From assembly GCF_001544575.2 (NCBI RefSeq), contig NZ_FCNY02000001.1, forward strand, positions 620,001 through 684,000: a stretch of DNA of 64,000 bases. The letters run 5' to 3'. The notes beneath the pieces were generated by a model. The model was given only the letters and a program-made list of their open reading frames with translations. It was not told where the DNA came from and searched no databases. Position 1 is the first letter of the stretch, and every line of letters begins with the position of its first letter. Made by a program: the position numbers and the translations under genes. This document shows positions 1 through 64,000 of the stretch, one piece after another. Origin of the DNA: Caballeronia cordobensis (GTDB lineage: Bacteria; Pseudomonadota; Gammaproteobacteria; Burkholderiales; Burkholderiaceae).

Positions 1-2
1 CG

Positions 3-1547
3 CACGCCGACGCGTTGCGCCACGGCTTGCGCGGCATCGAAAAAGAAAGCCTGCGCGTGACGCCGCACGGCAAGCTCGCGATGACGCCGCATCCGCGCGC
101 GTTCGGATCGGCGCTGACGCATCCGCTCATCACGACCGATTACTCCGAGGCGCTCGTCGAGCTCATCACGCCGGCCGAATCGGATGTCGCGGTGACGCTC
201 GATTCGCTCGATACGCTGCATCGTTTCGCGTACGCGCACATGGGCGACGAGTTGCTCTGGAATAACTCGATGCCCAATTCGCTGCCGCCGGAGGACGAAA
301 TTCCGTTCGGCTATTACGGCACGTCGAACATCGGCACGCTGAAGACGGTGTACCGGCGCGGGCTCGCGCTGCGTTATGGCCGCACGATGCAATGCATCGC
401 CGGCATCCACTACAACTATTCGCTCAACGAAGCGGTGTGGCGCGCGTGGCAGGCGCTCGACAACACGAGCACGCTGTCGGCGCAGGACTTCCAGTCGGAA
501 CGCTACTTCGCGCTGATCCGCAATTTCCGCCGCACGAGTTGGCTGCTGATGTATCTGTTCGGCGCGTCGCCGGCGCTGAACAAGCGCTTTGTCGAAGGCA
601 AGGCGCATCATCTCGAATCGTTCGACGCCGACACGTTCTATCTGCCGCACGCGACCAGCCTGCGCATGAGCGATCTCGGCTACACGAACAATCCGGCGCA
701 GGCGGACCTGCTGCCGAGCTACGACGACCTCGACGCCTATCTCGACGTGCTCGCCAAAGCGGTGAGCCAGCCTTACGCGCCCTACGAAGCCATCGGCACG
801 CAGCGCGACGGCGAGTGGGTGCAGATCAACACCAACGTCCTGCAGATCGAAAACGAGTTCTACTCGACGATCCGTCCGAAGCGCATCACGCACTCGGGCG
901 AACGTCCGCTGCATGCGCTGGCCGAGCGCGGCGTGCAGTACATCGAAGTGCGCTGCCTCGACATCGATCCGTTCGTGCCGACCGGCATTTCGCTCGAAAC
1001 CGCGCGCTTTCTCGATGCGTATCTGCTGTATTGCGCACTCGAAGACAGCCCGCTCTTGCCGCGCGAGGCGAGCATCGAGGCGAATGGCAATTTCAGCGCG
1101 GTGGCGAAGGAAGGACGCAAACCGGGTCTTGCGCTTCAGCGCGACGGCGCGAGCGTGCCGATGCGGCAATGGGCCGAAGAACTCTTCGATGCCATCGCGC
1201 CCGTCGCGAAGACGCTCGATGCACTCCACGGCCACGACGACCACTCGCGCGCGCTCGCAGCGCTGCGGCCGCGCATCGCGGATGCGTCGCTCACGCCGTC
1301 GGCCCGCGTGCTTCAAATCATGCGCGAGCAGCACCAGTCTTTCGACGACTTCGCGCTCGAACTCAGCACGCGTCACGCGGAAGACTTTCGCGCGCGTCCG
1401 CTTTCCGTGGACGAAGAGCGCGCGATGGAAGAGCTCGCCGCGAAATCGCTCGTCGAGCAGACGGTGGTCGAAAGCCGCGACACCGAAACCTTCGATGCCT
1501 TCGTTGCCGCTTATCAGGTCTACAAACTGAACGCCGCGAGCGCCTGA
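3..1547 (+). CDS. gshA: Glutamate-cysteine ligase, 5' end cut by window edge
   Basis: ATP-dependent ligase that joins glutamate and cysteine, the first step of glutathione synthesis in the cytoplasm. The reading frame is open to the first base of the window, and the first readable residues ([19 protein letters not shown]) match the conserved N-terminal segment of the proteobacterial GshA family, so the true start lies upstream. About 514 residues are visible, close to the family's full length, so only a short N-terminal piece is missing. Conserved stretches include NNSMP near residue 80 and [16 protein letters not shown] near residue 105. The TTG at 15 is not a likely real start. Family call is confident from sequence. 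Confidence 0.9.
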
Positions 1548-1681
1548 CGCAGATTTTTCCGCGCTCGCGGTTTTCGCGAACGGCAAGTTTTTCCGGTTGT
1601 GCAACAGTGGGAAACGCACCGCAACATCATCGGCTGAGTGAGGTCAAAATGTTGCCGAGTTTTTCGACGATCGGGGGAGCA

Positions 1682-2239
1682 ATGATTAAGAAGTTCTTCG
1701 GCGCGGCCGCGCTGGGGGCCGCGTCGCTCGCAGTGTTGAGCGGCTGCGCGGTGCAGGACCAGGTCAGCAGCACGACGATGGAACAGGCCACCGCGCCGCT
1801 CACGTGCATGAGCAAGGCCGAATGCGACGCCTGGTGGGCGCGCGCGCAAGTCTGGGTGACGAACCACTCGGAGTACAAGCTCCAGACCATCACGGATTCG
1901 ATCATCCAGACGGCGGGACCGTCGAGCGGCAAGCGCGCGCTCGCGTATCAGATCACGAAGACGCCGACCAACGAAGGCACCGCGACCATCGGCTTCGCGG
2001 CGCACTGCGAGCATCCGCTCGGCTGCGAGCCGAATCCGTGGCAGGCGGGCGCGGACTTCAAGCAGTTCGTGCGCAACGGTCCGGGGCTTCGCAAGACGGC
2101 GACGCCGCAGGCCGGCGTTTCGCCCGTCGCGCCCGCGCCGGCTCCGGGCGGCGTGCAGGTCAGCCCGCTCGATCAGCCCGCCCCGCTCAATCTGGAAAGC
2201 CAGCCGGGCCAGTCGGTCACGCCGCTCGCGCCGCAGTGA
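1682..2239 (+). CDS. Small predicted lipoprotein of unknown function
   Basis: 185 residues. The N-terminus (MIKKFFGAAALGAASLAVLSGC) is a lipoprotein signal with lipobox LSGC, so the mature protein should start at Cys22 and be lipid-anchored in the envelope. The middle part has conserved-looking Cys and Trp residues (TCMSKAECDAWWARAQVW, then AAHCEHPLGCEPNPW), which suggests a compact disulfide-stabilised domain. The last 50 residues are rich in Pro, Ala and Gln and are probably disordered. It lies 134 bp after gshA and converges on the efflux gene with only 7 bp between stops. I do not recognise the family. Confidence 0.8.
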   Translation: MIKKFFGAAALGAASLAVLSGCAVQDQVSSTTMEQATAPLTCMSKAECDAWWARAQVWVTNHSEYKLQTITDSIIQTAGPSSGKRALAYQITKTPTNEGTATIGFAAHCEHPLGCEPNPWQAGADFKQFVRNGPGLRKTATPQAGVSPVAPAPAPGGVQVSPLDQPAPLNLESQPGQSVTPLAPQ

Positions 2240-2246
2240 CGCCGGA

Positions 2247-3809
2247 TCAATGTCCCATCGAGGCTGACGCGCCCTTCTTCGGCCGCGTCAGCCAGACCAT
2301 CGCCGCCAGCACGAGAAACGCATAGAAGGAGATGCGGAAGAAGTCGTTGGTCGACATCATGTACGCCTGCGCCGACACGACGCGATCCAGTTGCGCCGTC
2401 AGCGCCTGTCCCGACAGTCCCAGTCCTGAAAGCAGATCCGAATAGGCCGTCGTGCCCGCCGAATACGGCGTCACGGATTCGGTGAGACGCGCGTGATGGC
2501 GGATCATGCCGTTCTCCCAGAAGGTCGTGCTCACCGCCGTGCCGATCGCGCCCGACAAGGTGCGCAGAAAGTTCGACAGCCCCGCCGCGCCCGCGAGCCG
2601 TTCGTCGGAAACGCTGGAGAGCGTGATCGTCGTCATCGGCACGAAGAAGCACGCGACGCCGATGCCCTGAATCAGACGCGGATAGATGATCTCGTGGAAC
2701 GGCGTGTCGAGCGTGAACGTCGAGTTCCAGTGCGACACGAACGCAAACGTGATGAACGCGAAACTCGCGATCACCCGCAGATTGAGCCGATGCATGTTCT
2801 GCCCGATGAGCGGCGACAGCACCAGCGCGAGAATGCCGACCGGCGCGGTCGCGAGACCCGCGAGCCACGGCGTGTAGCCCAGCACGGTTTGCAGCCAGAG
2901 CGGCAGCACGACCACCGAGCCGAAGAACGCGAGAAAGCCGAGCGACGTGATGAGCACGCCCATCGCAAAATTGCGGTCGCGGAACAGCGAGAGGTCGATC
3001 ACCGGTTCCTTCTCGGTCAACTCCCACGCGAACATGAAGGCGAGCGACACCGCCGAGACGATCGCCAGCGTCACGATGAGGTTCGAGCTGAACCAGTCGT
3101 GATCCTTGCCGAGGTCGAGCATCATCTGCAAACACGCGACGCCGATCACGAGCAGCGCAAGGCCGACGGCGTCGATGCGCTGCTGCGTGGTCTTGGTTTC
3201 GTGGCCGCGCAGGAGGAAATACGCGATCGCCGCCGAAAACATCCCGATCGGCACGTTGATGTAGAAGATCCACGGCCAGGTGAAGTTATCGGTGATGTAG
3301 CCGCCCATCACGGGGCCGAAGATCGGCGCGACGATCACGGTCATCGCCCAGAGACCGAGCGCGAGGCCACGTTTTTCGGGCGGATAGCTGCGCATGAGGA
3401 TGGTTTGCGAGAGCGGGACCATCGGGCCGGAGACGAGGCCTTGCAACAGCCGGAACGCAATCAGCGATTCGAAGTTGTGCGCGAGCCCGCACAGCGCGGA
3501 GGCGATCGAGAACAGCAGCACGGAGATCGTGAACAGTTTGACCTCGCCGACGCGCCGCGCGAGCCAGCCGGTCAGCGGCACCGCAATCGCGGACGCGACC
3601 GAATACGACGAAATGACCCACGTGCCTTCGCTCGTCGCGACGCCGAGGCTGCCGGAGATGGTCGGAACGGCGACGTTCGCGATCGACGTGTCGAGCACCT
3701 CCATGAAGGTGCCGAGGGCGAGGCCCATCGTGAGCAAGGCGAGGATGCCGCCCTTGAGCGGTAACGGTGCGGGCGGCGAGGCGGGCGCGCTCGTCGTGGA
3801 TGCGGACAT
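2247..3809 (-). CDS. DHA2-family (EmrB/QacA-type) multidrug MFS transporter
   Basis: 520-residue inner-membrane drug:proton antiporter of the 14-TM DHA2 group. The first helix carries the family motif LDTSIANVAVPTISG (about residues 39-53). RLLQGLVSGPMVPLSQTIL and GLALGLWAMTVIVAPIFGPVMGG are motif A/C-like segments. The gene lies 109 bp downstream of a MarR regulator on the same strand, so the pair is probably co-transcribed and drug-inducible. No HlyD/EmrA periplasmic adaptor is present nearby, which is unusual for an EmrB partner; the outer-membrane factor at 5073 is on the other strand. Substrate cannot be read from sequence. Confidence 0.88.
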   Translation of the reverse strand: MSASTTSAPASPPAPLPLKGGILALLTMGLALGTFMEVLDTSIANVAVPTISGSLGVATSEGTWVISSYSVASAIAVPLTGWLARRVGEVKLFTISVLLFSIASALCGLAHNFESLIAFRLLQGLVSGPMVPLSQTILMRSYPPEKRGLALGLWAMTVIVAPIFGPVMGGYITDNFTWPWIFYINVPIGMFSAAIAYFLLRGHETKTTQQRIDAVGLALLVIGVACLQMMLDLGKDHDWFSSNLIVTLAIVSAVSLAFMFAWELTEKEPVIDLSLFRDRNFAMGVLITSLGFLAFFGSVVVLPLWLQTVLGYTPWLAGLATAPVGILALVLSPLIGQNMHRLNLRVIASFAFITFAFVSHWNSTFTLDTPFHEIIYPRLIQGIGVACFFVPMTTITLSSVSDERLAGAAGLSNFLRTLSGAIGTAVSTTFWENGMIRHHARLTESVTPYSAGTTAYSDLLSGLGLSGQALTAQLDRVVSAQAYMMSTNDFFRISFYAFLVLAAMVWLTRPKKGASASMGH

Positions 3810-3918
3810 GTTCGGTTCTCCGGTGCTCGAAGCGCGCGTTACGCGCGAGCGTTTTCTTGTCGGGGCATTCTCTGCTCAGGCAGTGAATATGGCGCAAAGA
3901 ATTGCCTGGTTTCTCGGA

Positions 3919-4416
3919 TTAATCAGATGGTTCTTCGTCTATCCCGCAGGGCGCGCAGTCCGCCATCGGCGTATTGCCGATGATGCGCGCGAGCATCGCG
4001 ATCAGCAGATCCAGCTCGGCGCGGCTGAAACCGTGCAACTGCTCGTTGAGCATCGCCGCGCCGATGGCGGGAAGACGGCTCGCCGCATCGCGCCCGCGCG
4101 CCGTCAGACTCAGTTCGACGATGCGCCGGTCAGCCTCGCTGCGCGCGCGGCTGACGAAACCCTTCTTCTCGAGCCGGTCGAGCATACGCGTCATCGATCC
4201 GCTGTCGTAGGACATCTCGCGCGACAACTCCAGCGGCGTGCGCGCCCGCCCCGACGCCAGCATCATGATCACGCCGATTTGCGGCGACGTCAGATCGAGC
4301 GGTTTGAGCGCCTGATCGGTTCGCATGACGAGCACGTTGCGCGCCTTGGCGAGATAGTAGCCGAGGCTGGTTTCGAGTTGAATCGTGTCGGGATCGTAAA
4401 GCGGTTCGCTGTTCAT
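3919..4416 (-). CDS. MarR-family transcriptional regulator
   Basis: 165-residue winged-helix repressor. The DNA-binding core is visible at about residues 50-115 (LTSPQIGVIMMLASG, SYDSGSMTRMLDRLEKKGFVSRARSEADRRIVELSLTARG). It precedes the DHA2 efflux gene in the same direction and probably represses itself and the pump. Upstream there is a sigma70-like promoter (4500-4528) whose -10 touches a perfect 7-bp inverted repeat (4481-4501), consistent with autoregulation. The ligand is unknown. Confidence 0.87.
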   Translation of the reverse strand: MNSEPLYDPDTIQLETSLGYYLAKARNVLVMRTDQALKPLDLTSPQIGVIMMLASGRARTPLELSREMSYDSGSMTRMLDRLEKKGFVSRARSEADRRIVELSLTARGRDAASRLPAIGAAMLNEQLHGFSRAELDLLIAMLARIIGNTPMADCAPCGIDEEPSD

Positions 4417-4480
4417 GCCACGTCAATCGTACGGATGATGCACGCTTGCGACACTCGGTCGCGTTTCGCAAAGGCAACAA

Positions 4481-4501
4481 CTGCTGAAAAGCAATCAGCA
4501 G
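4481..4501. promoter_or_regulatory. Candidate MarR operator (inverted repeat)
   Basis: Perfect inverted repeat CTGCTGA-N7-TCAGCAG. It overlaps the -10 element and lies about where the marR transcript should start, the usual place for an autorepressing MarR site. Binding is inferred from position only. Confidence 0.5.
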
Positions 4502-4528
4502 TATCTTGAAAAGTAGTTGCTCAGTCAA
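4500..4528 (-). promoter_or_regulatory. Predicted sigma70 promoter of the marR-efflux pair
   Basis: Read on the minus strand: -35 TTGACT (complement of 4523-4528), 17-bp spacer, -10 GATACT (complement of 4500-4505). Five of six and four of six matches to consensus. Confidence 0.55.
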
Positions 4529-4623
4529 TATTATTCTATGCAACGAGTTACGCGCACGATGCGCCGCCCGCAACCATGTTCTGATCGCCAGCCGCGTCGT
4601 TTCGACGCCCGAAGGACCCACCC

Positions 4624-4899
4624 ATGACCCGCTTTGCCCGCACCGCCCGCCGACGCATCGGCCCTATCGGCAGCATGATCGCCAACGCTTCCCGTCACTT
4701 CGTCCCGGCGAAGTTGAGTTCCTGGAAACTCGCGTTGTATGTGATCGTGTTCCTGCTGCCGGGCGGATCGTTCGCGGTGCTGGGCATGGGATGGTTCGAG
4801 AACCGGCATCGGCGGCGCAATTCGGCCTCCGCTGCCGGGTCCAAGCAGGCATCCGCGCGGCCGCTGCTTCGCCCGCCGTGCACGGACGGCGCGCCGTAA
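4624..4899 (+). CDS. Small single-span membrane protein, unknown function
   Basis: 91 residues. It has a basic N-terminus, then one hydrophobic span (WKLALYVIVFLLPGGSFAVLGMGWF, about residues 38-62), then an Arg/Ala/Pro-rich tail. ATG at 4624 follows a run of purine-poor sequence without a strong Shine-Dalgarno site. It is divergent from marR. The hydrophobic span looks like real coding, but no family is recognised and expression is uncertain. Confidence 0.5.
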   Translation: MTRFARTARRRIGPIGSMIANASRHFVPAKLSSWKLALYVIVFLLPGGSFAVLGMGWFENRHRRRNSASAAGSKQASARPLLRPPCTDGAP

Positions 4900-5072
4900 C
4901 GCGTCGTAACCGATACGTCCTGCCGCGTAACACCCGCCTTACGGCGAGCCCGTTACGCTAACGTCTGCCTGACGCGCGCCTCACATCGGCGCGCGCCGCG
5001 TTCCGTTACCATCTCGGCTTCGCCCTCCGTCGCATCGATCGGAGCCGCGCCGACAGGAATTCCGACAAGCAG

Positions 5073-6602
5073 ATGCCGTATCGCCCCGCCCTTCCCGCCT
5101 CCGCTCCCGCCGCCATGCGCTGCCTGACTGCCGCCGTGCTCGCGATGTTCATCGCGGGCTGCGCCGTCGGGCCCGACTATCAGCGCCCCGCCACCGCCGT
5201 TCCGGCCAGCTACAAGGAAGCGCCCGATGGCTGGAAGGTCGCGCAGCCCGCCGACCAGACCGACCGCGGCGCGTGGTGGACCATCTACAACGACACGCGC
5301 CTCGACGATCTTGAAGCGCAATTGAATCAGTCGAACCAGAGCATCGCGCAGTTCGCGGCGGCTTACCGGCAGGCGCGCGCGCTCGTCGGCGAAGCGCGCG
5401 CGGCCTATTTCCCGGTAATCGGCGCGTCGGCGTCGGCGTCGCGCGCGGGAACGGGCGCGGGCAACCGCTCGACCAGCAGTTCCAGCTTCGGCCAGCAAGG
5501 CTCGGTGAACAACCAGTTCAGCCTCGCGCTCGACGCGAGCTGGGAGCCGGACCTGTGGGGCAGCGTCTCGCGCACGGTCGCCGGTCAGAAGGCGGGCCAG
5601 CAGGGCGCCGCCGCCGATCTCGCCAACGCGCGTCTCTCCGCGCAGGCCACGCTCGCGCAGAGCTACTTCCAGTTGCGCTCGCTGGACGCCCAGCAAAAGC
5701 TCCTCGACGAGACCGTCGCGGCTTACCAGCAGTCGCTCAAGCTCACGCAGAACCAGTATGCGCAAGGCATCGTCGCGCGTTCGGACGTGATTCAGGCGCA
5801 AACGCAGCTGCAATCCGCGCAGGCATCCGCCATCGACAACGGCGTCGCCCGCGCGCAGTTCGAGCACGCGATTGCGGTGCTCGTCGGCGAGCCGGCGTCG
5901 ACGTTCTCGATTCCGCCGATCCCGCTCGACGCGACGCCGCCCACCGTGCCCGTGCAAATGCCGTCGGCGATTCTCGAGCGCCGTCCCGATATCGCTTCGG
6001 CGGAGCGGAAGGCGGCGGCGGCGAACGAGCAGATCGGCATCGAAATGGCCGCGTATTTCCCCACGCTCACGCTCTCGGCGCAAGGCGGCTTCGAAAGCTC
6101 GGTGCTGTCGCAATTGCTGCGTGCGCCGTCGCGCTTCTGGACGCTCGGACCGGACATCGCCGCGACGATCTTCGACGGCGGCCTGCGCGCCGCGCGCACC
6201 GAAGCCGCGCGCGCCGCCTATGACCAGAACGTCGCGACCTACCGGCAGACGGTGCTCACCGCGTTCCAGGACGTCGAAGACAATCTCGCGTCGCTGCGCA
6301 TTCTGGAGAAGGAAATCGTGGTGCAACAGCAGGCCGTCGAGTCCGCGCAGCAGGCGCTTGCGATCATCAACAATCAGTACAAGGCGGGAACGGTCGCGTT
6401 CATCAACGTGCTGACCGCGCAAACCACGGCGTTCACCGCGCAGCAGAAGCTCGCGAATATCGCGGGGCAGCGCATGGTGTCGTCGGTGGGACTGGTGAAG
6501 GCGCTCGGCGGCGGCTGGGACGTCGCGCAGATGGATCGCGAGACGGGCGGCGTGGAAGCGCCCGCGCCCGCTTCGGGTCCGGCGCAAACCGCCAGCCGCT
6601 GA
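5073..6602 (+). CDS. NodT/TolC-family outer-membrane efflux lipoprotein
   Basis: 509-residue outer-membrane channel of tripartite efflux pumps. A lipobox (FIAGC) follows a hydrophobic signal; the second in-frame ATG at 5115 gives a more typical signal peptide (MRCLTAAVLAMFIAGC) and is an equally good start. Mature sequence opens with AVGPDYQRP, the hallmark of the NodT/OprM group. Two OEP repeats follow, with LDASWEPDLWG and the ILERRPDIASAERKAAAANEQIGIEMAAYFP segment typical of RND partners. No RND pump or adaptor gene is adjacent, so this is an orphan channel. It converges on gspN with 3 bp between stops. Confidence 0.9.
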   Translation: MPYRPALPASAPAAMRCLTAAVLAMFIAGCAVGPDYQRPATAVPASYKEAPDGWKVAQPADQTDRGAWWTIYNDTRLDDLEAQLNQSNQSIAQFAAAYRQARALVGEARAAYFPVIGASASASRAGTGAGNRSTSSSSFGQQGSVNNQFSLALDASWEPDLWGSVSRTVAGQKAGQQGAAADLANARLSAQATLAQSYFQLRSLDAQQKLLDETVAAYQQSLKLTQNQYAQGIVARSDVIQAQTQLQSAQASAIDNGVARAQFEHAIAVLVGEPASTFSIPPIPLDATPPTVPVQMPSAILERRPDIASAERKAAAANEQIGIEMAAYFPTLTLSAQGGFESSVLSQLLRAPSRFWTLGPDIAATIFDGGLRAARTEAARAAYDQNVATYRQTVLTAFQDVEDNLASLRILEKEIVVQQQAVESAQQALAIINNQYKAGTVAFINVLTAQTTAFTAQQKLANIAGQRMVSSVGLVKALGGGWDVAQMDRETGGVEAPAPASGPAQTASR

Positions 6603-6605
6603 GTG

Positions 6606-7385
6606 CTATCGCATGAAGGTGAGCGCGACCGTATCCGGGTCGGTGTGACGGCCGAGCAGGTTCAGGAGACCCGCGAGATTCTCGCGCTGTTCGGGCGCGG
6701 CGGTCGCGGTGCCCTGAAACGACGTCGATTCCGGCGCGATCGAGCCGTTGCCGTTGAGCATCAGCGGGCCTTTGCTGGTCGTCAGATCGATCGTCGCGGA
6801 CGCGCCCTGCGCCTGCAGCGCGACGCGGTATGAACCGAGCGGCTTCACGCGCGAGACGCGCGAAGCCATGTCGTCAAGCGTGACGACCACTTGTCCATAA
6901 GCGTTGCGGTTCAGCAAACGGAACTCGGTCCACGAGAGCCGCACCGCGCCATCGAAATCCAGCGTGTTGAACGGCGCGCCCAGACCGGCGAGCAGCGTCG
7001 CGGGCACCGCAATCTGTCCGGCCGTGAGCGTCGCGCCGCGCGGGCTGGCGTCGAGAATCACGGCATCGGGCATGGCGTCCGTCTGGCGCATCGTCATGTG
7101 GATGCGGCCGGTGAAAAGCGGCAGGAACGACGTCGTCCATTCGATGCGCCCCGGCAGCAGCGTCGCGCCTGCGCCGTCGCTGCCCGCGGCGAGCATCAGC
7201 GTGGCCGAGCCTTGCCAGAGCGATCCCGATGGATCGACGAGATTCACGTGGCCGCCCGTCGCCTTCGAGAACTGCGGCACGATCCACGCGGCGGGCATCA
7301 TCACGAGCAGCGTGCCCGCGACCGATATCAGCATCACGAAGATCGCCGGCAAGGCGAGCCGGATTCGTCGCGTCCAGTAACTCAT
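6606..7385 (-). CDS. gspN: Type II secretion protein N
   Basis: 259 residues. One N-terminal membrane anchor (RLALPAIFVMLISVAGTLLVMMPAAW) is followed by a periplasmic beta-rich domain (GGHVNLVDPSGSLWQGSATL). GspN is an accessory inner-membrane/periplasmic subunit of the T2SS present in a subset of systems. Start chosen at 7385 because ATG overlaps the gspM stop as ATGA (7382-7385), the coupling used throughout this operon. It is the last gene of the operon. Confidence 0.88.
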   Translation of the reverse strand: MSYWTRRIRLALPAIFVMLISVAGTLLVMMPAAWIVPQFSKATGGHVNLVDPSGSLWQGSATLMLAAGSDGAGATLLPGRIEWTTSFLPLFTGRIHMTMRQTDAMPDAVILDASPRGATLTAGQIAVPATLLAGLGAPFNTLDFDGAVRLSWTEFRLLNRNAYGQVVVTLDDMASRVSRVKPLGSYRVALQAQGASATIDLTTSKGPLMLNGNGSIAPESTSFQGTATAAPEQRENLAGLLNLLGRHTDPDTVALTFMR

Positions 7386-7885
7386 TTCGTGCCGGCCGGT
7401 TGCAGCGAAGCGGTCAGATCGACCTGGCCGTCCTGCTTGAGCGCCGTGACGCGCGCGTCCGACACTTGCACCTTGAACTGCTTGCGCGCGTCGTCGAGCC
7501 ACATCGTCCAGTTCGGGAACGACGCGTTCTTCAACTGGATCTGCACCGCCGCGCCGATCACCTGAATCTGCGTCGGCTGCATGCCGTTGTCCGCGAGCGA
7601 CTTGGCGAGCGCATCGCGCAGCGCGCCGCCGGTCGGCATCACGCCTTCCGTGGCGGGCGCGAGCGAGCGCGCTTCGTTGGCTTGCGCGTTCATCGTCGCG
7701 AGCTGGCGCTGCATTGCCGGCAAGCTCTGGCGCAGCCGCGCGCGGCCTTCGTACGCGGGCGCCCACAGCAGGAGATACACCAGCGCGATGCCGAGCGCGA
7801 TGCCGCCCCACATCAGCAGCGTCTTTTCGCGCGGTGTGCGCACTTCCCAGAATTCCGACAGCGAACGTCCGATTTCCGCTTTCAT
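7382..7885 (-). CDS. gspM: Type II secretion protein M
   Basis: 167 residues. Short cytoplasmic N-terminus (FWEVRTPREKTLLMW), one TM segment (GGIALGIALVYLLLWAPA) and a small periplasmic ferredoxin-like domain. GspM is the inner-membrane platform subunit that pairs with GspL. Start at 7885 is set by a four-base ATGA overlap with the gspL stop. Confidence 0.9.
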   Translation of the reverse strand: MKAEIGRSLSEFWEVRTPREKTLLMWGGIALGIALVYLLLWAPAYEGRARLRQSLPAMQRQLATMNAQANEARSLAPATEGVMPTGGALRDALAKSLADNGMQPTQIQVIGAAVQIQLKNASFPNWTMWLDDARKQFKVQVSDARVTALKQDGQVDLTASLQPAGTK

Positions 7886-9219
7886 TGGCCGCTCCTGATC
7901 ATCCATTTGCCGGTGTTGCTGTCGATCGACCCGTTCAAGCCATTGGCCGCGAGACGCCTCGAAAGATCGGGATCGACCTTCGTTTCCGGCTTGAAGGTCA
8001 CTTCCAGATGCCGGTCGCGATAGTCGAGCCCCGCCACGCCGTTCACCGGCACGGGACCGAGCGAGCGCGCGAGGCCATCGGCGAGCGACAGGAAATCGGA
8101 CGGCGACAACTGACCCGACGCCACGCGCAGCCGGTCGAGGTTGCGCGCCATCTGATCCGGCGCGTCGAGCACGACGGTCGTCTTCGGGAACGCGTTGAGC
8201 AGAAGCTCGGTCATCTGCGCGCTGATGGCGTCCCGCTGGCGCGCGAGCTGCAGCCATTGCACATTGACGCCGATGACCGACACGATGACCGACGCCGCCA
8301 CGAGCGCGATCGGCACGCGCAGGCGGCGCACGGTCGCGCGGTCGAGACGCCACGGCTGCGCGGCGAATTCGAACTGGCACAGATCGAAGCGGCTCGCAAG
8401 CGCGTTGCGCGCGAGCGCTTCGAAGGCGATCGGCTGCGCGCCGGCGATAGCGGCCGCGGCATTGCGCGAGCCGGACAGACGCGGCTCGTCGCCGGGCAGA
8501 TCGACGAGCGAATACAGCGTCGCGGGATGATCGCCCGCGAGCGCGGCCAGCGTCGCTTCGATCGAATCGGCGGGCAGCGCGAGGCCTTCGCCGAGCGCCG
8601 CGCGTTCGCCGCGCGCAATCGCGATCTCGATGCGCGGCGTGCCGGACGCGGCGGGCGACGGCGCGGCCATCTCGCCGATCAGCGCGGGCGCGGTCGACAC
8701 GACATGACCGAACAGCCCGGCGATGAACGGCGTCGGCGCCGCGGCCGTTTGCTCGCCTTCTTCGGGAGCGCTGGCGGCCGGCACGGGCAGGCAGCGCGTC
8801 GCGGGCACGGCCTTGACGTTGCGATGCCCCGCGCCCGAAAACGCGCCGAGCACGAAGCGGAACCAGCCGCGATCGATCACGGCGACTACGCGCTTGCCAT
8901 CGGCGAGTTCGAGCGGATCGACCGCGATGTGGCACGTCTGCGGGTCCTGAATCAGTTGATCCTCGACGACGTTCGGCAGCGCCTGGCGCAAGCGCGGCCC
9001 CTTGAGCGGCGGCACGGACGCGGCGAGCAGCAGCGTGTCGCGCGCGGCGACGATCAGCACGGTCGAACTCGCGCGCGGCAACAGCCCGAGGGCCGCGCGG
9101 CCGGCGCGCTGCGGCTCGCCGCGCTTGTCGAGCAGCAGAAACGGCAAATCCGGCAGATGCCACTCTTCCGAGCGCACCGCGGGATCGCGCGGCGGCAGTA
9201 AAACGATCAGTGTGCTCAA
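7882..9219 (-). CDS. gspL: Type II secretion protein L
   Basis: 445-residue platform protein that links cytoplasmic ATPase GspE to the periplasmic side. N-terminal actin-like cytoplasmic domain (MSTLIVLLPP, LPNVVEDQLIQDPQTCHIA), TM helix near residues 295-315 (VPIALVAASVIVSVIGVNV), then a periplasmic ferredoxin-like domain. The best start is TTG at 9219, preceded by an AGAGGAAG ribosome-binding site about nine bases upstream; no ATG fits the conserved N-terminus. It overlaps gspM by 4 bp. Confidence 0.9.
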   Translation of the reverse strand: MSTLIVLLPPRDPAVRSEEWHLPDLPFLLLDKRGEPQRAGRAALGLLPRASSTVLIVAARDTLLLAASVPPLKGPRLRQALPNVVEDQLIQDPQTCHIAVDPLELADGKRVVAVIDRGWFRFVLGAFSGAGHRNVKAVPATRCLPVPAASAPEEGEQTAAAPTPFIAGLFGHVVSTAPALIGEMAAPSPAASGTPRIEIAIARGERAALGEGLALPADSIEATLAALAGDHPATLYSLVDLPGDEPRLSGSRNAAAAIAGAQPIAFEALARNALASRFDLCQFEFAAQPWRLDRATVRRLRVPIALVAASVIVSVIGVNVQWLQLARQRDAISAQMTELLLNAFPKTTVVLDAPDQMARNLDRLRVASGQLSPSDFLSLADGLARSLGPVPVNGVAGLDYRDRHLEVTFKPETKVDPDLSRRLAANGLNGSIDSNTGKWMIRSGQ

Positions 9220-9255
9220 AGGCCACTTCCTCTCATCAATGACAGCGGCACGTCG

Positions 9256-10389
9256 TTACAGGCTGTCGCGCGTGTATACGATGCGTGTCGTGTGCGTCGT
9301 CGGATCGCGATACACGAGCGTCGTGCGCTCCAGTTGCGCGCGTTCATGCTCGACGCGTCCGTGAATCACGAAATACCGCGTGGTGACGTCCATTTCGTTC
9401 GGGTCCATCGACACCGTCTTGACGCCCGCGCCGGTCAGCGCGAGCTGCACGTTGCCGATGTCGTGAAAAAACACCGTCTCGCGGCGCGCGACGAACGCCT
9501 GCGCCTGCGACAGATTCATGCCCGGCACCACGGCCGCGATCACTTCGGCGGGCGCGGTGTTCATGTTCACAGCCGTCGAAGTCGGCAGCACGTTGACGAA
9601 CGGCCGGAGCTTCGCGACCGCTTCCGCCGAAAAACCCGGCACGTCGAGCAGCGAATCGACGCTGATCATCTGCAAGGGCGCGACGGGCGCGTTGCCGTCG
9701 GTGTCCTTGAGGCCGGGATCGTCGGTGAAGTTGCCGCCGCCCGCAGCGCCGCCCTGCGCGAGCGCGGCGATCGTCGCCGCGGTGCTCTGGCCGCCCGCCG
9801 CGCCCGTCGCACTCGTGGTGCCGCCGACGCCGGTCTGCATCTGAAAACGCGTCGCGGAGCGCGCGAGGCCCGCGCGCATCTGCAACGCCACCGTTTTCGC
9901 GAGCGAGCCGTTGATGCCCAGCATCGCGAGCAGCCGCTGAAACGCCTGAATCTGCTCGACGTTGATGGTCAGCACGCCGGGCGTGGGCGTCGATACGAGA
10001 TTGCGCAGGTTGAACTTCGCCTGCGCGTCTTCGATCGAGCCGGACAGATACGTCGATGCGCCCTGCTGCGCGCGCACTTCGCCGATCTGCCCGAGAAAAT
10101 CCGAGAGCTTCGTCTTGGCGATCGGCACGCCCCACACGCCGCCGAGATACGTGACCGTCGGCGAGGTATCGGCTTCCGAGCGCAGGATGAGGCGCGTCCA
10201 GTCGAGCGCGCTGCGCGAAATCCATTGCGCCTGCGCGAGCAGCCGCTGATTTTCGATGCGGCGAATCTGCACTTGCTGACGCCACAGCATGCCCGACACG
10301 AGAATCGCCGCGAGCGACACCACCAGCAGCGCGCTGATGATCGCGACGCCGCGTTCCTTCCGGTTCCGGCCGAGCTTTGGCATCGTCAT
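9256..10389 (-). CDS. gspK: Type II secretion minor pseudopilin K
   Basis: 377 residues. The leader and hydrophobic helix (RGVAIISALLVVSLAAILVSGML, about residues 12-34) form a prepilin-type N-terminus. The large globular domain includes a helical insert typical of GspK, the biggest minor pseudopilin, which caps the pseudopilus tip with GspI and GspJ. A Gly/Ala-rich loop (ATGAAGGQSTAATIAALAQG) is seen around residues 190-210. ATG overlaps the gspJ stop by 4 bp. Confidence 0.92.
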   Translation of the reverse strand: MTMPKLGRNRKERGVAIISALLVVSLAAILVSGMLWRQQVQIRRIENQRLLAQAQWISRSALDWTRLILRSEADTSPTVTYLGGVWGVPIAKTKLSDFLGQIGEVRAQQGASTYLSGSIEDAQAKFNLRNLVSTPTPGVLTINVEQIQAFQRLLAMLGINGSLAKTVALQMRAGLARSATRFQMQTGVGGTTSATGAAGGQSTAATIAALAQGGAAGGGNFTDDPGLKDTDGNAPVAPLQMISVDSLLDVPGFSAEAVAKLRPFVNVLPTSTAVNMNTAPAEVIAAVVPGMNLSQAQAFVARRETVFFHDIGNVQLALTGAGVKTVSMDPNEMDVTTRYFVIHGRVEHERAQLERTTLVYRDPTTHTTRIVYTRDSL

Positions 10390-11069
10390 TCTCCGACCAG
10401 AAAAACGCGCGTGATCGGCACTTGCAGATTGCGCGCGCCGACCGCGACCTGAATGCCCGAAACGGCGCGCGCGAGCGGCGCATTGCCCAGTTGCGGCACT
10501 TTCAGGTTGTTGTCGTTCTGCCTGATCTGCGAGAGCACGTCGGTCATTCGCGTCGTCCAGCCTTTTTCGGGAATGTAGACGCGCGTCGCGAGCGATGCCA
10601 CGCCGCCCATCAACGGAATCGCGCTCCAGCCATCCGCCGAATCGCCCGACGACAAGGCGCGCCGCACTTCACCGACGTTTTCGAGCGGCGGCGACGCCGA
10701 GCGCACGATCCGCCCGTTCGACAGCCGATAGCGCACCACCTGCAGACGCGGCGCGGTGTTGGGTGCGAACACGCCGCGCACGATCTGCAGCGAGCCGTTG
10801 CCGATCTGCACCGCGGGCTGGCCGGCTTCGTCGTCGGTCGCGGCCTGGCGCGCGTCGATGCGCATCTGGTCGAACAACTGCGCGACGATGCGTTCGTCTT
10901 CCATCGAATTCTCGATGGTGGCGCGCGCGCGGATCACCGAGTCGAGCCCGCGCCACGACAACACGGCGATCACCGCGAGAATCGCGATGGCGATCAGCAT
11001 TTCGAGCAGCGTGAAACCGCGCTGCCGTCGATGCGTCCGGTTCCGGTCAGAGCGAGCGATTCGTTTCAT
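10386..11069 (-). CDS. gspJ: Type II secretion minor pseudopilin J
   Basis: 227 residues. Prepilin cleavage motif at RQRGFTLLEMLIAIAILAVIAVL (about residues 16-38), with Glu at +5 after the G|F junction. It is part of the GspI-J-K tip complex. It starts inside the end of gspI (23-bp overlap), and its stop overlaps the gspK start. Confidence 0.92.
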   Translation of the reverse strand: MKRIARSDRNRTHRRQRGFTLLEMLIAIAILAVIAVLSWRGLDSVIRARATIENSMEDERIVAQLFDQMRIDARQAATDDEAGQPAVQIGNGSLQIVRGVFAPNTAPRLQVVRYRLSNGRIVRSASPPLENVGEVRRALSSGDSADGWSAIPLMGGVASLATRVYIPEKGWTTRMTDVLSQIRQNDNNLKVPQLGNAPLARAVSGIQVAVGARNLQVPITRVFLVGE

Positions 11070-11439
11070 TCGCCACCACCGTGACCATTTGCGCCAGATA
11101 ACCCGAGCGGCCCGGCGTCGTGACGAGCATCTCGACGCGCCGGAAAATCGGGTTCGGCGTCTGACTCACGCGCTGCGTGCACATGAGCTTCAGATTGCCC
11201 TGCGAGCAGTCGAACGTGCGCGAGCCGATCTGCGGAAACTGGCGCGAGAGCCGCAATTGCGCGAGTTCGTTGTCCGCGCTCCAGCCCGCGAGCAGCCGCC
11301 GGTGCAAATCCGCTTCGCCCGTCGCGAGCGAGCCGACCGCGCGGATCGACGCCGCGAGCGCCACGCCGATGATCGCCAGCGCCACCAGCACTTCGATCAT
11401 GGTGAAGCCGCGTTGAGGTGAACGGCGCGCGCGCATCAT
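11047..11439 (-). CDS. gspI: Type II secretion minor pseudopilin I
   Basis: 130 residues. Prepilin motif PQRGFTMIEVLVALAIIGVAL (about residues 8-28). Start at 11439 is preferred because the ATG overlaps the gspH stop as ATGA; a second ATG follows directly. GspI nucleates the tip complex. Two Cys residues (FDCSQG, LMCTQR) may form a disulfide. Confidence 0.9.
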   Translation of the reverse strand: MMRARRSPQRGFTMIEVLVALAIIGVALAASIRAVGSLATGEADLHRRLLAGWSADNELAQLRLSRQFPQIGSRTFDCSQGNLKLMCTQRVSQTPNPIFRRVEMLVTTPGRSGYLAQMVTVVANETNRSL

Positions 11440-11909
11440 CGCACCTGAAAGCGGCCGTTGCCGCTGCCGACGATGGTCACGCGGCCCGCCGCCGAGATCA
11501 GCGTGATTTCCATCGGCGTGTCGATGGCTTCGGTGCCGAACACGAGCCGGCTCACGGATTTGTCGGAATCGAGAAACTGGATCGTCACGCCGGTCACGCC
11601 GCCTTCCCAGCGCCGCGCGCGCAATAGGTCGTCGCGCAGCGGACGCCAGCCGTCTTCCGTGCGGATGTCGAAGCGAAAGCCGCCGTCGAGCGGCTGCCAC
11701 GCGATCGGCCGTGCGCGCACCTGCGCTTCGTCCCCCGCCGATTCGAACAGCAGCGCGAGACGCTGCGCTTCCTCGTTGAGGTCGGTGCGCGGGTTGCGCG
11801 TCAGTTGCAGCGACGCGAGCGACACGAGCAGACCCGCGATCACCAGCACGACGAGCATTTCCAGCAGCGTGAACCCTGCCTGACGACGCGCCGATAAATG
11901 CCCGTTCAC
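11436..11909 (-). CDS. gspH: Type II secretion minor pseudopilin H
   Basis: 157 residues from GTG at 11909. Prepilin motif RRQAGFTLLEMLVVLVIAGLLVS. The GTG gives a 12-residue leader before the cleaved G|F bond, normal for this class, and sits 19 bp after the gspG stop. An upstream ATG at 11954 would give a 27-residue leader and overlap gspG by 26 bp, so it is the less likely start. GspH is the minor pseudopilin between the major pilin shaft and the tip. Confidence 0.88.
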   Translation of the reverse strand: MNGHLSARRQAGFTLLEMLVVLVIAGLLVSLASLQLTRNPRTDLNEEAQRLALLFESAGDEAQVRARPIAWQPLDGGFRFDIRTEDGWRPLRDDLLRARRWEGGVTGVTIQFLDSDKSVSRLVFGTEAIDTPMEITLISAAGRVTIVGSGNGRFQVR

Positions 11910-11928
11910 GATTTCCGCAGCCTGCTGC

Positions 11929-12384
11929 TTACTGCCAGGAGCCGACGTCGGCATCGTTGCCGTCGCCGCCCGCCTTGTTATCCGCGCCGTAGCTGAACAC
12001 GTCGATTTCGCCGTGCACGCCCGGATTCAGATACTGATACTGTCCGCCCCACGGATCGGCCGGCAGACGTTCCAGATAGCCGCCGTCCTTCCAGTTGTTC
12101 GGCACCGGCTCGGTGGAAGGCTTTTCGACCAGCGCGCGCAGGCCTTGCTCCTGCGTCGGATAGCGGCCGTTATCGAGGCGATACAGCTTCATCGCCTGCA
12201 TGATCGTGCCGATGTCCTGCTTCGCGGCGACGCGGCGGGCCTCGTCCGGACGGCTCATGATCTTCGGCACGATCAGCGCGGCGAGAATGCCGAGAATCGC
12301 GATCACGACCATGATTTCGATCAGCGTGAAGCCGCCCTGGCGGCGTGCCCGATTGGTTTCGATGCGGCGTTGCATCAGTTGCAT
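11929..12384 (-). CDS. gspG: Type II secretion major pseudopilin G
   Basis: 151 residues. Prepilin motif RQGGFTLIEIMVVIAILGILAALIVPKIM (about residues 15-43). The C-terminal part has the hallmark LVEKPSTEPVPNNWKDGGYLERLPADPWGGQYQYLNPG and the acidic calcium-binding end (GADNKAGGDGNDADVGSW). It forms the pseudopilus shaft. A 124-bp gap separates it from gspC, the largest in the operon, so gspG may have its own promoter for high expression. Confidence 0.95.
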   Translation of the reverse strand: MQLMQRRIETNRARRQGGFTLIEIMVVIAILGILAALIVPKIMSRPDEARRVAAKQDIGTIMQAMKLYRLDNGRYPTQEQGLRALVEKPSTEPVPNNWKDGGYLERLPADPWGGQYQYLNPGVHGEIDVFSYGADNKAGGDGNDADVGSWQ

Positions 12385-12508
12385 AACTGCTTACCTCTTG
12401 AATTAAAAGTACATTTGCGGGCCTCGTGCCCGCTGTGAACGGAAAAACCGCCGGTCATTCTAGACGCGTGCTCGCCTCGCTACGCGCGAGCGAGTCATCG
12501 CGTCGCGC

Positions 12509-12925
12509 TCAGCGCACCCAGACGGTCGGCCCAGGCGGATTCTGCGGCAGGAACACTTCGGATTTCACGCCATTGCGATCGATGATGATCGAGCGCGCGC
12601 GCACTTCCGAGAGCTTCACGCCCTGCGTGAGCGGCCCGCCCAGCGACACGGCCTTCGCCGGCTCGCCGCCGTAGCTCACGATGGCCGCCGCGCCGCCCTG
12701 CAGCGCGAGAATGCCGAACAGATGCACGTCCGAATTGGCCTGGCGTTCCAGCCGCCCGCCGAAAATGGTCGCGGCCTGCTCGACCGAGGGCGCGCGCGTC
12801 GCGGCTGCGGCGGGCAACGGCGTGGTATCGCGCGACGTCAGCGTGACGATCCAGTACGTCAGCGTCACGCAGAAAAGCGCGAGCGCGGCGAGCGTCAGCA
12901 AGCGAGTTTGAAGGACGTTCATCAC
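12509..12925 (-). CDS. gspC: Type II secretion protein C, short form
   Basis: 138 residues: one TM helix (LTLAALALFCVTLTYWIVTL), a linker and a homology-region domain (SDVHLFGILALQGGAAAIVSYGGEPAKAVSLGGPLTQGVKLSEV) that contacts the secretin. The PDZ or coiled-coil domain at the C-terminus of classical GspC is missing. Start is GTG at 12925, overlapping the gspF stop as GTGA, or ATG at 12922. Its position between gspF and gspG instead of first is characteristic of Burkholderia-type clusters. Confidence 0.88.
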   Translation of the reverse strand: MMNVLQTRLLTLAALALFCVTLTYWIVTLTSRDTTPLPAAAATRAPSVEQAATIFGGRLERQANSDVHLFGILALQGGAAAIVSYGGEPAKAVSLGGPLTQGVKLSEVRARSIIIDRNGVKSEVFLPQNPPGPTVWVR

Positions 12926-14139
12926 TGCACCAGATTATTCAGTTCGATGATCGGCAGCATCACCGCGAGCACGATCACGAGCACGACGCCGCCCATCGCG
13001 AGAATGAGCAGCGGCTCAAGCAGGCTCGTGAGGAACATCGTGCGGCGTTCCAGTTCGCGCGCTTCGCCTTCGGAGGCGCGGTCGAGCATCGTGGTGACGT
13101 CGCCGGTCGCTTCGCCCGAGCGGATCAGGTGAACGAGCACCGGCGGGAATGTGCGCGTGTTGCCGAGCGCGCGCGACAGCGACGAGCCTTCGCGCACGCG
13201 CACGATGGCGTCGTCGACGTTATTGCGCATCGCCGTGTTCGACAGCGTTTCGCCCGCGGCCTGCAGCGCGCGCAGGATCGGCACGCCGGCCGCCGTGAGA
13301 ATGGCGAGCGTGCTGGCGAAGCGCACCGTGTTGTAGCCGCGCACCAGCTTGCCGATCAGCGGCGCCGTGAGCAGCCACCGGTCGAAGGACATGCGCGGGC
13401 CGGGCCGCGCGAGAATGCTCTTCACGAGCCACGCGAAAATGGCCACGCCGATCAGCACGGCCCACCAGTAGCTTCGGACGAAGGCGGACAGCGCCATCAT
13501 CATGACGGTGAGAAACGGCAATTGCTGCTTCGTGCTCGCGAACACGTTCACGACCTGCGGCACGACATAGCTCAAGAGGAACGTGACGATGCCAAACGCG
13601 ATGAGCGTGACGATGCCCGGATACGTGAACGCCAGGATGATCTTCTGCTTGAGCGCGTTGCGCTGCTCGATGTAATCCGCGAGACGCGAAAGCACGAGAC
13701 CGAGCTTGCCGGTGTGTTCGCCCGCGGCAACCAGCGCGCGATAGATCTCCGGGAAATCCTTCGGATGCTGCGCGAGCGCGTTGGCGAACGAATGCCCGCC
13801 GAGCACTTCGGCGCGGATCGCGGCCATCAGTTCGCGGATGTAGTCGCGCTCCGACTGTTCGGTCAGCACCGAGAGCGTCTCGCCGAGCGGCAGGCCCGCG
13901 ATCAAAAGGCTCGCGAGCTGGCGCGTGAGGATCGCCTGTTCGCGCTGCGACAGACGCCGCCCGAGCGAAAGCCGCTGATTGCGCTCGCCGCGCGTGCGCG
14001 TGCCCGCCGCCTCGACGACGAGCGGCGTGAGCCCTTGCGTGCGCAACTGACTGCGCGCGGCGCGGGCGCTGTCGGCGTCGAGCACGCCTTTTTGCGTCTT
14101 GCCCGCGTGGTCGATCGCTTCGAAACGGAATGCCGGCAT
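12922..14139 (-). CDS. gspF: Type II secretion platform protein F
   Basis: 405-residue polytopic inner-membrane protein with two T2SF cytoplasmic domains (about residues 70-195 and 270-395) and three TM segments. Motifs seen: RQLASLLIAGLPLGETLSVL in the first repeat and LAILTAAGVPILRALQAAGE in the second. It converts GspE ATPase action into pseudopilus assembly. Four bases separate it from gspE. Confidence 0.94.
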   Translation of the reverse strand: MPAFRFEAIDHAGKTQKGVLDADSARAARSQLRTQGLTPLVVEAAGTRTRGERNQRLSLGRRLSQREQAILTRQLASLLIAGLPLGETLSVLTEQSERDYIRELMAAIRAEVLGGHSFANALAQHPKDFPEIYRALVAAGEHTGKLGLVLSRLADYIEQRNALKQKIILAFTYPGIVTLIAFGIVTFLLSYVVPQVVNVFASTKQQLPFLTVMMMALSAFVRSYWWAVLIGVAIFAWLVKSILARPGPRMSFDRWLLTAPLIGKLVRGYNTVRFASTLAILTAAGVPILRALQAAGETLSNTAMRNNVDDAIVRVREGSSLSRALGNTRTFPPVLVHLIRSGEATGDVTTMLDRASEGEARELERRTMFLTSLLEPLLILAMGGVVLVIVLAVMLPIIELNNLVQ

Positions 14140-14143
14140 ACGT

Positions 14144-15631
14144 TCAGTCCCCGCCCGTCACGCGCAGCACTTCTTCCAGCGAACTTACGCCTGCCGCGAG
14201 CCAGCGATCGCCGTCCTCGCGCAGCGTGCGCATGCCTTGCGCGCGTCCCGCTTCGAGAATCTCGGCATCCGCCGCGTTGCGATGGATCAGCGGGCGGATC
14301 GCGTCGTCGATCAGCAGCAGTTCGTACACCCCGCGACGGCCGACATAGCCCGACTGGCCGCATCGGTCGCAACCGACCGGGTGCCAGTGCTTCGTGCCGT
14401 CTTCCTCGACGCGCTCTTCCTTGCACACGGGACACAACTGCCGCACGAGCCGCTGCGCGAGCACGCCGAGCAGCGAGGACGCGAGCAGATACGGCTCTAC
14501 GCCCATGTCGGTGAGACGCGTGACGGCGGACGCGGCGTCGTTCGTGTGCAGCGTGGCAAGCACGAGGTGGCCGGTGAGCGATGCCTGCACCGCGATCTGC
14601 GCGGTTTCGAGATCGCGGATTTCACCGATCATGATGATGTCCGGATCCTGACGCAGAATCGAGCGGAGCGCGCGCGCGAAGGTCATGCCGATGCGCTCGT
14701 TCACCTGCGTCTGGCCGATGCCCGAGAGATCGTATTCGATCGGATCTTCCACCGTCATGATGTTGGTGGTCGTCGTTTCGAGCCGCGACATCGACGCGTA
14801 CAGGGTCGTCGTCTTGCCCGAGCCGGTCGGCCCGGTCACGAGCACGATGCCGTGCGGGCGGCCGATCAGCTTGTCGAAGTTGACGAGCGTGTCGCGCGCC
14901 ATGCCGAGCTTTTCGAGATTCAAACGCTGCGCGTCTTTTTCGAGCAGACGCAGCACCGCGCGCTCGCCGTGGCCGGTCGGCAGCGTGGACACCCGCACGT
15001 CGACCGGACGGCCGCCGACGCGCAACGTGATGCGCCCGTCCTGCGGCAAGCGTTTTTCGGCGATATCGAGCTGCGCCATGATCTTGATACGCGAGATCAG
15101 CGCGCCATGCAGCGCCTTTTTCGGGCGCACGACGTCGCGCAGCGTGCCATCGACACGAAAGCGCACGACCGACGCGTTCTCGAACGGCTCGATGTGGATA
15201 TCGGATGCCTGCTCGCGCGCCGCCTGCGTCAGAAGCGCGTTGATCATGCGGATGATCGGCGCGTCGTCTTCGGATTCGAGCAGATCCTCGACTTCCGGAA
15301 TGTCCTGCATCAGACGCGACAGATCGACTTCGCCTTCCACTTCGCCGACGACCTGCGCCGCGCTGCCGTCGTTACGCGCGTACGCCGAATTGATCGCCGC
15401 GGCGAGTTCGTCGGCGGGCTTGCGCACGATCGACAGCGCGCCGAAATTGCGCGCGACCTCCGCGAGCGCCGCATCGGTCGTGCGCTCGCTGATCCACACC
15501 TCGATGCTGTCCGCGTGCTGATGCGCGAGCAGAATCTGCCCGCTGCGCGCGAAGCCGTAGGGCACGAGCCGGGCCGCCAGCGGCGACGCCGCGCTGCTCG
15601 CGCTCTCGACTGCATCGTTGACCGTGCTCAC
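14144..15631 (-). CDS. gspE: Type II secretion ATPase E
   Basis: 495-residue cytoplasmic hexameric ATPase that powers secretion. Walker A GPTGSGKTTT at about residues 267-276, Walker B region DPDIIMIGEIRD (330-340), His box LATLHTND. The zinc tetracysteine (C400, C403, C421, C424) that marks GspE/PilB-type ATPases is intact. The N-terminal N1E domain contacts GspL. Start is GTG at 15631 overlapping the gspD stop by 4 bp. Confidence 0.95.
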   Translation of the reverse strand: MSTVNDAVESASSAASPLAARLVPYGFARSGQILLAHQHADSIEVWISERTTDAALAEVARNFGALSIVRKPADELAAAINSAYARNDGSAAQVVGEVEGEVDLSRLMQDIPEVEDLLESEDDAPIIRMINALLTQAAREQASDIHIEPFENASVVRFRVDGTLRDVVRPKKALHGALISRIKIMAQLDIAEKRLPQDGRITLRVGGRPVDVRVSTLPTGHGERAVLRLLEKDAQRLNLEKLGMARDTLVNFDKLIGRPHGIVLVTGPTGSGKTTTLYASMSRLETTTTNIMTVEDPIEYDLSGIGQTQVNERIGMTFARALRSILRQDPDIIMIGEIRDLETAQIAVQASLTGHLVLATLHTNDAASAVTRLTDMGVEPYLLASSLLGVLAQRLVRQLCPVCKEERVEEDGTKHWHPVGCDRCGQSGYVGRRGVYELLLIDDAIRPLIHRNAADAEILEAGRAQGMRTLREDGDRWLAAGVSSLEEVLRVTGGD

Positions 15632-18030
15632 GGCCGCACTCCTTGCTGGGTGTTGGGATACCCGTTGCTGTTGGTCGCGGCGTTGCCGGGCATGGCATTC
15701 GTCGCGCCATTCGCCGGCATGGCGTTGGTCGCGCCGTTCGCGGGCATCGGATACATCGTGCCGCCTTGCGGCACCGGACCGGCCTCAGGATTCTGCGGCA
15801 GCGTCGTGCTCGGGGCGGGGCCGCGCGTCGTATTGCTCCAGTCCAGCAGGTTCTGGGCCGGCGCGCCGCCGCCTTCGCTCGGACCGAGCGGCTTGGGCGG
15901 CATCACCGGCACATTCTGGTCCTTGATGAGACGGTTGTCCGTCGTCGAGCCGTATTGCTGCTGGCGCAGATAGTCGTAGCGCGTGGTGGCGATCTGCGTG
16001 GACGTCGCCTGATCGCGCACGATCACCGGACGCAGGAACACCATCAGATTGGTTTTCGTGCGCGTCTTGCTCTCGCTTCTGAACAGGCTGCCGATGAACG
16101 GAATGTCGCCGAGCAGCGGAATCTTGCTGTTGTTGTTGTTGTACTGATCCTGCATCAGGCCGCCGAGCACGACGATTTCGCCGTCGTCGGCAAGAATGGT
16201 CGATTGCACCGAGCGCGTGTTGATCGTCACGCCGCCCGGATCGTTCTTCGTGCCGTTGTCGACGCTCGAATCTTCCTGATAGATCTGCATCTTCAGCACG
16301 CCGCCGTCGGTGATCTGCGGCTTCACGTGCAGCGTCACGCCGACGTCGCGGCGGTCGAAGGTGTTGAACGCCGTCACCGAGGTCGCGGCGTTGGCGGTCG
16401 GCGTCGCATACGAACCGGTCACGACCGGCACGTTCTGGCCGACGACGATCTTCGCTTCTTCGTTGTCGAGCGTGATCAGGTTCGGCGTGGACAGAATGTT
16501 CGCATCCGCCGACGTCGACAGTGCCTGCAGCAGGCCGCCGAGACCGAAAAGATCGCCGAAGCGGTGCAGAAGACCGATGTTCAGGCCTTGCGCGAGCAGA
16601 CCGGTCGTGGAAGTGAGCGACGACGGATTCTGCGCAATGGCATTGCCCTGCAAGGTCAGATCGACGATGTTCGTATTGCCGGCGCCGAAGCTCGAACTGC
16701 CGTACAGCGCGTTGTTGTGGCTGTTCGAAAGCAGCGCGCCCTGCCATTGAATGCCGAGATTCGCGCCGGTCGTCGCGGAGAGTTCCACGATCAGCGCTTC
16801 GATGTACACCTGCGCGCGGCGCGCGTCGAGCTGGTCGATCACGGAGCGCAGGTTGCGGTACATCGGATCGGGCGCGGTGATGATGAGCGAGTTCGTCGCC
16901 GCATCGGCCTGGATCATGCCGCCGCCCTGATCGCTGCCCTGGTCGTTGTCCTTGTTCGACGAAAAGCTCGAATCGCGATTGCCCGAGCCGCCCGTCATCG
17001 GATTGTTGCTCGTGCCCGAACTGCCGCCGAGACCGCCCGGCAGCGGCGGCATGCCGGACTGGCCGGTGGACATCGACGAATTGCTGAGGCCGCCGCCGCT
17101 TTGTCCGAAATTCGAACTCTGATTGGACGAACCGGACGTGCTGTCCGAGCCGCTGCCTTTGCCGAGCATGCCGCGCAGCGTCTTGGCGAGGCGCGTGGCA
17201 TCGGCGTTGCGCAGCGCCACGACGTGCATGTTGCCGGGCTGGCCCGTGGGCGCGTCGAGCTTGTTCGCGAGCGCCTTCGCAGCCGCGAGGCGCGCGCTGC
17301 TGGAGGCGCGGAACATCAGCGAGTTGGTGCGCGCATCCGGCGTGACGGTGACTTTGAGCGTCGCGTCGGTGCTGCCGATCGTGCCCGGATCGAGCAGCTT
17401 GTTCATCTGCTCGGCGACGTCGATGGCGTTCGCGTTCTTCAGCGTGACGATATCGACCTCGCGGCCCGCCGCCGTATCGATGCCCGCGATGATGCCCGCG
17501 ATGCGGCGCACGTTGTCGGCGTAATCCGTGACGACGAGCGTGTTGTTCGCCGGATAGGCCGCGATCGTGTTGTTCGGCGAAATCAGCGGGCGCAGGACCG
17601 GCAACAGATTGTTCGCCGATTCGTTACGCAACTGAAAGACCTGCGTGATCACCTGATCGCCGCGCGCGGCCGGCTGGTTGCCGACGTAGGTCGGCACGCC
17701 CTGCAGCTTGGCGTCGGCCTCGGGCACGACCTTCAGGACGCCATGATCCTGCACGAGCGTGAAGCCCTGCATGCGCAGCGACGACTGGAGCGTTTTCAGC
17801 GCCTGGTCCTCGGGAACCGGATTCTCCGAGACGAGGTTGAGCTGCCCCTTGACGCGGGGATCGACGATGATGGTTTTGCCGGTAGCGGCGCCGATCGCTT
17901 TCGCGACCTGGTCGATGTCCGCGTTGACGAAATTCAACGTCACTTGCGCGTGCGCGGCCTGCGCGACGATGAGTCCCGCCGCCAGCAGTGCCGTCGCTCT
18001 GCGACGCAGTGCGATAGGTTGTCTTCTCAT
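15628..18030 (-). CDS. gspD: Type II secretion secretin D
   Basis: 800-residue outer-membrane secretin with a cleavable signal (residues 1-28). N0 (VTLNFVNADIDQVAKAIGAATGKTIIVDP) and N1-N3 domains precede a Gly/Ser/Asn-rich insert of about 70 residues in N3, then the secretin core (VPVVTGSYATP; EIVVLGGLMQDQ; IPLLGDIPFIGSLFRS). The C-terminal 60 residues are Pro/Asn/Ala-rich with a short tandem repeat (NGATNAMPA units). No gspS pilotin gene is adjacent. It is the first gene of the gsp operon, and all exoproteins of this system exit through it. Confidence 0.95.
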   Translation of the reverse strand: MRRQPIALRRRATALLAAGLIVAQAAHAQVTLNFVNADIDQVAKAIGAATGKTIIVDPRVKGQLNLVSENPVPEDQALKTLQSSLRMQGFTLVQDHGVLKVVPEADAKLQGVPTYVGNQPAARGDQVITQVFQLRNESANNLLPVLRPLISPNNTIAAYPANNTLVVTDYADNVRRIAGIIAGIDTAAGREVDIVTLKNANAIDVAEQMNKLLDPGTIGSTDATLKVTVTPDARTNSLMFRASSSARLAAAKALANKLDAPTGQPGNMHVVALRNADATRLAKTLRGMLGKGSGSDSTSGSSNQSSNFGQSGGGLSNSSMSTGQSGMPPLPGGLGGSSGTSNNPMTGGSGNRDSSFSSNKDNDQGSDQGGGMIQADAATNSLIITAPDPMYRNLRSVIDQLDARRAQVYIEALIVELSATTGANLGIQWQGALLSNSHNNALYGSSSFGAGNTNIVDLTLQGNAIAQNPSSLTSTTGLLAQGLNIGLLHRFGDLFGLGGLLQALSTSADANILSTPNLITLDNEEAKIVVGQNVPVVTGSYATPTANAATSVTAFNTFDRRDVGVTLHVKPQITDGGVLKMQIYQEDSSVDNGTKNDPGGVTINTRSVQSTILADDGEIVVLGGLMQDQYNNNNSKIPLLGDIPFIGSLFRSESKTRTKTNLMVFLRPVIVRDQATSTQIATTRYDYLRQQQYGSTTDNRLIKDQNVPVMPPKPLGPSEGGGAPAQNLLDWSNTTRGPAPSTTLPQNPEAGPVPQGGTMYPMPANGATNAMPANGATNAMPGNAATNSNGYPNTQQGVRP
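15686..15747. repeat. Short in-frame tandem repeat in the gspD tail
   Basis: Three imperfect units of about 24-27 bp encoding (P)ANGATNAM-like octapeptides near the C-terminus of the secretin. Small in-frame repeats of this kind can change number by slippage without breaking the frame. Confidence 0.6.
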
Positions 18031-18615
18031 GGATGTGATGTCAGAGCCGGGTCCTGGAAGAGCCGGCCAAGCCGCGCCGCCGTCAGTCGAGAGCGCCGCC
18101 GCCGCAGGGTGAAACGGTCGCCCGGTCCACCGCGGTCATTTTAAAAAATGTGACGATAACAGCTTTATGTAACGAAATTGTGCCAATTCGTTCCGGATCA
18201 GACCGCACTTCGGCTGCTCGCACGATACACATTTCCAGCGTGCTCAAGCTTTCGAAAAACTTGCCGATAGACCGTATCTGGGCGGTTTCCAGAATCGGCT
18301 GATGGTCGCGGGAGCCGAATTGTACCCCGTCCAGAAGTCTTAATATTCATACATTTAGAACATTGCCGATTGACGCGGCTGTACGATCGCGCGCAAGCGT
18401 TCTTCAGCCCGGCTGCCGGACGTATGTCTGATAGCCAACTTTAGGCCTTAATCATCAGCCGGTATGATACGGTCGGTTCCGCAATCCGGGCGTTGCAGAA
18501 AGCACGGGTTTTCCCCGAGCAAATTCCGGTCGCGGTGCGTTGATTTGTTGGCGTTGGCGCCAAGGCGCCGCAACGGCGGCAAGACGTTCCGCGCGGGCGG
18601 ATGGAGTGAAGAAAG
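18031..18615. other. Divergent intergenic region between gspD and the transglycosylase gene
   Basis: 585 bp, visibly more AT-rich than its flanks. It must hold the gsp operon promoter (minus) and the promoter of the gene at 18616 (plus). A TATGAT hexamer at about 18463 is a possible -10 for the plus strand, without a convincing -35. No RNA gene or conserved reading frame was found. Confidence 0.6.
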
Positions 18616-19059
18616 ATGAAGAAAATCGTGCGACTACTCGCGATATGCGGGCCGCTTCTGGCGGCCGCGTCGGCACACGCGGACTGCTTCGACGAAGCGG
18701 CGAAGTATCAGAAGGTCAATCCGCTCATCCTTCGCGCCATCGCCTGGCAGGAATCGCACAACAAGCCCGACGCCGTCAACAAGAACGCCAACGGCTCGAC
18801 CGACTACGGGCTGATGCAGATCAACTCCATTCATCTGGGCACGCTGGCTCAGTACGGCATTTCGAGCGGCACGCTCATGGAGCCATGCAAGAGCGTCTAT
18901 GTCGCCGCATGGCATCTGCGCCAGAAGATGAACAAGTACGGCAATTCCTGGCAGGCCGTCGGTGCTTACCATTCCGAAACACCCGCGCTGCGCGACAAGT
19001 ACTCGTCGCAGATCATTGAGATCCTGCGCCGCTGGAAACTCCTCCAGGCCACACGCTGA
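18616..19059 (+). CDS. Periplasmic lytic transglycosylase (SLT/IagB-like)
   Basis: 147 residues. Sec signal peptide (MKKIVRLLAICGPLLAAASAHA) followed by a small SLT domain. The catalytic Glu lies in AIAWQESHNKPDAVN (E51), with the downstream STDYGLMQINSIH and AWHLRQKMNKYGNSWQAVGAYHS motifs of the VirB1/IpgF/IagB group. Such enzymes cut peptidoglycan locally so that envelope machines can be inserted. It lies directly behind the gsp locus but in the opposite direction, so a role in T2SS assembly is only an inference. AAAGATG with a GAAGAAAG site supports the start. Confidence 0.9.
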   Translation: MKKIVRLLAICGPLLAAASAHADCFDEAAKYQKVNPLILRAIAWQESHNKPDAVNKNANGSTDYGLMQINSIHLGTLAQYGISSGTLMEPCKSVYVAAWHLRQKMNKYGNSWQAVGAYHSETPALRDKYSSQIIEILRRWKLLQATR

Positions 19060-19195
19060 TCTTCCGGGGCCGCCCCCGCACGCGCGCCGCGTCCGGCGCA
19101 TTTGATGCAAAATCCCTTATTCGATCTTCCGCGCCGCGCCCGTGGCCGCGCGGGTTCGCGCTCGCGCGCCCTCTTCTTCGTCACGCCTCTTCGCA

Positions 19196-20464
19196 ATGAA
19201 CGACACGCCACTGCCAGTCACCGTGCTATCGGGATTCACCGGCGCGGATAAAGCCTCACTCGTCGATGCGCTGCTCGCCAACGCCGAAGGTCTGCGCATC
19301 GGCGCGGTGACCTACGGCGAGACCGCGTCCGGCGCGGACCGCGACACGACCGAACTGCCCAACGGCTGCCTGCGGATGACGCTCGCCGACCCGTCGATGG
19401 ACGCGCTCGAAAGCGCGATCGCATGGCTCGCACAGCAGCAGCGATTCGATGCGATCGTGGTCGAAGCGCCGGACCTCGTCGATCCGATGACGATCGCCGA
19501 GGAACTCGCGTTCGGCGACGACGACGAGGCGGCGCTCGCAGGCCGCGCGCATCTCGATACCTTCGTCACTGTGATCGATGCCACGAGCTTCGCGCGCGAC
19601 TACGCCTCGTCGGATTCGCTGGCGGAACGCGGGCTCGCGCAGGCAAGCCACGACGACGAAGACGGCAAGACGGTCGTGGAAACGCTCGTCGAGCAGATCG
19701 AGTTTTGCGATGTCATCGTCATCGACAAGACCGATCTCGCCGGCGCGGACGAAGTGAGGCGAATCGCGCGCATGCTGCACGCCCTCAACCCGCGCGCGGT
19801 TCAGGTCCAAACGCAAGCGGGCGAAGTGCGTTGCGCCGACGTGCTGAACACCGGCCGATTCGACTTCGACGCCACCGTGAGCGCGCCCGGCTGGCTCGCC
19901 ATTCTCGACGGCGACGCTTCGGCAAGCGACGAATCGGAATCATCGGATGTCGGTCACTTCGTGTATCGCGCGCGCCGGCCGTTTCATCCCGAACGCTTGT
20001 GGAACCTGCTGCATCGGGAATGGCCGGGCGTGCTACGCGCTAAAGGCTTCTTCTGGCTCGCGACGAGAAGCGAGGTCGGCGGTTCGCTCTCGCAAGCGGG
20101 CGGCACGTGCCGGCACGGTCCGGCGGGCGTATGGTGGGCGGCGCAGGATCGCAGCGAATGGCCGACCGACGACCCCGAGCTCGAAGCGGAGATTGTTGCG
20201 GAATGGTATGGCGATCCGGACGACAACAGCATCGGCGATCGCCGGCAGGAACTGGTGCTGATCGGCCTCGACCTCGACCGGTCCGCATGGCAGGACAGCT
20301 TCGACGCGTGCCTTCTCACCGACGACGAATGGGCGCTCGGCCCCGACGCATGGCAGCGCTTCGCCGATCCGTTCCCGGCATGGGACATCGACGAACACGA
20401 TCACGATCACGATCATGACCACGACCACGGTCCCGACTGTGACTGCGACGACCACAAACATTAA
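19196..20464 (+). CDS. COG0523 (CobW/ZigA-like) protein with degenerate GTPase motifs and His-rich tail
   Basis: 422 residues. Overall layout is that of zinc-related COG0523 metallochaperone GTPases. The CobW_C domain is well preserved (RRPFHPERLWNLLHREWPGVLRAKGFFWLATR, about residues 263-294; GPAGVWWA), and a His/Asp-rich metal-binding tail ends the protein. In the G domain, several hallmarks differ. The P-loop reads GFTGADKAS (13-21) instead of GFLGAGKTT, the CxCC metal site is GCLRMT (57-62), the ETTGLADP region is EAPDLVDP (90-97), and NKxD is DKTD (167-170). GTP hydrolysis and metal transfer may therefore be lost or altered. Start at ATG 19196 gives the canonical N-terminus. Confidence 0.85.
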   Translation: MNDTPLPVTVLSGFTGADKASLVDALLANAEGLRIGAVTYGETASGADRDTTELPNGCLRMTLADPSMDALESAIAWLAQQQRFDAIVVEAPDLVDPMTIAEELAFGDDDEAALAGRAHLDTFVTVIDATSFARDYASSDSLAERGLAQASHDDEDGKTVVETLVEQIEFCDVIVIDKTDLAGADEVRRIARMLHALNPRAVQVQTQAGEVRCADVLNTGRFDFDATVSAPGWLAILDGDASASDESESSDVGHFVYRARRPFHPERLWNLLHREWPGVLRAKGFFWLATRSEVGGSLSQAGGTCRHGPAGVWWAAQDRSEWPTDDPELEAEIVAEWYGDPDDNSIGDRRQELVLIGLDLDRSAWQDSFDACLLTDDEWALGPDAWQRFADPFPAWDIDEHDHDHDHDHDHGPDCDCDDHKH

Positions 20465-20474
20465 GCGCATGGCC

Positions 20475-20499
20475 GAAAAAAAACCCGCCAAAGGCGGGT
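20475..20499 (-). terminator. Rho-independent terminator of hupB
   Basis: On the minus strand: stem ACCCGCC / GGCGGGT (20483-20489 with 20493-20499), 3-base loop, followed by a run of eight T residues. It lies 47 bp after the hupB stop. Confidence 0.85.
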
Positions 20500-20545
20500 C
20501 ATGTACAACGGGCTACGTCATGTAGCCGCACAATCGGCAAGATGC

Positions 20546-20824
20546 TTACCGCTTGTTCACTGCGTCCTTGAATGCCTTGCCAGCCGTAAACTTGACCGTC
20601 TTTGCGGCCGGAATCTTGATGGATTCGCCGGTTTTCGGATTGCGGCCGGTGCGCGCTGCGCGCTTTCCCGAGCCGAAGCTGCCGAAGCCGATCAACTGCA
20701 CTGCGTCACCTTTCGATACGGCCTTCTTGATCACTTCGAGCAACGTGTCCAGCGTTTCGCCGGTTTGAGCCTTGCTGGCGCCGGTCTGAGCGGCTACGGC
20801 GTCGATCAATTCCTGTTTGTTCAT
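20546..20824 (-). CDS. hupB: DNA-binding protein HU
   Basis: 92-residue nucleoid protein. N-terminus [26 protein letters not shown] and the DNA-binding arm [31 protein letters not shown] are canonical. HU bends and compacts DNA and assists DnaA-dependent opening in E. coli, which fits its place next to a candidate origin. It has its own -10 (TATAAT) and a strong terminator, so it is a single-gene unit. An AAGGAACC ribosome site precedes the ATG. Confidence 0.97.
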
Positions 20825-20874
20825 TAAGGTTCCTTTATCAGTTTAGGTTGACACGAACAGCGCGAACGCGCCGA

Positions 20875-20880
20875 TTATAC
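20875..20880 (-). promoter_or_regulatory. -10 element of the hupB promoter
   Basis: Perfect TATAAT on the minus strand, 50 bp before the hupB start codon. No convincing -35 hexamer is visible at the right distance. Confidence 0.5.
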
Positions 20881-21121
20881 GTGCGCAAGCCGTGACGTCG
20901 AGTAGGGACGGCCTTGTGGCGGGCCTCCCCGACGAATCGGCGTGCTTTCGGCCATGTCACCGGCGTTGCTGCACTTCGTCGCCTTCACGCCGCCTCTATA
21001 CGCGGCGCTTGGTATGATAGCGCAGCGCAAACCCAATCTGGACAAGGGTTTCAAAGATTTACCCTTAATTTCTTGGGGCTCCCGGCCGTTTTTTGTGGCG
21101 TAGAACATCTGGGTCCGATCC

Positions 21122-22147
21122 ATGCTACGCGAGCTGATCATTGAATACGGGCTGCCGTTGGTTTTTGCCAACGTTCTGATGGAGTGCCTCGGCTTGCCGC
21201 TCCCAGCCTTGCCCACATTGGCTTTGACGGGTGCCATCACGGTTTCGGCAAGCCTCGTTCCGGACGCTTTTCCGGCGCTGTTTCCATTGACCGCGATCGG
21301 CCCGCTCACCGCGATCGTCGTGACGGCGACCATTGCCGCGCTGATCGGCGACACGCTCTGGTTCTGGCTCGGGCGCCGTTACGGCAGCCGCGTGCTCGCC
21401 TTCATGTGCAAGCTCTCCATCTCGCGCGATACCTGCGTCAACCGCAGCGCCGGCTTCTTCAGCCGCTTCGGCGTGCGCATCCTCGCCGTATCGAAGTTCA
21501 TTCCCGGGCTCTCGACACTGGCGATTCCCGTTGCGGGCGCAACCGGGATCGGCTTCGGCAGCTTCCTGTTCTACGATGCGCTCGGCGCGCTGCTGTGGTC
21601 CGGCGCCGGCGTCGCGTTTGGCGCGATCTTCGCGGATCTCGTCGATGCCGCGCTCGCCTGGCTCGATCTGTTCGGGCGCGGCGTGATCGCGATCGCCGTC
21701 GCCGCGCTCGCGCTCTATCTCGCGGTGCGCTGGTGGCAGCGCGTGTCGCTGTTGCGCCGGCTTCGCATGGCGCGCATCGATATCGCGACATTGCGTGCGC
21801 TGCTCGCGGGGGAACCGCCGCCGCTCGTTATCGACGTACGCCGTCACGAACGCCGCGCCATGGACCCGTATGCGATTCCCGGCGCATTGCTTTTGCACGA
21901 CGATGCCGCGTCGCAGCTTGCCGGCATCGCGCGCAACCGCAAGCTCGTGACCTACTGCGACTGTCCGAGCGAAGTGTCGGCGGCGCTCGCGGCTAAAGAG
22001 TTGGCGGCGCACGGCTTCACGGACGTCGCGCCGCTGCTCGGCGGGCTCGAAGCGTGGCGCGCGGCGGGCTACGCGCTGGAGCCGCTGATGATCGAAGGCC
22101 TCGCGAGCGCCGCCACGCGGGGCGTCACCAATTCGTCTTCCGCCTGA
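21122..22147 (+). CDS. DedA-family membrane protein fused to a rhodanese domain
   Basis: 341 residues. N-terminal DedA/VTT (SNARE-associated) domain of about 200 residues with re-entrant and TM segments: IIEYGLPLVFANVLMECLGLPLPALP, GDTLWFWLGRRYG, and FSRFGVRILAVSKFIPGLSTLAIPVAGATG with its conserved Arg. A rhodanese domain follows (about 222-315; VIDVRRHERRAMDPYAIPGA, VTYCDCPSEVSAALAAKEL, LLGGLEAWRAAG), with Cys279 or Cys281 as the likely sulfur-carrying residue. DedA proteins are undecaprenyl-phosphate/lipid transporters; the attached rhodanese suggests coupling to sulfur or redox chemistry. It is 51 bp from mnmC. Confidence 0.9.
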   Translation: MLRELIIEYGLPLVFANVLMECLGLPLPALPTLALTGAITVSASLVPDAFPALFPLTAIGPLTAIVVTATIAALIGDTLWFWLGRRYGSRVLAFMCKLSISRDTCVNRSAGFFSRFGVRILAVSKFIPGLSTLAIPVAGATGIGFGSFLFYDALGALLWSGAGVAFGAIFADLVDAALAWLDLFGRGVIAIAVAALALYLAVRWWQRVSLLRRLRMARIDIATLRALLAGEPPPLVIDVRRHERRAMDPYAIPGALLLHDDAASQLAGIARNRKLVTYCDCPSEVSAALAAKELAAHGFTDVAPLLGGLEAWRAAGYALEPLMIEGLASAATRGVTNSSSA

Positions 22148-22198
22148 TCTCACTTCGCGCGTCCGCCTGGGCGAGCGCGCGGTCTCTTCGTTGATCGC

Positions 22199-24007
22199 AT
22201 GACCGAATCCCAGTTCTTCACGCCGCACGATCTTCCCGCGCGCTGGCGGCGCAAGCGCGCCTTCACGTTCGTCGACACGACTTTCAGCGCTTTCCTCGCG
22301 CTCTGGCAACGCTGGCACGACGACGAAAATCGATGCGACCGGCTGCATGTCGTCGCGCTTGCGCATCTTCCCGCGCTCGACACGCCGCCTCCAGCCGATG
22401 ACCCTTCCCCGCTTGCCGCCGAACTCGCGCGTGCGTGGCCGATGCGCGTGCCCGGCACCCAGCGGCTCGAATTCGATGCGGGGCGCGTCGTGCTGACGCT
22501 TGCCATCGGCGACGACATCGAAACGCTGCTGTCCAGACTCTGGCTGCGCGCCGATGCCTTCCATCTCGATCTGACCGCAACCGCCGATCCGCGCAAGCTG
22601 TGCAAAACGCTCGCGCGCTTCGCCGGCGACGACGCGACGGTGTGCGCATTCACTGCCGATAAGCAACAACTTGAGCGCGCGTTGCAGGCGTCGGGCTTCG
22701 CCTGCACACCACGCGACGCGTATACCGATGCGCCCGTGACCGCGCGTTTCGCGCCGCGCTGGCGTGTGCGCCGTCACGAGCCGCCGCTGCCGTGCGAGGC
22801 GAACGCGCGAGAGGCCATCGTCATCGGTGCCGGGCTCGCGGGTTGCGCGGTGAGTTCGCGTCTCGCCGGGCGCGGCTGGCGCGTCACGCTGATCGATCGT
22901 CACGCGTTGCCCGCGCGCGATGCATCGGGCAATCCGGCGGGCGTGTTTCATCCGATCGTCTGGCGCGACGACAGCGTCGCCGCTCGCCTCACGCGCGCGG
23001 GCTTCCTCTACGCGCTGCGCCGCTGGCACGCGCTCGAATCGGCGCATCACGACTTGCAGCGTACGGGCGCGGGCCTGCTGCAGATCGCCGATACGTCCGA
23101 CGATGCCAAAGCGCTCGCGCACGCCATCGCGCGCTTCGCGTATCCGCCCGCCTACGTGCAGCCGATGACGCGCGATGAAGCGTCGCGCATGGCCGGTGTC
23201 GATGTCGAACGCGGCGGCTGGTTCTTCCCGCTTGGCGGCGCCATTTCTCCGGCGGCAGTCTGCGCCGCGCAGCTCGCCGATGCGTCGGCGAACATCACGC
23301 CGCGCATGAACACCGACGTGACGCGCATCGCGCACGACGGCCGCGTGTGGCGCGCGTTCGACGCGAGCGGCGCTGAAATCGCGAGCGCGCCCGTGCTGGT
23401 GCTCGCCAGCGCGCACGACGCCGCGCGGCTCGCGGGCCTGCATGGCGAACCCACGCGCAGTGTGCGCGGCCAGCTCAGCGTGCTCGATCCATGCGCGCTC
23501 GATGCGCTGCGCCTTCCGGTGATCGGCGAAGGCTACGCGGTGCCGCTCGGCCAGGATGGCGTGCTCATCGGCGCGACCTACGACATCGACGACGCCGATG
23601 GCGAGATCCGCGCGGACGGACATCGGGAAAACATCGAGCGCGTCGCGGGCATGTTGCCGGCGCTCGCGAACACGTCGCCCGGCATTCGCGCGGGGCGCGT
23701 CGCGTTCCGCTGCGTGACGAGCGACCGCATGCCGATGATCGGCCAGTTCGCCGATGAAAACGCCGCACGCCTCAATGCGCGCGAACTGTCGGGCGCGTGG
23801 CCGCTCGACCTGCCGCGCATGCCGGGACTCTATGGCGCGTTCGCGTTCGGATCGCGCGGGCTCGTCTGGGCGACGCTCGCGGCCGAACTGATCGCATCGC
23901 AAATCGAGGGCGAGCCGTGGCCCGTCGAACGCGAACTGGCCGAATCCGTCGATCCAGCCCGTTTTTTGCTACGTCTACTGCGACACGGCGAATTCTGCGC
24001 GGCGTAG
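22199..24007 (+). CDS. mnmC: MnmC-type tRNA modification enzyme with a degenerate methyltransferase domain
   Basis: 602 residues. In the normal bifunctional enzyme, the C-terminal FAD oxidase removes the carboxymethyl group from cmnm5s2U34 and the N-terminal MnmD domain then methylates nm5s2U34. The oxidase half is intact: IVIGAGLAGCAVSSRLAGRGWRV (207-229), ASGNPAGVFHP, and AFGSRGLVWATLAAEL near the end. The MnmD half is recognisable by position and flanking sequence, but the SAM-binding ETGFGTGxNFLxxW motif reads VDTTFSAFLALW (25-36), and the LDGFAPxKNPxxW catalytic motif reads LDLTATADPRKL (123-134). About 35 N-terminal residues are also missing. Methyltransferase activity is probably lost. 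Confidence 0.88.
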   Translation: MTESQFFTPHDLPARWRRKRAFTFVDTTFSAFLALWQRWHDDENRCDRLHVVALAHLPALDTPPPADDPSPLAAELARAWPMRVPGTQRLEFDAGRVVLTLAIGDDIETLLSRLWLRADAFHLDLTATADPRKLCKTLARFAGDDATVCAFTADKQQLERALQASGFACTPRDAYTDAPVTARFAPRWRVRRHEPPLPCEANAREAIVIGAGLAGCAVSSRLAGRGWRVTLIDRHALPARDASGNPAGVFHPIVWRDDSVAARLTRAGFLYALRRWHALESAHHDLQRTGAGLLQIADTSDDAKALAHAIARFAYPPAYVQPMTRDEASRMAGVDVERGGWFFPLGGAISPAAVCAAQLADASANITPRMNTDVTRIAHDGRVWRAFDASGAEIASAPVLVLASAHDAARLAGLHGEPTRSVRGQLSVLDPCALDALRLPVIGEGYAVPLGQDGVLIGATYDIDDADGEIRADGHRENIERVAGMLPALANTSPGIRAGRVAFRCVTSDRMPMIGQFADENAARLNARELSGAWPLDLPRMPGLYGAFAFGSRGLVWATLAAELIASQIEGEPWPVERELAESVDPARFLLRLLRHGEFCAA

Positions 24008-24031
24008 TTGTCCACGGCATGCTGTGGATAA
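24008..24031. promoter_or_regulatory. Inverted pair of DnaA boxes
   Basis: TTGTCCAC, 8-bp spacer, GTGGATAA. The right half forms a perfect consensus box (TTATCCACA, minus strand, 24023-24031); the left one differs in two positions. Confidence 0.6.
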
Positions 24032-24203
24032 CGCGTCGGATTGCGGGTGAAAGTCGTGTGCATGCGTTGTGCACGTAAACGGGACAACTCGAACGCATGC
24101 CGTGCGCGGCAAAAAGTTGTTCCGTGTTAACCGCGCCGCCCCAACATGTTTACGGCCCGCTTCTGCTTTCTTCAAATCATTGAATGAAAAGACGAAAGTA
24201 TTG

Positions 24204-24212
24204 TTATCCACA
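24204..24212 (+). promoter_or_regulatory. Perfect DnaA box beside an AT-rich stretch
   Basis: TTATCCACA exactly. It is followed after about 16 bp by an AT-rich stretch (24228-24270) that could act as an unwinding element. Confidence 0.65.
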
Positions 24213-24832
24213 GAAGCGGCAGGCTCTTGTTAACTACTACTACGTTTATATACAGTAAACCTGTAAACACCTGACGGCGAGGCCGCCGTCGCAGCGGTAA
24301 ACCAAAAGTCCGAATGCCGTGAAAGCGGCAACCGGTCAGCTTTTCCATTCAGGTCCAGGTTCGGCTGTCGCTTTTACTTCATAAGAATCAAAAGCTTGGA
24401 CTTTCTGTCAGGGGTTCCGAGGTATGGCACAATCGCGCTTCTTCCTGCGTCGCGCCGTTCAGACGGCGACCGCTTCAATGGAACGATGGGTGCGCGCCAA
24501 GAATCTGATCACGAAGCCGCATCGTCGTTTGCTGTGTTCGGCCCGGCCCTCCCGCGGGCGCCGCACGCGTTTGCCGTGTCACACGGAACCACTATCTCCG
24601 ATGCGACATTGAGCGCGTGCAAGGCGCTTCGCCGCCAGCCGGACACGTCGTCTAATTCGTGCACGGCCCGGCCGTGACGCCGTGTTCGTTCGCATTTCGG
24701 CATCACCTGAATGAACCCACGCTCGCCTGCCCGGGCGGATGCGCCTCGCCCGCGAGCGCGCGTCGCGGATGCGAGTCCCGCAACGGTACGTGCACGCATC
24801 GCACTAGCAGTAACGAAGGAGAAGCCAACACG

Positions 24833-26035
24833 ATGAATTCGGCATTTTCATTTCTGCCCGCCTGGCCGCTCGAACCCGACGCCATTCTCTGGGCCGGTCT
24901 TGCGCTCGTCACGGCGGGACTTGCCGGCGAGCTGCTGTGGCGCGCGTGGCGGCTGCCGCGCATCACGGGCTTCGCGATCATCGGCCTGATCGCGGGCAAT
25001 GCCGGTCTCGGCGTCATCGACGCCAGTGCGGGCGGCCTGTCGCGGCCGCTGCTCGATGTCGCGCTCGGACTCTTGCTGTTCGAGCTCGGCGGGCGGCTCG
25101 ATCTGCGCTGGATTCGCCGCAATCCGTATCTGGTGCTGTCGAGCATCGCGGAATCCACATTGACATTCGGCCTCGTGCTGATCGCGCTGACGCTGCTGAA
25201 TGTTCCGACGATGCCGTCGATCGTGATCGCGGCCATTGCGATGGCCACCTCGCCCGCGATGGTCATCCAGCTGAAAACCGAGTTGCGCGCGGAAGGTCAG
25301 GTCACGCAGCGTCTTCTGACGCTGACCGCGCTGAACAGCATGTACGCGGTGGTCGTCGAAAAGCTCGCGGCGGGCGTGCTGCATCAGGAAATCTACGGCA
25401 ATGCGCTGGCGACGATCCTGCAGCCGCTGTATCTGTTGATCGGCTCGCTCGTGCTGGCGTTTCTGCTCGCGCGCGCGTGCAATCTGCTGGTTCGGCGCCT
25501 GCCCGCGACCGACGAGCATTCGTTCGTCGCGCTCTTCGGGCTCGTGCTGCTGGCGATCGCGGTCGCGCACATTTTCAAGCTGTCGACGATTCTCGCGCTG
25601 CTTGCCGCAGGCATCATCGTGAAGAACGCCGACGAGCGGCCGCAGCTCTGGCCGACGCACTTCGGCTCCGCGGGATGGCTGCTCACCGTCATTCTGTTTG
25701 CGCTGACGCTGACCTCGTTTCACTGGCGCGATATCGCGCTCGGCGGCGTGGCGGCGCTTGGGCTGATTGTCGCGCGCTTCATCGGCAAGCTGGTCGGCGT
25801 GCTGATTTTCGCGAAGCCGAGCGGACTGAACTGGAAACAGGGCGCGGCGCTGGGCGTCGCGCTGACGCCGATGTCGGCGCTCGCGTACCTGCTCGTCGAC
25901 GACATGTACGTGCTCTATCCGGACTACGACCCCACGCTGCGCGCGATCGTGATGTGCTCGATCGTCGTGCTGCAGATCGTGTCGCCCTTCGTCGTCTACC
26001 GCAGCCTGTCGGCGGTGGGCGAACGGCGCGAATGA
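24833..26035 (+). CDS. CPA2-family cation:proton antiporter (KefB/Nha-like), transport domain only
   Basis: 400 residues with about 12 predicted TM helices. Family landmarks: [24 protein letters not shown] entry helix, [19 protein letters not shown] (about 76-94), [20 protein letters not shown] in the ion-binding region. It lacks the RCK/KTN nucleotide-binding domain of KefB and KefC. ATG at 24833 is preceded by GAAGGAG. The next gene, a YbdK-type ligase, follows 43 bp later in the same direction, so the two are probably one operon. The transported ion (K+ or Na+) cannot be decided. Confidence 0.82.
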
Positions 26036-26078
26036 GCGCGCCCGGCTTCGCTCATGTATTGATCATTCAAGAGGCGTC

Positions 26079-27191
26079 ATGGCACTCGAACCTTTCATCA
26101 ACTCCGAACCGTTCACGTTCGGCGTCGAGCTGGAGATCCAGGTCGTCAACACGCACGACTACGATCTGACCCGCGCCGCGTCGGACCTCATGCGTCTCAT
26201 CAAGGACGAGAAGATTCCGGGCAACATCACGCCCGAAATCACCGAAAGCATGATCGAGCTTTCGACCGGCATCTGCACGACGCACGAGCAGACCGTCACC
26301 GATCTGCGCAAGATCCGCGACGTGCTCGTTTCCGCTGCCGATCAGCTGAACGTCGGGCTCGCCGGCGGCGGCACGCATGCGTTCCAGCAATGGAGCGACC
26401 GGCAGATCTACGACGCGCCGCGCTTTCAGTACATCTCCGAACTGTACGGATACCTTGCCAAACAGTTCACGGTGTTCGGCCAGCACGTGCATATCGGTTG
26501 CCCCGATCCGAATAGCGCGCTCTTCCTGCTGCATTCGATGTCGCGTTACATCCCGCATTTCATCGCGCTTTCGGCGTCCTCGCCGTACATTCAGGGCGTC
26601 GATACGGGTTTTCATTCGGCTCGCCTGAATTCGGTATTCGCGTTTCCGCTCTCGGGCCGCGCGCCGTTCGTGCTGACCTGGGACAGCTTCGAGGAATATT
26701 TCTCGAAGATGGTGAACACGGGCGTCGTGAACAGCATGAAGGACTTCTACTGGGATATCCGGCCAAAGCCGGGTTTCGGCACCATCGAAGTGCGCGTGAT
26801 GGATACGCCGCTTTCCGTCGATAAAGCCGCGGCGATCGCCTGCTACATCCAGACGCTGTCGCGCTATCTGCTGCTGGACAAGCCGCTCACGCCGCGCGAG
26901 GACGACTATCTCGTGTACACCTTCAACCGCTTCGAGGCATGCCGTTTCGGGCTGGAAGGCACCTGCATCCATCCGCAGACGGGCGAGCGGCGCACCATCG
27001 GCGAAGACATTCTCGCGACGCTCGACGTGCTCGCGCCGCACGCCGAAGCGCTCGGCTCGCAGGCCGCGCTCGCGGAGGTGGCCGAGATCGCGCGCGGCAC
27101 CAACGATGCGACGTGGCTGCGCGGCGTCGTCGACAAGGAAAAATCGCTGCATGAGGCGGTGCGGCAGCAATGCCTGCAGTGGAGGCGGTAA
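26079..27191 (+). CDS. YbdK-type carboxylate-amine ligase (GCS2 family)
   Basis: 370 residues of the glutamate-cysteine ligase 2 superfamily. Conserved segments: [10 protein letters not shown] (14-23, metal/ATP-binding Glu), [37 protein letters not shown], and [12 protein letters not shown]. coli YbdK has weak glutamate-cysteine ligase activity, but the true substrate of the family is mostly unknown. The main glutathione enzyme GshA is encoded at the start of this window, so this is not needed for basal glutathione. Co-transcription with a CPA2 antiporter hints at a role in ion or osmotic control. AAGAGG ribosome site precedes the ATG; a strong hairpin ends the unit. Confidence 0.92.
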
Positions 27192-27230
27192 GGACGCGCT
27201 TACGCAAAGAAAGCGCCGCGAACAATGACG

Positions 27231-27264
27231 AAAGGCCGCTTCGATATGCTTCGAAGCGGCCTTT
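27231..27264 (+). terminator. Hairpin terminator of the antiporter-ybdK operon
   Basis: Perfect 14-bp stem (27231-27244 with 27251-27264) with a 6-base loop. The arm ends in CTTT then ATCTTT, so the U-tract is short. The flanking AAA and TTT make it potentially bidirectional. Confidence 0.75.
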
Positions 27265-27583
27265 ATCTTTGGTCCGTATGAAACACGTGCAGACGAGCGA
27301 CGAGAATAAAGCCGCCGGTGACAACGTTTGATGAGAATCGATTCGGTCTCTCTAAGGTTTGCTTCGAGAAAGCCGTATACATCCGTAATAGTTGTGAGCA
27401 AGGCGTGGGCCTTGCTGTGGACAACGTCGAAAAAAGGTGCGGAGTCAAGGCACTAGCGTGAGGATAAGCACGCGGGCGACGTGTGCGGCGTAACGCGAAG
27501 CCACGGACAGCCGAAAGGCATGCAATGCGCTGCGCAGTGTTATTAAGAATACGTCCATCAACAAGAAGACGCTTTTCCACGGG

Positions 27584-27607
27584 TTATCCACAGTTCTGCG
27601 TGGATAA
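27584..27607. promoter_or_regulatory. Inverted pair of DnaA boxes
   Basis: TTATCCAC, 8-bp spacer, GTGGATAA: a perfect 8-bp inverted repeat. The left member is a full consensus DnaA box (TTATCCACA). Geometry is identical to the pair at 24008-24031. Confidence 0.65.
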
Positions 27608-27917
27608 TTAAGGTGTACGTTTGTTCTATGTCGCTTAGAATGGCGACTTTGCAGATGTAGCGTTATAGTCGGCAGGAAAACAGCGCCACGAGCAGGACCA
27701 AAAGAAGGCGCATAACGAAGAGGGTTGCAATGTCCCCATTCAGGCACGGTCAATTGGGTTGGCACGCCTGAATTTTGAGACGGTGGGGACCAAGAACGAA
27801 GTGCGGTTCGCAAGGGGTTAGAAGTACTTTCTGTGAACGGCGTTTCGAACGAGGTGTTCGCGGCGGTAGCGCGAGCGTGCCGTCAAAACACATAAGCGGA
27901 ACAACAAGCGAAAGACT

Positions 27918-28562
27918 ATGAGTGAAGGCGTTTACGGAGAGCAGGCGACGGGGCGGGTGACCCACGGCCTGCTGCGGCTGAGCACGGCGATGCGCAGCCA
28001 GGCATGGGAATGGGCGGAAGGCGCGGGGCTCACGCCTACCCAGGGTGAAATTCTCGTTCTGCTGATGCAGCGCAAGGGGCCGATGCGCCTCGGCGAGATC
28101 GCACGTGAAACGGCGCTGACCGCCGCCACGACGAGCGATGCGGTGAGCACGCTCGAAGGCAAGGGTCTCGTCGAGAAGCGTCGCGCGATCGACGACGGCC
28201 GCGCGCTCGCGGTGCGTCTGACCGCGCGTGGCCGCACGGCCGCGAAGAAGGCGCTGCAGTGGCCGGACTTCCTCGCGAAGGCGGTCGGCACGCTGAAGGA
28301 AGACGAGCAGACGGCGTTCTATCGCACGCTGCTCAAGACCATCCGTCAGCTCGAATCGCAGCAGCAGATTCCGGCGCACCGCATGTGCCTGTCCTGCTCG
28401 CACTTCGAGGCCAGCAAGAATCCGAAGAAGACGCCGCATCACTGCGCGCTTCTCCAGATCAACATGGCGGACACCGATCTGCGTCTCGACTGTTCGGTAT
28501 ACGAAGAAGCCGACGTCACGACGCAGAAGAAGAGCTGGAAGGTCTTCGCGCAAGTCGCCTGA
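27918..28562 (+). CDS. MarR-type winged-helix regulator with a C-terminal four-cysteine module
   Basis: 214 residues. The MarR-like core is at about 10-115 (GLTPTQGEILVLLMQRKGPMRLGEIARETALTAATTSDAVSTLEGKGLVEKRRAIDDGRALAVRLTARG). After a helical linker there is a Cys/His module with C157-x2-C160-x15-C176-x15-C192 and HH just before C176. This looks like a metal or Fe-S ligand set and is not part of ordinary MarR proteins. The gene stands alone, 356 bp after the last DnaA box. It probably senses redox state or metal; its targets are unknown. Confidence 0.85.
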   Translation: MSEGVYGEQATGRVTHGLLRLSTAMRSQAWEWAEGAGLTPTQGEILVLLMQRKGPMRLGEIARETALTAATTSDAVSTLEGKGLVEKRRAIDDGRALAVRLTARGRTAAKKALQWPDFLAKAVGTLKEDEQTAFYRTLLKTIRQLESQQQIPAHRMCLSCSHFEASKNPKKTPHHCALLQINMADTDLRLDCSVYEEADVTTQKKSWKVFAQVA

Positions 28563-28720
28563 ACGGCAGGCGCATCGGGTAAGGCGCTTTGGCGTCCACT
28601 CGCGCTGTGAGGCTGCGGCGAGTCGGTTAGACTGTGCCCGTCGCGCCTCGCCGCGAGGCGCAGCTCGCTCGTCACGATCCGGTGTCGAGCCACGCGCAGT
28701 CGACCTACGGAATGCCGCCG

Positions 28721-29449
28721 ATGAAACATGAAGTCCTGGCGATTCGCCACGTCTATTTCGAAGATCTGGGCTGTCTCGAACACGTCCTCGGCGATCGCGG
28801 TCATCTCGTGCGCTATCTCGACGTCGGGCGCGGGCGCATCGATGCGCCCAATCCGCTCGATCCGTCGCTGCTCGTCGTGCTCGGCGGGCCGATCGGCGCG
28901 TACGAAGACGCCCACTATCCCCATCTCGCGCCGCTGCTCGCGATGCTCGAAAAGCGCATCGCGGCCGGTTTGCCGACGCTCGGCATCTGTCTCGGGTCGC
29001 AACTCATCGCGCGGGCGCTCGGCGCGCGGGTGTATCCGTCGGGCAAGCCGGAACTCGGCTGGGCGCCGCTTACGCTGACCGAGGCGGGACGCGCTTCCGC
29101 GCTGCGCCATCTCGAAGCGGACGGCGCGCCCGTGCCCGTTTTCCATTGGCACGGCGACACCTTCGATCTCCCCGAAGGCGCGACGCTGCTCGCGTCCACC
29201 GAGCGGTGCGCGCATCAGGCGTTCACGTGGGGAGAACACGTGCTCGCGCTGCAATGTCATCCGGAAGTCCTCGTGGAGCGCTTCGAAAGCTGGCTCGTCG
29301 CGTATCCGGGCGATATCGCGAGGAGCGGCACGACGGTCGCCGCATTGCGCGAGGAAACCGCGCGCCACGGGGCGAATCTCGAACGCGCGGCGCACGCGAT
29401 GTTCGGCGAATGGCTCGACGGCTTCAACGGCAAGCGCGACGAAGTGTGA
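28721..29449 (+). CDS. Class I glutamine amidotransferase-like protein
   Basis: 242 residues of the GATase1 GMP-synthase-like group. Nucleophile elbow GICLGSQLIARALGA (Cys near residue 89), oxyanion region VVLGGPIGAYED, and the catalytic His in LALQCHPEVLVERFESWL (with Glu two residues on) are all present, so the triad is complete. Members of this group act on glutamine or gamma-glutamyl compounds; no synthetase partner domain or gene is adjacent. Start is ATG at 28721; an ATG nine bases upstream (28712) is possible. Confidence 0.88.
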   Translation: MKHEVLAIRHVYFEDLGCLEHVLGDRGHLVRYLDVGRGRIDAPNPLDPSLLVVLGGPIGAYEDAHYPHLAPLLAMLEKRIAAGLPTLGICLGSQLIARALGARVYPSGKPELGWAPLTLTEAGRASALRHLEADGAPVPVFHWHGDTFDLPEGATLLASTERCAHQAFTWGEHVLALQCHPEVLVERFESWLVAYPGDIARSGTTVAALREETARHGANLERAAHAMFGEWLDGFNGKRDEV

Positions 29450-29537
29450 TGGTATGAAGCATCGGGCGGGCGTCCCTGCAGGGAAGAAACCGCGGTGCTA
29501 TTCTCGATCGCTCCTCTTCTAGCGACGAGTCATCGCC

Positions 29538-30650
29538 ATGAGCGCGCTGTTCACTCCCACGACGTTCCGCAGTCTCCAGATTCCCAACCGCATCTTCGTC
29601 TCGCCGATGTGCCAGTACTCCGCCGAGCGCGGCGAGGCGACGGCATGGCACATGATCCATCTCGGCCAGCTCGCGCTCTCCGGCGCGGGCATGCTGTTCA
29701 TCGAGGCGACGGCCGTCGAGCCGGACGGACGCATCACGCCCGGCGATCTCGGACTCTGGGACGACGTCACCGAAGCCGCGCTGCGACCGGTGCTCGCCGC
29801 CATTCGCCAGTATTCGAAGATCGCGGTGACGATGCAGCTCGGGCACGCGGGTCGGAAGGCGTCGAGCCGCAAGCCGTGGGAAGGCGGCCAGTTGATCGAC
29901 GTCGCCGATGGCGGCTGGATGACATCTGCGCCCTCGGCCGTTCCTCACAAGCCCGAAGAAACGCCGCCGCTCGCGCTCGACGCCGCCGGGCTCATCCGCG
30001 TGAAGGAAGCGTTCATCGCGTCGGCGAAGCGTGCGGCGCGGCTCGGCATCGACGGCCTCGAAGTCCATTGCGCGCACGGTTATCTGCTGCATCAGTTTCT
30101 TTCCCCGATCGCCAATCAGCGCACCGACGAATACGGCGGCTCGCTCGAAAACCGCATGCGCTATCCGCTCGAAATCTTCGACGCCGTGCGCGCCGCATTT
30201 CCCGCCGACAAGCCGGTCGGCGTGCGCGTCTCCGCGACCGATTGGGTCGAAGGCGGGTGGGGCATCGAAGACACGATCGCGTTTGCTGCGGAGTTGAAGA
30301 AACGCGGCGTCGACTGGGTCGATGTGTCGTCGGGCGGCGTGTCGCCGTTGCAGAAGATTCCGTTGTCGTCCGGCTATCAGGTGCCGTTCGCGCAGGCCGT
30401 GAAGGAAGCGACCGGCGTGCACACCGTCGCGGTCGGGCTGATCACCGAGGCGAAGGAAGCGGAAGAGATCGTCGCGAGCGGCCGGGCGGATTCCGTCGCG
30501 ATCGCGCGCGCGATGCTCTACGATCCGCGCTGGCCGTGGCACGCGGCGGCGGAACTCGGCGCGACGGTCGCGGCGCCGCCGCAGTACTGGCGTTCGCAGC
30601 CGCGCGATCAGAAGAATCTCTTCGGCGAGATCACCATCGGGCAACGTTGA
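29538..30650 (+). CDS. Old Yellow Enzyme family NADH:flavin oxidoreductase (YqjM-like)
   Basis: 370-residue FMN-dependent ene-reductase with a TIM-barrel fold. Landmarks: NRIFVSPMCQYSAERG with the YqjM-type Cys near residue 25, QLGHAGRKAS, GLEVHCAHGYLLHQFLSPIANQRTDEYGGSLENRMR with the His pair that binds substrate, and GRADSVAIARAMLYDPRWPWHAA. It reduces activated C=C bonds with NAD(P)H; the physiological substrate is unknown. It lies 88 bp after the amidotransferase and is likely a separate unit. Confidence 0.93.
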   Translation: MSALFTPTTFRSLQIPNRIFVSPMCQYSAERGEATAWHMIHLGQLALSGAGMLFIEATAVEPDGRITPGDLGLWDDVTEAALRPVLAAIRQYSKIAVTMQLGHAGRKASSRKPWEGGQLIDVADGGWMTSAPSAVPHKPEETPPLALDAAGLIRVKEAFIASAKRAARLGIDGLEVHCAHGYLLHQFLSPIANQRTDEYGGSLENRMRYPLEIFDAVRAAFPADKPVGVRVSATDWVEGGWGIEDTIAFAAELKKRGVDWVDVSSGGVSPLQKIPLSSGYQVPFAQAVKEATGVHTVAVGLITEAKEAEEIVASGRADSVAIARAMLYDPRWPWHAAAELGATVAAPPQYWRSQPRDQKNLFGEITIGQR

Positions 30651-30740
30651 AATACTGCGGGCATTGTCGAGACGGTTGAGCATACGCGCGCCGGGAGTGT
30701 AGGATACCGGTGGTTTGAGCGTATGCGCTCAACCGAGCCA

Positions 30741-30773
30741 ACGCGGCGCCGTCGAGGCCACCGCGTTTTTTTT
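30741..30773 (+). terminator. Probable terminator downstream of the ene-reductase gene
   Basis: Stem ACGCGG / CCGCGT (30741-30746 with 30761-30766) with an inner GCC/GGC pairing, followed by eight T residues. Confidence 0.6.
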
Positions 30774-30830
30774 CATTCCGAAATTCATCCCGAGAACGCG
30801 GGAGCGAAGCGTCATTTAAGGATTCGTTCG

Positions 30831-31295
30831 ATGAGTTCACGCAGGGTCACCGTTCGCCGCTCCGGCGTGCATGGAAAGGGCGTATTTGCGGTGAAGCATA
30901 TCGCCGCGGGCGAGCAGGTGATGGAATACAAGGGCGAGCGCATTTCGTGGAAGGAAGCGCTGCGCCGCCATCCGCATAATCCCGACGAACCGAACCACAC
31001 GTTCTACTTCGCGCTCGACGACGGCCGCGTGATCGACGGCAAGATTGAAGGCAATAGCGCGAAGTACATCAATCATTCGTGTGCGCCGAACTGCGAGGCC
31101 GAGGAAGTCGAAGGGCGCGTGTTCATTCACGCGCTGCGCGACATCGAGCCGGAAGAAGAGTTGAACTACGACTACGGCCTCGTCATCGACGGCCGTATCA
31201 CGAAGAAGCTCAAGAAGGAATACGAGTGCCGGTGCGGCGCGAAGAAGTGCCGCGGCACGATGCTGGCGGTGAAGAAAGAGAAGAAGAAAAAGTAA
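30831..31295 (+). CDS. SET-domain protein-lysine methyltransferase with post-SET motif
   Basis: 154 residues. It carries all core SET motifs: SGVHGKGVFA (SAM-binding, 11-20), KYINHSCAPNC (78-88) and ELNYDYG (110-116). It also has a post-SET zinc motif CRCGAKKCRG (C123, C125, C130) that works with the Cys of NHSC. The end is a lysine-rich tail (VKKEKKKK). SET domains methylate lysines in proteins with SAM; related Burkholderia proteins have been reported to modify host histone H3, but a bacterial target is equally possible here. Start ATG at 30831 gives the natural N-terminus. Confidence 0.9.
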   Translation: MSSRRVTVRRSGVHGKGVFAVKHIAAGEQVMEYKGERISWKEALRRHPHNPDEPNHTFYFALDDGRVIDGKIEGNSAKYINHSCAPNCEAEEVEGRVFIHALRDIEPEEELNYDYGLVIDGRITKKLKKEYECRCGAKKCRGTMLAVKKEKKKK

Positions 31296-31313
31296 GCGCT
31301 TCGACGCGAAGAC

Positions 31314-31352
31314 AAAGAGCCACGGCATCGGAAGAAGCCGTGGCTCTTTTTT
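31314..31352. terminator. Strong terminator between the convergent SET and kinase genes
   Basis: Perfect 13-bp stem (31314-31326 with 31337-31349), 10-base loop and a T-run on the plus strand. A short A-run on the other side makes it usable on the minus strand also. Confidence 0.85.
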
Positions 31353-32865
31353 ATTCCGCGGCCGGCTGCGCTTCCTTGAGCGGCATGCGCACGATGAAGC
31401 GCGCGCCGCCTTCGGGCGCATCTTCGTAATGCACGCTGCCGCCATGCAGCACCATGATGTCGTGCACGATCGCGAGCCCGAGGCCCGCGCCGCCTTCCAC
31501 GTTCTGTCCGTCGCCGCGGAAAAAGCGCTTGAAGAGATCGCCCTGCTGGTCCGGCGGCACGCCCGGCCCGTTGTCCTCCACGACGACCTCGCCGAAGCGG
31601 CGGCCGTTCGCGTCGCGCCATTCCGACACGGTCATCGTGATGCGCGCGCCTTCGATGCGAAACGGCGGAATGTACTTGAGCGCGTTGTCGATCAGATTGG
31701 CGAGCACTTCGCGGGCAAGCACGACATTGCCGCGCACGATCATTGGATGCTCGTTCTCGGGATCGTCGAGGCGTTGGAAACCGAGATCGACGCTCGCGGC
31801 GAGTGCGCGCGGCACCCATTCCGCACCGGTTTCGAAGGCGAGCGCGGCGAGATCGAAATCGGCAAAGCGCGCGGCCTGCTCGCCCGGCTCGGCGCGCGCG
31901 AGGGAAAGCAGTTGATTCGACAGGCGCACCGCGCGATCCGCCGATGCGCGCAGTTCCTTCACCGCTTCGACCGCTTTCGCGGGATCGCGCGAACTGAGCG
32001 CCTGCTCGGCATGCAGCTTGACCGCCGTGAGCGGCGTGCGCAACTGATGCGCGGCGTCGGCGATGAATTTGCGCTGCGCGTCCAGCGCCGTCTGCAGGCG
32101 CACGAGCAGTGCGTTCATCGCGCTCGTGAGCGGGCGGATTTCGCTCGGCACGTAGGTTTCGTCGACGGGTTCGAGCGAGATGTGCGTCTGCTGATTGAGC
32201 GCGTCGGCGAGATCGGTGAGCGGGTTCAACTGCTGGTTCACGACGCGCCACACGATCACCCAGCCGGCGAGCAGCAGCAACAGCAGCGGCATCATGATCG
32301 CGATCAGAAACTCCACCGCGATCCGGTATCGCGAGCCGACTCGCTGCGCCACTTCCACGACGATCGGATTGCCGGTCGGCTGCGGCACGCGCACTTGCGC
32401 GGCGCGCACGGAGACGCCCTCGAAGTGCGTCTCGAAGACATACGCGTAATGGATGCGCCGCACGTTGGTGCCGGTGAGCGGCAGATCGGGCTCGCCGGCG
32501 ATTTCCTCATCGCCGGTGCTGATGCGGTAGATGAGCTGCTCGACGGGATCGGAGAACATCGCCTGCGCGAGCGGCGGCACGGTGACGGGCGCATCGACGC
32601 CCGCGAGCTGGATCTGCTTCGAGATGGCGGTGGCGAGATCGGCGAGCGAGCGATCGACGACGTGTTGCGTGTATTGCCACGCGAGCCAGTACGCCATCAG
32701 GCCGCTCATCAGCGCGAGCAGAGACAGCGGCGCGGCCAGGCGCCGCAGCAGCGTGCGCCGCAGGCTTCGCGGCGTCGGCGTTTCGGCGGGCTTCGAGCGC
32801 GCCAGATCGAGCCAGTCTTCGCGGGCGAAACGCTGATCGCCCGCGCGGCGGGTGGGAAATCGCAA
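31351..32865 (-). CDS. Two-component sensor histidine kinase (TctE/QseC-like)
   Basis: 504 residues. N-terminal TM (LAAPLSLLALMSGLMAYWLAW), a periplasmic 2CSK_N-type sensor domain (about 60-200), a second TM (VEFLIAIMMPLLLLLLAGWVIVW), then the HisKA domain with phospho-acceptor His in FIADAAHQLRTPLTAVKLHAEQAL. The HATPase_c domain has the N box NLIDNALKY and G boxes VVEDNGPGVP and GAGLGLAI. It follows its regulator by 20 bp. TctE kinases often sense tricarboxylates, but no tripartite transporter genes are adjacent, so the signal is unknown. Confidence 0.92.
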   Translation of the reverse strand: MRFPTRRAGDQRFAREDWLDLARSKPAETPTPRSLRRTLLRRLAAPLSLLALMSGLMAYWLAWQYTQHVVDRSLADLATAISKQIQLAGVDAPVTVPPLAQAMFSDPVEQLIYRISTGDEEIAGEPDLPLTGTNVRRIHYAYVFETHFEGVSVRAAQVRVPQPTGNPIVVEVAQRVGSRYRIAVEFLIAIMMPLLLLLLAGWVIVWRVVNQQLNPLTDLADALNQQTHISLEPVDETYVPSEIRPLTSAMNALLVRLQTALDAQRKFIADAAHQLRTPLTAVKLHAEQALSSRDPAKAVEAVKELRASADRAVRLSNQLLSLARAEPGEQAARFADFDLAALAFETGAEWVPRALAASVDLGFQRLDDPENEHPMIVRGNVVLAREVLANLIDNALKYIPPFRIEGARITMTVSEWRDANGRRFGEVVVEDNGPGVPPDQQGDLFKRFFRGDGQNVEGGAGLGLAIVHDIMVLHGGSVHYEDAPEGGARFIVRMPLKEAQPAAE

Positions 32866-32885
32866 GGCGTTCTAGGGCAGAAGCG

Positions 32886-33572
32886 TTACGCCGCTTGCCG
32901 GATCTCCTGAAGCAGATAGCCGAAGCCACGAACCGTCACGATCTCGACGCGCGTGTTTTCGAGCTTCTTGCGCACGCGATGCACATACACTTCGATGGCC
33001 GTATCGCCGAGATCGCCGCCGAAGTGCGTCAGATGATCCTGCAACTGCGCCTTGCTCACGACGCGGCCGTGGCGCAGCAGCAGCATTTCGAGCACCGCGA
33101 ATTCGCGCGGCGAGAGTTCGAGCGGGCGTTCGTCGTTGAAGATGCGGCGATCGACGCCCGACAGGCGCAGGCCGCCCAGCGACACTTCCGGACGCGGCAC
33201 GTCGCCATGCGGACCGCTGCGCCGCATCACGGCGCGGATACGCGCTTCGAGCTCCTGCGGCTCGAAGGGCTTCAGCATGTAGTCGTCGGCGCCGCTGTTG
33301 AGGCCCTGCACGCGGTCGTGCAGTTCGTCGCGCGCGGTGAGGATGATCACCGGCGTATGACGGTTGCTCTGGCGAAAGCGCGAGAGCAGCGTCATGCCGT
33401 CGATGCCGGGCAGGCCGAGATCGAGGATCACGAGCTCATGGCGATTCTGCGCGAGCGCCTGCTCGGCGAAAATGCCGTCGTGCACCATGTCGACCGTGAA
33501 GCCGGATTGTTCGAGGCTGCTTTGAATGCCGCGCGCGATGGGGCGGTCGTCTTCGATCAGAAGGATTCGCAT
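32886..33572 (-). CDS. OmpR-family response regulator (TctD/QseB-like)
   Basis: 228 residues. Receiver domain with acidic pocket LIEDD (5-9), phospho-Asp in LVILDLGLPGIDG (near D51), Thr in VIILTARDE and Lys in DYMLKPFEP. C-terminal winged helix (LSPREFAVLEMLLLRHGRVVSKAQLQDHL; EVYVHRVRKKLE; VTVRGFGYLL). Start at 33572 gives the canonical MRILLIEDD N-terminus. Promoter-distal partner is the kinase gene, so the pair is an operon. Confidence 0.94.
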   Translation of the reverse strand: MRILLIEDDRPIARGIQSSLEQSGFTVDMVHDGIFAEQALAQNRHELVILDLGLPGIDGMTLLSRFRQSNRHTPVIILTARDELHDRVQGLNSGADDYMLKPFEPQELEARIRAVMRRSGPHGDVPRPEVSLGGLRLSGVDRRIFNDERPLELSPREFAVLEMLLLRHGRVVSKAQLQDHLTHFGGDLGDTAIEVYVHRVRKKLENTRVEIVTVRGFGYLLQEIRQAA

Positions 33573-33754
33573 GGAGTCGCTCAAGTACAATGGGTTGAGC
33601 TCTAGCGGGCGGGGCGGTCGGTCCATGCGCAAAGGCATGCACGACGTTTCGGCGCGGGCTTCGAGCCGGTTCAAATCTCACATTTCATGCGGCGGTGCGC
33701 GCCTGATTCCGAAAGCCGCGCGCGGCCATACACCGAATGTAATTCTGCGCGGAC

Positions 33755-33985
33755 ATGGCTTTCATCCCGATCAACGAACTCGAAGCCGCGATCAATTTCT
33801 GGCGCGGCCGGTCCCCGTCTAGCGGCGACGAACTCAGCCTCTGCAAGGAGGCGAGCGCGTTGTCCAGGCCCTATGCGCTGCTGATTGTACAGCGTCAGTC
33901 CGGCGTGCCGCCCGAGCACCTGGACGACGAAGCGCGCGCCGCCTGGGAAGCTTACGAGCGTTTCAAGAACGGCATTCGTGACTGA
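33755..33985 (+). CDS. DUF3717 family protein
   Basis: 76 residues: MAFIPINELEAAINFWR, a short loop with one Cys, ALSRPYALLIVQRQSG and a C-terminal helix. This matches DUF3717, a small Burkholderiales-specific helical family of unknown function. It stands alone, divergent from the response regulator. Confidence 0.88.
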   Translation: MAFIPINELEAAINFWRGRSPSSGDELSLCKEASALSRPYALLIVQRQSGVPPEHLDDEARAAWEAYERFKNGIRD

Positions 33986-34233
33986 AAGATAGCTTACAAG
34001 CAAGCTTTCTGCAGCCTGTTCGAATGCCTTCATTCTTTCGGTTTTCGGCGAAATCACGCCAATTTCGGCTTTCGATGCTGTCATGATTGGTAACACGGAC
34101 GTTACCTTGTTGGCTGCCGTAAGGAATTCGTTAAATGCGCGCGGAACGTCCCTTTTGCGCGTGGGGTTTGTGAGCGTGCGCGCGTCGATGCGATAAAGTC
34201 GCATTCGTCCCGGCTCTAGTGCGTGTCCGCCTC

Positions 34234-34719
34234 ATGCTCGAACTCGATCATTTCGACCTTGCCCTGCTCGACGTGCTTCAGCGCTTCGGGCGCGCCACGC
34301 ATCAGCAGCTAGGCGAGCAGGTGCCGCTCTCGCCGTCGCAGATCGGGCGGCGTCTGCAGCGGCTGGAGGCGACGGGTGTGATCGAAGGGTATCGGGTGGT
34401 CTTGCGGCCGGAGAAGCTCGGCCTCGGCGTGACGGCGTTCACGAGCCTGAAGCTGAAGCATCACGGCGATTCGATCATCGAGCAGTTTCAGCAGCAGATC
34501 GAGACGCTGCCCGAAGTGCTCGAATGCCACGCGACCGTGGGCGACGCGGATTATCTGTTGCGCATCGTCGCGCCGGACCTGAACGCGCTTTCAGGCTTTG
34601 TCATGAAGAAGCTGATGCGCGTGCCGGGTGTGGATAGCGTGCGCTCGAACATCGTGCTCACGACATTCAAGCGCAACGGCCCGCTGCCGCTTTCTCATCT
34701 CGCCAGCGACGCTTCCTGA
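34234..34719 (+). CDS. Lrp/AsnC-family transcriptional regulator
   Basis: 161 residues from ATG 34234 (a GTG at 34219 is possible). N-terminal helix-turn-helix (LDVLQRFGRATHQQLGEQVPLSPSQIGRRLQRLEATGVIEGYR), then the RAM ligand-binding domain (VLECHATVGDADYLLRIVAPDLNALSGFV; VPGVDSVRSNIVL). Such proteins regulate amino-acid metabolism. Two large Liv-type importers lie downstream in this window, but no link is visible. The last 25 bp overlap the convergent CYTH gene. Confidence 0.92.
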   Translation: MLELDHFDLALLDVLQRFGRATHQQLGEQVPLSPSQIGRRLQRLEATGVIEGYRVVLRPEKLGLGVTAFTSLKLKHHGDSIIEQFQQQIETLPEVLECHATVGDADYLLRIVAPDLNALSGFVMKKLMRVPGVDSVRSNIVLTTFKRNGPLPLSHLASDAS

Positions 34720-35231
34720 TCCGGATTCAGCAGATCCACATACGCGAGCGGCACCAGATCCGCTTCGCCTACGCCTAAGCGCGCAAACATGGCGTGCGCT
34801 TCCTGCTCGCCGCCGGCTTCGTCGTCGTCCTGGCCGAGCACGACTTCAAGTTCGACGAAATCGCCGAGGCCATCGACGCGATCCAGATGAATGCGCGTGC
34901 GCCCGACGAGATACACGTGCCGCTCCTTCGAGACGATGCCGCGCGTCGTGAGCGCCTGCGCGAGCAGCGCGTGCATGGCTTCGGGATTCGTGACCGGGCT
35001 GCGCGAGTAATACGACACCTTCGGGCCGTCGCGGTCGTCGCGCTGATAGAAGATCAGTTCCGAGGGCGTGCCGTCGTCGAACTGGCGCAGCTTGAGGCGT
35101 CCGGTGGGCACGTCGTAGAAGAAGTCCTGCTGGCGGAACACCAGCGGCGCGTCGGGGGCGAGCGCGGCGGCCCGTTCCCTCAATTTCTCGAACTGATGCG
35201 CGCGCGCCTTGATTTCGATGTTGCGTGCCAT
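34695..35231 (-). CDS. CYTH-domain protein (class IV adenylate cyclase-like)
   Basis: 178 residues. The CYTH tunnel fold is shown by RNIEIKAR at the N-terminus (the ExExK signature has Asn in place of the first Glu), KLRQF, ELIFYQRDD, RTRIHLDRVDGLGDFVELEVVL. The group includes class IV adenylate cyclases and triphosphatases acting on nucleotides or thiamine triphosphate. Which activity applies is not clear. Start chosen at 35231 where the motif starts four residues after Met. Confidence 0.87.
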   Translation of the reverse strand: MARNIEIKARAHQFEKLRERAAALAPDAPLVFRQQDFFYDVPTGRLKLRQFDDGTPSELIFYQRDDRDGPKVSYYSRSPVTNPEAMHALLAQALTTRGIVSKERHVYLVGRTRIHLDRVDGLGDFVELEVVLGQDDDEAGGEQEAHAMFARLGVGEADLVPLAYVDLLNPDQEASLAR

Positions 35232-35349
35232 GAAGACTCCCTCTGACCCGGTTGAATGAATGAGCAGGGGATCCAGCCTAGCAAACAATCGATGAAGGGC
35301 GCTTGAATGCCCCTTTCCGCCGCCTCGGGATTTGCACCGAGATGTCTTG

Positions 35350-36252
35350 TCAAACCGCCCATTGCGCGTCGATCAGCCGCAGCGCCGCCGCGATCGCCGG
35401 TTCCTCGCGACGCTCCGCCAGCGTGACGAACGAAAGCTGCGTCGGCACGGTGACGCCTTCGACGATCGTCAGCGCGTGCGCATGCGCCTCGCCCAGCGCG
35501 ATCGAATCGCGCACGAGCGAGAGTCCCACGCCCGATTTGACGAGATCGAGCATCGACGGCTCCTGATCCACTTCCGCGACGATCACGGGCATCGCGCCCG
35601 CTTCACGGAAAATGCGCGACAGCAGGCGGTTGTGCGCCGATTCGGGCGGCGTCCAGATCCACGGCAGCTTGGCGAGCGCCGCCCAGCTGCGCTTGCCCTT
35701 GTTCACCCGGTTGTGCCATCCGGCTGGCGCGAGCACGCGATAAACAAATGGTGTGAGCCTGACGGCGTGAAACCGGTCGGCGTCGCGCGTACCGTCGATG
35801 GCCGGATCGCCGATGTAATACCCGACGTCGAGTTCGCGCGACTTCACGCGCTCCAGCACCCAACCGGACATGCCATGCCGCAGCGACGTCTCGATGCGCG
35901 GATGCGTCTCCACCAGTTGCCGCAGGAAACCCCCGAGCCGCAGAAATTCGGGATCGAGAATCGTCCCGATACGAAGCGTTCCGCTGACTTCGTGACGCAA
36001 CGCAGCAGCGGCGCGCTGCACATCCGCGGCGGCGGCGAGCGCGCGTTCGGCATGCGGCAGCAGCGCTTCGCCATCGCGCGTCAGCAAAAGACCGTGCGAC
36101 GTGCGCGAAAACAGCACGACGCCGAGCATCTCCTGCAGATTCTTGATTTGCAGACTGACCGCCGGCTGCGTGAGATGCAGACGCGCGGCCGCGCGCGTGA
36201 GATTGCCTTCGCGAGCGACGGTGAGAAAGGCGCGCAGGAGAATGTAGTCCAT
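35350..36252 (-). CDS. LysR-family transcriptional regulator
   Basis: 300 residues. N-terminal winged HTH (LLRAFLTVAREGNLTRAAARLHLTQPAVSLQIKNLQEMLGVVLFSRTSHGLLLTRDGEALLPHA) and a C-terminal periplasmic-binding-protein-like effector domain (GTLRIGTILDPEFLRLGGFL onward). A T-N11-A box sits directly upstream of its start. The divergent GMC oxidoreductase gene 441 bp away is the most obvious target, although a repeat-like hairpin lies between them. Confidence 0.93.
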   Translation of the reverse strand: MDYILLRAFLTVAREGNLTRAAARLHLTQPAVSLQIKNLQEMLGVVLFSRTSHGLLLTRDGEALLPHAERALAAAADVQRAAAALRHEVSGTLRIGTILDPEFLRLGGFLRQLVETHPRIETSLRHGMSGWVLERVKSRELDVGYYIGDPAIDGTRDADRFHAVRLTPFVYRVLAPAGWHNRVNKGKRSWAALAKLPWIWTPPESAHNRLLSRIFREAGAMPVIVAEVDQEPSMLDLVKSGVGLSLVRDSIALGEAHAHALTIVEGVTVPTQLSFVTLAERREEPAIAAALRLIDAQWAV

Positions 36253-36273
36253 CGCCTGATATTAGCGCGTCTT

Positions 36274-36292
36274 ATATCGCAATTGAACATAT
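36274..36292. promoter_or_regulatory. LysR-type T-N11-A box
   Basis: ATAT-N11-ATAT, symmetric, 21 bp upstream of the lysR start codon. This matches the LysR consensus shape and suggests autoregulation. Confidence 0.5.
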
Positions 36293-36532
36293 CTGATTGG
36301 ATCGCGAGCCCACACGCAAGTACCCTGCAAGTGACCCATCGCCCGCGCGAAGCGCAGGGGCGGAACGAACCGAAGCCGAACCAGAGACTTTGAACGACTG
36401 AAGAGACAGACCGTGCGCGATCCACGCCCGGAGAGACCTACGAGAGCACTCGCTATTGCCGGGCCATTAGGCCAATCGCCTGTGCCGCGGCCGGCGTGAA
36501 GCACTTTGGATGGGGAAAGCTGCTTTCTTTGC

Positions 36533-36599
36533 CTACTTTCTTTGCGTCGACCAGAGTTGGCGCTTTAGCGCTTACTCTGGTCCCGAGCAAAGAAAGTAG
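36533..36599. repeat. Long nested stem-loop, probable dispersed intergenic repeat
   Basis: Outer arms CTACTTTCTTTGC / GCAAAGAAAGTAG (36533-36545 with 36587-36599), a middle stem GACCAGAGT / ACTCTGGTC (36549-36557 with 36574-36582) and an inner GCGCT / AGCGC stem-loop. It is followed by GTGCCGCCCCGCACAGGGGC. I recall this outer arm as a recurrent intergenic sequence in Burkholderia-group genomes; only one copy is present here. Confidence 0.65.
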
Positions 36600-36693
36600 G
36601 TGCCGCCCCGCACAGGGGCAGTGCTAATAGACCGACACGATCACAGGAAACACCACAAAAAAAGCATCGAAAGAGAAAGGAGACAAAAGCCAA

Positions 36694-38370
36694 ATGAAAC
36701 AAACCGCCCGCAAACTCGAAGGCGAATTCGACTACATCATCGTCGGCGCTGGCACGGCCGGCTGCGTCCTTGCGAATCGCCTCACCGCAGATCCAGACGT
36801 CAACGTGCTGCTGCTCGAAGCGGGCGGCAAGGACGACTACCATTGGATCCACATCCCCGTCGGCTATCTGTATTGCATCGGCAATCCACGCACGGACTGG
36901 CTCTACAAAACGCAGGCGGAACCGGGCCTCAACGGGCGCAAGCTGTCCTATCCCCGCGGCCGCGTGCTCGGCGGATGCTCGTCGATCAACGGCATGATCT
37001 ACATGCGCGGCCAGCGCGAAGACTACGACGACTGGGCGCACATCAGCGGCGATCCGAACTGGTCGTGGGATTCGGTGCTGCCCGTCTTCATGCGCAGCGA
37101 AGATCATCACGACGGCGGCAATCAATGGCACGGCGCGGGCGGCGAATGGCGCGTCGAAAAGCAGCGCCTCAAGTGGAAGATTCTCGAAACCTTCGCGCAA
37201 GCCGCGCAGCAAAGCGGTATCCCCGCCACCGATGACTTCAATCGCGGCGACAACACCGGCGTCGGTTATTTCGAAGTGAACCAGCGCGGCGGCATTCGCT
37301 GGAACGCGGCGAAAGCCTTTCTGCGCGAAGCCATGAAGCGCCCGAATCTCACGACCATCACCGGCGCGCACACGCAACGGCTCGTGTTCGAAGGGGCGCG
37401 TTGCGTCGGCGTGGAGTATCGCGGCGGCGATGTCGATTACATCGCGCGCGCACGATGCGAAGTGATTCTGAGCGCAGGCGCGGTGAACTCGCCGCAGATC
37501 CTGGAACTGTCGGGCATCGGCAACGGCGCGCGCTTGCAGCGGCTCGGCATCGATGTCGTGAAGAGTCTGCGCGGTGTCGGCGAAAATCTGCAGGACCACT
37601 TGCAATTGCGCATGGCCTACAAGGTGAACGGCGTGCGCACGCTCAACACGTTGTCCGCGCACTGGTGGGGCAAGTTATGGATCGGCATGCAATACGCGCT
37701 GATGCGAAGCGGCCCGATGTCGATGGCGCCATCGCAACTCGGCGCGTTCGCGAAGTCCAATCCCGACGATGCGTCGATCAAGCGGCCCGACGTCGAATAT
37801 CACGTGCAGCCCTTATCGCTCGAACGCTTCGGCGAGCCGCTGCATGCGTTCAACGCGTTCACGGCGTCGGTGTGCAATCTGCGGCCGACATCGCGCGGCA
37901 GCGTGCATATCGAATCGCCGGATGCGCATGCCGCACCGCTGATCGCGCCGAATTATTTATCGACCGATCGCGACCGCGAAGTCGCGGCCAACTCGCTGCG
38001 TCTCACGCGGCGCATCGTATCCGCATCGGCGCTGGCTCAATACTCGCCGGAGGAGATTCTTCCAGGCATCGCGTTTCAGACGCAGGAGGAGCTCGTCGAA
38101 GCGGCGGGCCAGGTCGGCACGACGATCTTCCATCCGGTCGGAACGTGCCGCATGGGCACGGACAACGATCCGGGCGCGGTCGTCGATAGCCGCTTGCGCG
38201 TGATCGGCGTGCGCGGCCTGCGCGTGGTCGATGCATCGGTCATGCCGACCATCACGTCGGGCAACACGAACTCACCGACGCTGATGATCGCCGAGCGCGC
38301 GAGCGACATGATTCGCGAGGACCGGCGCGGCATCGAAGCGCAGGAAGTGATCGCGACCGCGCTTGCATGA
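36694..38370 (+). CDS. GMC-family FAD oxidoreductase (choline/alcohol dehydrogenase-like)
   Basis: 558 residues. FAD-binding FDYIIVGAGTAGCVLANRL near residue 14, GMC signature 1 (YPRGRVLGGCSSINGMIYMRGQ, about 88-109), signature 2 (GAVNSPQILELSGIG near 263), catalytic His in FHPVGTCRMG and Asn in SGNTNSPTLMIAERA. These soluble or membrane-associated enzymes oxidise alcohols such as choline or long-chain alcohols; the substrate is unknown. A purine-rich GAAAGGAG ribosome site precedes the ATG. Probably regulated by the divergent LysR protein. Confidence 0.92.
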   Translation: MKQTARKLEGEFDYIIVGAGTAGCVLANRLTADPDVNVLLLEAGGKDDYHWIHIPVGYLYCIGNPRTDWLYKTQAEPGLNGRKLSYPRGRVLGGCSSINGMIYMRGQREDYDDWAHISGDPNWSWDSVLPVFMRSEDHHDGGNQWHGAGGEWRVEKQRLKWKILETFAQAAQQSGIPATDDFNRGDNTGVGYFEVNQRGGIRWNAAKAFLREAMKRPNLTTITGAHTQRLVFEGARCVGVEYRGGDVDYIARARCEVILSAGAVNSPQILELSGIGNGARLQRLGIDVVKSLRGVGENLQDHLQLRMAYKVNGVRTLNTLSAHWWGKLWIGMQYALMRSGPMSMAPSQLGAFAKSNPDDASIKRPDVEYHVQPLSLERFGEPLHAFNAFTASVCNLRPTSRGSVHIESPDAHAAPLIAPNYLSTDRDREVAANSLRLTRRIVSASALAQYSPEEILPGIAFQTQEELVEAAGQVGTTIFHPVGTCRMGTDNDPGAVVDSRLRVIGVRGLRVVDASVMPTITSGNTNSPTLMIAERASDMIREDRRGIEAQEVIATALA

Positions 38371-38710
38371 CATCCGCATGACGCGTCATACGTTGGGACG
38401 ACATCGCACGATGTCGTTTCACGCATTGCTTATATGCGCCGCGAATATGCACTTCATGCCCTTATTGCGTGCATGCGTTTCGAATCCAAGCAATTCGTTA
38501 GTTAGTGCAAATCCCAATGATTGCGCTGCATCAATGGCGCGACAATGGCCCCGGAACACGCGATGCTCGGCTTATCTCGCGCAGACTTTGTGCGGATGCG
38601 ATAGCGATGATCGAAGCGAAGCAGTACCGGGATGGAGACAACGTTCGGGTGCGCGCGGAAAGAAAAATTAAAGCGCAGGCGAACACCGTTGGCCTAGCGC
38701 TTCACTTCGC
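38371..38710. other. Intergenic region upstream of the first Liv operon
   Basis: 340 bp, AT-richer than the genes around it. It must hold the promoter of the operon that starts at 38711. Short reading frames in it (for example 38505-38726) show no protein features. No terminator for the GMC gene could be seen. Confidence 0.5.
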
Positions 38711-39502
38711 ATGGAAGGGGACATGATTCTCGGCGACACCATTCTGGAAACGCGAGGGCTCACCAAGGAATTCAAAGGCTTCACGGCCGTGAATGGCGTG
38801 AACCTGCGCGTTCGCCGCGGTTCGATCCATGCACTGATCGGACCGAACGGCGCGGGCAAGACCACTTGCTTCAACCTGCTCACGAAGTTTCTCGAACCCA
38901 CGGCGGGTCAGATCGTTTTCAACGGCACGGATATCACGCGCGAGCGTCCGGCGCACATCGCGCGGCGCGGCATTATCCGCTCGTTTCAGATTTCGGCGGT
39001 ATTTCCGCATCTGACCGTGCTGCAAAACGTGCGCATCGGCTTGCAGCGTCAACTGGGGACATCGTTTCACTTCTGGCGCAGCGAGCGCTCGCTCGACGCG
39101 CTCAACGACCGCGCGATGGACCTGCTCACGCAAGTCGGTCTAACCGATTTCGCCGACACCAAAACGGTCGAACTTTCCTATGGCCGCAAGCGCGCACTGG
39201 AAATCGCGACCACCTTGTCGATGGAACCCGAGCTCATGCTGCTCGACGAACCCACGCAAGGCATGGGCCACGAAGACGTCGATCGCGTGACGGCGCTCAT
39301 CAAGAAAGTGTCGGCGGGACGGACCATTCTGATGGTCGAGCACAACATGAACGTGATCGCGGGCATTTCCGACACCATCACCGTGCTTCAGCGCGGCGAG
39401 GTGCTCGCCGAAGGCAGCTACGCGGAAGTGTCGAAGAATCCGCTCGTGATGGAAGCCTACATGGGCAGCGCCGATGCGGCGCTCACCGGAGCGCATGCAT
39501 GA
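38711..39502 (+). CDS. livG: Branched-chain amino-acid-type ABC transporter ATPase LivG
   Basis: 263 residues. Walker A GPNGAGKTT (about 45-53), signature-like LSYGRKRALEIATTL, Walker B LMLLDEPTQGM and switch His in LMVEHNMNVI are all intact. It is one of two ATPases of a HAAT-type importer. First gene of the operon livG-livF-SBP-livH-livM. Start ATG at 38711, or 38723 in frame (MILGDTILETRGL). The stop overlaps livF as ATGA. Confidence 0.92.
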   Translation: MEGDMILGDTILETRGLTKEFKGFTAVNGVNLRVRRGSIHALIGPNGAGKTTCFNLLTKFLEPTAGQIVFNGTDITRERPAHIARRGIIRSFQISAVFPHLTVLQNVRIGLQRQLGTSFHFWRSERSLDALNDRAMDLLTQVGLTDFADTKTVELSYGRKRALEIATTLSMEPELMLLDEPTQGMGHEDVDRVTALIKKVSAGRTILMVEHNMNVIAGISDTITVLQRGEVLAEGSYAEVSKNPLVMEAYMGSADAALTGAHA

Positions 39503-40260
39503 GTACGATCGCGGAGGAACGCCGCTCGCTCAACGCGAACGGCGGGGCGAACAATGCGCCCGCGCTGGAAATTTCGAGCCTGCAGGCGTGGTACGGGGAA
39601 TCGCACATCCTGCACGGCGTGGACCTCAAGGTGAACCGCGGCGAAGTGGTCACGCTGCTCGGCCGCAACGGCGCCGGCCGCACGACGACGCTGCGCGCCA
39701 TCATGGGCCTGACCGGGCGGCGCACGGGATCGATTCGCGTCGCGGGACACGAAACCATCGGCCTCGCCACGCACAAGATCGCGCATCACGGAGTCGGTTA
39801 TTGCCCGGAGGAGCGCGGCATTTTTTCGAGCCTGTCGTGCGAGGAAAACCTGCTGCTGCCGCCGCTCATCGGCAAGCAGAAAGACGCGATGTCGCTCGAC
39901 GAAATCTACTCGATGTTCCCGAATCTGAAAGAGCGCCGCGCAAGCCAGGGCACGCGTCTTTCGGGCGGCGAGCAGCAGATGCTGGCCGTCGCGCGCATTC
40001 TGCGCACGGGCGCGAACCTGCTGCTGCTCGATGAAATATCGGAAGGCCTCGCGCCGGTCATCGTGCAGACACTCGCGCGCATGATCCTGATGCTGAAATC
40101 GCGCGGCTACACCATCGTCATGGTCGAACAGAATTTTCGTTTCGCGGCGCCGCTCGCGGACCGCTTCTACGTGATGGAGCACGGAAACATCGTCGAGCAT
40201 TTCGGCGCGGGGGAACTCGAAGCGAAGATGCCGGTGCTGCACGAGCTGCTCGGCGTCTGA
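39499..40260 (+). CDS. livF: ABC transporter ATPase LivF with Walker A Lys-to-Arg change
   Basis: 253 residues. Layout is that of LivF: Q-loop YCPEERGIFSSLSCEENL, ABC signature RLSGGEQQMLAVARIL, LLLLDEISEGLAP and VEQNFRFA. The Walker A motif is GRNGAGRTT (55-63): the invariant Lys is Arg61 (codon CGC at 39679-39681). The Walker B-associated Pro (DEPSEGLAP) is Ile. An Arg at this position usually blocks ATP hydrolysis, so the LivG site may drive transport alone. Reading frame is otherwise intact and starts by ATGA overlap with livG. Confidence 0.9.
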   Translation: MSTIAEERRSLNANGGANNAPALEISSLQAWYGESHILHGVDLKVNRGEVVTLLGRNGAGRTTTLRAIMGLTGRRTGSIRVAGHETIGLATHKIAHHGVGYCPEERGIFSSLSCEENLLLPPLIGKQKDAMSLDEIYSMFPNLKERRASQGTRLSGGEQQMLAVARILRTGANLLLLDEISEGLAPVIVQTLARMILMLKSRGYTIVMVEQNFRFAAPLADRFYVMEHGNIVEHFGAGELEAKMPVLHELLGV

Positions 40261-40343
40261 GCCACGCGCAGCATGCAGGTCTGGCAGGTTGGGAAGGGCA
40301 ACACCAGTAACACCGCAACAAATCAAAACTCATGGAGACTGGA

Positions 40344-41564
40344 ATGAAAAAGAAGACCCTCGCGCGCCTCTCTACTCTTTGCTTTGCGGCTGCGGCGGCG
40401 AGTGTGGCGGTGATGAGCACGAGCGCTTCCGCTGCCGACGGCAACAGCGTGAAGATCGGCTACGTCACCGACTTGTCGGGCCTGTATGCCGACATCGACG
40501 GGCCGGGCGGACTCGAAGCGATCCGCATGGCGATCGCGGATTTCGGCGGCAAGGTGAACGGCAAGCCCATCGAGCTCGTCTACGCGGACCACCAGAACAA
40601 GGCCGATATCGCGGCGTCGCGCGCGCGTGAATGGATCGACCGCGATGGCGTGAACGTCATCATCGGCGGCACGAATTCGGCCACGGCGCTGTCCACCGCG
40701 CAAGTCGCGGCGGAGAAGAAGACGCCGTACATCAACATCGGCGCGGGCGCGGACAACCTGACCAACGAGCAATGCTCGCCCTACACCGTCCACTACGCCT
40801 ACGACACGATGGCGCTCGCCAAAGGCACCGGTTCCGCGGTGACCAAGCAGGGCGGCAAGACGTGGTACTTCCTGACGGCGGACTACGCGTTCGGCAAGGC
40901 GCTCGAAAAGAACACGGCTGACGTCGTGAAGGCGAACGGCGGCCAGGTGCTCGGCGAAGTGCGGCATCCGCTGTCGGCTTCGGACTTCTCGTCGTTCCTG
41001 TTGCAGGCGCAGGGATCGAAGGCGCAGGTGCTCGGCCTTGCGAACGCGGGCGGCGACACCATCAACTCGATCAAGGCCGCGAAGGAATTCGGCATCACCA
41101 AGTCGATGAAGATCGCCGCGCTGCTCATCTTCATCAACGATATCCACAGCCTCGGGCTCGAGACGACGCAAGGCCTCGTCGCGACGGATAGCTGGTACTG
41201 GAACAAGGACGAGAACACGCGCAAGTGGGCGCAGCGCTACTTCGGCAAGATGAAGAAGATGCCGTCGAGCCTGCAAGCCGCGGATTACTCGGCCGTGACG
41301 ACGTATCTGAACGCAGTGAAGGCCGCCGGCACGACGGACAGCGACAAGGTCATGGCGCAGCTTCACAAGACGAAGATCGACGACTTCTACGCGAAGGGTT
41401 ATATCCGCGAAGACGGCGCGATGATTCACGACATGTACCTGATGGAAGTGAAGAAGCCGTCGGAATCGAAGGAGCCGTGGGACTACTACAAGATCACCGC
41501 GACGATTCCGGGCGATCAGGCGTTCGGCACGAAGGCGGAGTCGCGCTGCAAGCTCTGGAAGTAA
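40344..41564 (+). CDS. ABC transporter periplasmic substrate-binding protein (Liv type)
   Basis: 406 residues. Signal peptide MKKKTLARLSTLCFAAAAASVAVMSTSASA. The mature protein has the leucine-binding-type bilobal fold (VKIGYVTDLSGLYADIDGPGGLEAIRMAIADFGGKVNGKPIELVYADHQNKADIAASRAREWIDRDGVNVIIGG). Start at 40344 preferred to the ATG at 40332, because GGAG lies just ahead of it and it begins a textbook signal. Its ligand is uncertain (amino acids, amides or aromatic acids). A 9-bp hairpin follows the gene. Confidence 0.9.
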   Translation: MKKKTLARLSTLCFAAAAASVAVMSTSASAADGNSVKIGYVTDLSGLYADIDGPGGLEAIRMAIADFGGKVNGKPIELVYADHQNKADIAASRAREWIDRDGVNVIIGGTNSATALSTAQVAAEKKTPYINIGAGADNLTNEQCSPYTVHYAYDTMALAKGTGSAVTKQGGKTWYFLTADYAFGKALEKNTADVVKANGGQVLGEVRHPLSASDFSSFLLQAQGSKAQVLGLANAGGDTINSIKAAKEFGITKSMKIAALLIFINDIHSLGLETTQGLVATDSWYWNKDENTRKWAQRYFGKMKKMPSSLQAADYSAVTTYLNAVKAAGTTDSDKVMAQLHKTKIDDFYAKGYIREDGAMIHDMYLMEVKKPSESKEPWDYYKITATIPGDQAFGTKAESRCKLWK

Positions 41565-41596
41565 GCATTCGGCAGTGATCTAGCGCGTTCGCAACG

Positions 41597-41619
41597 CAGG
41601 CGGCCGGAAAGGCCGTCTG
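41597..41619 (+). promoter_or_regulatory. Intercistronic hairpin after the substrate-binding protein gene
   Basis: Nine-pair stem (41597-41605 with 41611-41619, one G-T pair) with loop GGAAA and no T-run. Its position between the binding-protein and permease genes fits an mRNA-stabilising or attenuating hairpin. Confidence 0.5.
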
Positions 41620-41659
41620 CCGTTGCACCCGCGTCAACACGTTTCTGACGGCAGGTTCA

Positions 41660-42544
41660 ATGGAAATCTTCGGCATCCCGCTCGCCGCAATGATGAGCCA
41701 GCTGCTTCTCGGGCTGGTGAACGGCTCGTTCTACGCGATCCTGAGCCTCGGGCTCGCGGTGATCTTCGGCTTGCTCAACGTCATCAACTTCGCGCACGGC
41801 GCGCTCTTCATGCTGGGCGCGATGCTCGCGTGGATGGGCTACTCGTACTTCAATATCCCGTACTGGCTGATGCTCGTGCTGGCGCCGGTGATCGTCGGCA
41901 TCTTCGGCGTGATCGTCGAGCGCTCGATGCTGCGCTGGCTCTACAAGCTCGATCACCTTTACGGTCTTTTGCTCACGTTCGGCCTCACGCTCGTGATCGA
42001 AGGCGTGTTCCGCTCCATCTACGGATCGTCGGGGCAGCCTTACGACGTGCCCTCGCTGCTTCAGGGCGCGACCAATGTCGGCTTCATGTTCCTGCCGAAT
42101 TATCGCGCGTGGGTGGTCGTGGCGTCGCTCGCGGTGTGCTTCGCGACCTGGTTCGTGATCGAGAAGACGCGCATCGGCGCCTATCTACGCGCGGGCACGG
42201 AGAATCCGAAGCTCGTCGAGGCCTTCGGCGTCAACGTGCCGATGATGATCACGCTCACCTACGGCTTCGGCGTCGCGCTCGCGGCGTTCGCGGGCGTGCT
42301 GGCCGCGCCCGTCATTCAGGTTTCGCCGCTGATGGGCCAGTCGATGATCATCACCGTGTTCGCGGTCGTCGTGATCGGCGGCATGGGCTCGATCATGGGT
42401 TCGATCCTGACGGGCCTGCTGCTCGGCGTGATCGAGGGCTTTACGCGCGTGTTCTATCCGGAAGCGTCCGCGACGGTCGTCTTCGTCATCATGGCGATCG
42501 TGTTGATGATTCGCCCGGCAGGACTCTTCGGCAAGGAAAAATGA
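41660..42544 (+). CDS. livH: ABC transporter permease LivH
   Basis: 294 residues with about eight TM helices. Typical LivH sequence: QLLLGLVNGSFYAILSLGLAVIFGLLNVINFAHGALFMLGA, and the EAA-like coupling loop in AGTENPKLVEAFGVNVPMM. VVVIGGMGSIMGSILTGLLLGVIEG closes the protein. It forms the channel with LivM. Its stop overlaps the livM start as ATGA. Confidence 0.93.
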   Translation: MEIFGIPLAAMMSQLLLGLVNGSFYAILSLGLAVIFGLLNVINFAHGALFMLGAMLAWMGYSYFNIPYWLMLVLAPVIVGIFGVIVERSMLRWLYKLDHLYGLLLTFGLTLVIEGVFRSIYGSSGQPYDVPSLLQGATNVGFMFLPNYRAWVVVASLAVCFATWFVIEKTRIGAYLRAGTENPKLVEAFGVNVPMMITLTYGFGVALAAFAGVLAAPVIQVSPLMGQSMIITVFAVVVIGGMGSIMGSILTGLLLGVIEGFTRVFYPEASATVVFVIMAIVLMIRPAGLFGKEK

Positions 42545-43515
42545 TGCAGAGAAAAGCGCTCTACGGCCTGTTGCTGATTGGCCTGATCGTGGCGCCGTTC
42601 GTCGGCGTGTATCCCGTGTTCATGATGAAGGTGCTGTGCTTCGCGCTCTTCGCGGCGGCCTTCAATCTGCTGATCGGCTATACGGGACTGCTGTCGTTCG
42701 GCCACGCGATGTTCCTTGCGACGGCGGGCTACGTCACCGGATATGCGATTCAGACGCTCAACTTCACGCCGGAGCTCGGCGTGATCGCGGGAACGGCGGC
42801 GGCGACGCTGCTCGGGCTCGTAGCCGGCCTGCTCGCGATCCGGCGCCAGGGCATCTACTTCGCGATGGTCACGCTGGCGCTCGCGCAGATGGTGTACTTC
42901 GTGTTCCTGCAGGCGCCTTTCACACACGGCGAAGACGGCCTGCAAGGGGTGCCGCGCGGCAGGCTCTTCAGCGCCATCGATCTCGGCAGCGACATCACGC
43001 TGTATTACGTCGTGCTGGTTGTGATGCTGCTCGCGTTCGCGCTGATCGTGCGCATCGTGCATTCGCCGTTCGGGCAGGTGCTCATTGCGATCAAGGAGAA
43101 CGAGCCGCGCGCGATTTCGCTCGGTTACGACACCGCGCGCTACAAGCTGCTGGCGTTCGTGCTGTCGGCGGGTCTCGCGGGATTCGCGGGCTCGCTGAAG
43201 ACGGTCGTGCTCGGCTTCGAAACGCTCGGCGACGCCTACTGGACGATGTCCGGCCTCGTCGTGCTGATGACGCTCGTCGGCGGCATGAGCACGATGTTCG
43301 GGCCGTTGCTCGGCGCGGCGATCATCGTCGCGCTGGAAGACCGGCTCGGCGACATCGGCACGGGCATCGCGCGGCTGACGGGCGTTTCGTGGTTCAACTC
43401 GCTCGGCGAGTCGGTCACGATCGTGACGGGCGTGATTTTCATCGCGTGCGTGCTGGCGTTCAGGCGCGGGATTGTCGGGGAAATCGTCGCGCGGGTCCGG
43501 CCGTTGCAAGGCTGA
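42541..43515 (+). CDS. livM: ABC transporter permease LivM
   Basis: 324 residues with about nine TM helices. Conserved: FNLLIGYTGLLSFGHAMFLATAGYV (about 39-63) and the coupling loop IKENEPRAISLGYDTARYKLLAFVLSAGLAGFAG. Start ATG at 42541 is set by the four-base overlap with livH; it is directly followed by a second ATG. Last gene of the first Liv operon. Confidence 0.92.
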   Translation: MMQRKALYGLLLIGLIVAPFVGVYPVFMMKVLCFALFAAAFNLLIGYTGLLSFGHAMFLATAGYVTGYAIQTLNFTPELGVIAGTAAATLLGLVAGLLAIRRQGIYFAMVTLALAQMVYFVFLQAPFTHGEDGLQGVPRGRLFSAIDLGSDITLYYVVLVVMLLAFALIVRIVHSPFGQVLIAIKENEPRAISLGYDTARYKLLAFVLSAGLAGFAGSLKTVVLGFETLGDAYWTMSGLVVLMTLVGGMSTMFGPLLGAAIIVALEDRLGDIGTGIARLTGVSWFNSLGESVTIVTGVIFIACVLAFRRGIVGEIVARVRPLQG

Positions 43516-43638
43516 AGCGATTTTGTTTTGAAATCCGAATGAATCCGGTTAATCGGGCAAAATTGCGAGATGCGCGCCGTATTGCAAGAAATACGCCCCG
43601 TTGAGGTGCTTTTGTGCACCACTAGGGTAAATGCTAGG

Positions 43639-43667
43639 TTGTCGCGCAGTATTGCATTCTTTAATAT
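43639..43667 (+). promoter_or_regulatory. Predicted sigma70 promoter of the candidate small RNA
   Basis: -35 TTGTCG (43639-43644), 17-bp spacer, -10 TAATAT (43662-43667). Start of transcription expected at about 43674. Confidence 0.45.
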
Positions 43668-43673
43668 GCGTCC

Positions 43674-43777
43674 TAGTTCTGTTGCACCCAGATTTTTTGA
43701 GGTGGAGAACGAGGAGACATGAGGCACAAAGTGCCCGACCGAAAAGCGCTGTTGGATGAGTCCAACAGCGCTTTTTT
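43674..43777 (+). ncRNA. Candidate small RNA of about 104 nt
   Basis: It is bounded by the promoter above and a perfect 15-bp terminator stem with six T residues. A 25-codon frame (43719-43793, starting MRHKVPDRKALL) follows a GGAG-rich stretch inside it, so it might also be a leader peptide or dual-function RNA. That frame runs through the terminator, which argues against translation being its main role. Confidence 0.45.
43742..43777 (+). terminator. Strong rho-independent terminator
   Basis: Perfect stem of 15 bp (43742-43756 with 43761-43775), loop TGAG, T-run to 43777. It could end either livM read-through or a short independent transcript. Confidence 0.85.
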
Positions 43778-44059
43778 ATTTGCCCGCCGATAATACGAAT
43801 AATCCCGCGGCGCATTTTAAGCGGGGTTTTCCCGAGGTAATCGGGATTGGGGCGGGCGCGTCGCCGAAGCAGCGAAAACACAACGCCGAAGCACGCCTGA
43901 AACCCTTCAAAATGCTTGCTGCCCGGTGCGTCAGTCCGCTAAACTGCATTTCCCGACCCATTGGTCGGCGATTCGTTTCGAGTGCGGATCAGGCGTGAAT
44001 CACAGGCATTTTCGCAAGCGGTCCATCAAGCAAGAACACGATTTACGGGGCGCAAATCA

Positions 44060-45238
44060 ATGAAGTTGGCTTTACGCGGTAAGACGGTCGCAATGGCCGT
44101 CGCGGGTCTGTGTGTCAGTTTCTCGGCGGCATTCAGCAATCAGGTCATGGCGCAAGTGAAAATCGGCGTAACGGTCTCGGCAACGGGTCCGGCGGCGTCG
44201 CTCGGCATTCCGGAAAAGAACACGGTCGCATTGCTGCCGAAGGAAATCGCGGGGCAGAAGGTGGAATACATCGTCCTCGACGACGCCACCGATTCCACGC
44301 AAGCCGTGAAAAACGCGCGCAAGCTGACGAGCGAAGATCACGTCGATGCGCTCGTCGGCTCGACCGTCGTGCCGAACTCGCTCGCGATGATCGACATCGC
44401 CGCCGAAACGCACACGCCGATGCTCTCGATGGCCGCGGCCGCGAGCATTGTCGAACCGATGGATAGCAAGCGCGCGTGGGTCTTCAAGACGCCGCAGAAC
44501 GACATTCTCATGGCTACCGCGATCGCGCAGCACATGTCGAATCACGGCGTGAAGACGGTCGCGTTCATCGGCTTTTCCGACGCCTACGGCGAGAGCTGGT
44601 TCAAGGAATTCTCGAAAGCGGCCGATCTTGCGAAGCTGAAGGTCGTCGCGAACGAGCGCTTTGCGCGCAACGACGCATCGGTCACGGGCCAGGTGCTCAA
44701 GATGATGTCGCAGAACGCGGATGCGGTGCTGATCGCGGGCGCGGGCACGCCGGCGGCGCTGCCGCAGAAGACGCTCAAGGAGCGCGGCTACAAGGGCAAG
44801 ATCTATCAGACGCACGGCGTCGCCAATAACGATTTTCTGCGCGTGTGCGGCAAGGATTGCGAAGGCACGTTCCTGCCCGCCGGGCCGCTTCTGGTCGCGG
44901 AGCAGTTGCCCGACAGCAACCCCGTGAAGCAGGCCGCGCTCACGTACAAGAAGGCGTACGAGGGCGCGTATGGCGCGGGTTCGGTCTCCACGTTCGGCGG
45001 TCACGCGTGGGACGCGGGCCTCATCCTCCAGCGCGCGATTCCCCTCGCGCTGAAGAAGGGCCAGCCCGGCACGCCCGCATTCCGCGAAGCGTTGCGCGCG
45101 GCGATCGAAGAGACGAAGAATCTGCCCGCGTCGCACGGCATCTTCAACATGAGCGCGGGCGATCACGCAGGACTCGACCAGCGCGCGCGCGTGATGGTGG
45201 AGATCGTCGGCGGCAAGTGGAAGCTCTCGGGCAACTGA
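44060..45238 (+). CDS. Liv-type ABC substrate-binding protein, paralogue 1
   Basis: 392 residues. Signal peptide MKLALRGKTVAMAVAGLCVSFSAAFSNQVMA, then QVKIGVTVSATGPAASLGIPEKNTVALLPKEIAGQ. Close paralogue of the next gene; long identical blocks include SVTGQVLKMM-type and YQTHGVANNDFLRVCGKDCEG. The Cys pair in RVCGKDCEG probably forms a disulfide. It ends with its own terminator, so it can be expressed without the permease genes. Start at ATG 44060. Confidence 0.92.
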   Translation: MKLALRGKTVAMAVAGLCVSFSAAFSNQVMAQVKIGVTVSATGPAASLGIPEKNTVALLPKEIAGQKVEYIVLDDATDSTQAVKNARKLTSEDHVDALVGSTVVPNSLAMIDIAAETHTPMLSMAAAASIVEPMDSKRAWVFKTPQNDILMATAIAQHMSNHGVKTVAFIGFSDAYGESWFKEFSKAADLAKLKVVANERFARNDASVTGQVLKMMSQNADAVLIAGAGTPAALPQKTLKERGYKGKIYQTHGVANNDFLRVCGKDCEGTFLPAGPLLVAEQLPDSNPVKQAALTYKKAYEGAYGAGSVSTFGGHAWDAGLILQRAIPLALKKGQPGTPAFREALRAAIEETKNLPASHGIFNMSAGDHAGLDQRARVMVEIVGGKWKLSGN

Positions 45239-45269
45239 CGGCAACCGTATGTGAACCGATTCGGAAGCC

Positions 45270-45302
45270 AAAGGCGCGTTGCAAGATAACGCGCCTTTTT
45301 TT
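45270..45302 (+). terminator. Terminator between the two binding-protein paralogues
   Basis: Stem AAGGCGCGTT / AACGCGCCTT (45271-45280 with 45288-45297), 7-base loop, T-run to 45302. Confidence 0.85.
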
Positions 45303-45526
45303 CTGTGCTTCGCAGTGAAAGAAGGGCGGCGAAAGAAGAGGGCGCGAAGCCACGCATGCAGCCGCGCAACAGTCAGGGAAATCCACCCTTGGCACGCAGT
45401 GACGCGGTACATAGATTGGGGCGGCCTTCGATTCTCACCCGAAGGCTCGCATCGATAACAGCTCGCAGCAGCGCACCGCACGGGTGCGTGTTGGCATAAC
45501 AAGCAAGTCGCGTTTGGAGACAAGCA

Positions 45527-46693
45527 ATGAACACGAAGAAGGCATGGATGAGGACCGGCATCGCGCTCGCCGTCGCGGGCAGCATGTTCGCAGGCGCGGC
45601 GTTCGCGCAAGTGAAGATCGGCGTGACGCTTTCGGCGACGGGACCGGCCGCATCGCTCGGGATTCCCGAGAAAAATACCGTCGCGCTGTTGCCGAAGGAA
45701 ATCGGCGGGAAGTCGGTCGAATGGATCGTGCTCGATGACGGTTCGGACACGAGCCGCGCCGTGCAGAACACGCGCAAGCTGATCGACGAAGACAAGGTCG
45801 ATGCGATCGTCGGCTCGACCGTCACGCCCAACTCGCTCGCGATGATCGATCCGGCCGCCGCGGGCAAGACGCCGATGATCTCGATGGCCGCATCGGCCGC
45901 CATCATCTCGCCGATGGACGCGAAGAAGGCCTGGGTCTTCAAGACGCCGCAGAACGACGCGCTGATGGCCGACGCGATCGCAAGCTACATGGAGAAGCAC
46001 GGCGTGAAGACGGTGGGTTTCATCGGCTTCGCGGATGCCTACGGCGACGGCTGGTACAACGTGTTCAACACGGCGGCGGCAGCGCACAAGCTGAAGATCC
46101 TCACGAACGAGCGCTTTAACCGCACGGACACGTCCGTCACGGGCCAGGTACTGAAGACGATGGGCGCGAACCCCGACGCGGTGCTGATCGCGGGCGCGGG
46201 CACGCCGTCCGCGCTGCCGGCCAAGGCGCTGAAAGAGCGCGGCTACAAGGGCAAGGTGTATCAGACGCACGGCGTCGCCAACAACGACTTCCTGCGCGTG
46301 TGCGGCAAGGATTGCGAGGGCGAGATTCTGCCCGCGGGTCCGGTGCTCGTGACCGAGCAATTGCCGGCGAGCAATCCGGTGAAGAAGTCGTCGGCGGCCT
46401 ACAAGGACGCGTATGAGAAGGCGTATGGCGCGGGCTCGCTGTCGACGTTCGGCGGCCATGCCTGGGACGCGGGCCAGATGCTTCAGCGCGCGATTCCCGA
46501 AGCGCTCAAGAAAGGGCAGCCGGGTACGCCGGAATTCCGCGAGGCGCTGCGCGCCGCGCTGGAAAACCTGAAGGATCTGCCGGTGTCGCACGGCATCATG
46601 AACACGACGCCGACCGATCACAACGGCTTCGACGATCGCGCCCGCGTGATGGTGCAGATCGTCGACGGCAAGTGGAAGCTGCTGAACGACTGA
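45527..46693 (+). CDS. Liv-type ABC substrate-binding protein, paralogue 2
   Basis: 388 residues. Signal MNTKKAWMRTGIALAVAGSMFAGAAFA; mature start QVKIGVTLSATGPAASLGIPEKNTVALLPKEI. It aligns over its whole length with the previous gene; differences cluster in ligand-facing loops (for example DGSDTSRAVQNTRK against DATDSTQAVKNARK), which would suit different ligands. Its operon goes on with permease and ATPase genes at 46791-50378. Upstream is a 288-bp gap with the terminator of paralogue 1. Confidence 0.92.
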   Translation: MNTKKAWMRTGIALAVAGSMFAGAAFAQVKIGVTLSATGPAASLGIPEKNTVALLPKEIGGKSVEWIVLDDGSDTSRAVQNTRKLIDEDKVDAIVGSTVTPNSLAMIDPAAAGKTPMISMAASAAIISPMDAKKAWVFKTPQNDALMADAIASYMEKHGVKTVGFIGFADAYGDGWYNVFNTAAAAHKLKILTNERFNRTDTSVTGQVLKTMGANPDAVLIAGAGTPSALPAKALKERGYKGKVYQTHGVANNDFLRVCGKDCEGEILPAGPVLVTEQLPASNPVKKSSAAYKDAYEKAYGAGSLSTFGGHAWDAGQMLQRAIPEALKKGQPGTPEFREALRAALENLKDLPVSHGIMNTTPTDHNGFDDRARVMVQIVDGKWKLLND

Positions 46694-46729
46694 TCTTCGC
46701 AAGACGCATTTCGCTTATTTTCAAGACAG

Positions 46730-46755
46730 ACGGCGCACCGGCAACGGCGCGCCGT
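46730..46755 (+). promoter_or_regulatory. Intercistronic hairpin after the second binding-protein paralogue
   Basis: Perfect 7-bp stem ACGGCGC / GCGCCGT (46730-46736 with 46749-46755) without T-run, in the same relative place as the hairpin at 41597 in the first operon. Confidence 0.45.
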
Positions 46756-46790
46756 TTGCCCATGTTTCACCGAAGCTCCGAAGAGGAAGT

Positions 46791-47834
46791 ATGGACTTAT
46801 CGATTGCGGCGATCCTCGCGCAGGACGGGATCACCACGGGCGCGATCTACGCCTTGCTCGCGCTCGCTCTGGTGCTCGTGTTCTCCGTGACACGCGTCAT
46901 TTTCATTCCGCAGGGCGAGTTCGTCGCGTACGGCGCGCTCACGCTGGCCGCGCTGCAAACGCAGAAGCTGCCCGCGACCTGTTATCTGCTCATCGCGATG
47001 GGAGTGGGCTGCTTCGTCGCCGAGACGTTCGGCGTCGTGCGTGGTCGGGCGAGCGTGCGCTCGCTGCCAGTGCTGGCGGGCAAATATCTGCTGTTTCCCG
47101 TCGCTGTGTGGGGCATCACGCAGGCGGCGTTCGCGCAGCCCTTGCCGATGATCGCGCAGATCGCGCTGACGCTCCTGATCGTCGTGCCGATGGGACCGTT
47201 CGTCTACCGGCTCGCCTATGAGCCGATCGCGGAGGCGAGCACGCTGCTGCTGCTGATCGTCGCGGTGGCGGTGCACTTCGCGATGGTCGGCCTCGGGCTC
47301 GTGATGTTCGGCGCGGAAGGCTCGCGCACGACCGCCTTCTCCGACGCCACGTTCAATCTCGGCGATGTGTCGATCTCGGGACAGAGCTTGTGGGTCGTCG
47401 GCACGGCTGTCGTGCTGATCGTCGCGCTGTACTTCTATTTCGATCGCTCCATCTCCGGCAAGGCGTTGCGCGCGACCTCGGTGAACCGGCTGGGCGCGCG
47501 GCTCGTGGGCATCGGCACGACGCAGGCGGGACGCCTCGCGTTCACGCTTGCTGCGGGGCTCGGCGCGCTCTGCGGCGTGCTCGTGGCGCCGATCACGACC
47601 ATCTACTACGACTCGGGCTTTCTGATCGGCCTGAAGGGCTTCGTGGGCGCGATCGTCGGCGGTCTGGTGAGCTATCCGCTCGCGGCGGCGGGGTCGCTGC
47701 TGGTGGGTCTGCTCGAATCGTATTCGTCGTTCTGGGCGAGTGCATACAAGGAGGTGATCGTCTTCACCCTGATCATTCCGGTCTTGCTGTGGCGAAGTCT
47801 CGCGAGCCCGCATTCGGATGAGGACGAGGAGTAA
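46791..47834 (+). CDS. ABC transporter permease LivH-like
   Basis: 347 residues, about 50 longer than the LivH at 41660. The start (AAILAQDGITTGAIYALLALALVLVFSVTRVIFIPQGEFVAYGALTLAALQ) and end (GALCGVLVAPITTIYYDSGFLIGLKGFVGAIVGGL) are typical. Extra length is a hydrophobic insert (about 85-135: LLFPVAVWGITQAAFAQPLPMIAQIALTLLIVVPMG) that adds membrane segments. It is followed after 4 bp by the fused gene. Confidence 0.9.
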   Translation: MDLSIAAILAQDGITTGAIYALLALALVLVFSVTRVIFIPQGEFVAYGALTLAALQTQKLPATCYLLIAMGVGCFVAETFGVVRGRASVRSLPVLAGKYLLFPVAVWGITQAAFAQPLPMIAQIALTLLIVVPMGPFVYRLAYEPIAEASTLLLLIVAVAVHFAMVGLGLVMFGAEGSRTTAFSDATFNLGDVSISGQSLWVVGTAVVLIVALYFYFDRSISGKALRATSVNRLGARLVGIGTTQAGRLAFTLAAGLGALCGVLVAPITTIYYDSGFLIGLKGFVGAIVGGLVSYPLAAAGSLLVGLLESYSSFWASAYKEVIVFTLIIPVLLWRSLASPHSDEDEE

Positions 47835-47838
47835 GCCG

Positions 47839-49611
47839 ATGAAATTCCGTTCTTTCTGGATCTTCCTGCTGATCGTTTTCGCGCTTCCTGTGCTGCCGGG
47901 GCCGGTCGCCGTGCCCGAGTACTGGATCACGCTGCTCAACTACATCGGCCTGTATTCCATCGTTGCGATAGGGCTCGTGCTGCTCACGGGCATCGGCGGC
48001 ATGACGAGCTTCGGGCAGGCTGCGTTCGTCGGCGTGGGCGCTTATGCGACGGCCTTCCTGACGACGCGCTATGGCGTCTCGCCGTGGCTCGCGCTGATTG
48101 CGGGCGTCGTGCTGACGGCGTTCATCGCGCTGCTGCTCGGACTCATCACGATGCGTCTGTCGGGACACTTTTTGCCGCTCGGGACGATCGCGTGGGGGCT
48201 GTCGCTGTTCTATCTGTTCGGCAATATGGAACTGCTCGGCAAGTACGACGGGATCAACGGCATTCCCGTGCTCAATCTGTTCGGCTGGGAGCTGGAATCG
48301 GGCCGCAGCATCTATTACCTGATCTGGGTCGTGGTGCTGCTCGCGGTGGTGTCTGTTCAGAACCTGCTTAATAGTCGGCCCGGACGAGCGATTCGCGCAC
48401 TGCGCGGCGGCGGCACGATGGCCGAAGCGATGGGCGTTAATACCGCCTGGATGCGCGTGGTCATTTTCATCTACGCGGCGGTTCTCGCGGCCATTTCGGG
48501 CTTCCTGTACGCGCATTTGCAGCGCGCGGTGAACCCGACGCCGTTCGGGTTGAATCATGGCATCGAGTTCCTGTTCATGGCCGTGGTCGGCGGGGTATCG
48601 CATGTCTGGGGTGCGATTCTCGGCGCGACTATCCTCACCGTTCTGCAGGATTATCTGCAGACGCTGCTGCCGAAGCTGATTGGCGCGAACGGTAATTTTG
48701 AGATCATCGTTTTCGGCGTCGTGATGGTGCTGCTGCTGCAATATGCGCGGCAGGGCGTCTGGCCGTTCGTCGCCCGTATTTTCCCGCGTGGGCCGCGTGC
48801 TCACGTGCCGGATCATGGCGACGCGCTGCCGCAGCGCAGCAAACCGGCGGCAGGCGAGCGCTTGCTCGTCGTCGAAAAGGCGCGCAAGCAGTTCGGCGGA
48901 CTCGTCGCGGTGAATGATGTGAGCTTCGAAGTGAAGGCGGGGGAGATCATTGGCCTGATCGGGCCGAACGGCGCGGGCAAGTCCACGACGTTCAACCTCG
49001 TAACCGGCGTGCTTCAGGCGACGAGCGGGGAAATCAGTTTCCACGGCGAACGCATCGAGAAGCTGACGTCGCGCGAGATCGTGAAGCGCGGCATCGGACG
49101 GACGTTTCAGCACGTCAAGATGCTTCCGGGCATGACCGTGCTGGAGAACGTCGCGATCGGTGCGCATTTGCGTGGGAGCACGGGGGTGTGGCGCAGCATC
49201 GCCCGTTTGAATGCGCCGGAGGAAGCGCGTCTCATGTCCGAGGCGGCGAAACAGATCGCACGCGTCGGTCTGGAGAAGCATATCTATAGCGAGGCGGGCA
49301 GTCTCGCGCTCGGCCAGCAACGCATTATGGAGATCGCGCGTGCCCTGTGCTGCGATCCGACGCTCCTTCTGCTCGATGAACCGGCCGCCGGCTTGCGCTA
49401 TCAGGAGAAGGTGCAACTCGCCGACCTACTGCGGAAACTTCGCGCCGAAGGGATGAGTATTTTGCTGGTCGAACATGACATGGACTTCGTCATGAATCTG
49501 ACGGATCGACTCGTTGTGATGGAGTTCGGCACGAAGATCGCGGAGGGTCTGCCGAAGGACGTTCAGAAAGATCCGGCGGTTCTCGAAGCGTATCTGGGCG
49601 GGGTGGAATGA
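47839..49611 (+). CDS. Fused LivM permease - LivG ATPase
   Basis: 590 residues. Residues 1-310 are a LivM permease ([60 protein letters not shown]). Residues about 335-590 are a LivG ATPase with Walker [10 protein letters not shown], signature [15 protein letters not shown], Walker [12 protein letters not shown] and switch His VEHDMDFV. The fusion fixes a 1:1 permease-ATPase ratio. Start ATG 47839 follows GAGGAG; the ATG overlaps neither neighbour. Its stop overlaps livF as ATGA. Confidence 0.93.
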
Positions 49612-50378
49612 TGGCGAAAGAAACGAACGCGGTGCAGGACGCAATCCTGGAGGTGCAAGGGCTGTCGGTGCGTTACGGCAAGGTCGAAGCATTGCACGAC
49701 GGCAAACTTACGGTCGGCGCGGGGCAGATCGTCTCGGTGATCGGGCCGAACGGCGCAGGCAAGTCGACACTGCTCAATGCGATCATGGGCGCGTTGCCGC
49801 AAATCGGCCACGCGAAGGGCCTCGTTCGCTATCTCGGCGAGGATGTGTCCGCGCTGCCGATCGAACGCCGGGTGTCACGCGGAATGTGCCTCGTCCCTGA
49901 AAAGCGCGAGCTATTTTCGACGATGGCAGTGGAGGATAACCTCGTACTTGGCGCTTATCGACGGAAGAAGGCGGGCGACCGTAATTTCCTGGATCAACTG
50001 GATCACGTCTTCGAACTGTTCCCCCGCCTGAAGGAGCGACGCAAACAGGCGGCGGGCACGCTCTCCGGTGGCGAGCGTCAAATGCTCGCAGTGGGTCGCG
50101 CGTTGATGGGCAAGCCGCAATTGCTCATGCTGGACGAGCCGAGCTTGGGCCTCGCGCCGCTGATCGTGAAGGAGATCTTCCATATCATCAGCGCGCTCCG
50201 TCAGACAGGTGTCGCGACATTGCTGATCGAGCAGAACGCGCGCGCTGCTTTGCAGATCTCCGACTACGGCTATGTGCTGGAAACGGGGGAATTCGCTCTG
50301 GAGGGCAACGCAGATGCGCTCCAGCACAACCCTCAAGTGATCGAAACCTATCTTGGTCTGACGAAAAAGGTCGCATAA
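49608..50378 (+). CDS. livF: ABC transporter ATPase LivF of the second system
   Basis: 256 residues. Walker [15 protein letters not shown] has the normal Lys, unlike the LivF at 39499. Q-loop region CLVPEKRELFSTMAVEDNL, signature LSGGERQMLAVGRAL, Walker B LLMLDEPSLGLAP, then LLIEQNARAAL. Together with the fused LivM-LivG and LivH it completes the second importer. It ends 20 bp before the parS/terminator palindrome. Confidence 0.93.
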   Translation: MMAKETNAVQDAILEVQGLSVRYGKVEALHDGKLTVGAGQIVSVIGPNGAGKSTLLNAIMGALPQIGHAKGLVRYLGEDVSALPIERRVSRGMCLVPEKRELFSTMAVEDNLVLGAYRRKKAGDRNFLDQLDHVFELFPRLKERRKQAAGTLSGGERQMLAVGRALMGKPQLLMLDEPSLGLAPLIVKEIFHIISALRQTGVATLLIEQNARAALQISDYGYVLETGEFALEGNADALQHNPQVIETYLGLTKKVA

Positions 50379-50398
50379 AACGCTCTAGACGTCCCCTC

Positions 50399-50435
50399 AA
50401 AATGGCGTGTTTCACGTGAAACACGCCATTTTTTT
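50399..50435 (+). terminator. Terminator hairpin built around a parS site
   Basis: A 34-bp perfect palindrome (50399-50432) followed by a T-run (to 50435), 20 bp after the livF stop. As RNA it folds into a 15-17 bp stem with U-tract. Its centre is the parS core. Confidence 0.8.
50408..50423. promoter_or_regulatory. parS: parS centromere site 1
   Basis: TGTTTCACGTGAAACA, the perfect 16-bp universal bacterial parS palindrome bound by ParB. It lies 3.6 kb before parB. Confidence 0.92.
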
Positions 50436-50479
50436 CGTCCTTAGTCGATCGGTCGAATTCGGGGCTAGGAAGAAACCGT

Positions 50480-50485
50480 TATAAT
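50480..50485 (+). promoter_or_regulatory. -10 element upstream of mnmG
   Basis: Perfect TATAAT 51 bp before the mnmG start codon; no clear -35. A 7-bp stem TTCGTGT / ACACGAA (50508-50528) occupies the leader just before the start codon and may modulate translation. Confidence 0.5.
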
Positions 50486-50535
50486 TCAAAGCTATTCTCT
50501 CTTCAGGTTCGTGTCGTTCGCACACGAAATCTCCA

Positions 50536-52500
50536 ATGCTTTATCCCACAGAATTTGATGTGATCGTCGTTGGTGGCGGTCACGCAGGCACTGAGGCCGC
50601 GCTTGCCTCCGCGCGCATGGGCTGCAAAACGCTGCTTTTGACCCACAACATCGAGACGCTGGGCCAAATGAGCTGCAATCCGTCCATCGGCGGAATCGGA
50701 AAAGGTCATCTGGTTAAAGAGGTCGATGCGCTCGGCGGTGCCATGGCCGCGGCTACCGATGAATCCGGCATCCAGTTCCGTATCCTGAATTCGTCGAAGG
50801 GCCCTGCGGTGCGGGCGACGCGCGCACAGGCGGATCGGCTGCTCTATAAGCAAGCGATCCGTTATCGGCTCGAAAATCAGCCCAATTTGTGGCTCTTCCA
50901 GCAGGCCGTCGATGACCTGATGGTCGAGGGCGACCGCGTCGTCGGAGCCGTGACACAAGTCGGCCTGCGCTTCCGGTCGCGGGCTGTCGTGCTGACGGCG
51001 GGTACTTTCCTGGACGGCAAGATTCACGTCGGCCTGAATAATTACGTCGGCGGACGAGCGGGCGATCCCGCTGCCGTGTCGCTTTCCGCGCGGCTGAAGG
51101 AGTTGAAGCTGCCTCAAGGCCGCCTCAAAACGGGCACGCCACCACGAATCGACGGCCGCACGATCGATTTCTCGAAGCTCGAAGAGCAGCCGGGCGACCT
51201 CGATCCGGTGCCGGTGTTCTCCTTCTTGGGTCGGGTAGAGCAGCATCCGCGTCAGATGCCGTGCTGGGTCACGCATACGAATGCGCGGACGCACGACATC
51301 ATCCGCTCTGGTTTGGACCGCTCGCCGATGTACACAGGCGTGATCGAGGGCGTTGGGCCGCGCTACTGCCCGTCGATCGAGGACAAGATTCATCGTTTTG
51401 CGTCGAAAGATGCGCATCAGATCTTCCTGGAACCGGAAGGGCTGACGACGAATGAGTTCTATCCGAACGGCATCTCGACGAGCCTTCCGTTCGACGTGCA
51501 GCTTGAGCTTGTCCGATCGATGAACGGTCTGGAACACGCGCACATTCTTCGTCCCGGATACGCAATCGAGTATGACTATTTCGACCCGCGCGCTTTGAAG
51601 GCGTCGCTGGAGACGAAGGCGATCAACGGCCTGTTCTTCGCCGGTCAGATTAACGGCACGACGGGCTACGAAGAAGCGGCTGCGCAGGGCCTTCTGGCGG
51701 GCATCAATGCGGGCTTGCAGGTTCAAGGGAAGGAGGCATGGTCGCCGCGTCGCGATCAGGCCTATCTGGGCGTGCTCGTGGACGATCTCGTCACGCGGGG
51801 CGTGTCCGAGCCGTATCGCATGTTCACGAGTCGCGCCGAATATCGTCTTTCGCTGCGTGAAGACAATGCGGATATGCGTCTGACGGAGATCGGGCGCGAA
51901 CTCGGCGTGGTCGACGATGTGCGTTGGGACGCCTTCAGCCGCAAACGCGATGCTGTTTCACGTGAAACACAGCGTCTGCGTTCTACGTGGGTAAATCCGA
52001 AGACCTTGCCCGCCGAAGAAGCAACTGCGCTGCTGGGCAAGCCAATCGACCACGAATACAGCCTTGCGGATTTGCTCCGTCGCCCTTGCATCTCGTATGA
52101 CGGCGTCTGCGCGCTGCGTGAAGGCGCGTGCGGCCCCGAAGCACCGCTCGCAGACGATCCCGTGCTGCTGGAACAGATCAAGGAACAGATCGAGATTGGT
52201 GTGAAGTATCAGGGCTACATCGATCGTCAGGCGGACGAAATCGTGCGAAACGGCGCGCAGGAAAACACGCGCTTGCCCGAGGGTCTCGACTATAACGACG
52301 TTCGCGGCTTGTCCTTCGAGGCACGCCAAAAGTTGATCCAGCACCGTCCTGAGACGGTCGGCCAGGCATCGCGCATTTCGGGCATCACGCCGGCCGCAAT
52401 CTCGCTGCTGATGGTGCATCTGAAGCGAGGCGCGGGGCGTCGCGGCCGCAATGCGGCAGCCGATGAGTCAGCAACCGGCAACACGACGACGGCTCAATGA
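50536..52500 (+). CDS. mnmG: tRNA uridine-5-carboxymethylaminomethyl modification enzyme MnmG (GidA)
   Basis: 654 residues. FAD-binding [23 protein letters not shown] at the N-terminus, GidA signature [29 protein letters not shown] and [17 protein letters not shown]. With MnmE it installs cmnm5 at U34 of tRNAs. The substrate of the mnmC product at 22199 is made here, so both ends of that pathway are in this window. A perfect parS lies in its coding sequence. Four-base overlap with rsmG. Confidence 0.97.
51954..51969. promoter_or_regulatory. parS: parS centromere site 2, inside mnmG
   Basis: Perfect TGTTTCACGTGAAACA inside the mnmG coding sequence, encoding part of AVSRETQ. The symmetry stops at exactly 16 bp, unlike site 1. 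Confidence 0.9.
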
Positions 52501-53162
52501 TCGACCGCAATTCAACTCTTGCGACGACGCTCGAAAAGGGCGTCGACGCGCTCGAACTGGCGCTGACATCTGCGCAGACGCAAAAACTGCTCGATTACGT
52601 CGCGCTGCTTGGCAAATGGAACGGCGTCTATAACCTGACGGCGATCCGCGATCCCAATCAGATGGTGATCCAGCACATTCTGGATTCGCTGGCGATCGTG
52701 CCGATAGTCGCGGGCCGCCATCCACGAACTGCGCTGGATGTCGGCTCGGGAGGCGGCTTGCCCGGCATCGTCTTGGCGATCGTGCTGCCCGAGTTGCGTG
52801 TCACGTTGAACGATATCGTTCACAAGAAAACCGCATTTCAATCGCAGGCGAAGGTGCAGTTAGGTCTGAGCAATTTGTCGATCGTGACCGGCCGCGTCGA
52901 GAATCTGCGTCCTGGCGTCGAAGTGCCGGAAAAATTCGATGTAATCGTGTCGCGCGCATTCGCAGAGCTCTCCGATTTCGTTACACTTTCGCGTCATCTG
53001 GTTGCGAACGATGGACGGATTCTGGCGATGAAAGGCGTCAAGCCCGATGCCGAAATCGCCCGTCTCCCCGCAGGTGCGACGGTGCTTGGGACCGAACGAC
53101 TGAATGTGCCGATGCTCGACGCGGAGCGGCATCTCGTTGAAATTGCCGTCGCGCCAGACTGA
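52497..53162 (+). CDS. rsmG: 16S rRNA (guanine-527-N7)-methyltransferase RsmG (GidB)
   Basis: 221 residues. SAM-binding motif [21 protein letters not shown] (about 79-99), [15 protein letters not shown], and [14 protein letters not shown]. It methylates G527 of 16S rRNA, near the streptomycin site. It starts by ATGA overlap with mnmG, so both are co-transcribed, the common arrangement near bacterial origins. Confidence 0.96.
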
Positions 53163-53239
53163 CGGCCCGCCGTACAGTTTCCATCCGACATTCCAGGCAC
53201 GCTGATCTTCTGACAGCGAGAAAACAAGGACACTAAACG

Positions 53240-54019
53240 ATGGCAAAAATCTTCTGCGTCGCAAATCAGAAGGGCGGCGTTGGAAAGACCACGACAGCGG
53301 TCAATCTCGCGGCCAGCCTTGCGGGGCTCGATCAGCGCGTGCTGCTGATCGACCTGGATCCGCAGGGTAACGCGACGATGGGCAGCGGCATCGACAAGTC
53401 GGCGTGCGAGAACACCGTCTATGAAGTGCTTGTCGATGGCGTCACATTGTCAGAGGCCCGCACGCGCCCGTCGGCGGTCGGATACGACGTGCTGCCGGCC
53501 AATCGCGAACTCGCGGGTGCCGAGGTCGAACTGGTCCAGATGGAGCATCGCGAGCGCATTCTGCGCACCGCGCTCGCCGAAGTAGTCGATGACTATGACT
53601 TCGTGCTGATCGATTGCCCGCCGGCGCTCTCGTTGCTGACGCTCAATGCGTTGTGCGCGGCGCACGGCGTCATCATTCCGATGCAGTGCGAATACTTCGC
53701 GCTTGAAGGTCTGTCGGATCTCGTGAATACGATCAAGCAGGTCCACGCGAACCTGAACCGCGATCTGAAGGTCATCGGCCTGTTGCGCGTGATGTTCGAT
53801 CCGCGCATCACCTTGCAGCAACAGGTGTCCGATCAATTGAAGGAACATTTCGGCAGCAAGCTGTTCGATGTGGTGATCCCGCGCAATGTGCGTCTGGCCG
53901 AGGCGCCGAGCTACGGGCTGCCGGGGGTCGTATTCGACAAGTCTTCGCGTGGCGCGCAGGCTTACATCCAATTCGGCACTGAGATGATGGAGCGCGTGCG
54001 TGCGCTCGAGGTCAGCTAA
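53240..54019 (+). CDS. parA: Chromosome-partitioning ATPase ParA (Soj)
   Basis: 259 residues. Deviant Walker A KGGVGKTTTAVNLAASLA (11-28), Walker A' LLIDLDPQGNAT, Walker B FVLIDCPPALSLLT. It binds DNA non-specifically as ATP dimer and moves ParB-parS complexes. The short N-terminus without HTH marks the chromosomal (type Ib-like/Soj) class. It lies 77 bp after rsmG and 45 bp before parB. Confidence 0.97.
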   Translation: MAKIFCVANQKGGVGKTTTAVNLAASLAGLDQRVLLIDLDPQGNATMGSGIDKSACENTVYEVLVDGVTLSEARTRPSAVGYDVLPANRELAGAEVELVQMEHRERILRTALAEVVDDYDFVLIDCPPALSLLTLNALCAAHGVIIPMQCEYFALEGLSDLVNTIKQVHANLNRDLKVIGLLRVMFDPRITLQQQVSDQLKEHFGSKLFDVVIPRNVRLAEAPSYGLPGVVFDKSSRGAQAYIQFGTEMMERVRALEVS

Positions 54020-54064
54020 GCCAACCTATTCGATGCGGCAAGGAACGCCGACGGAGGAACCGAA

Positions 54065-54967
54065 ATGAGCGCTGTAATGAAGAAGAAAGGTTTGGGCCGA
54101 GGTCTGGACGCATTGCTCGGCGGCAGCGTCGATATTACGGAAGCCGTCCGCGGCGAGGGTACGCCTTCGGTGCTATCGCTCGACAAATTGCAGGCCGGCA
54201 AGTATCAGCCGCGCACGCGCATGGACGAAGGCGCGCTTCAGGAGCTCGCAGCGAGCATCCGCGCGCAAGGCCTCATGCAGCCGATCCTGGTGCGCTCGGT
54301 GGGCGACGATCGCTACGAAATCATCGCGGGCGAGCGACGTTTCCGCGCCGCGCGCCTGGCCGGTCTCGACGAAGTGCCCGTGCTCGTGAAAAACGTGCCG
54401 GATCAGGCAGCCGCCGCGATGGCGCTGATCGAAAATATCCAGCGCGAGGATCTCAACCCGCTGGAAGAGGCGCAGGGCATCCAGCGCCTGCTCGACGAAT
54501 TCAGTTTCACGCACGAGCAGGCTGCTGAATCCGTCGGGCGCTCGCGCAGCGCCGTATCGAACCTGCTGCGCCTCCTGAACCTCGCGACGCCCGTCCAGAC
54601 GATGCTGCTCGCGGGCGATCTCGACATGGGCCACGCGCGCGCACTCCTGGCCGTCGATGCCGCGACGCAAATCCAGCTCGCCAACCACGTCGTGAATCGC
54701 CGCCTGTCGGTGCGTGAAACCGAACGCCTCGTCGCCGCGACGACCAAGGAAGCGCCCGCCACCAAAGCGCGCGTGGCGAACGATGGTGGCCGCGATACGC
54801 GCCGGCTGGAAGAAGAACTGTCGGATCTGCTGTCGGCGAACGTGAAAATCAAACTGGGCGGAAGAGGGCGCGGCAAGGTGCTGATCGACTTCGGCAATCT
54901 GGACGCGCTCGAAGGCATTCTGACGAAGCTGCGCGGCAGCATCGAAACGCCCACGCCCACCGCTTGA
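54065..54967 (+). CDS. parB: Centromere-binding protein ParB (Spo0J)
   Basis: 300 residues. N-terminal KKKGLGRGLDALLGG box that stimulates ParA, then LDKLQAGKYQPRTRMDEGALQELAASIRAQGLMQPILVR and the CTPase motif AGERRFRAARLAGL and ENIQREDLNPLEEA. The HTH (SFTHEQAAESVGRSRSAVSNLLRLLNL) and a C-terminal dimer domain follow. It loads at the two parS sites in this window as a CTP-dependent clamp. Confidence 0.97.
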   Translation: MSAVMKKKGLGRGLDALLGGSVDITEAVRGEGTPSVLSLDKLQAGKYQPRTRMDEGALQELAASIRAQGLMQPILVRSVGDDRYEIIAGERRFRAARLAGLDEVPVLVKNVPDQAAAAMALIENIQREDLNPLEEAQGIQRLLDEFSFTHEQAAESVGRSRSAVSNLLRLLNLATPVQTMLLAGDLDMGHARALLAVDAATQIQLANHVVNRRLSVRETERLVAATTKEAPATKARVANDGGRDTRRLEEELSDLLSANVKIKLGGRGRGKVLIDFGNLDALEGILTKLRGSIETPTPTA

Positions 54968-54979
54968 CCTGAGCATCGC

Positions 54980-56116
54980 TTGTCCGAATACAACATCAAT
55001 CGTCCGCGGACCGATCTGTTCGCGCGACTCTGGCGAGCCGTCTCCCGGGAGCCGGTTCTGTCCATTCTCGTCGTCGCGCTCATCGTGCTGCAAATCGCGC
55101 ATCCGCGGCCGTGGATGTCGTTGCCCGGTCTCGTCGACTGGCAGACGGTGCTCACGCTCGCCGGACTCCTGATCGTCACCAAGGCGATCGAATTATCAGG
55201 ATTCCTGATGTGGGCCGCGCATCGGCTCGTGCATCACATTCACGGCGAGCGCACGCTCGCGCTGCTGCTCGTTGCGCTGGCGGCGGGCCTTTCCACCGTG
55301 CTGACCAACGATGTCGCGCTCTTTGCCGTCGTGCCGCTCACGTTATCGCTGCATAAGCTCGCGCCGCTGCCCATCAAGCGGCTCGTCATCGTGATTGCGC
55401 TGGCGGTCAATGCGGGCTCGGTGCTGACGCCTCTCGGCAATCCGCAGAACCTCTTTCTCTGGCAGACGAGCGGCGTCGGATTTCCCGCCTTCGTCTGGAC
55501 GCTGCTGCCGCTGTGCGCCGCGTTGATGGCGCTGCTCGGCGTCGTCACGTTCGCGATGTTTCGCGCCGCGCCGCTCGATCTGTCGGGCGATGTGGAAGAA
55601 CATCGCGTCGATCGCGTGTTGTGCGGCGTGAGTGTGCTGGCATTCGCGATATTCGTCGCGCTCGCCGATGCGCATCACGCCGGCCCCGCGCTCGCCGTGC
55701 TCGCGCTCGTTTTCCTGCTGTGGCGTCGCGAGGTCGTGTTCAAGATCGACTGGCTGCTGCTGCTCATCTTTGTGTTGATGTTCATCGTGCTGCGTAGCGC
55801 GGCCGCGCTGCCGTCCATCCACGCGGCGATCGCGCATATCGGCGTCGGCACGCCGGTGCGCGCCTATGCGGCCGGCGCCGTACTTTCGCAAGCCATCAGC
55901 AACGTGCCCGCCGCGATCGTTCTCGCGGAGTTTTCCAAGGATTGGCGCGCGCTCGCGTTCGGCGTGAGCGTCGGCGGCTTCGGCCTGGCGATCGGCTCGC
56001 TGGCCAATCTCATCGCCGTGCGGCTGTCCGGCGAAAAGGGTATGTGGATGCCGTTCCACATCGTGTCGATACCGTTCTGGATCGTGGCGATGATCATCGG
56101 TTGGGTGCTCGTCTGA
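54980..56116 (+). CDS. SLC13/ArsB-type anion or citrate permease-like protein
   Basis: 378 residues, polytopic with about ten TM helices. Recognisable ion-transporter superfamily segments: GERTLALLLVALAAGLSTVLTNDVALFAVVPLTLSLHKLA and NAGSVLTPLGNPQNLFLWQTSGVGFPAF, repeated in the second half as AAGAVLSQAISNVPAAIVLAEFS. Start is TTG at 54980, 12 bp after parB; no ATG fits better. The substrate is unknown. Lying between parB and atpI, it may be read from the par promoter and ends at a hairpin terminator. Confidence 0.82.
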   Translation: MSEYNINRPRTDLFARLWRAVSREPVLSILVVALIVLQIAHPRPWMSLPGLVDWQTVLTLAGLLIVTKAIELSGFLMWAAHRLVHHIHGERTLALLLVALAAGLSTVLTNDVALFAVVPLTLSLHKLAPLPIKRLVIVIALAVNAGSVLTPLGNPQNLFLWQTSGVGFPAFVWTLLPLCAALMALLGVVTFAMFRAAPLDLSGDVEEHRVDRVLCGVSVLAFAIFVALADAHHAGPALAVLALVFLLWRREVVFKIDWLLLLIFVLMFIVLRSAAALPSIHAAIAHIGVGTPVRAYAAGAVLSQAISNVPAAIVLAEFSKDWRALAFGVSVGGFGLAIGSLANLIAVRLSGEKGMWMPFHIVSIPFWIVAMIIGWVLV

Positions 56117-56152
56117 GGCGTTCCGAGGTCCTCTACATCAACTGAGAATCTC

Positions 56153-56166
56153 CTTGCAATTGCAAG
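56153..56166. promoter_or_regulatory. 14-bp perfect palindrome upstream of the atp operon
   Basis: CTTGCAATTGCAAG, between the permease stop and the atp promoter. The symmetry suggests a dimeric regulator site; the protein is unknown. Confidence 0.35.
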
Positions 56167-56170
56167 AAAA

Positions 56171-56195
56171 GTCTCGCTTTCGAGACCGATTTTTA
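56171..56195 (+). terminator. Terminator after the permease gene
   Basis: Stem GTCTCG / CGAGAC (56171-56176 with 56181-56186), 4-base loop, then GATTTTT. Confidence 0.65.
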
Positions 56196-56231
56196 AGGTT
56201 CGTCCGCTTGGCTTTTGACACACCTAAACTA

Positions 56232-56260
56232 TTGAATCCGTGACAACAATCGCTTACAAT
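56232..56260 (+). promoter_or_regulatory. Predicted promoter of the atp operon
   Basis: -35 TTGAAT (56232-56237), 17-bp spacer, -10 TACAAT (56255-56260), about 60 bp before atpI. Confidence 0.6.
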
Positions 56261-56327
56261 CGCCCGGATTTATCAGCTAGGCCACCTCGAAAGCGCTGCG
56301 AAAGCGCAGGGTGATTTCCCCGGACTT

Positions 56328-56873
56328 TTGGTTGAAGGTTTGAAGACGGTGCGAGAGGAAAATCGAGCGCCGAACGCTCACGCAACCGGCAATGCGAAGG
56401 CCTCCGGAAATCAGCCGCGCAGCTCGTCGAGCGAGTCGTGGGACGCCGAAGCGCAAGATAACAATATCGTTCCGCTCACGCGGGATCAGGCACAGAAGCT
56501 GTTTGGGCCCGAGGTGAGTCGTCCATCGCGTGTCACGCCGTATAAGGTGGTGGCAGCGCAAATGGTTTTGTCCCTGGGTGCGACGCTGTTGTGGTGGCTG
56601 TTCTACAAGCCGCCGGGCGATGCTGCGCTGTCCGCGTTCCTGGGGGGCGCAATCTGCTGGGTGCCGAGCGCGTTGTTCGCCGCGCGCCTGAAGGCAAAGA
56701 GCGGCGCGGAGACGATCATGAGCTGGATGATCGGCGAGGCGATCAAGATGGGAGCGACGATTGCCATGTTCGTGGCCGTCGCGTACTGGTACAAAAGCGC
56801 GTTGTGGCTGCCGTTGCTCGTCACGTACATCGTCGCTTTGAAGACTTACTGGGTTGCAATGGCGCTTCGGTGA
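56328..56873 (+). CDS. atpI: ATP synthase subunit I
   Basis: 181 residues from TTG at 56328; the first 60 residues are polar, then four TM segments (VVAAQMVLSLGATLLWWLF; LSAFLGGAICWVPSALFAARL; GEAIKMGATIAMFVAVAYW; WLPLLVTYIVALKTYWVAMAL). AtpI assists c-ring assembly. The start is uncertain: no ATG lies before the first TM, and GTG at 56349 is an option. First gene of the operon. Confidence 0.85.
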   Translation: MVEGLKTVREENRAPNAHATGNAKASGNQPRSSSSESWDAEAQDNNIVPLTRDQAQKLFGPEVSRPSRVTPYKVVAAQMVLSLGATLLWWLFYKPPGDAALSAFLGGAICWVPSALFAARLKAKSGAETIMSWMIGEAIKMGATIAMFVAVAYWYKSALWLPLLVTYIVALKTYWVAMALR

Positions 56874-57050
56874 CGATTCTTGACGTCCCAGGTAAGTGCC
56901 TGCAGCACGGGTTGCAAGTAGCATCACATATGAACAGGTGCGGACCATGCTCCGCACTCGGGCCTCCCGGTCCGGAGCCGCGACGCGAAGCGCCGGCTCG
57001 GACCTGACAGGCGGCGAAAGATTTTTGACAATTTGGGTGGCTTTAACGAT

Positions 57051-58267
<1,217 letters not shown>

Positions 58268-58402
58268 GGTTCCTCGGAAGTGCGCGCCTGATCTTTTGAC
58301 AGGACGCAAAACGGAACGGGTGAGGCGCTGATCGAGCTCAACAAGCCGATGAGCGCCTTTTAACCGTTTCACCTCCGATCAAGCAACGTTTAAGGAAACA
58401 CC

Positions 58403-58873
58403 GTGAATCTCAACGCAACCCTGTTTGCGCAAATGGTCGTGTTTCTGATCCTCGCGTGGTTCACGATGAAGTTCGTGTGGCCGCCGTTGATCAACGCCCT
58501 CGACGAGCGCTCGAAGAAGATTGCCGACGGCCTCGCCGCCGCCGACAAGGGCAAAGCGGAACTCGAAGCAGCGCACAAGCGCGTCGACCAGGAGCTCGCC
58601 CAAGCACGCAACGACGGCCAGCAACGCATCGCCGACGCTGAAAAGCGCGCGGCCGCAGTCGCAGAAGAAATCAAGGCCAACGCGCAAGCCGAAGCCGCGC
58701 GCATCGTCGCGCAAGCCAAGGCCGACGCCGACCAGCAAATCGTGAAGGCTCGCGAAGCGCTGCGTGGCGAAGTCGCCGCGCTCGCCGTGAAAGGCGCAGA
58801 GCAGATTCTGAAGCGCGAAGTCGATCAGAAGGCTCACGCCGATCTGCTGAATCAACTCAAAACCGAGCTCTGA
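58403..58873 (+). CDS. atpF: ATP synthase F0 subunit b
   Basis: 156 residues. One N-terminal TM ([23 protein letters not shown]) and a long Ala/Lys/Glu-rich coiled coil that forms the peripheral stalk. GTG start at 58403 with AAGGAAAC upstream; no nearby ATG. Confidence 0.95.
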
Positions 58874-58875
58874 TC

Positions 58876-59418
58876 ATGGCCGAACTTGCAACCATCGCTC
58901 GTCCTTACGCAGAAGCGCTGTTCCGCGTGGCCGAAACCGGCGATCTCGCGGGCTGGTCCACCTTCGTCGAGGAGCTGGCACAGGTTGCGCGTCTGCCCGA
59001 AGTGGAATCGGTCGCTTCGAGCCCGAAGGTGAACCGTCAGCAGATCGTCGATCTCCTGCTCGCCGCAGTGAAGTCGCCGCTCGCGCAGAGCAACGCGCAG
59101 GCGAAGAACTTCGTCGGCATGCTGGTCGAGAACCATCGACTGCCGCTGCTGCAAGAAATCGCCATCCAGTTCGACGAGCTGAAAAACGCCCGTGAAGGTG
59201 CTGCCGACGCTCATATCGTGAGCGCGTTTCCCCTCGAAGGCGAACAGTTGAACGACCTCGTTGCAAGCCTCGAACGCAAGTTCAAGCGCAAGCTGAAAGC
59301 GATCGTTTCCGTCGATCAGTCGCTGATCGGCGGCGTTCGCGTAACGGTTGGCGACGAAGTGCTCGATACCTCGGTCCGCGCGCGCCTTGCCAGCATGCAG
59401 ACGGCTCTGACCGCCTGA
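58876..59418 (+). CDS. atpH: ATP synthase F1 subunit delta
   Basis: 180 residues: N-terminal helical domain ([16 protein letters not shown]), and C-terminal [57 protein letters not shown]. It joins the b stalk to F1. It begins 2 bp after atpF. Confidence 0.96.
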
Positions 59419-59474
59419 CGCTTCAAAGAAGCGCCTAGCTGGCACGCAACAGAATTGACTATCAGGAGCGAATA

Positions 59475-61016
<1,542 letters not shown>

Positions 61017-61090
61017 TCGGGATAGAGGAGCAACGCGCGATGCCGGTGTCGAACATGCGACATCGCGCGGCTTCGATCAAGGAGTAAGCA

Positions 61091-61975
61091 ATGGCTGGAA
61101 TGAAGGAAATTCGCGGCAAGATCAAGAGCGTGCAGAACACGCGCAAGATCACGAAAGCGATGGAAATGGTCGCCGCATCGAAGATGCGCCGCGCCCAGGA
61201 GCGCATGCGTTCCGCCCGTCCGTATGCCGACAAGGTCCGCGCGATCGCTTCGCACATGAGCAAGGCGAACCCCGAGTATCGCCATCCGTTCATGGTCGAG
61301 AACAAGGGCGTGAATACGGCCGGCCTGATCCTCGTCACGACCGACAAGGGTCTGTGCGGCGGCATGAACACGAACATCCTGCGTGCGTCGCTGAACAAGA
61401 TCAAGGAACTCGATCAGAGCGGTGTGAAGATCGAAGCGTCGGCGATCGGCGGCAAGGGTTTGGGCTTCCTGAACCGGCTGAAGGCGAATGTCGTGTCGCA
61501 AGTGACGCAACTGGGCGACACGCCGCATCTGGAAAAGCTGATCGGCGCGATCAAGGTGCAGCTCGACCTGTATTCGGAAGGCAAGATCAACGCGGTGTAC
61601 CTGGCGTACACGCGCTTCATCAACACGATGAAGCAGGAAGCGGTGATCGAGCAGCTGTTGCCGTTGTCGGTGGATGATCTCCACGCGAAGGACGAAGAAG
61701 GCGCCATGCCGAAGACTTCGTGGGATTACATCTACGAGCCGGACGCGCAAACCGTGGTGGACGAGCTTCTGGTCCGCTACGTCGAAGCGCTCGTCTATCA
61801 GGCCGTCGCGGAAAACATGGCGTCGGAGCAGTCCGCGCGCATGGTCGCGATGAAGGCCGCGTCCGACAACGCGAAGACCGTGATCAACGAACTGCAGCTC
61901 GTCTACAACAAGAGCCGCCAGGCCGCGATTACGAAAGAATTGTCGGAAATCGTCGGCGGCGCCGCTGCGGTCTGA
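61091..61975 (+). CDS. atpG: ATP synthase F1 subunit gamma
   Basis: 294 residues. N-terminal [33 protein letters not shown] and C-terminal [49 protein letters not shown] form the rotor coiled coil; [15 protein letters not shown] lies between. Confidence 0.98.
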
Positions 61976-61992
61976 TTTTGCTGACCGCGTGA

Positions 61993-63414
<1,422 letters not shown>

Positions 63415-63491
63415 AGGTCGGGTGTTTTCAGGCGGACGCCGGTGCATGCGCCGGCGTCCACGAATACACGAGACCCTAGGAGTCGACACAT

Positions 63492-63917
63492 ATGGCAACC
63501 ATCAAGGTAGACGTCGTCAGCGCGGAAGAGGAGATCTTCTCGGGCCAGGCGAAGTTCGTCGCGCTGCCGGGCGAAGCGGGTGAACTGGGCATTCTGCCGG
63601 GTCACACGCCGCTCATCACGCGCATTCGTCCGGGCGCGGTGCGCATCGAGGCGGAAGACGGAACGGAAGAGTTCGTGTTCGTCGCTGGCGGGATTCTCGA
63701 AATCCAGCCGGGCGTCGTGACCGTACTCGCCGACACCGCCATCCGCGGCGCCGATCTCGACGAAGCGAAGGCCGAGCAAGCGAAAAAGCGCGCCGAGGAA
63801 GCGATTCAGAACAACACCTCGGAGCTCGAGTACGCGACCGCGCAAGCGGAACTCGCCTACGCGACGGCTCAACTCGCGGCGATCCAGCGTCTGCGCAAGG
63901 CGCACGCGAAGCATTGA
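63492..63917 (+). CDS. atpC: ATP synthase F1 subunit epsilon
   Basis: 141 residues. N-terminal beta-sandwich ([43 protein letters not shown]) and C-terminal helical hairpin that can inhibit ATP hydrolysis. Last gene of the operon, 77 bp after atpD and followed by a terminator. Confidence 0.97.
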
Positions 63918-63953
63918 GCGCGCGACGCGCCACGCGGCGTTCAGCAGTAGAAG

Positions 63954-63979
63954 AAAGCAGCCTTCGGGCTGCTTTTTTT
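63954..63979 (+). terminator. Terminator of the atp operon
   Basis: Stem AAAGCAGCC / GGCTGCTTT with loop TTCG and a T-run, 36 bp after the atpC stop. Confidence 0.9.
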
Positions 63980-64000
63980 ATGCTCCAAATCGGCAAAGCG

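Follow-up and report, generated by a model that had tools for sequence, protein, structure and literature searches.

The mnmC gene of Caballeronia cordobensis encodes a protein whose methyltransferase half is eroded and whose FAD oxidase half is intact, and a complete stand-alone methyltransferase, MnmD, is encoded elsewhere in the same genome. Our preferred reading, which we hold to be probable, is that the methyltransferase half was copied and that the two copies then decayed reciprocally: MnmD would carry out the methylation in trans, and the eroded half would be a pseudo-methyltransferase acting as a scaffold for the oxidase. This reading is built on results shown here: a second gene is present and falls with the fused MnmCs of the sister genus, the two copies have lost alignment columns reciprocally, the eroded half is under purifying selection, and eroded relatives occur in other lineages. 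Positions given for mnmC and its neighbours refer to the window, i.e. the whole stretch of 64,000 nucleotides that was analysed.

The window mnmC (22199..24007, + strand) is an open reading frame of 602 aa with profile matches. Its FAD-dependent oxidase domain (residues 204-602; 22808..24004, +) is intact, as the original prediction had claimed: TIGR03197 matches residues 206-597 with 381.2 bits (cut-off 174.2), and the residue corresponding to Arg567 of the E. coli FAD domain is kept in 37 of the 37 eroded MnmCs. The domain is preceded by an interdomain linker, FAPRWRVRRHEPP (residues 184-196; 22748..22786, +), identical in 34 to 37 of the 37 sequences. The eroded half, of the MnmD/MnmC2 type (residues 1-183; 22199..22747, +), can be aligned over its whole length with fused and stand-alone methyltransferases by profile-profile comparison. 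The Pfam family Methyltransf_30 scores 25.7 bits on this half, just above its cut-off of 22, and NF033855 (MnmC2) is absent from the list of families that residues 1-200 match at E <= 1. Among solved structures, E. coli MnmC (3ps9) was matched with 156 bits. The whole protein clears the cut-off of the NCBIfam model for bifunctional MnmC (NF002480; 556.9 bits vs. 540), and gene-naming models can therefore mislabel eroded MnmCs.

The ORFs flanking the window mnmC are collinear with those at the fused mnmC of Paraburkholderia ginsengiterrae, and the window gene thus occupies the original locus. Just upstream, a gene encoding a VTT/DedA-domain protein fused to a rhodanese domain (21122-22147, +) has no counterpart at the otherwise collinear P. 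ginsengiterrae locus. The gene mnmG, whose product acts before MnmC in the pathway, is found in the window as well (50554-52428, +). The nearest relatives of the genome are C. arvi and C. catudaia (85%).

Alignment confirmed the two motif replacements that had been read from the sequence alone: VDTTFSAFL (residues 25-33; 22271..22297, +) stands where the SAM motif ETGFGxGxNFL is expected, and LDLTATADPRKL (residues 123-134; 22565..22600, +) stands where LDGFAPxKNPxxW is expected. In E. coli numbering, Glu101 is replaced by Ala in the window protein, Gly68-Gly70 fall in a gap, and the Asp aligned with Asp178 is still present, as in 12 of the 37 eroded sequences. Gly66, Asn72, Glu101, Gly179 and Lys236 are retained in none of these 37 sequences, and indels surround the eroded motifs in the loci related to the window mnmC. 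Residue 1 of the window protein aligns with residue 36 of the MnmD of the same genome, so that about 35 N-terminal residues are missing, in agreement with the shortened N-terminus predicted. Compared with the bifunctional MnmC of the E. coli type, the window protein has the same domain order, FAD domain, linker and interdomain interface, but it lacks the SAM and RNA residues in addition to this N-terminal stretch. A SAM-binding methyltransferase domain of the kind found in bifunctional MnmC was not recovered in it (no NF033855 match; mean SAM/RNA retention of 0.23 in the eroded set). An assembly or frameshift artefact was ruled out, since 36 related loci share the erosion in uninterrupted frames.

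A search of the genome (8.2 Mb, 99.97% complete) for a stand-alone MnmD, proposed together with the original prediction, found one, of 244 aa, on another contig (G000:C50:262223-262957, - strand, which is L001:1480-2214, -). It matches NF033855 with 239.2 bits (cut-off 136) and has no FAD domain. Its motifs are complete (ETGFGMGINFL and LDGFAPAKNPDMW), and Glu101, Asp178, Gly179, Lys236 and the SAM loop are all present. With a complete MnmD, the tRNAs of this genome should therefore still reach mnm5s2U and be fully methylated; the predicted stop at nm5s2U34 does not hold for the window genome but would apply to the Caballeronia that have no stand-alone MnmD. The gene begins 3 bp past a yceH-like DUF480 gene (both within L001:1480-2925, -), and this short gap suggests that the two are co-transcribed; the arrangement was found in one MnmD group. 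In the plasmid collection, relatives of MnmD also occur in eight Caballeronia records of 0.6-2.0 Mb.

In trees of the methyltransferase domain, the stand-alone MnmDs and the fused domains of the sister genus (g20) form a single clade (support 98/96 and 96/98); the 43 intact rows used were hand-picked from a larger set, several near-identical rows of g3 and g11 being left out. We infer from the tree position of P. ginsengiterrae that g20 is Paraburkholderia. In g20, exactly one methyltransferase domain was detected in 116 of 117 sampled genomes and none in the remaining one, and 114 of these 116 domains sit in frames of at least 661 aa, the two exceptions being G311, where the mnmC frame is broken, and G372 (369 aa). 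The clade shared with the fused domains of g20 does not support an acquisition of MnmD from afar. The genome's second gene has the domain and all the motifs of the stand-alone MnmD/MnmC2 family (NF033855), of which the DUF752 protein of Aquifex aeolicus is the tested example in the passages of PMC3648344 and PMC3936742 that we cite, but it groups with fused betaproteobacterial MnmCs, and it thus looks derived rather than ancestral. The MnmDs of the mineralivorans/SBC group end in GRFPSR or GRIASR, at about the point where the fused proteins continue into the linker. The genes around mnmD differ between MnmD groups, and a single origin of MnmD is neither shown nor rejected by the AU test (p = 0.485 and 0.438).

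Caballeronia is a genus of soil and symbiotic bacteria, and eroded MnmC is a pattern found throughout it. Among 42 loci related to the window mnmC, nearly all from Caballeronia or its leaf-nodule kin, 36 are eroded in an open frame (as foreseen for the window gene), 5 have broken frames, mostly in leaf-nodule symbionts, and the only intact fused gene is that of the outgroup P. ginsengiterrae. In the Vmac symbiont (L112, G097:C1:142541-143174), two methyltransferase pieces lie directly upstream of the MnmC FAD sequence and therefore look like a broken fused MnmC; its methyltransferase half being recognisable, the Caballeronia erosion would not be shared by this symbiont. The reverse state was observed in L074 and L111 (Candidatus Burkholderia verschuerenii), where the mnmC frame is broken and MnmD is intact.

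A PF05430 search of 58 Caballeronia genomes gave 37 genomes with a strong MnmD-type match outside MnmC (at least 105 bits), 3 with a partial match (G010, G043 and G052) and 18 without a stand-alone MnmD. Eight of these 18 are genomes of 6.2-9.4 Mb with a completeness of at least 99%; the ten others are of 5.1 Mb or less, one being only 60% complete. In the tally of named genomes, MnmD was above the cut-off in 28 of the 41 searched (P. ginsengiterrae not included) and no stand-alone MnmD was found in 9, including C. telluris, C. arationis, C. humi and C. terrestris. Of the four others, C. glathei carries a pair of overlapping partial matches that lie in different frames, C. temeraria carries fragments, one genome (L056) has its match split over two contigs, and the fourth is the Vmac symbiont described above. 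These two tallies are not independent, as many genomes are identical under two handles. On the FAD-domain tree, MnmD presence changes six times among 42 labelled Caballeronia rows; this count treats gain and loss alike, loss being the simpler reading. MnmG was found in all eight large MnmD-less genomes (10 of 10 searched, including G000 and G133). We also considered MnmM (YtqB), a different nm5s2U34 methyltransferase that could replace MnmD, and which we take to be the family PF06962. Passages of PMC9976899 and the controls given below agree with this link. This substitute was ruled out, as PF06962 had no match in any of the 58 Caballeronia genomes, while the controls in B. subtilis and L. lactis were positive. 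Caballeronia genomes without MnmD are therefore predicted to stop at nm5s2U34.

We then compared how the two copies have kept the residues of the fused protein, using the SAM and interdomain residues that Kim and Almo (2013) list for E. coli MnmC in the part of PMC3648344 cited here. Retention was counted over 41 intact, 36 stand-alone and 37 eroded sequences, at columns with a conservation of at least 0.8 in the intact set (41 of the 43 intact rows, without the Serratia outgroup and the poorly filled L163). In the eroded set, retention was 0.897 at the interface (16 columns), 0.227 at the SAM/RNA sites (12) and 0.578 at the other columns (74), whereas over the same columns the stand-alone set retained 0.724, 0.986 and 0.885, respectively. 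The excess of the interface over the other columns in the eroded set is significant (permutation p = 0.001; 0.0065 at a conservation threshold of 0.9). The interface deficit of the stand-alone set is significant at the 0.8 threshold (p = 0.013; 0.006 when restricted to near relatives) and not at 0.9 (p = 0.13; 0.07 with near relatives). Because these permutations treat alignment columns as independent, a sliding-block check was added. Over 170 blocks of 18 residues, mean retention in the eroded set was 0.31 below that of the stand-alone set, and the eroded set exceeded it only in blocks starting at E. coli positions 77-84, 125-142 and 158, which cover residues of about 77-101 and 125-159 plus the single block at 158. 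The first two series overlap Arg94-Leu95 and the beta6 interface 130-147, and the last block begins just ahead of the interface segment 163-168.

The beta6 segment corresponds to residues 79-96 of the window protein (22433..22486, +), a retained interface block that includes Arg89, the equivalent of E. coli Arg140. Of the three ionic pairs between the E. coli domains, Arg94/Glu637 and Arg140/Glu628 are kept. In the eroded set, the first is represented by window Arg48 (22340..22342, +; 37/37) with Glu572 (35/37), and the second by Arg89 (37/37) with Glu563 (37/37), these two glutamates of the FAD domain being E. coli Glu637 and Glu628, respectively. The third pair, Arg107/Glu375, is not conserved. 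As expected of a duplication-degeneration-complementation pair, the two copies are of common descent, by one origin of MnmD or several, and their losses are complementary, significantly so on the MnmD side at one of two thresholds.

The eroded half is under purifying selection. Of the 666 pairs among 37 sequences, 665 gave a dN/dS value for this half, in each case below 1, and dN/dS ranged from 0.12 to 0.29 in 14 near-neighbour pairs (14 of 14 below 1), with a median of 0.23 against 0.19 for the FAD half; these pairs were hand-picked (8 sister pairs on the tree and 6 near neighbours, of which some fall in groups of low support). An identical N-half value shared by two pairs was checked and is due to chance. 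Such values, low even between recently parted species and in pairs where both members have no stand-alone MnmD (L059-L060, 0.267; L063-L077, 0.196), hardly fit a decaying neutral relic whose frame would have remained open solely through the scarcity of stop codons in G+C-rich DNA. In favour of a relic, the medians by distance class are higher in the eroded half (0.22-0.37) than in the FAD half (0.19-0.25), indels occur around the motifs, and the frame is broken in the 5 loci mentioned above. However, the interface block (residues 76-104) has a pN/pS of 0.153, the lowest of six N-half regions and below that of the FAD domain (0.200), and this explanation, already disfavoured, is very improbable in our view. 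Given this selection, the most likely reason for the survival of the eroded half is that it serves the oxidase as a scaffold, a role which the original prediction had raised and which the selective retention of the interface supports as well.

The constraint on the half could also reflect a retained or new binding role, in which it would hold tRNA for the oxidase or dock MnmD. In favour of such a role, several arginines persist in the eroded set, and the separated E. coli domains re-associate with a KD of 87 nM (PMC3936742, in part). On the other hand, Lys236, classed as RNA-binding in Kim and Almo's table (PMC3648344), is lost from every eroded sequence, and several interface residues are lost from MnmD, which speaks against docking at that surface. 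Newly fixed residues in the eroded domain are few, which makes a new binding site less likely. The seemingly derived residues at positions 186-196 proved to be an artefact of where the intact rows were cut. We consider this role unlikely. Still less credible, and the least probable of the readings, is a half that still works as a methyltransferase through a rebuilt SAM site: the Methyltransf_30 score just over its cut-off and the Asp aligned with Asp178 would agree with it, but the five residues lost throughout the eroded set and the complete MnmD of the genome oppose it. So does the gap at Gly68, since Gly68 to Asp is described in a passage of PMC3936742 as a methylation-defective allele of E. 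coli mnmC.

Copying followed by reciprocal decay would have proceeded as follows. An ancestor of Caballeronia would have had a bifunctional MnmC, and its methyltransferase half would have been duplicated to a second site, giving rise to the stand-alone MnmD. Freed of catalysis, the original half would have lost its SAM/tRNA site and retained its packing surface towards the FAD domain; MnmD would have retained catalysis and let that surface decay. In the window genome, the FAD half of MnmC would make nm5(s2)U34, which MnmD would then methylate in trans to give mnm5(s2)U34; the eroded half would probably act in the folding and stability of the oxidase. We infer from the sequences what both enzymes do, that the eroded half is stabilising and which modification the tRNAs carry in the cell. 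Moukadiri et al. (PMC3936742, in part) found that the domains of E. coli MnmC, once separated, have a lower stability in vivo than the whole protein. Two published statements count against a scaffold: according to a passage of the same paper, folding of the E. coli FAD domain is possible in the absence of the methyltransferase, so that a scaffold is not strictly needed there, and the interface is generally not highly conserved among 140 bifunctional MnmCs according to the text of Kim and Almo (PMC3648344).

Erosion was also detected in three further lineages, two or three of these erosions being apparently independent. In g16, three genomes have an eroded MnmC, one of them with a stand-alone MnmD, and one of the other two is 83% complete. 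In g17, one genome has both an eroded MnmC and MnmD, and a second, 70% complete, gave no match. Eroded MnmC was found and MnmD was not found in g5 and in two g20 genomes of 4.1 Mb (G177 and G234). The latter two (loci L189 and L185), which lie within an otherwise intact sister genus, are also predicted to end at nm5s2U. At the profile level only, the MnmC of a g7 genome (G104) has no NF033855 match. These further eroded lineages keep 2-4 of 12 SAM/RNA residues (7 of 12 in g17) and 13-17 of 17 interface residues (8 of 17 in g5). A FAD tree of 61 eroded and intact rows (L065 excluded, Caballeronia rows thinned to 21 of 46) requires four changes between the two states, and the AU test does not firmly reject a single group of Caballeronia, g16 and g17 (p = 0.09), hence the count of two or three. 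We lean towards a split of the domain by subfunction, chemistry on one side and packing surface on the other, that has occurred more than once in Burkholderiaceae; several Caballeronia lineages would then have dropped the catalytic copy, ending at nm5s2U34, with the inert copy still under selection.

In the open-licence literature searched, we found nothing on an eroded or split MnmC with MnmD in Caballeronia, Burkholderia or Paraburkholderia, nor on mnmC gene fission, MnmC as a pseudoenzyme or MnmC subfunctionalization. Moukadiri et al. (PMC3936742), in the passages considered here, did not decide whether homologues of MnmC with a single domain are the ancestral or the derived form, and they proposed that the fusion may serve protein stability. 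The Caballeronia split looks derived and can be measured against close fused relatives, and the selection that keeps the interdomain contact in the eroded half argues that the fusion serves stability. The nm5s2U34 state is costly for E. coli mutants under specific conditions, and the species predicted to stop at this state can now be named.
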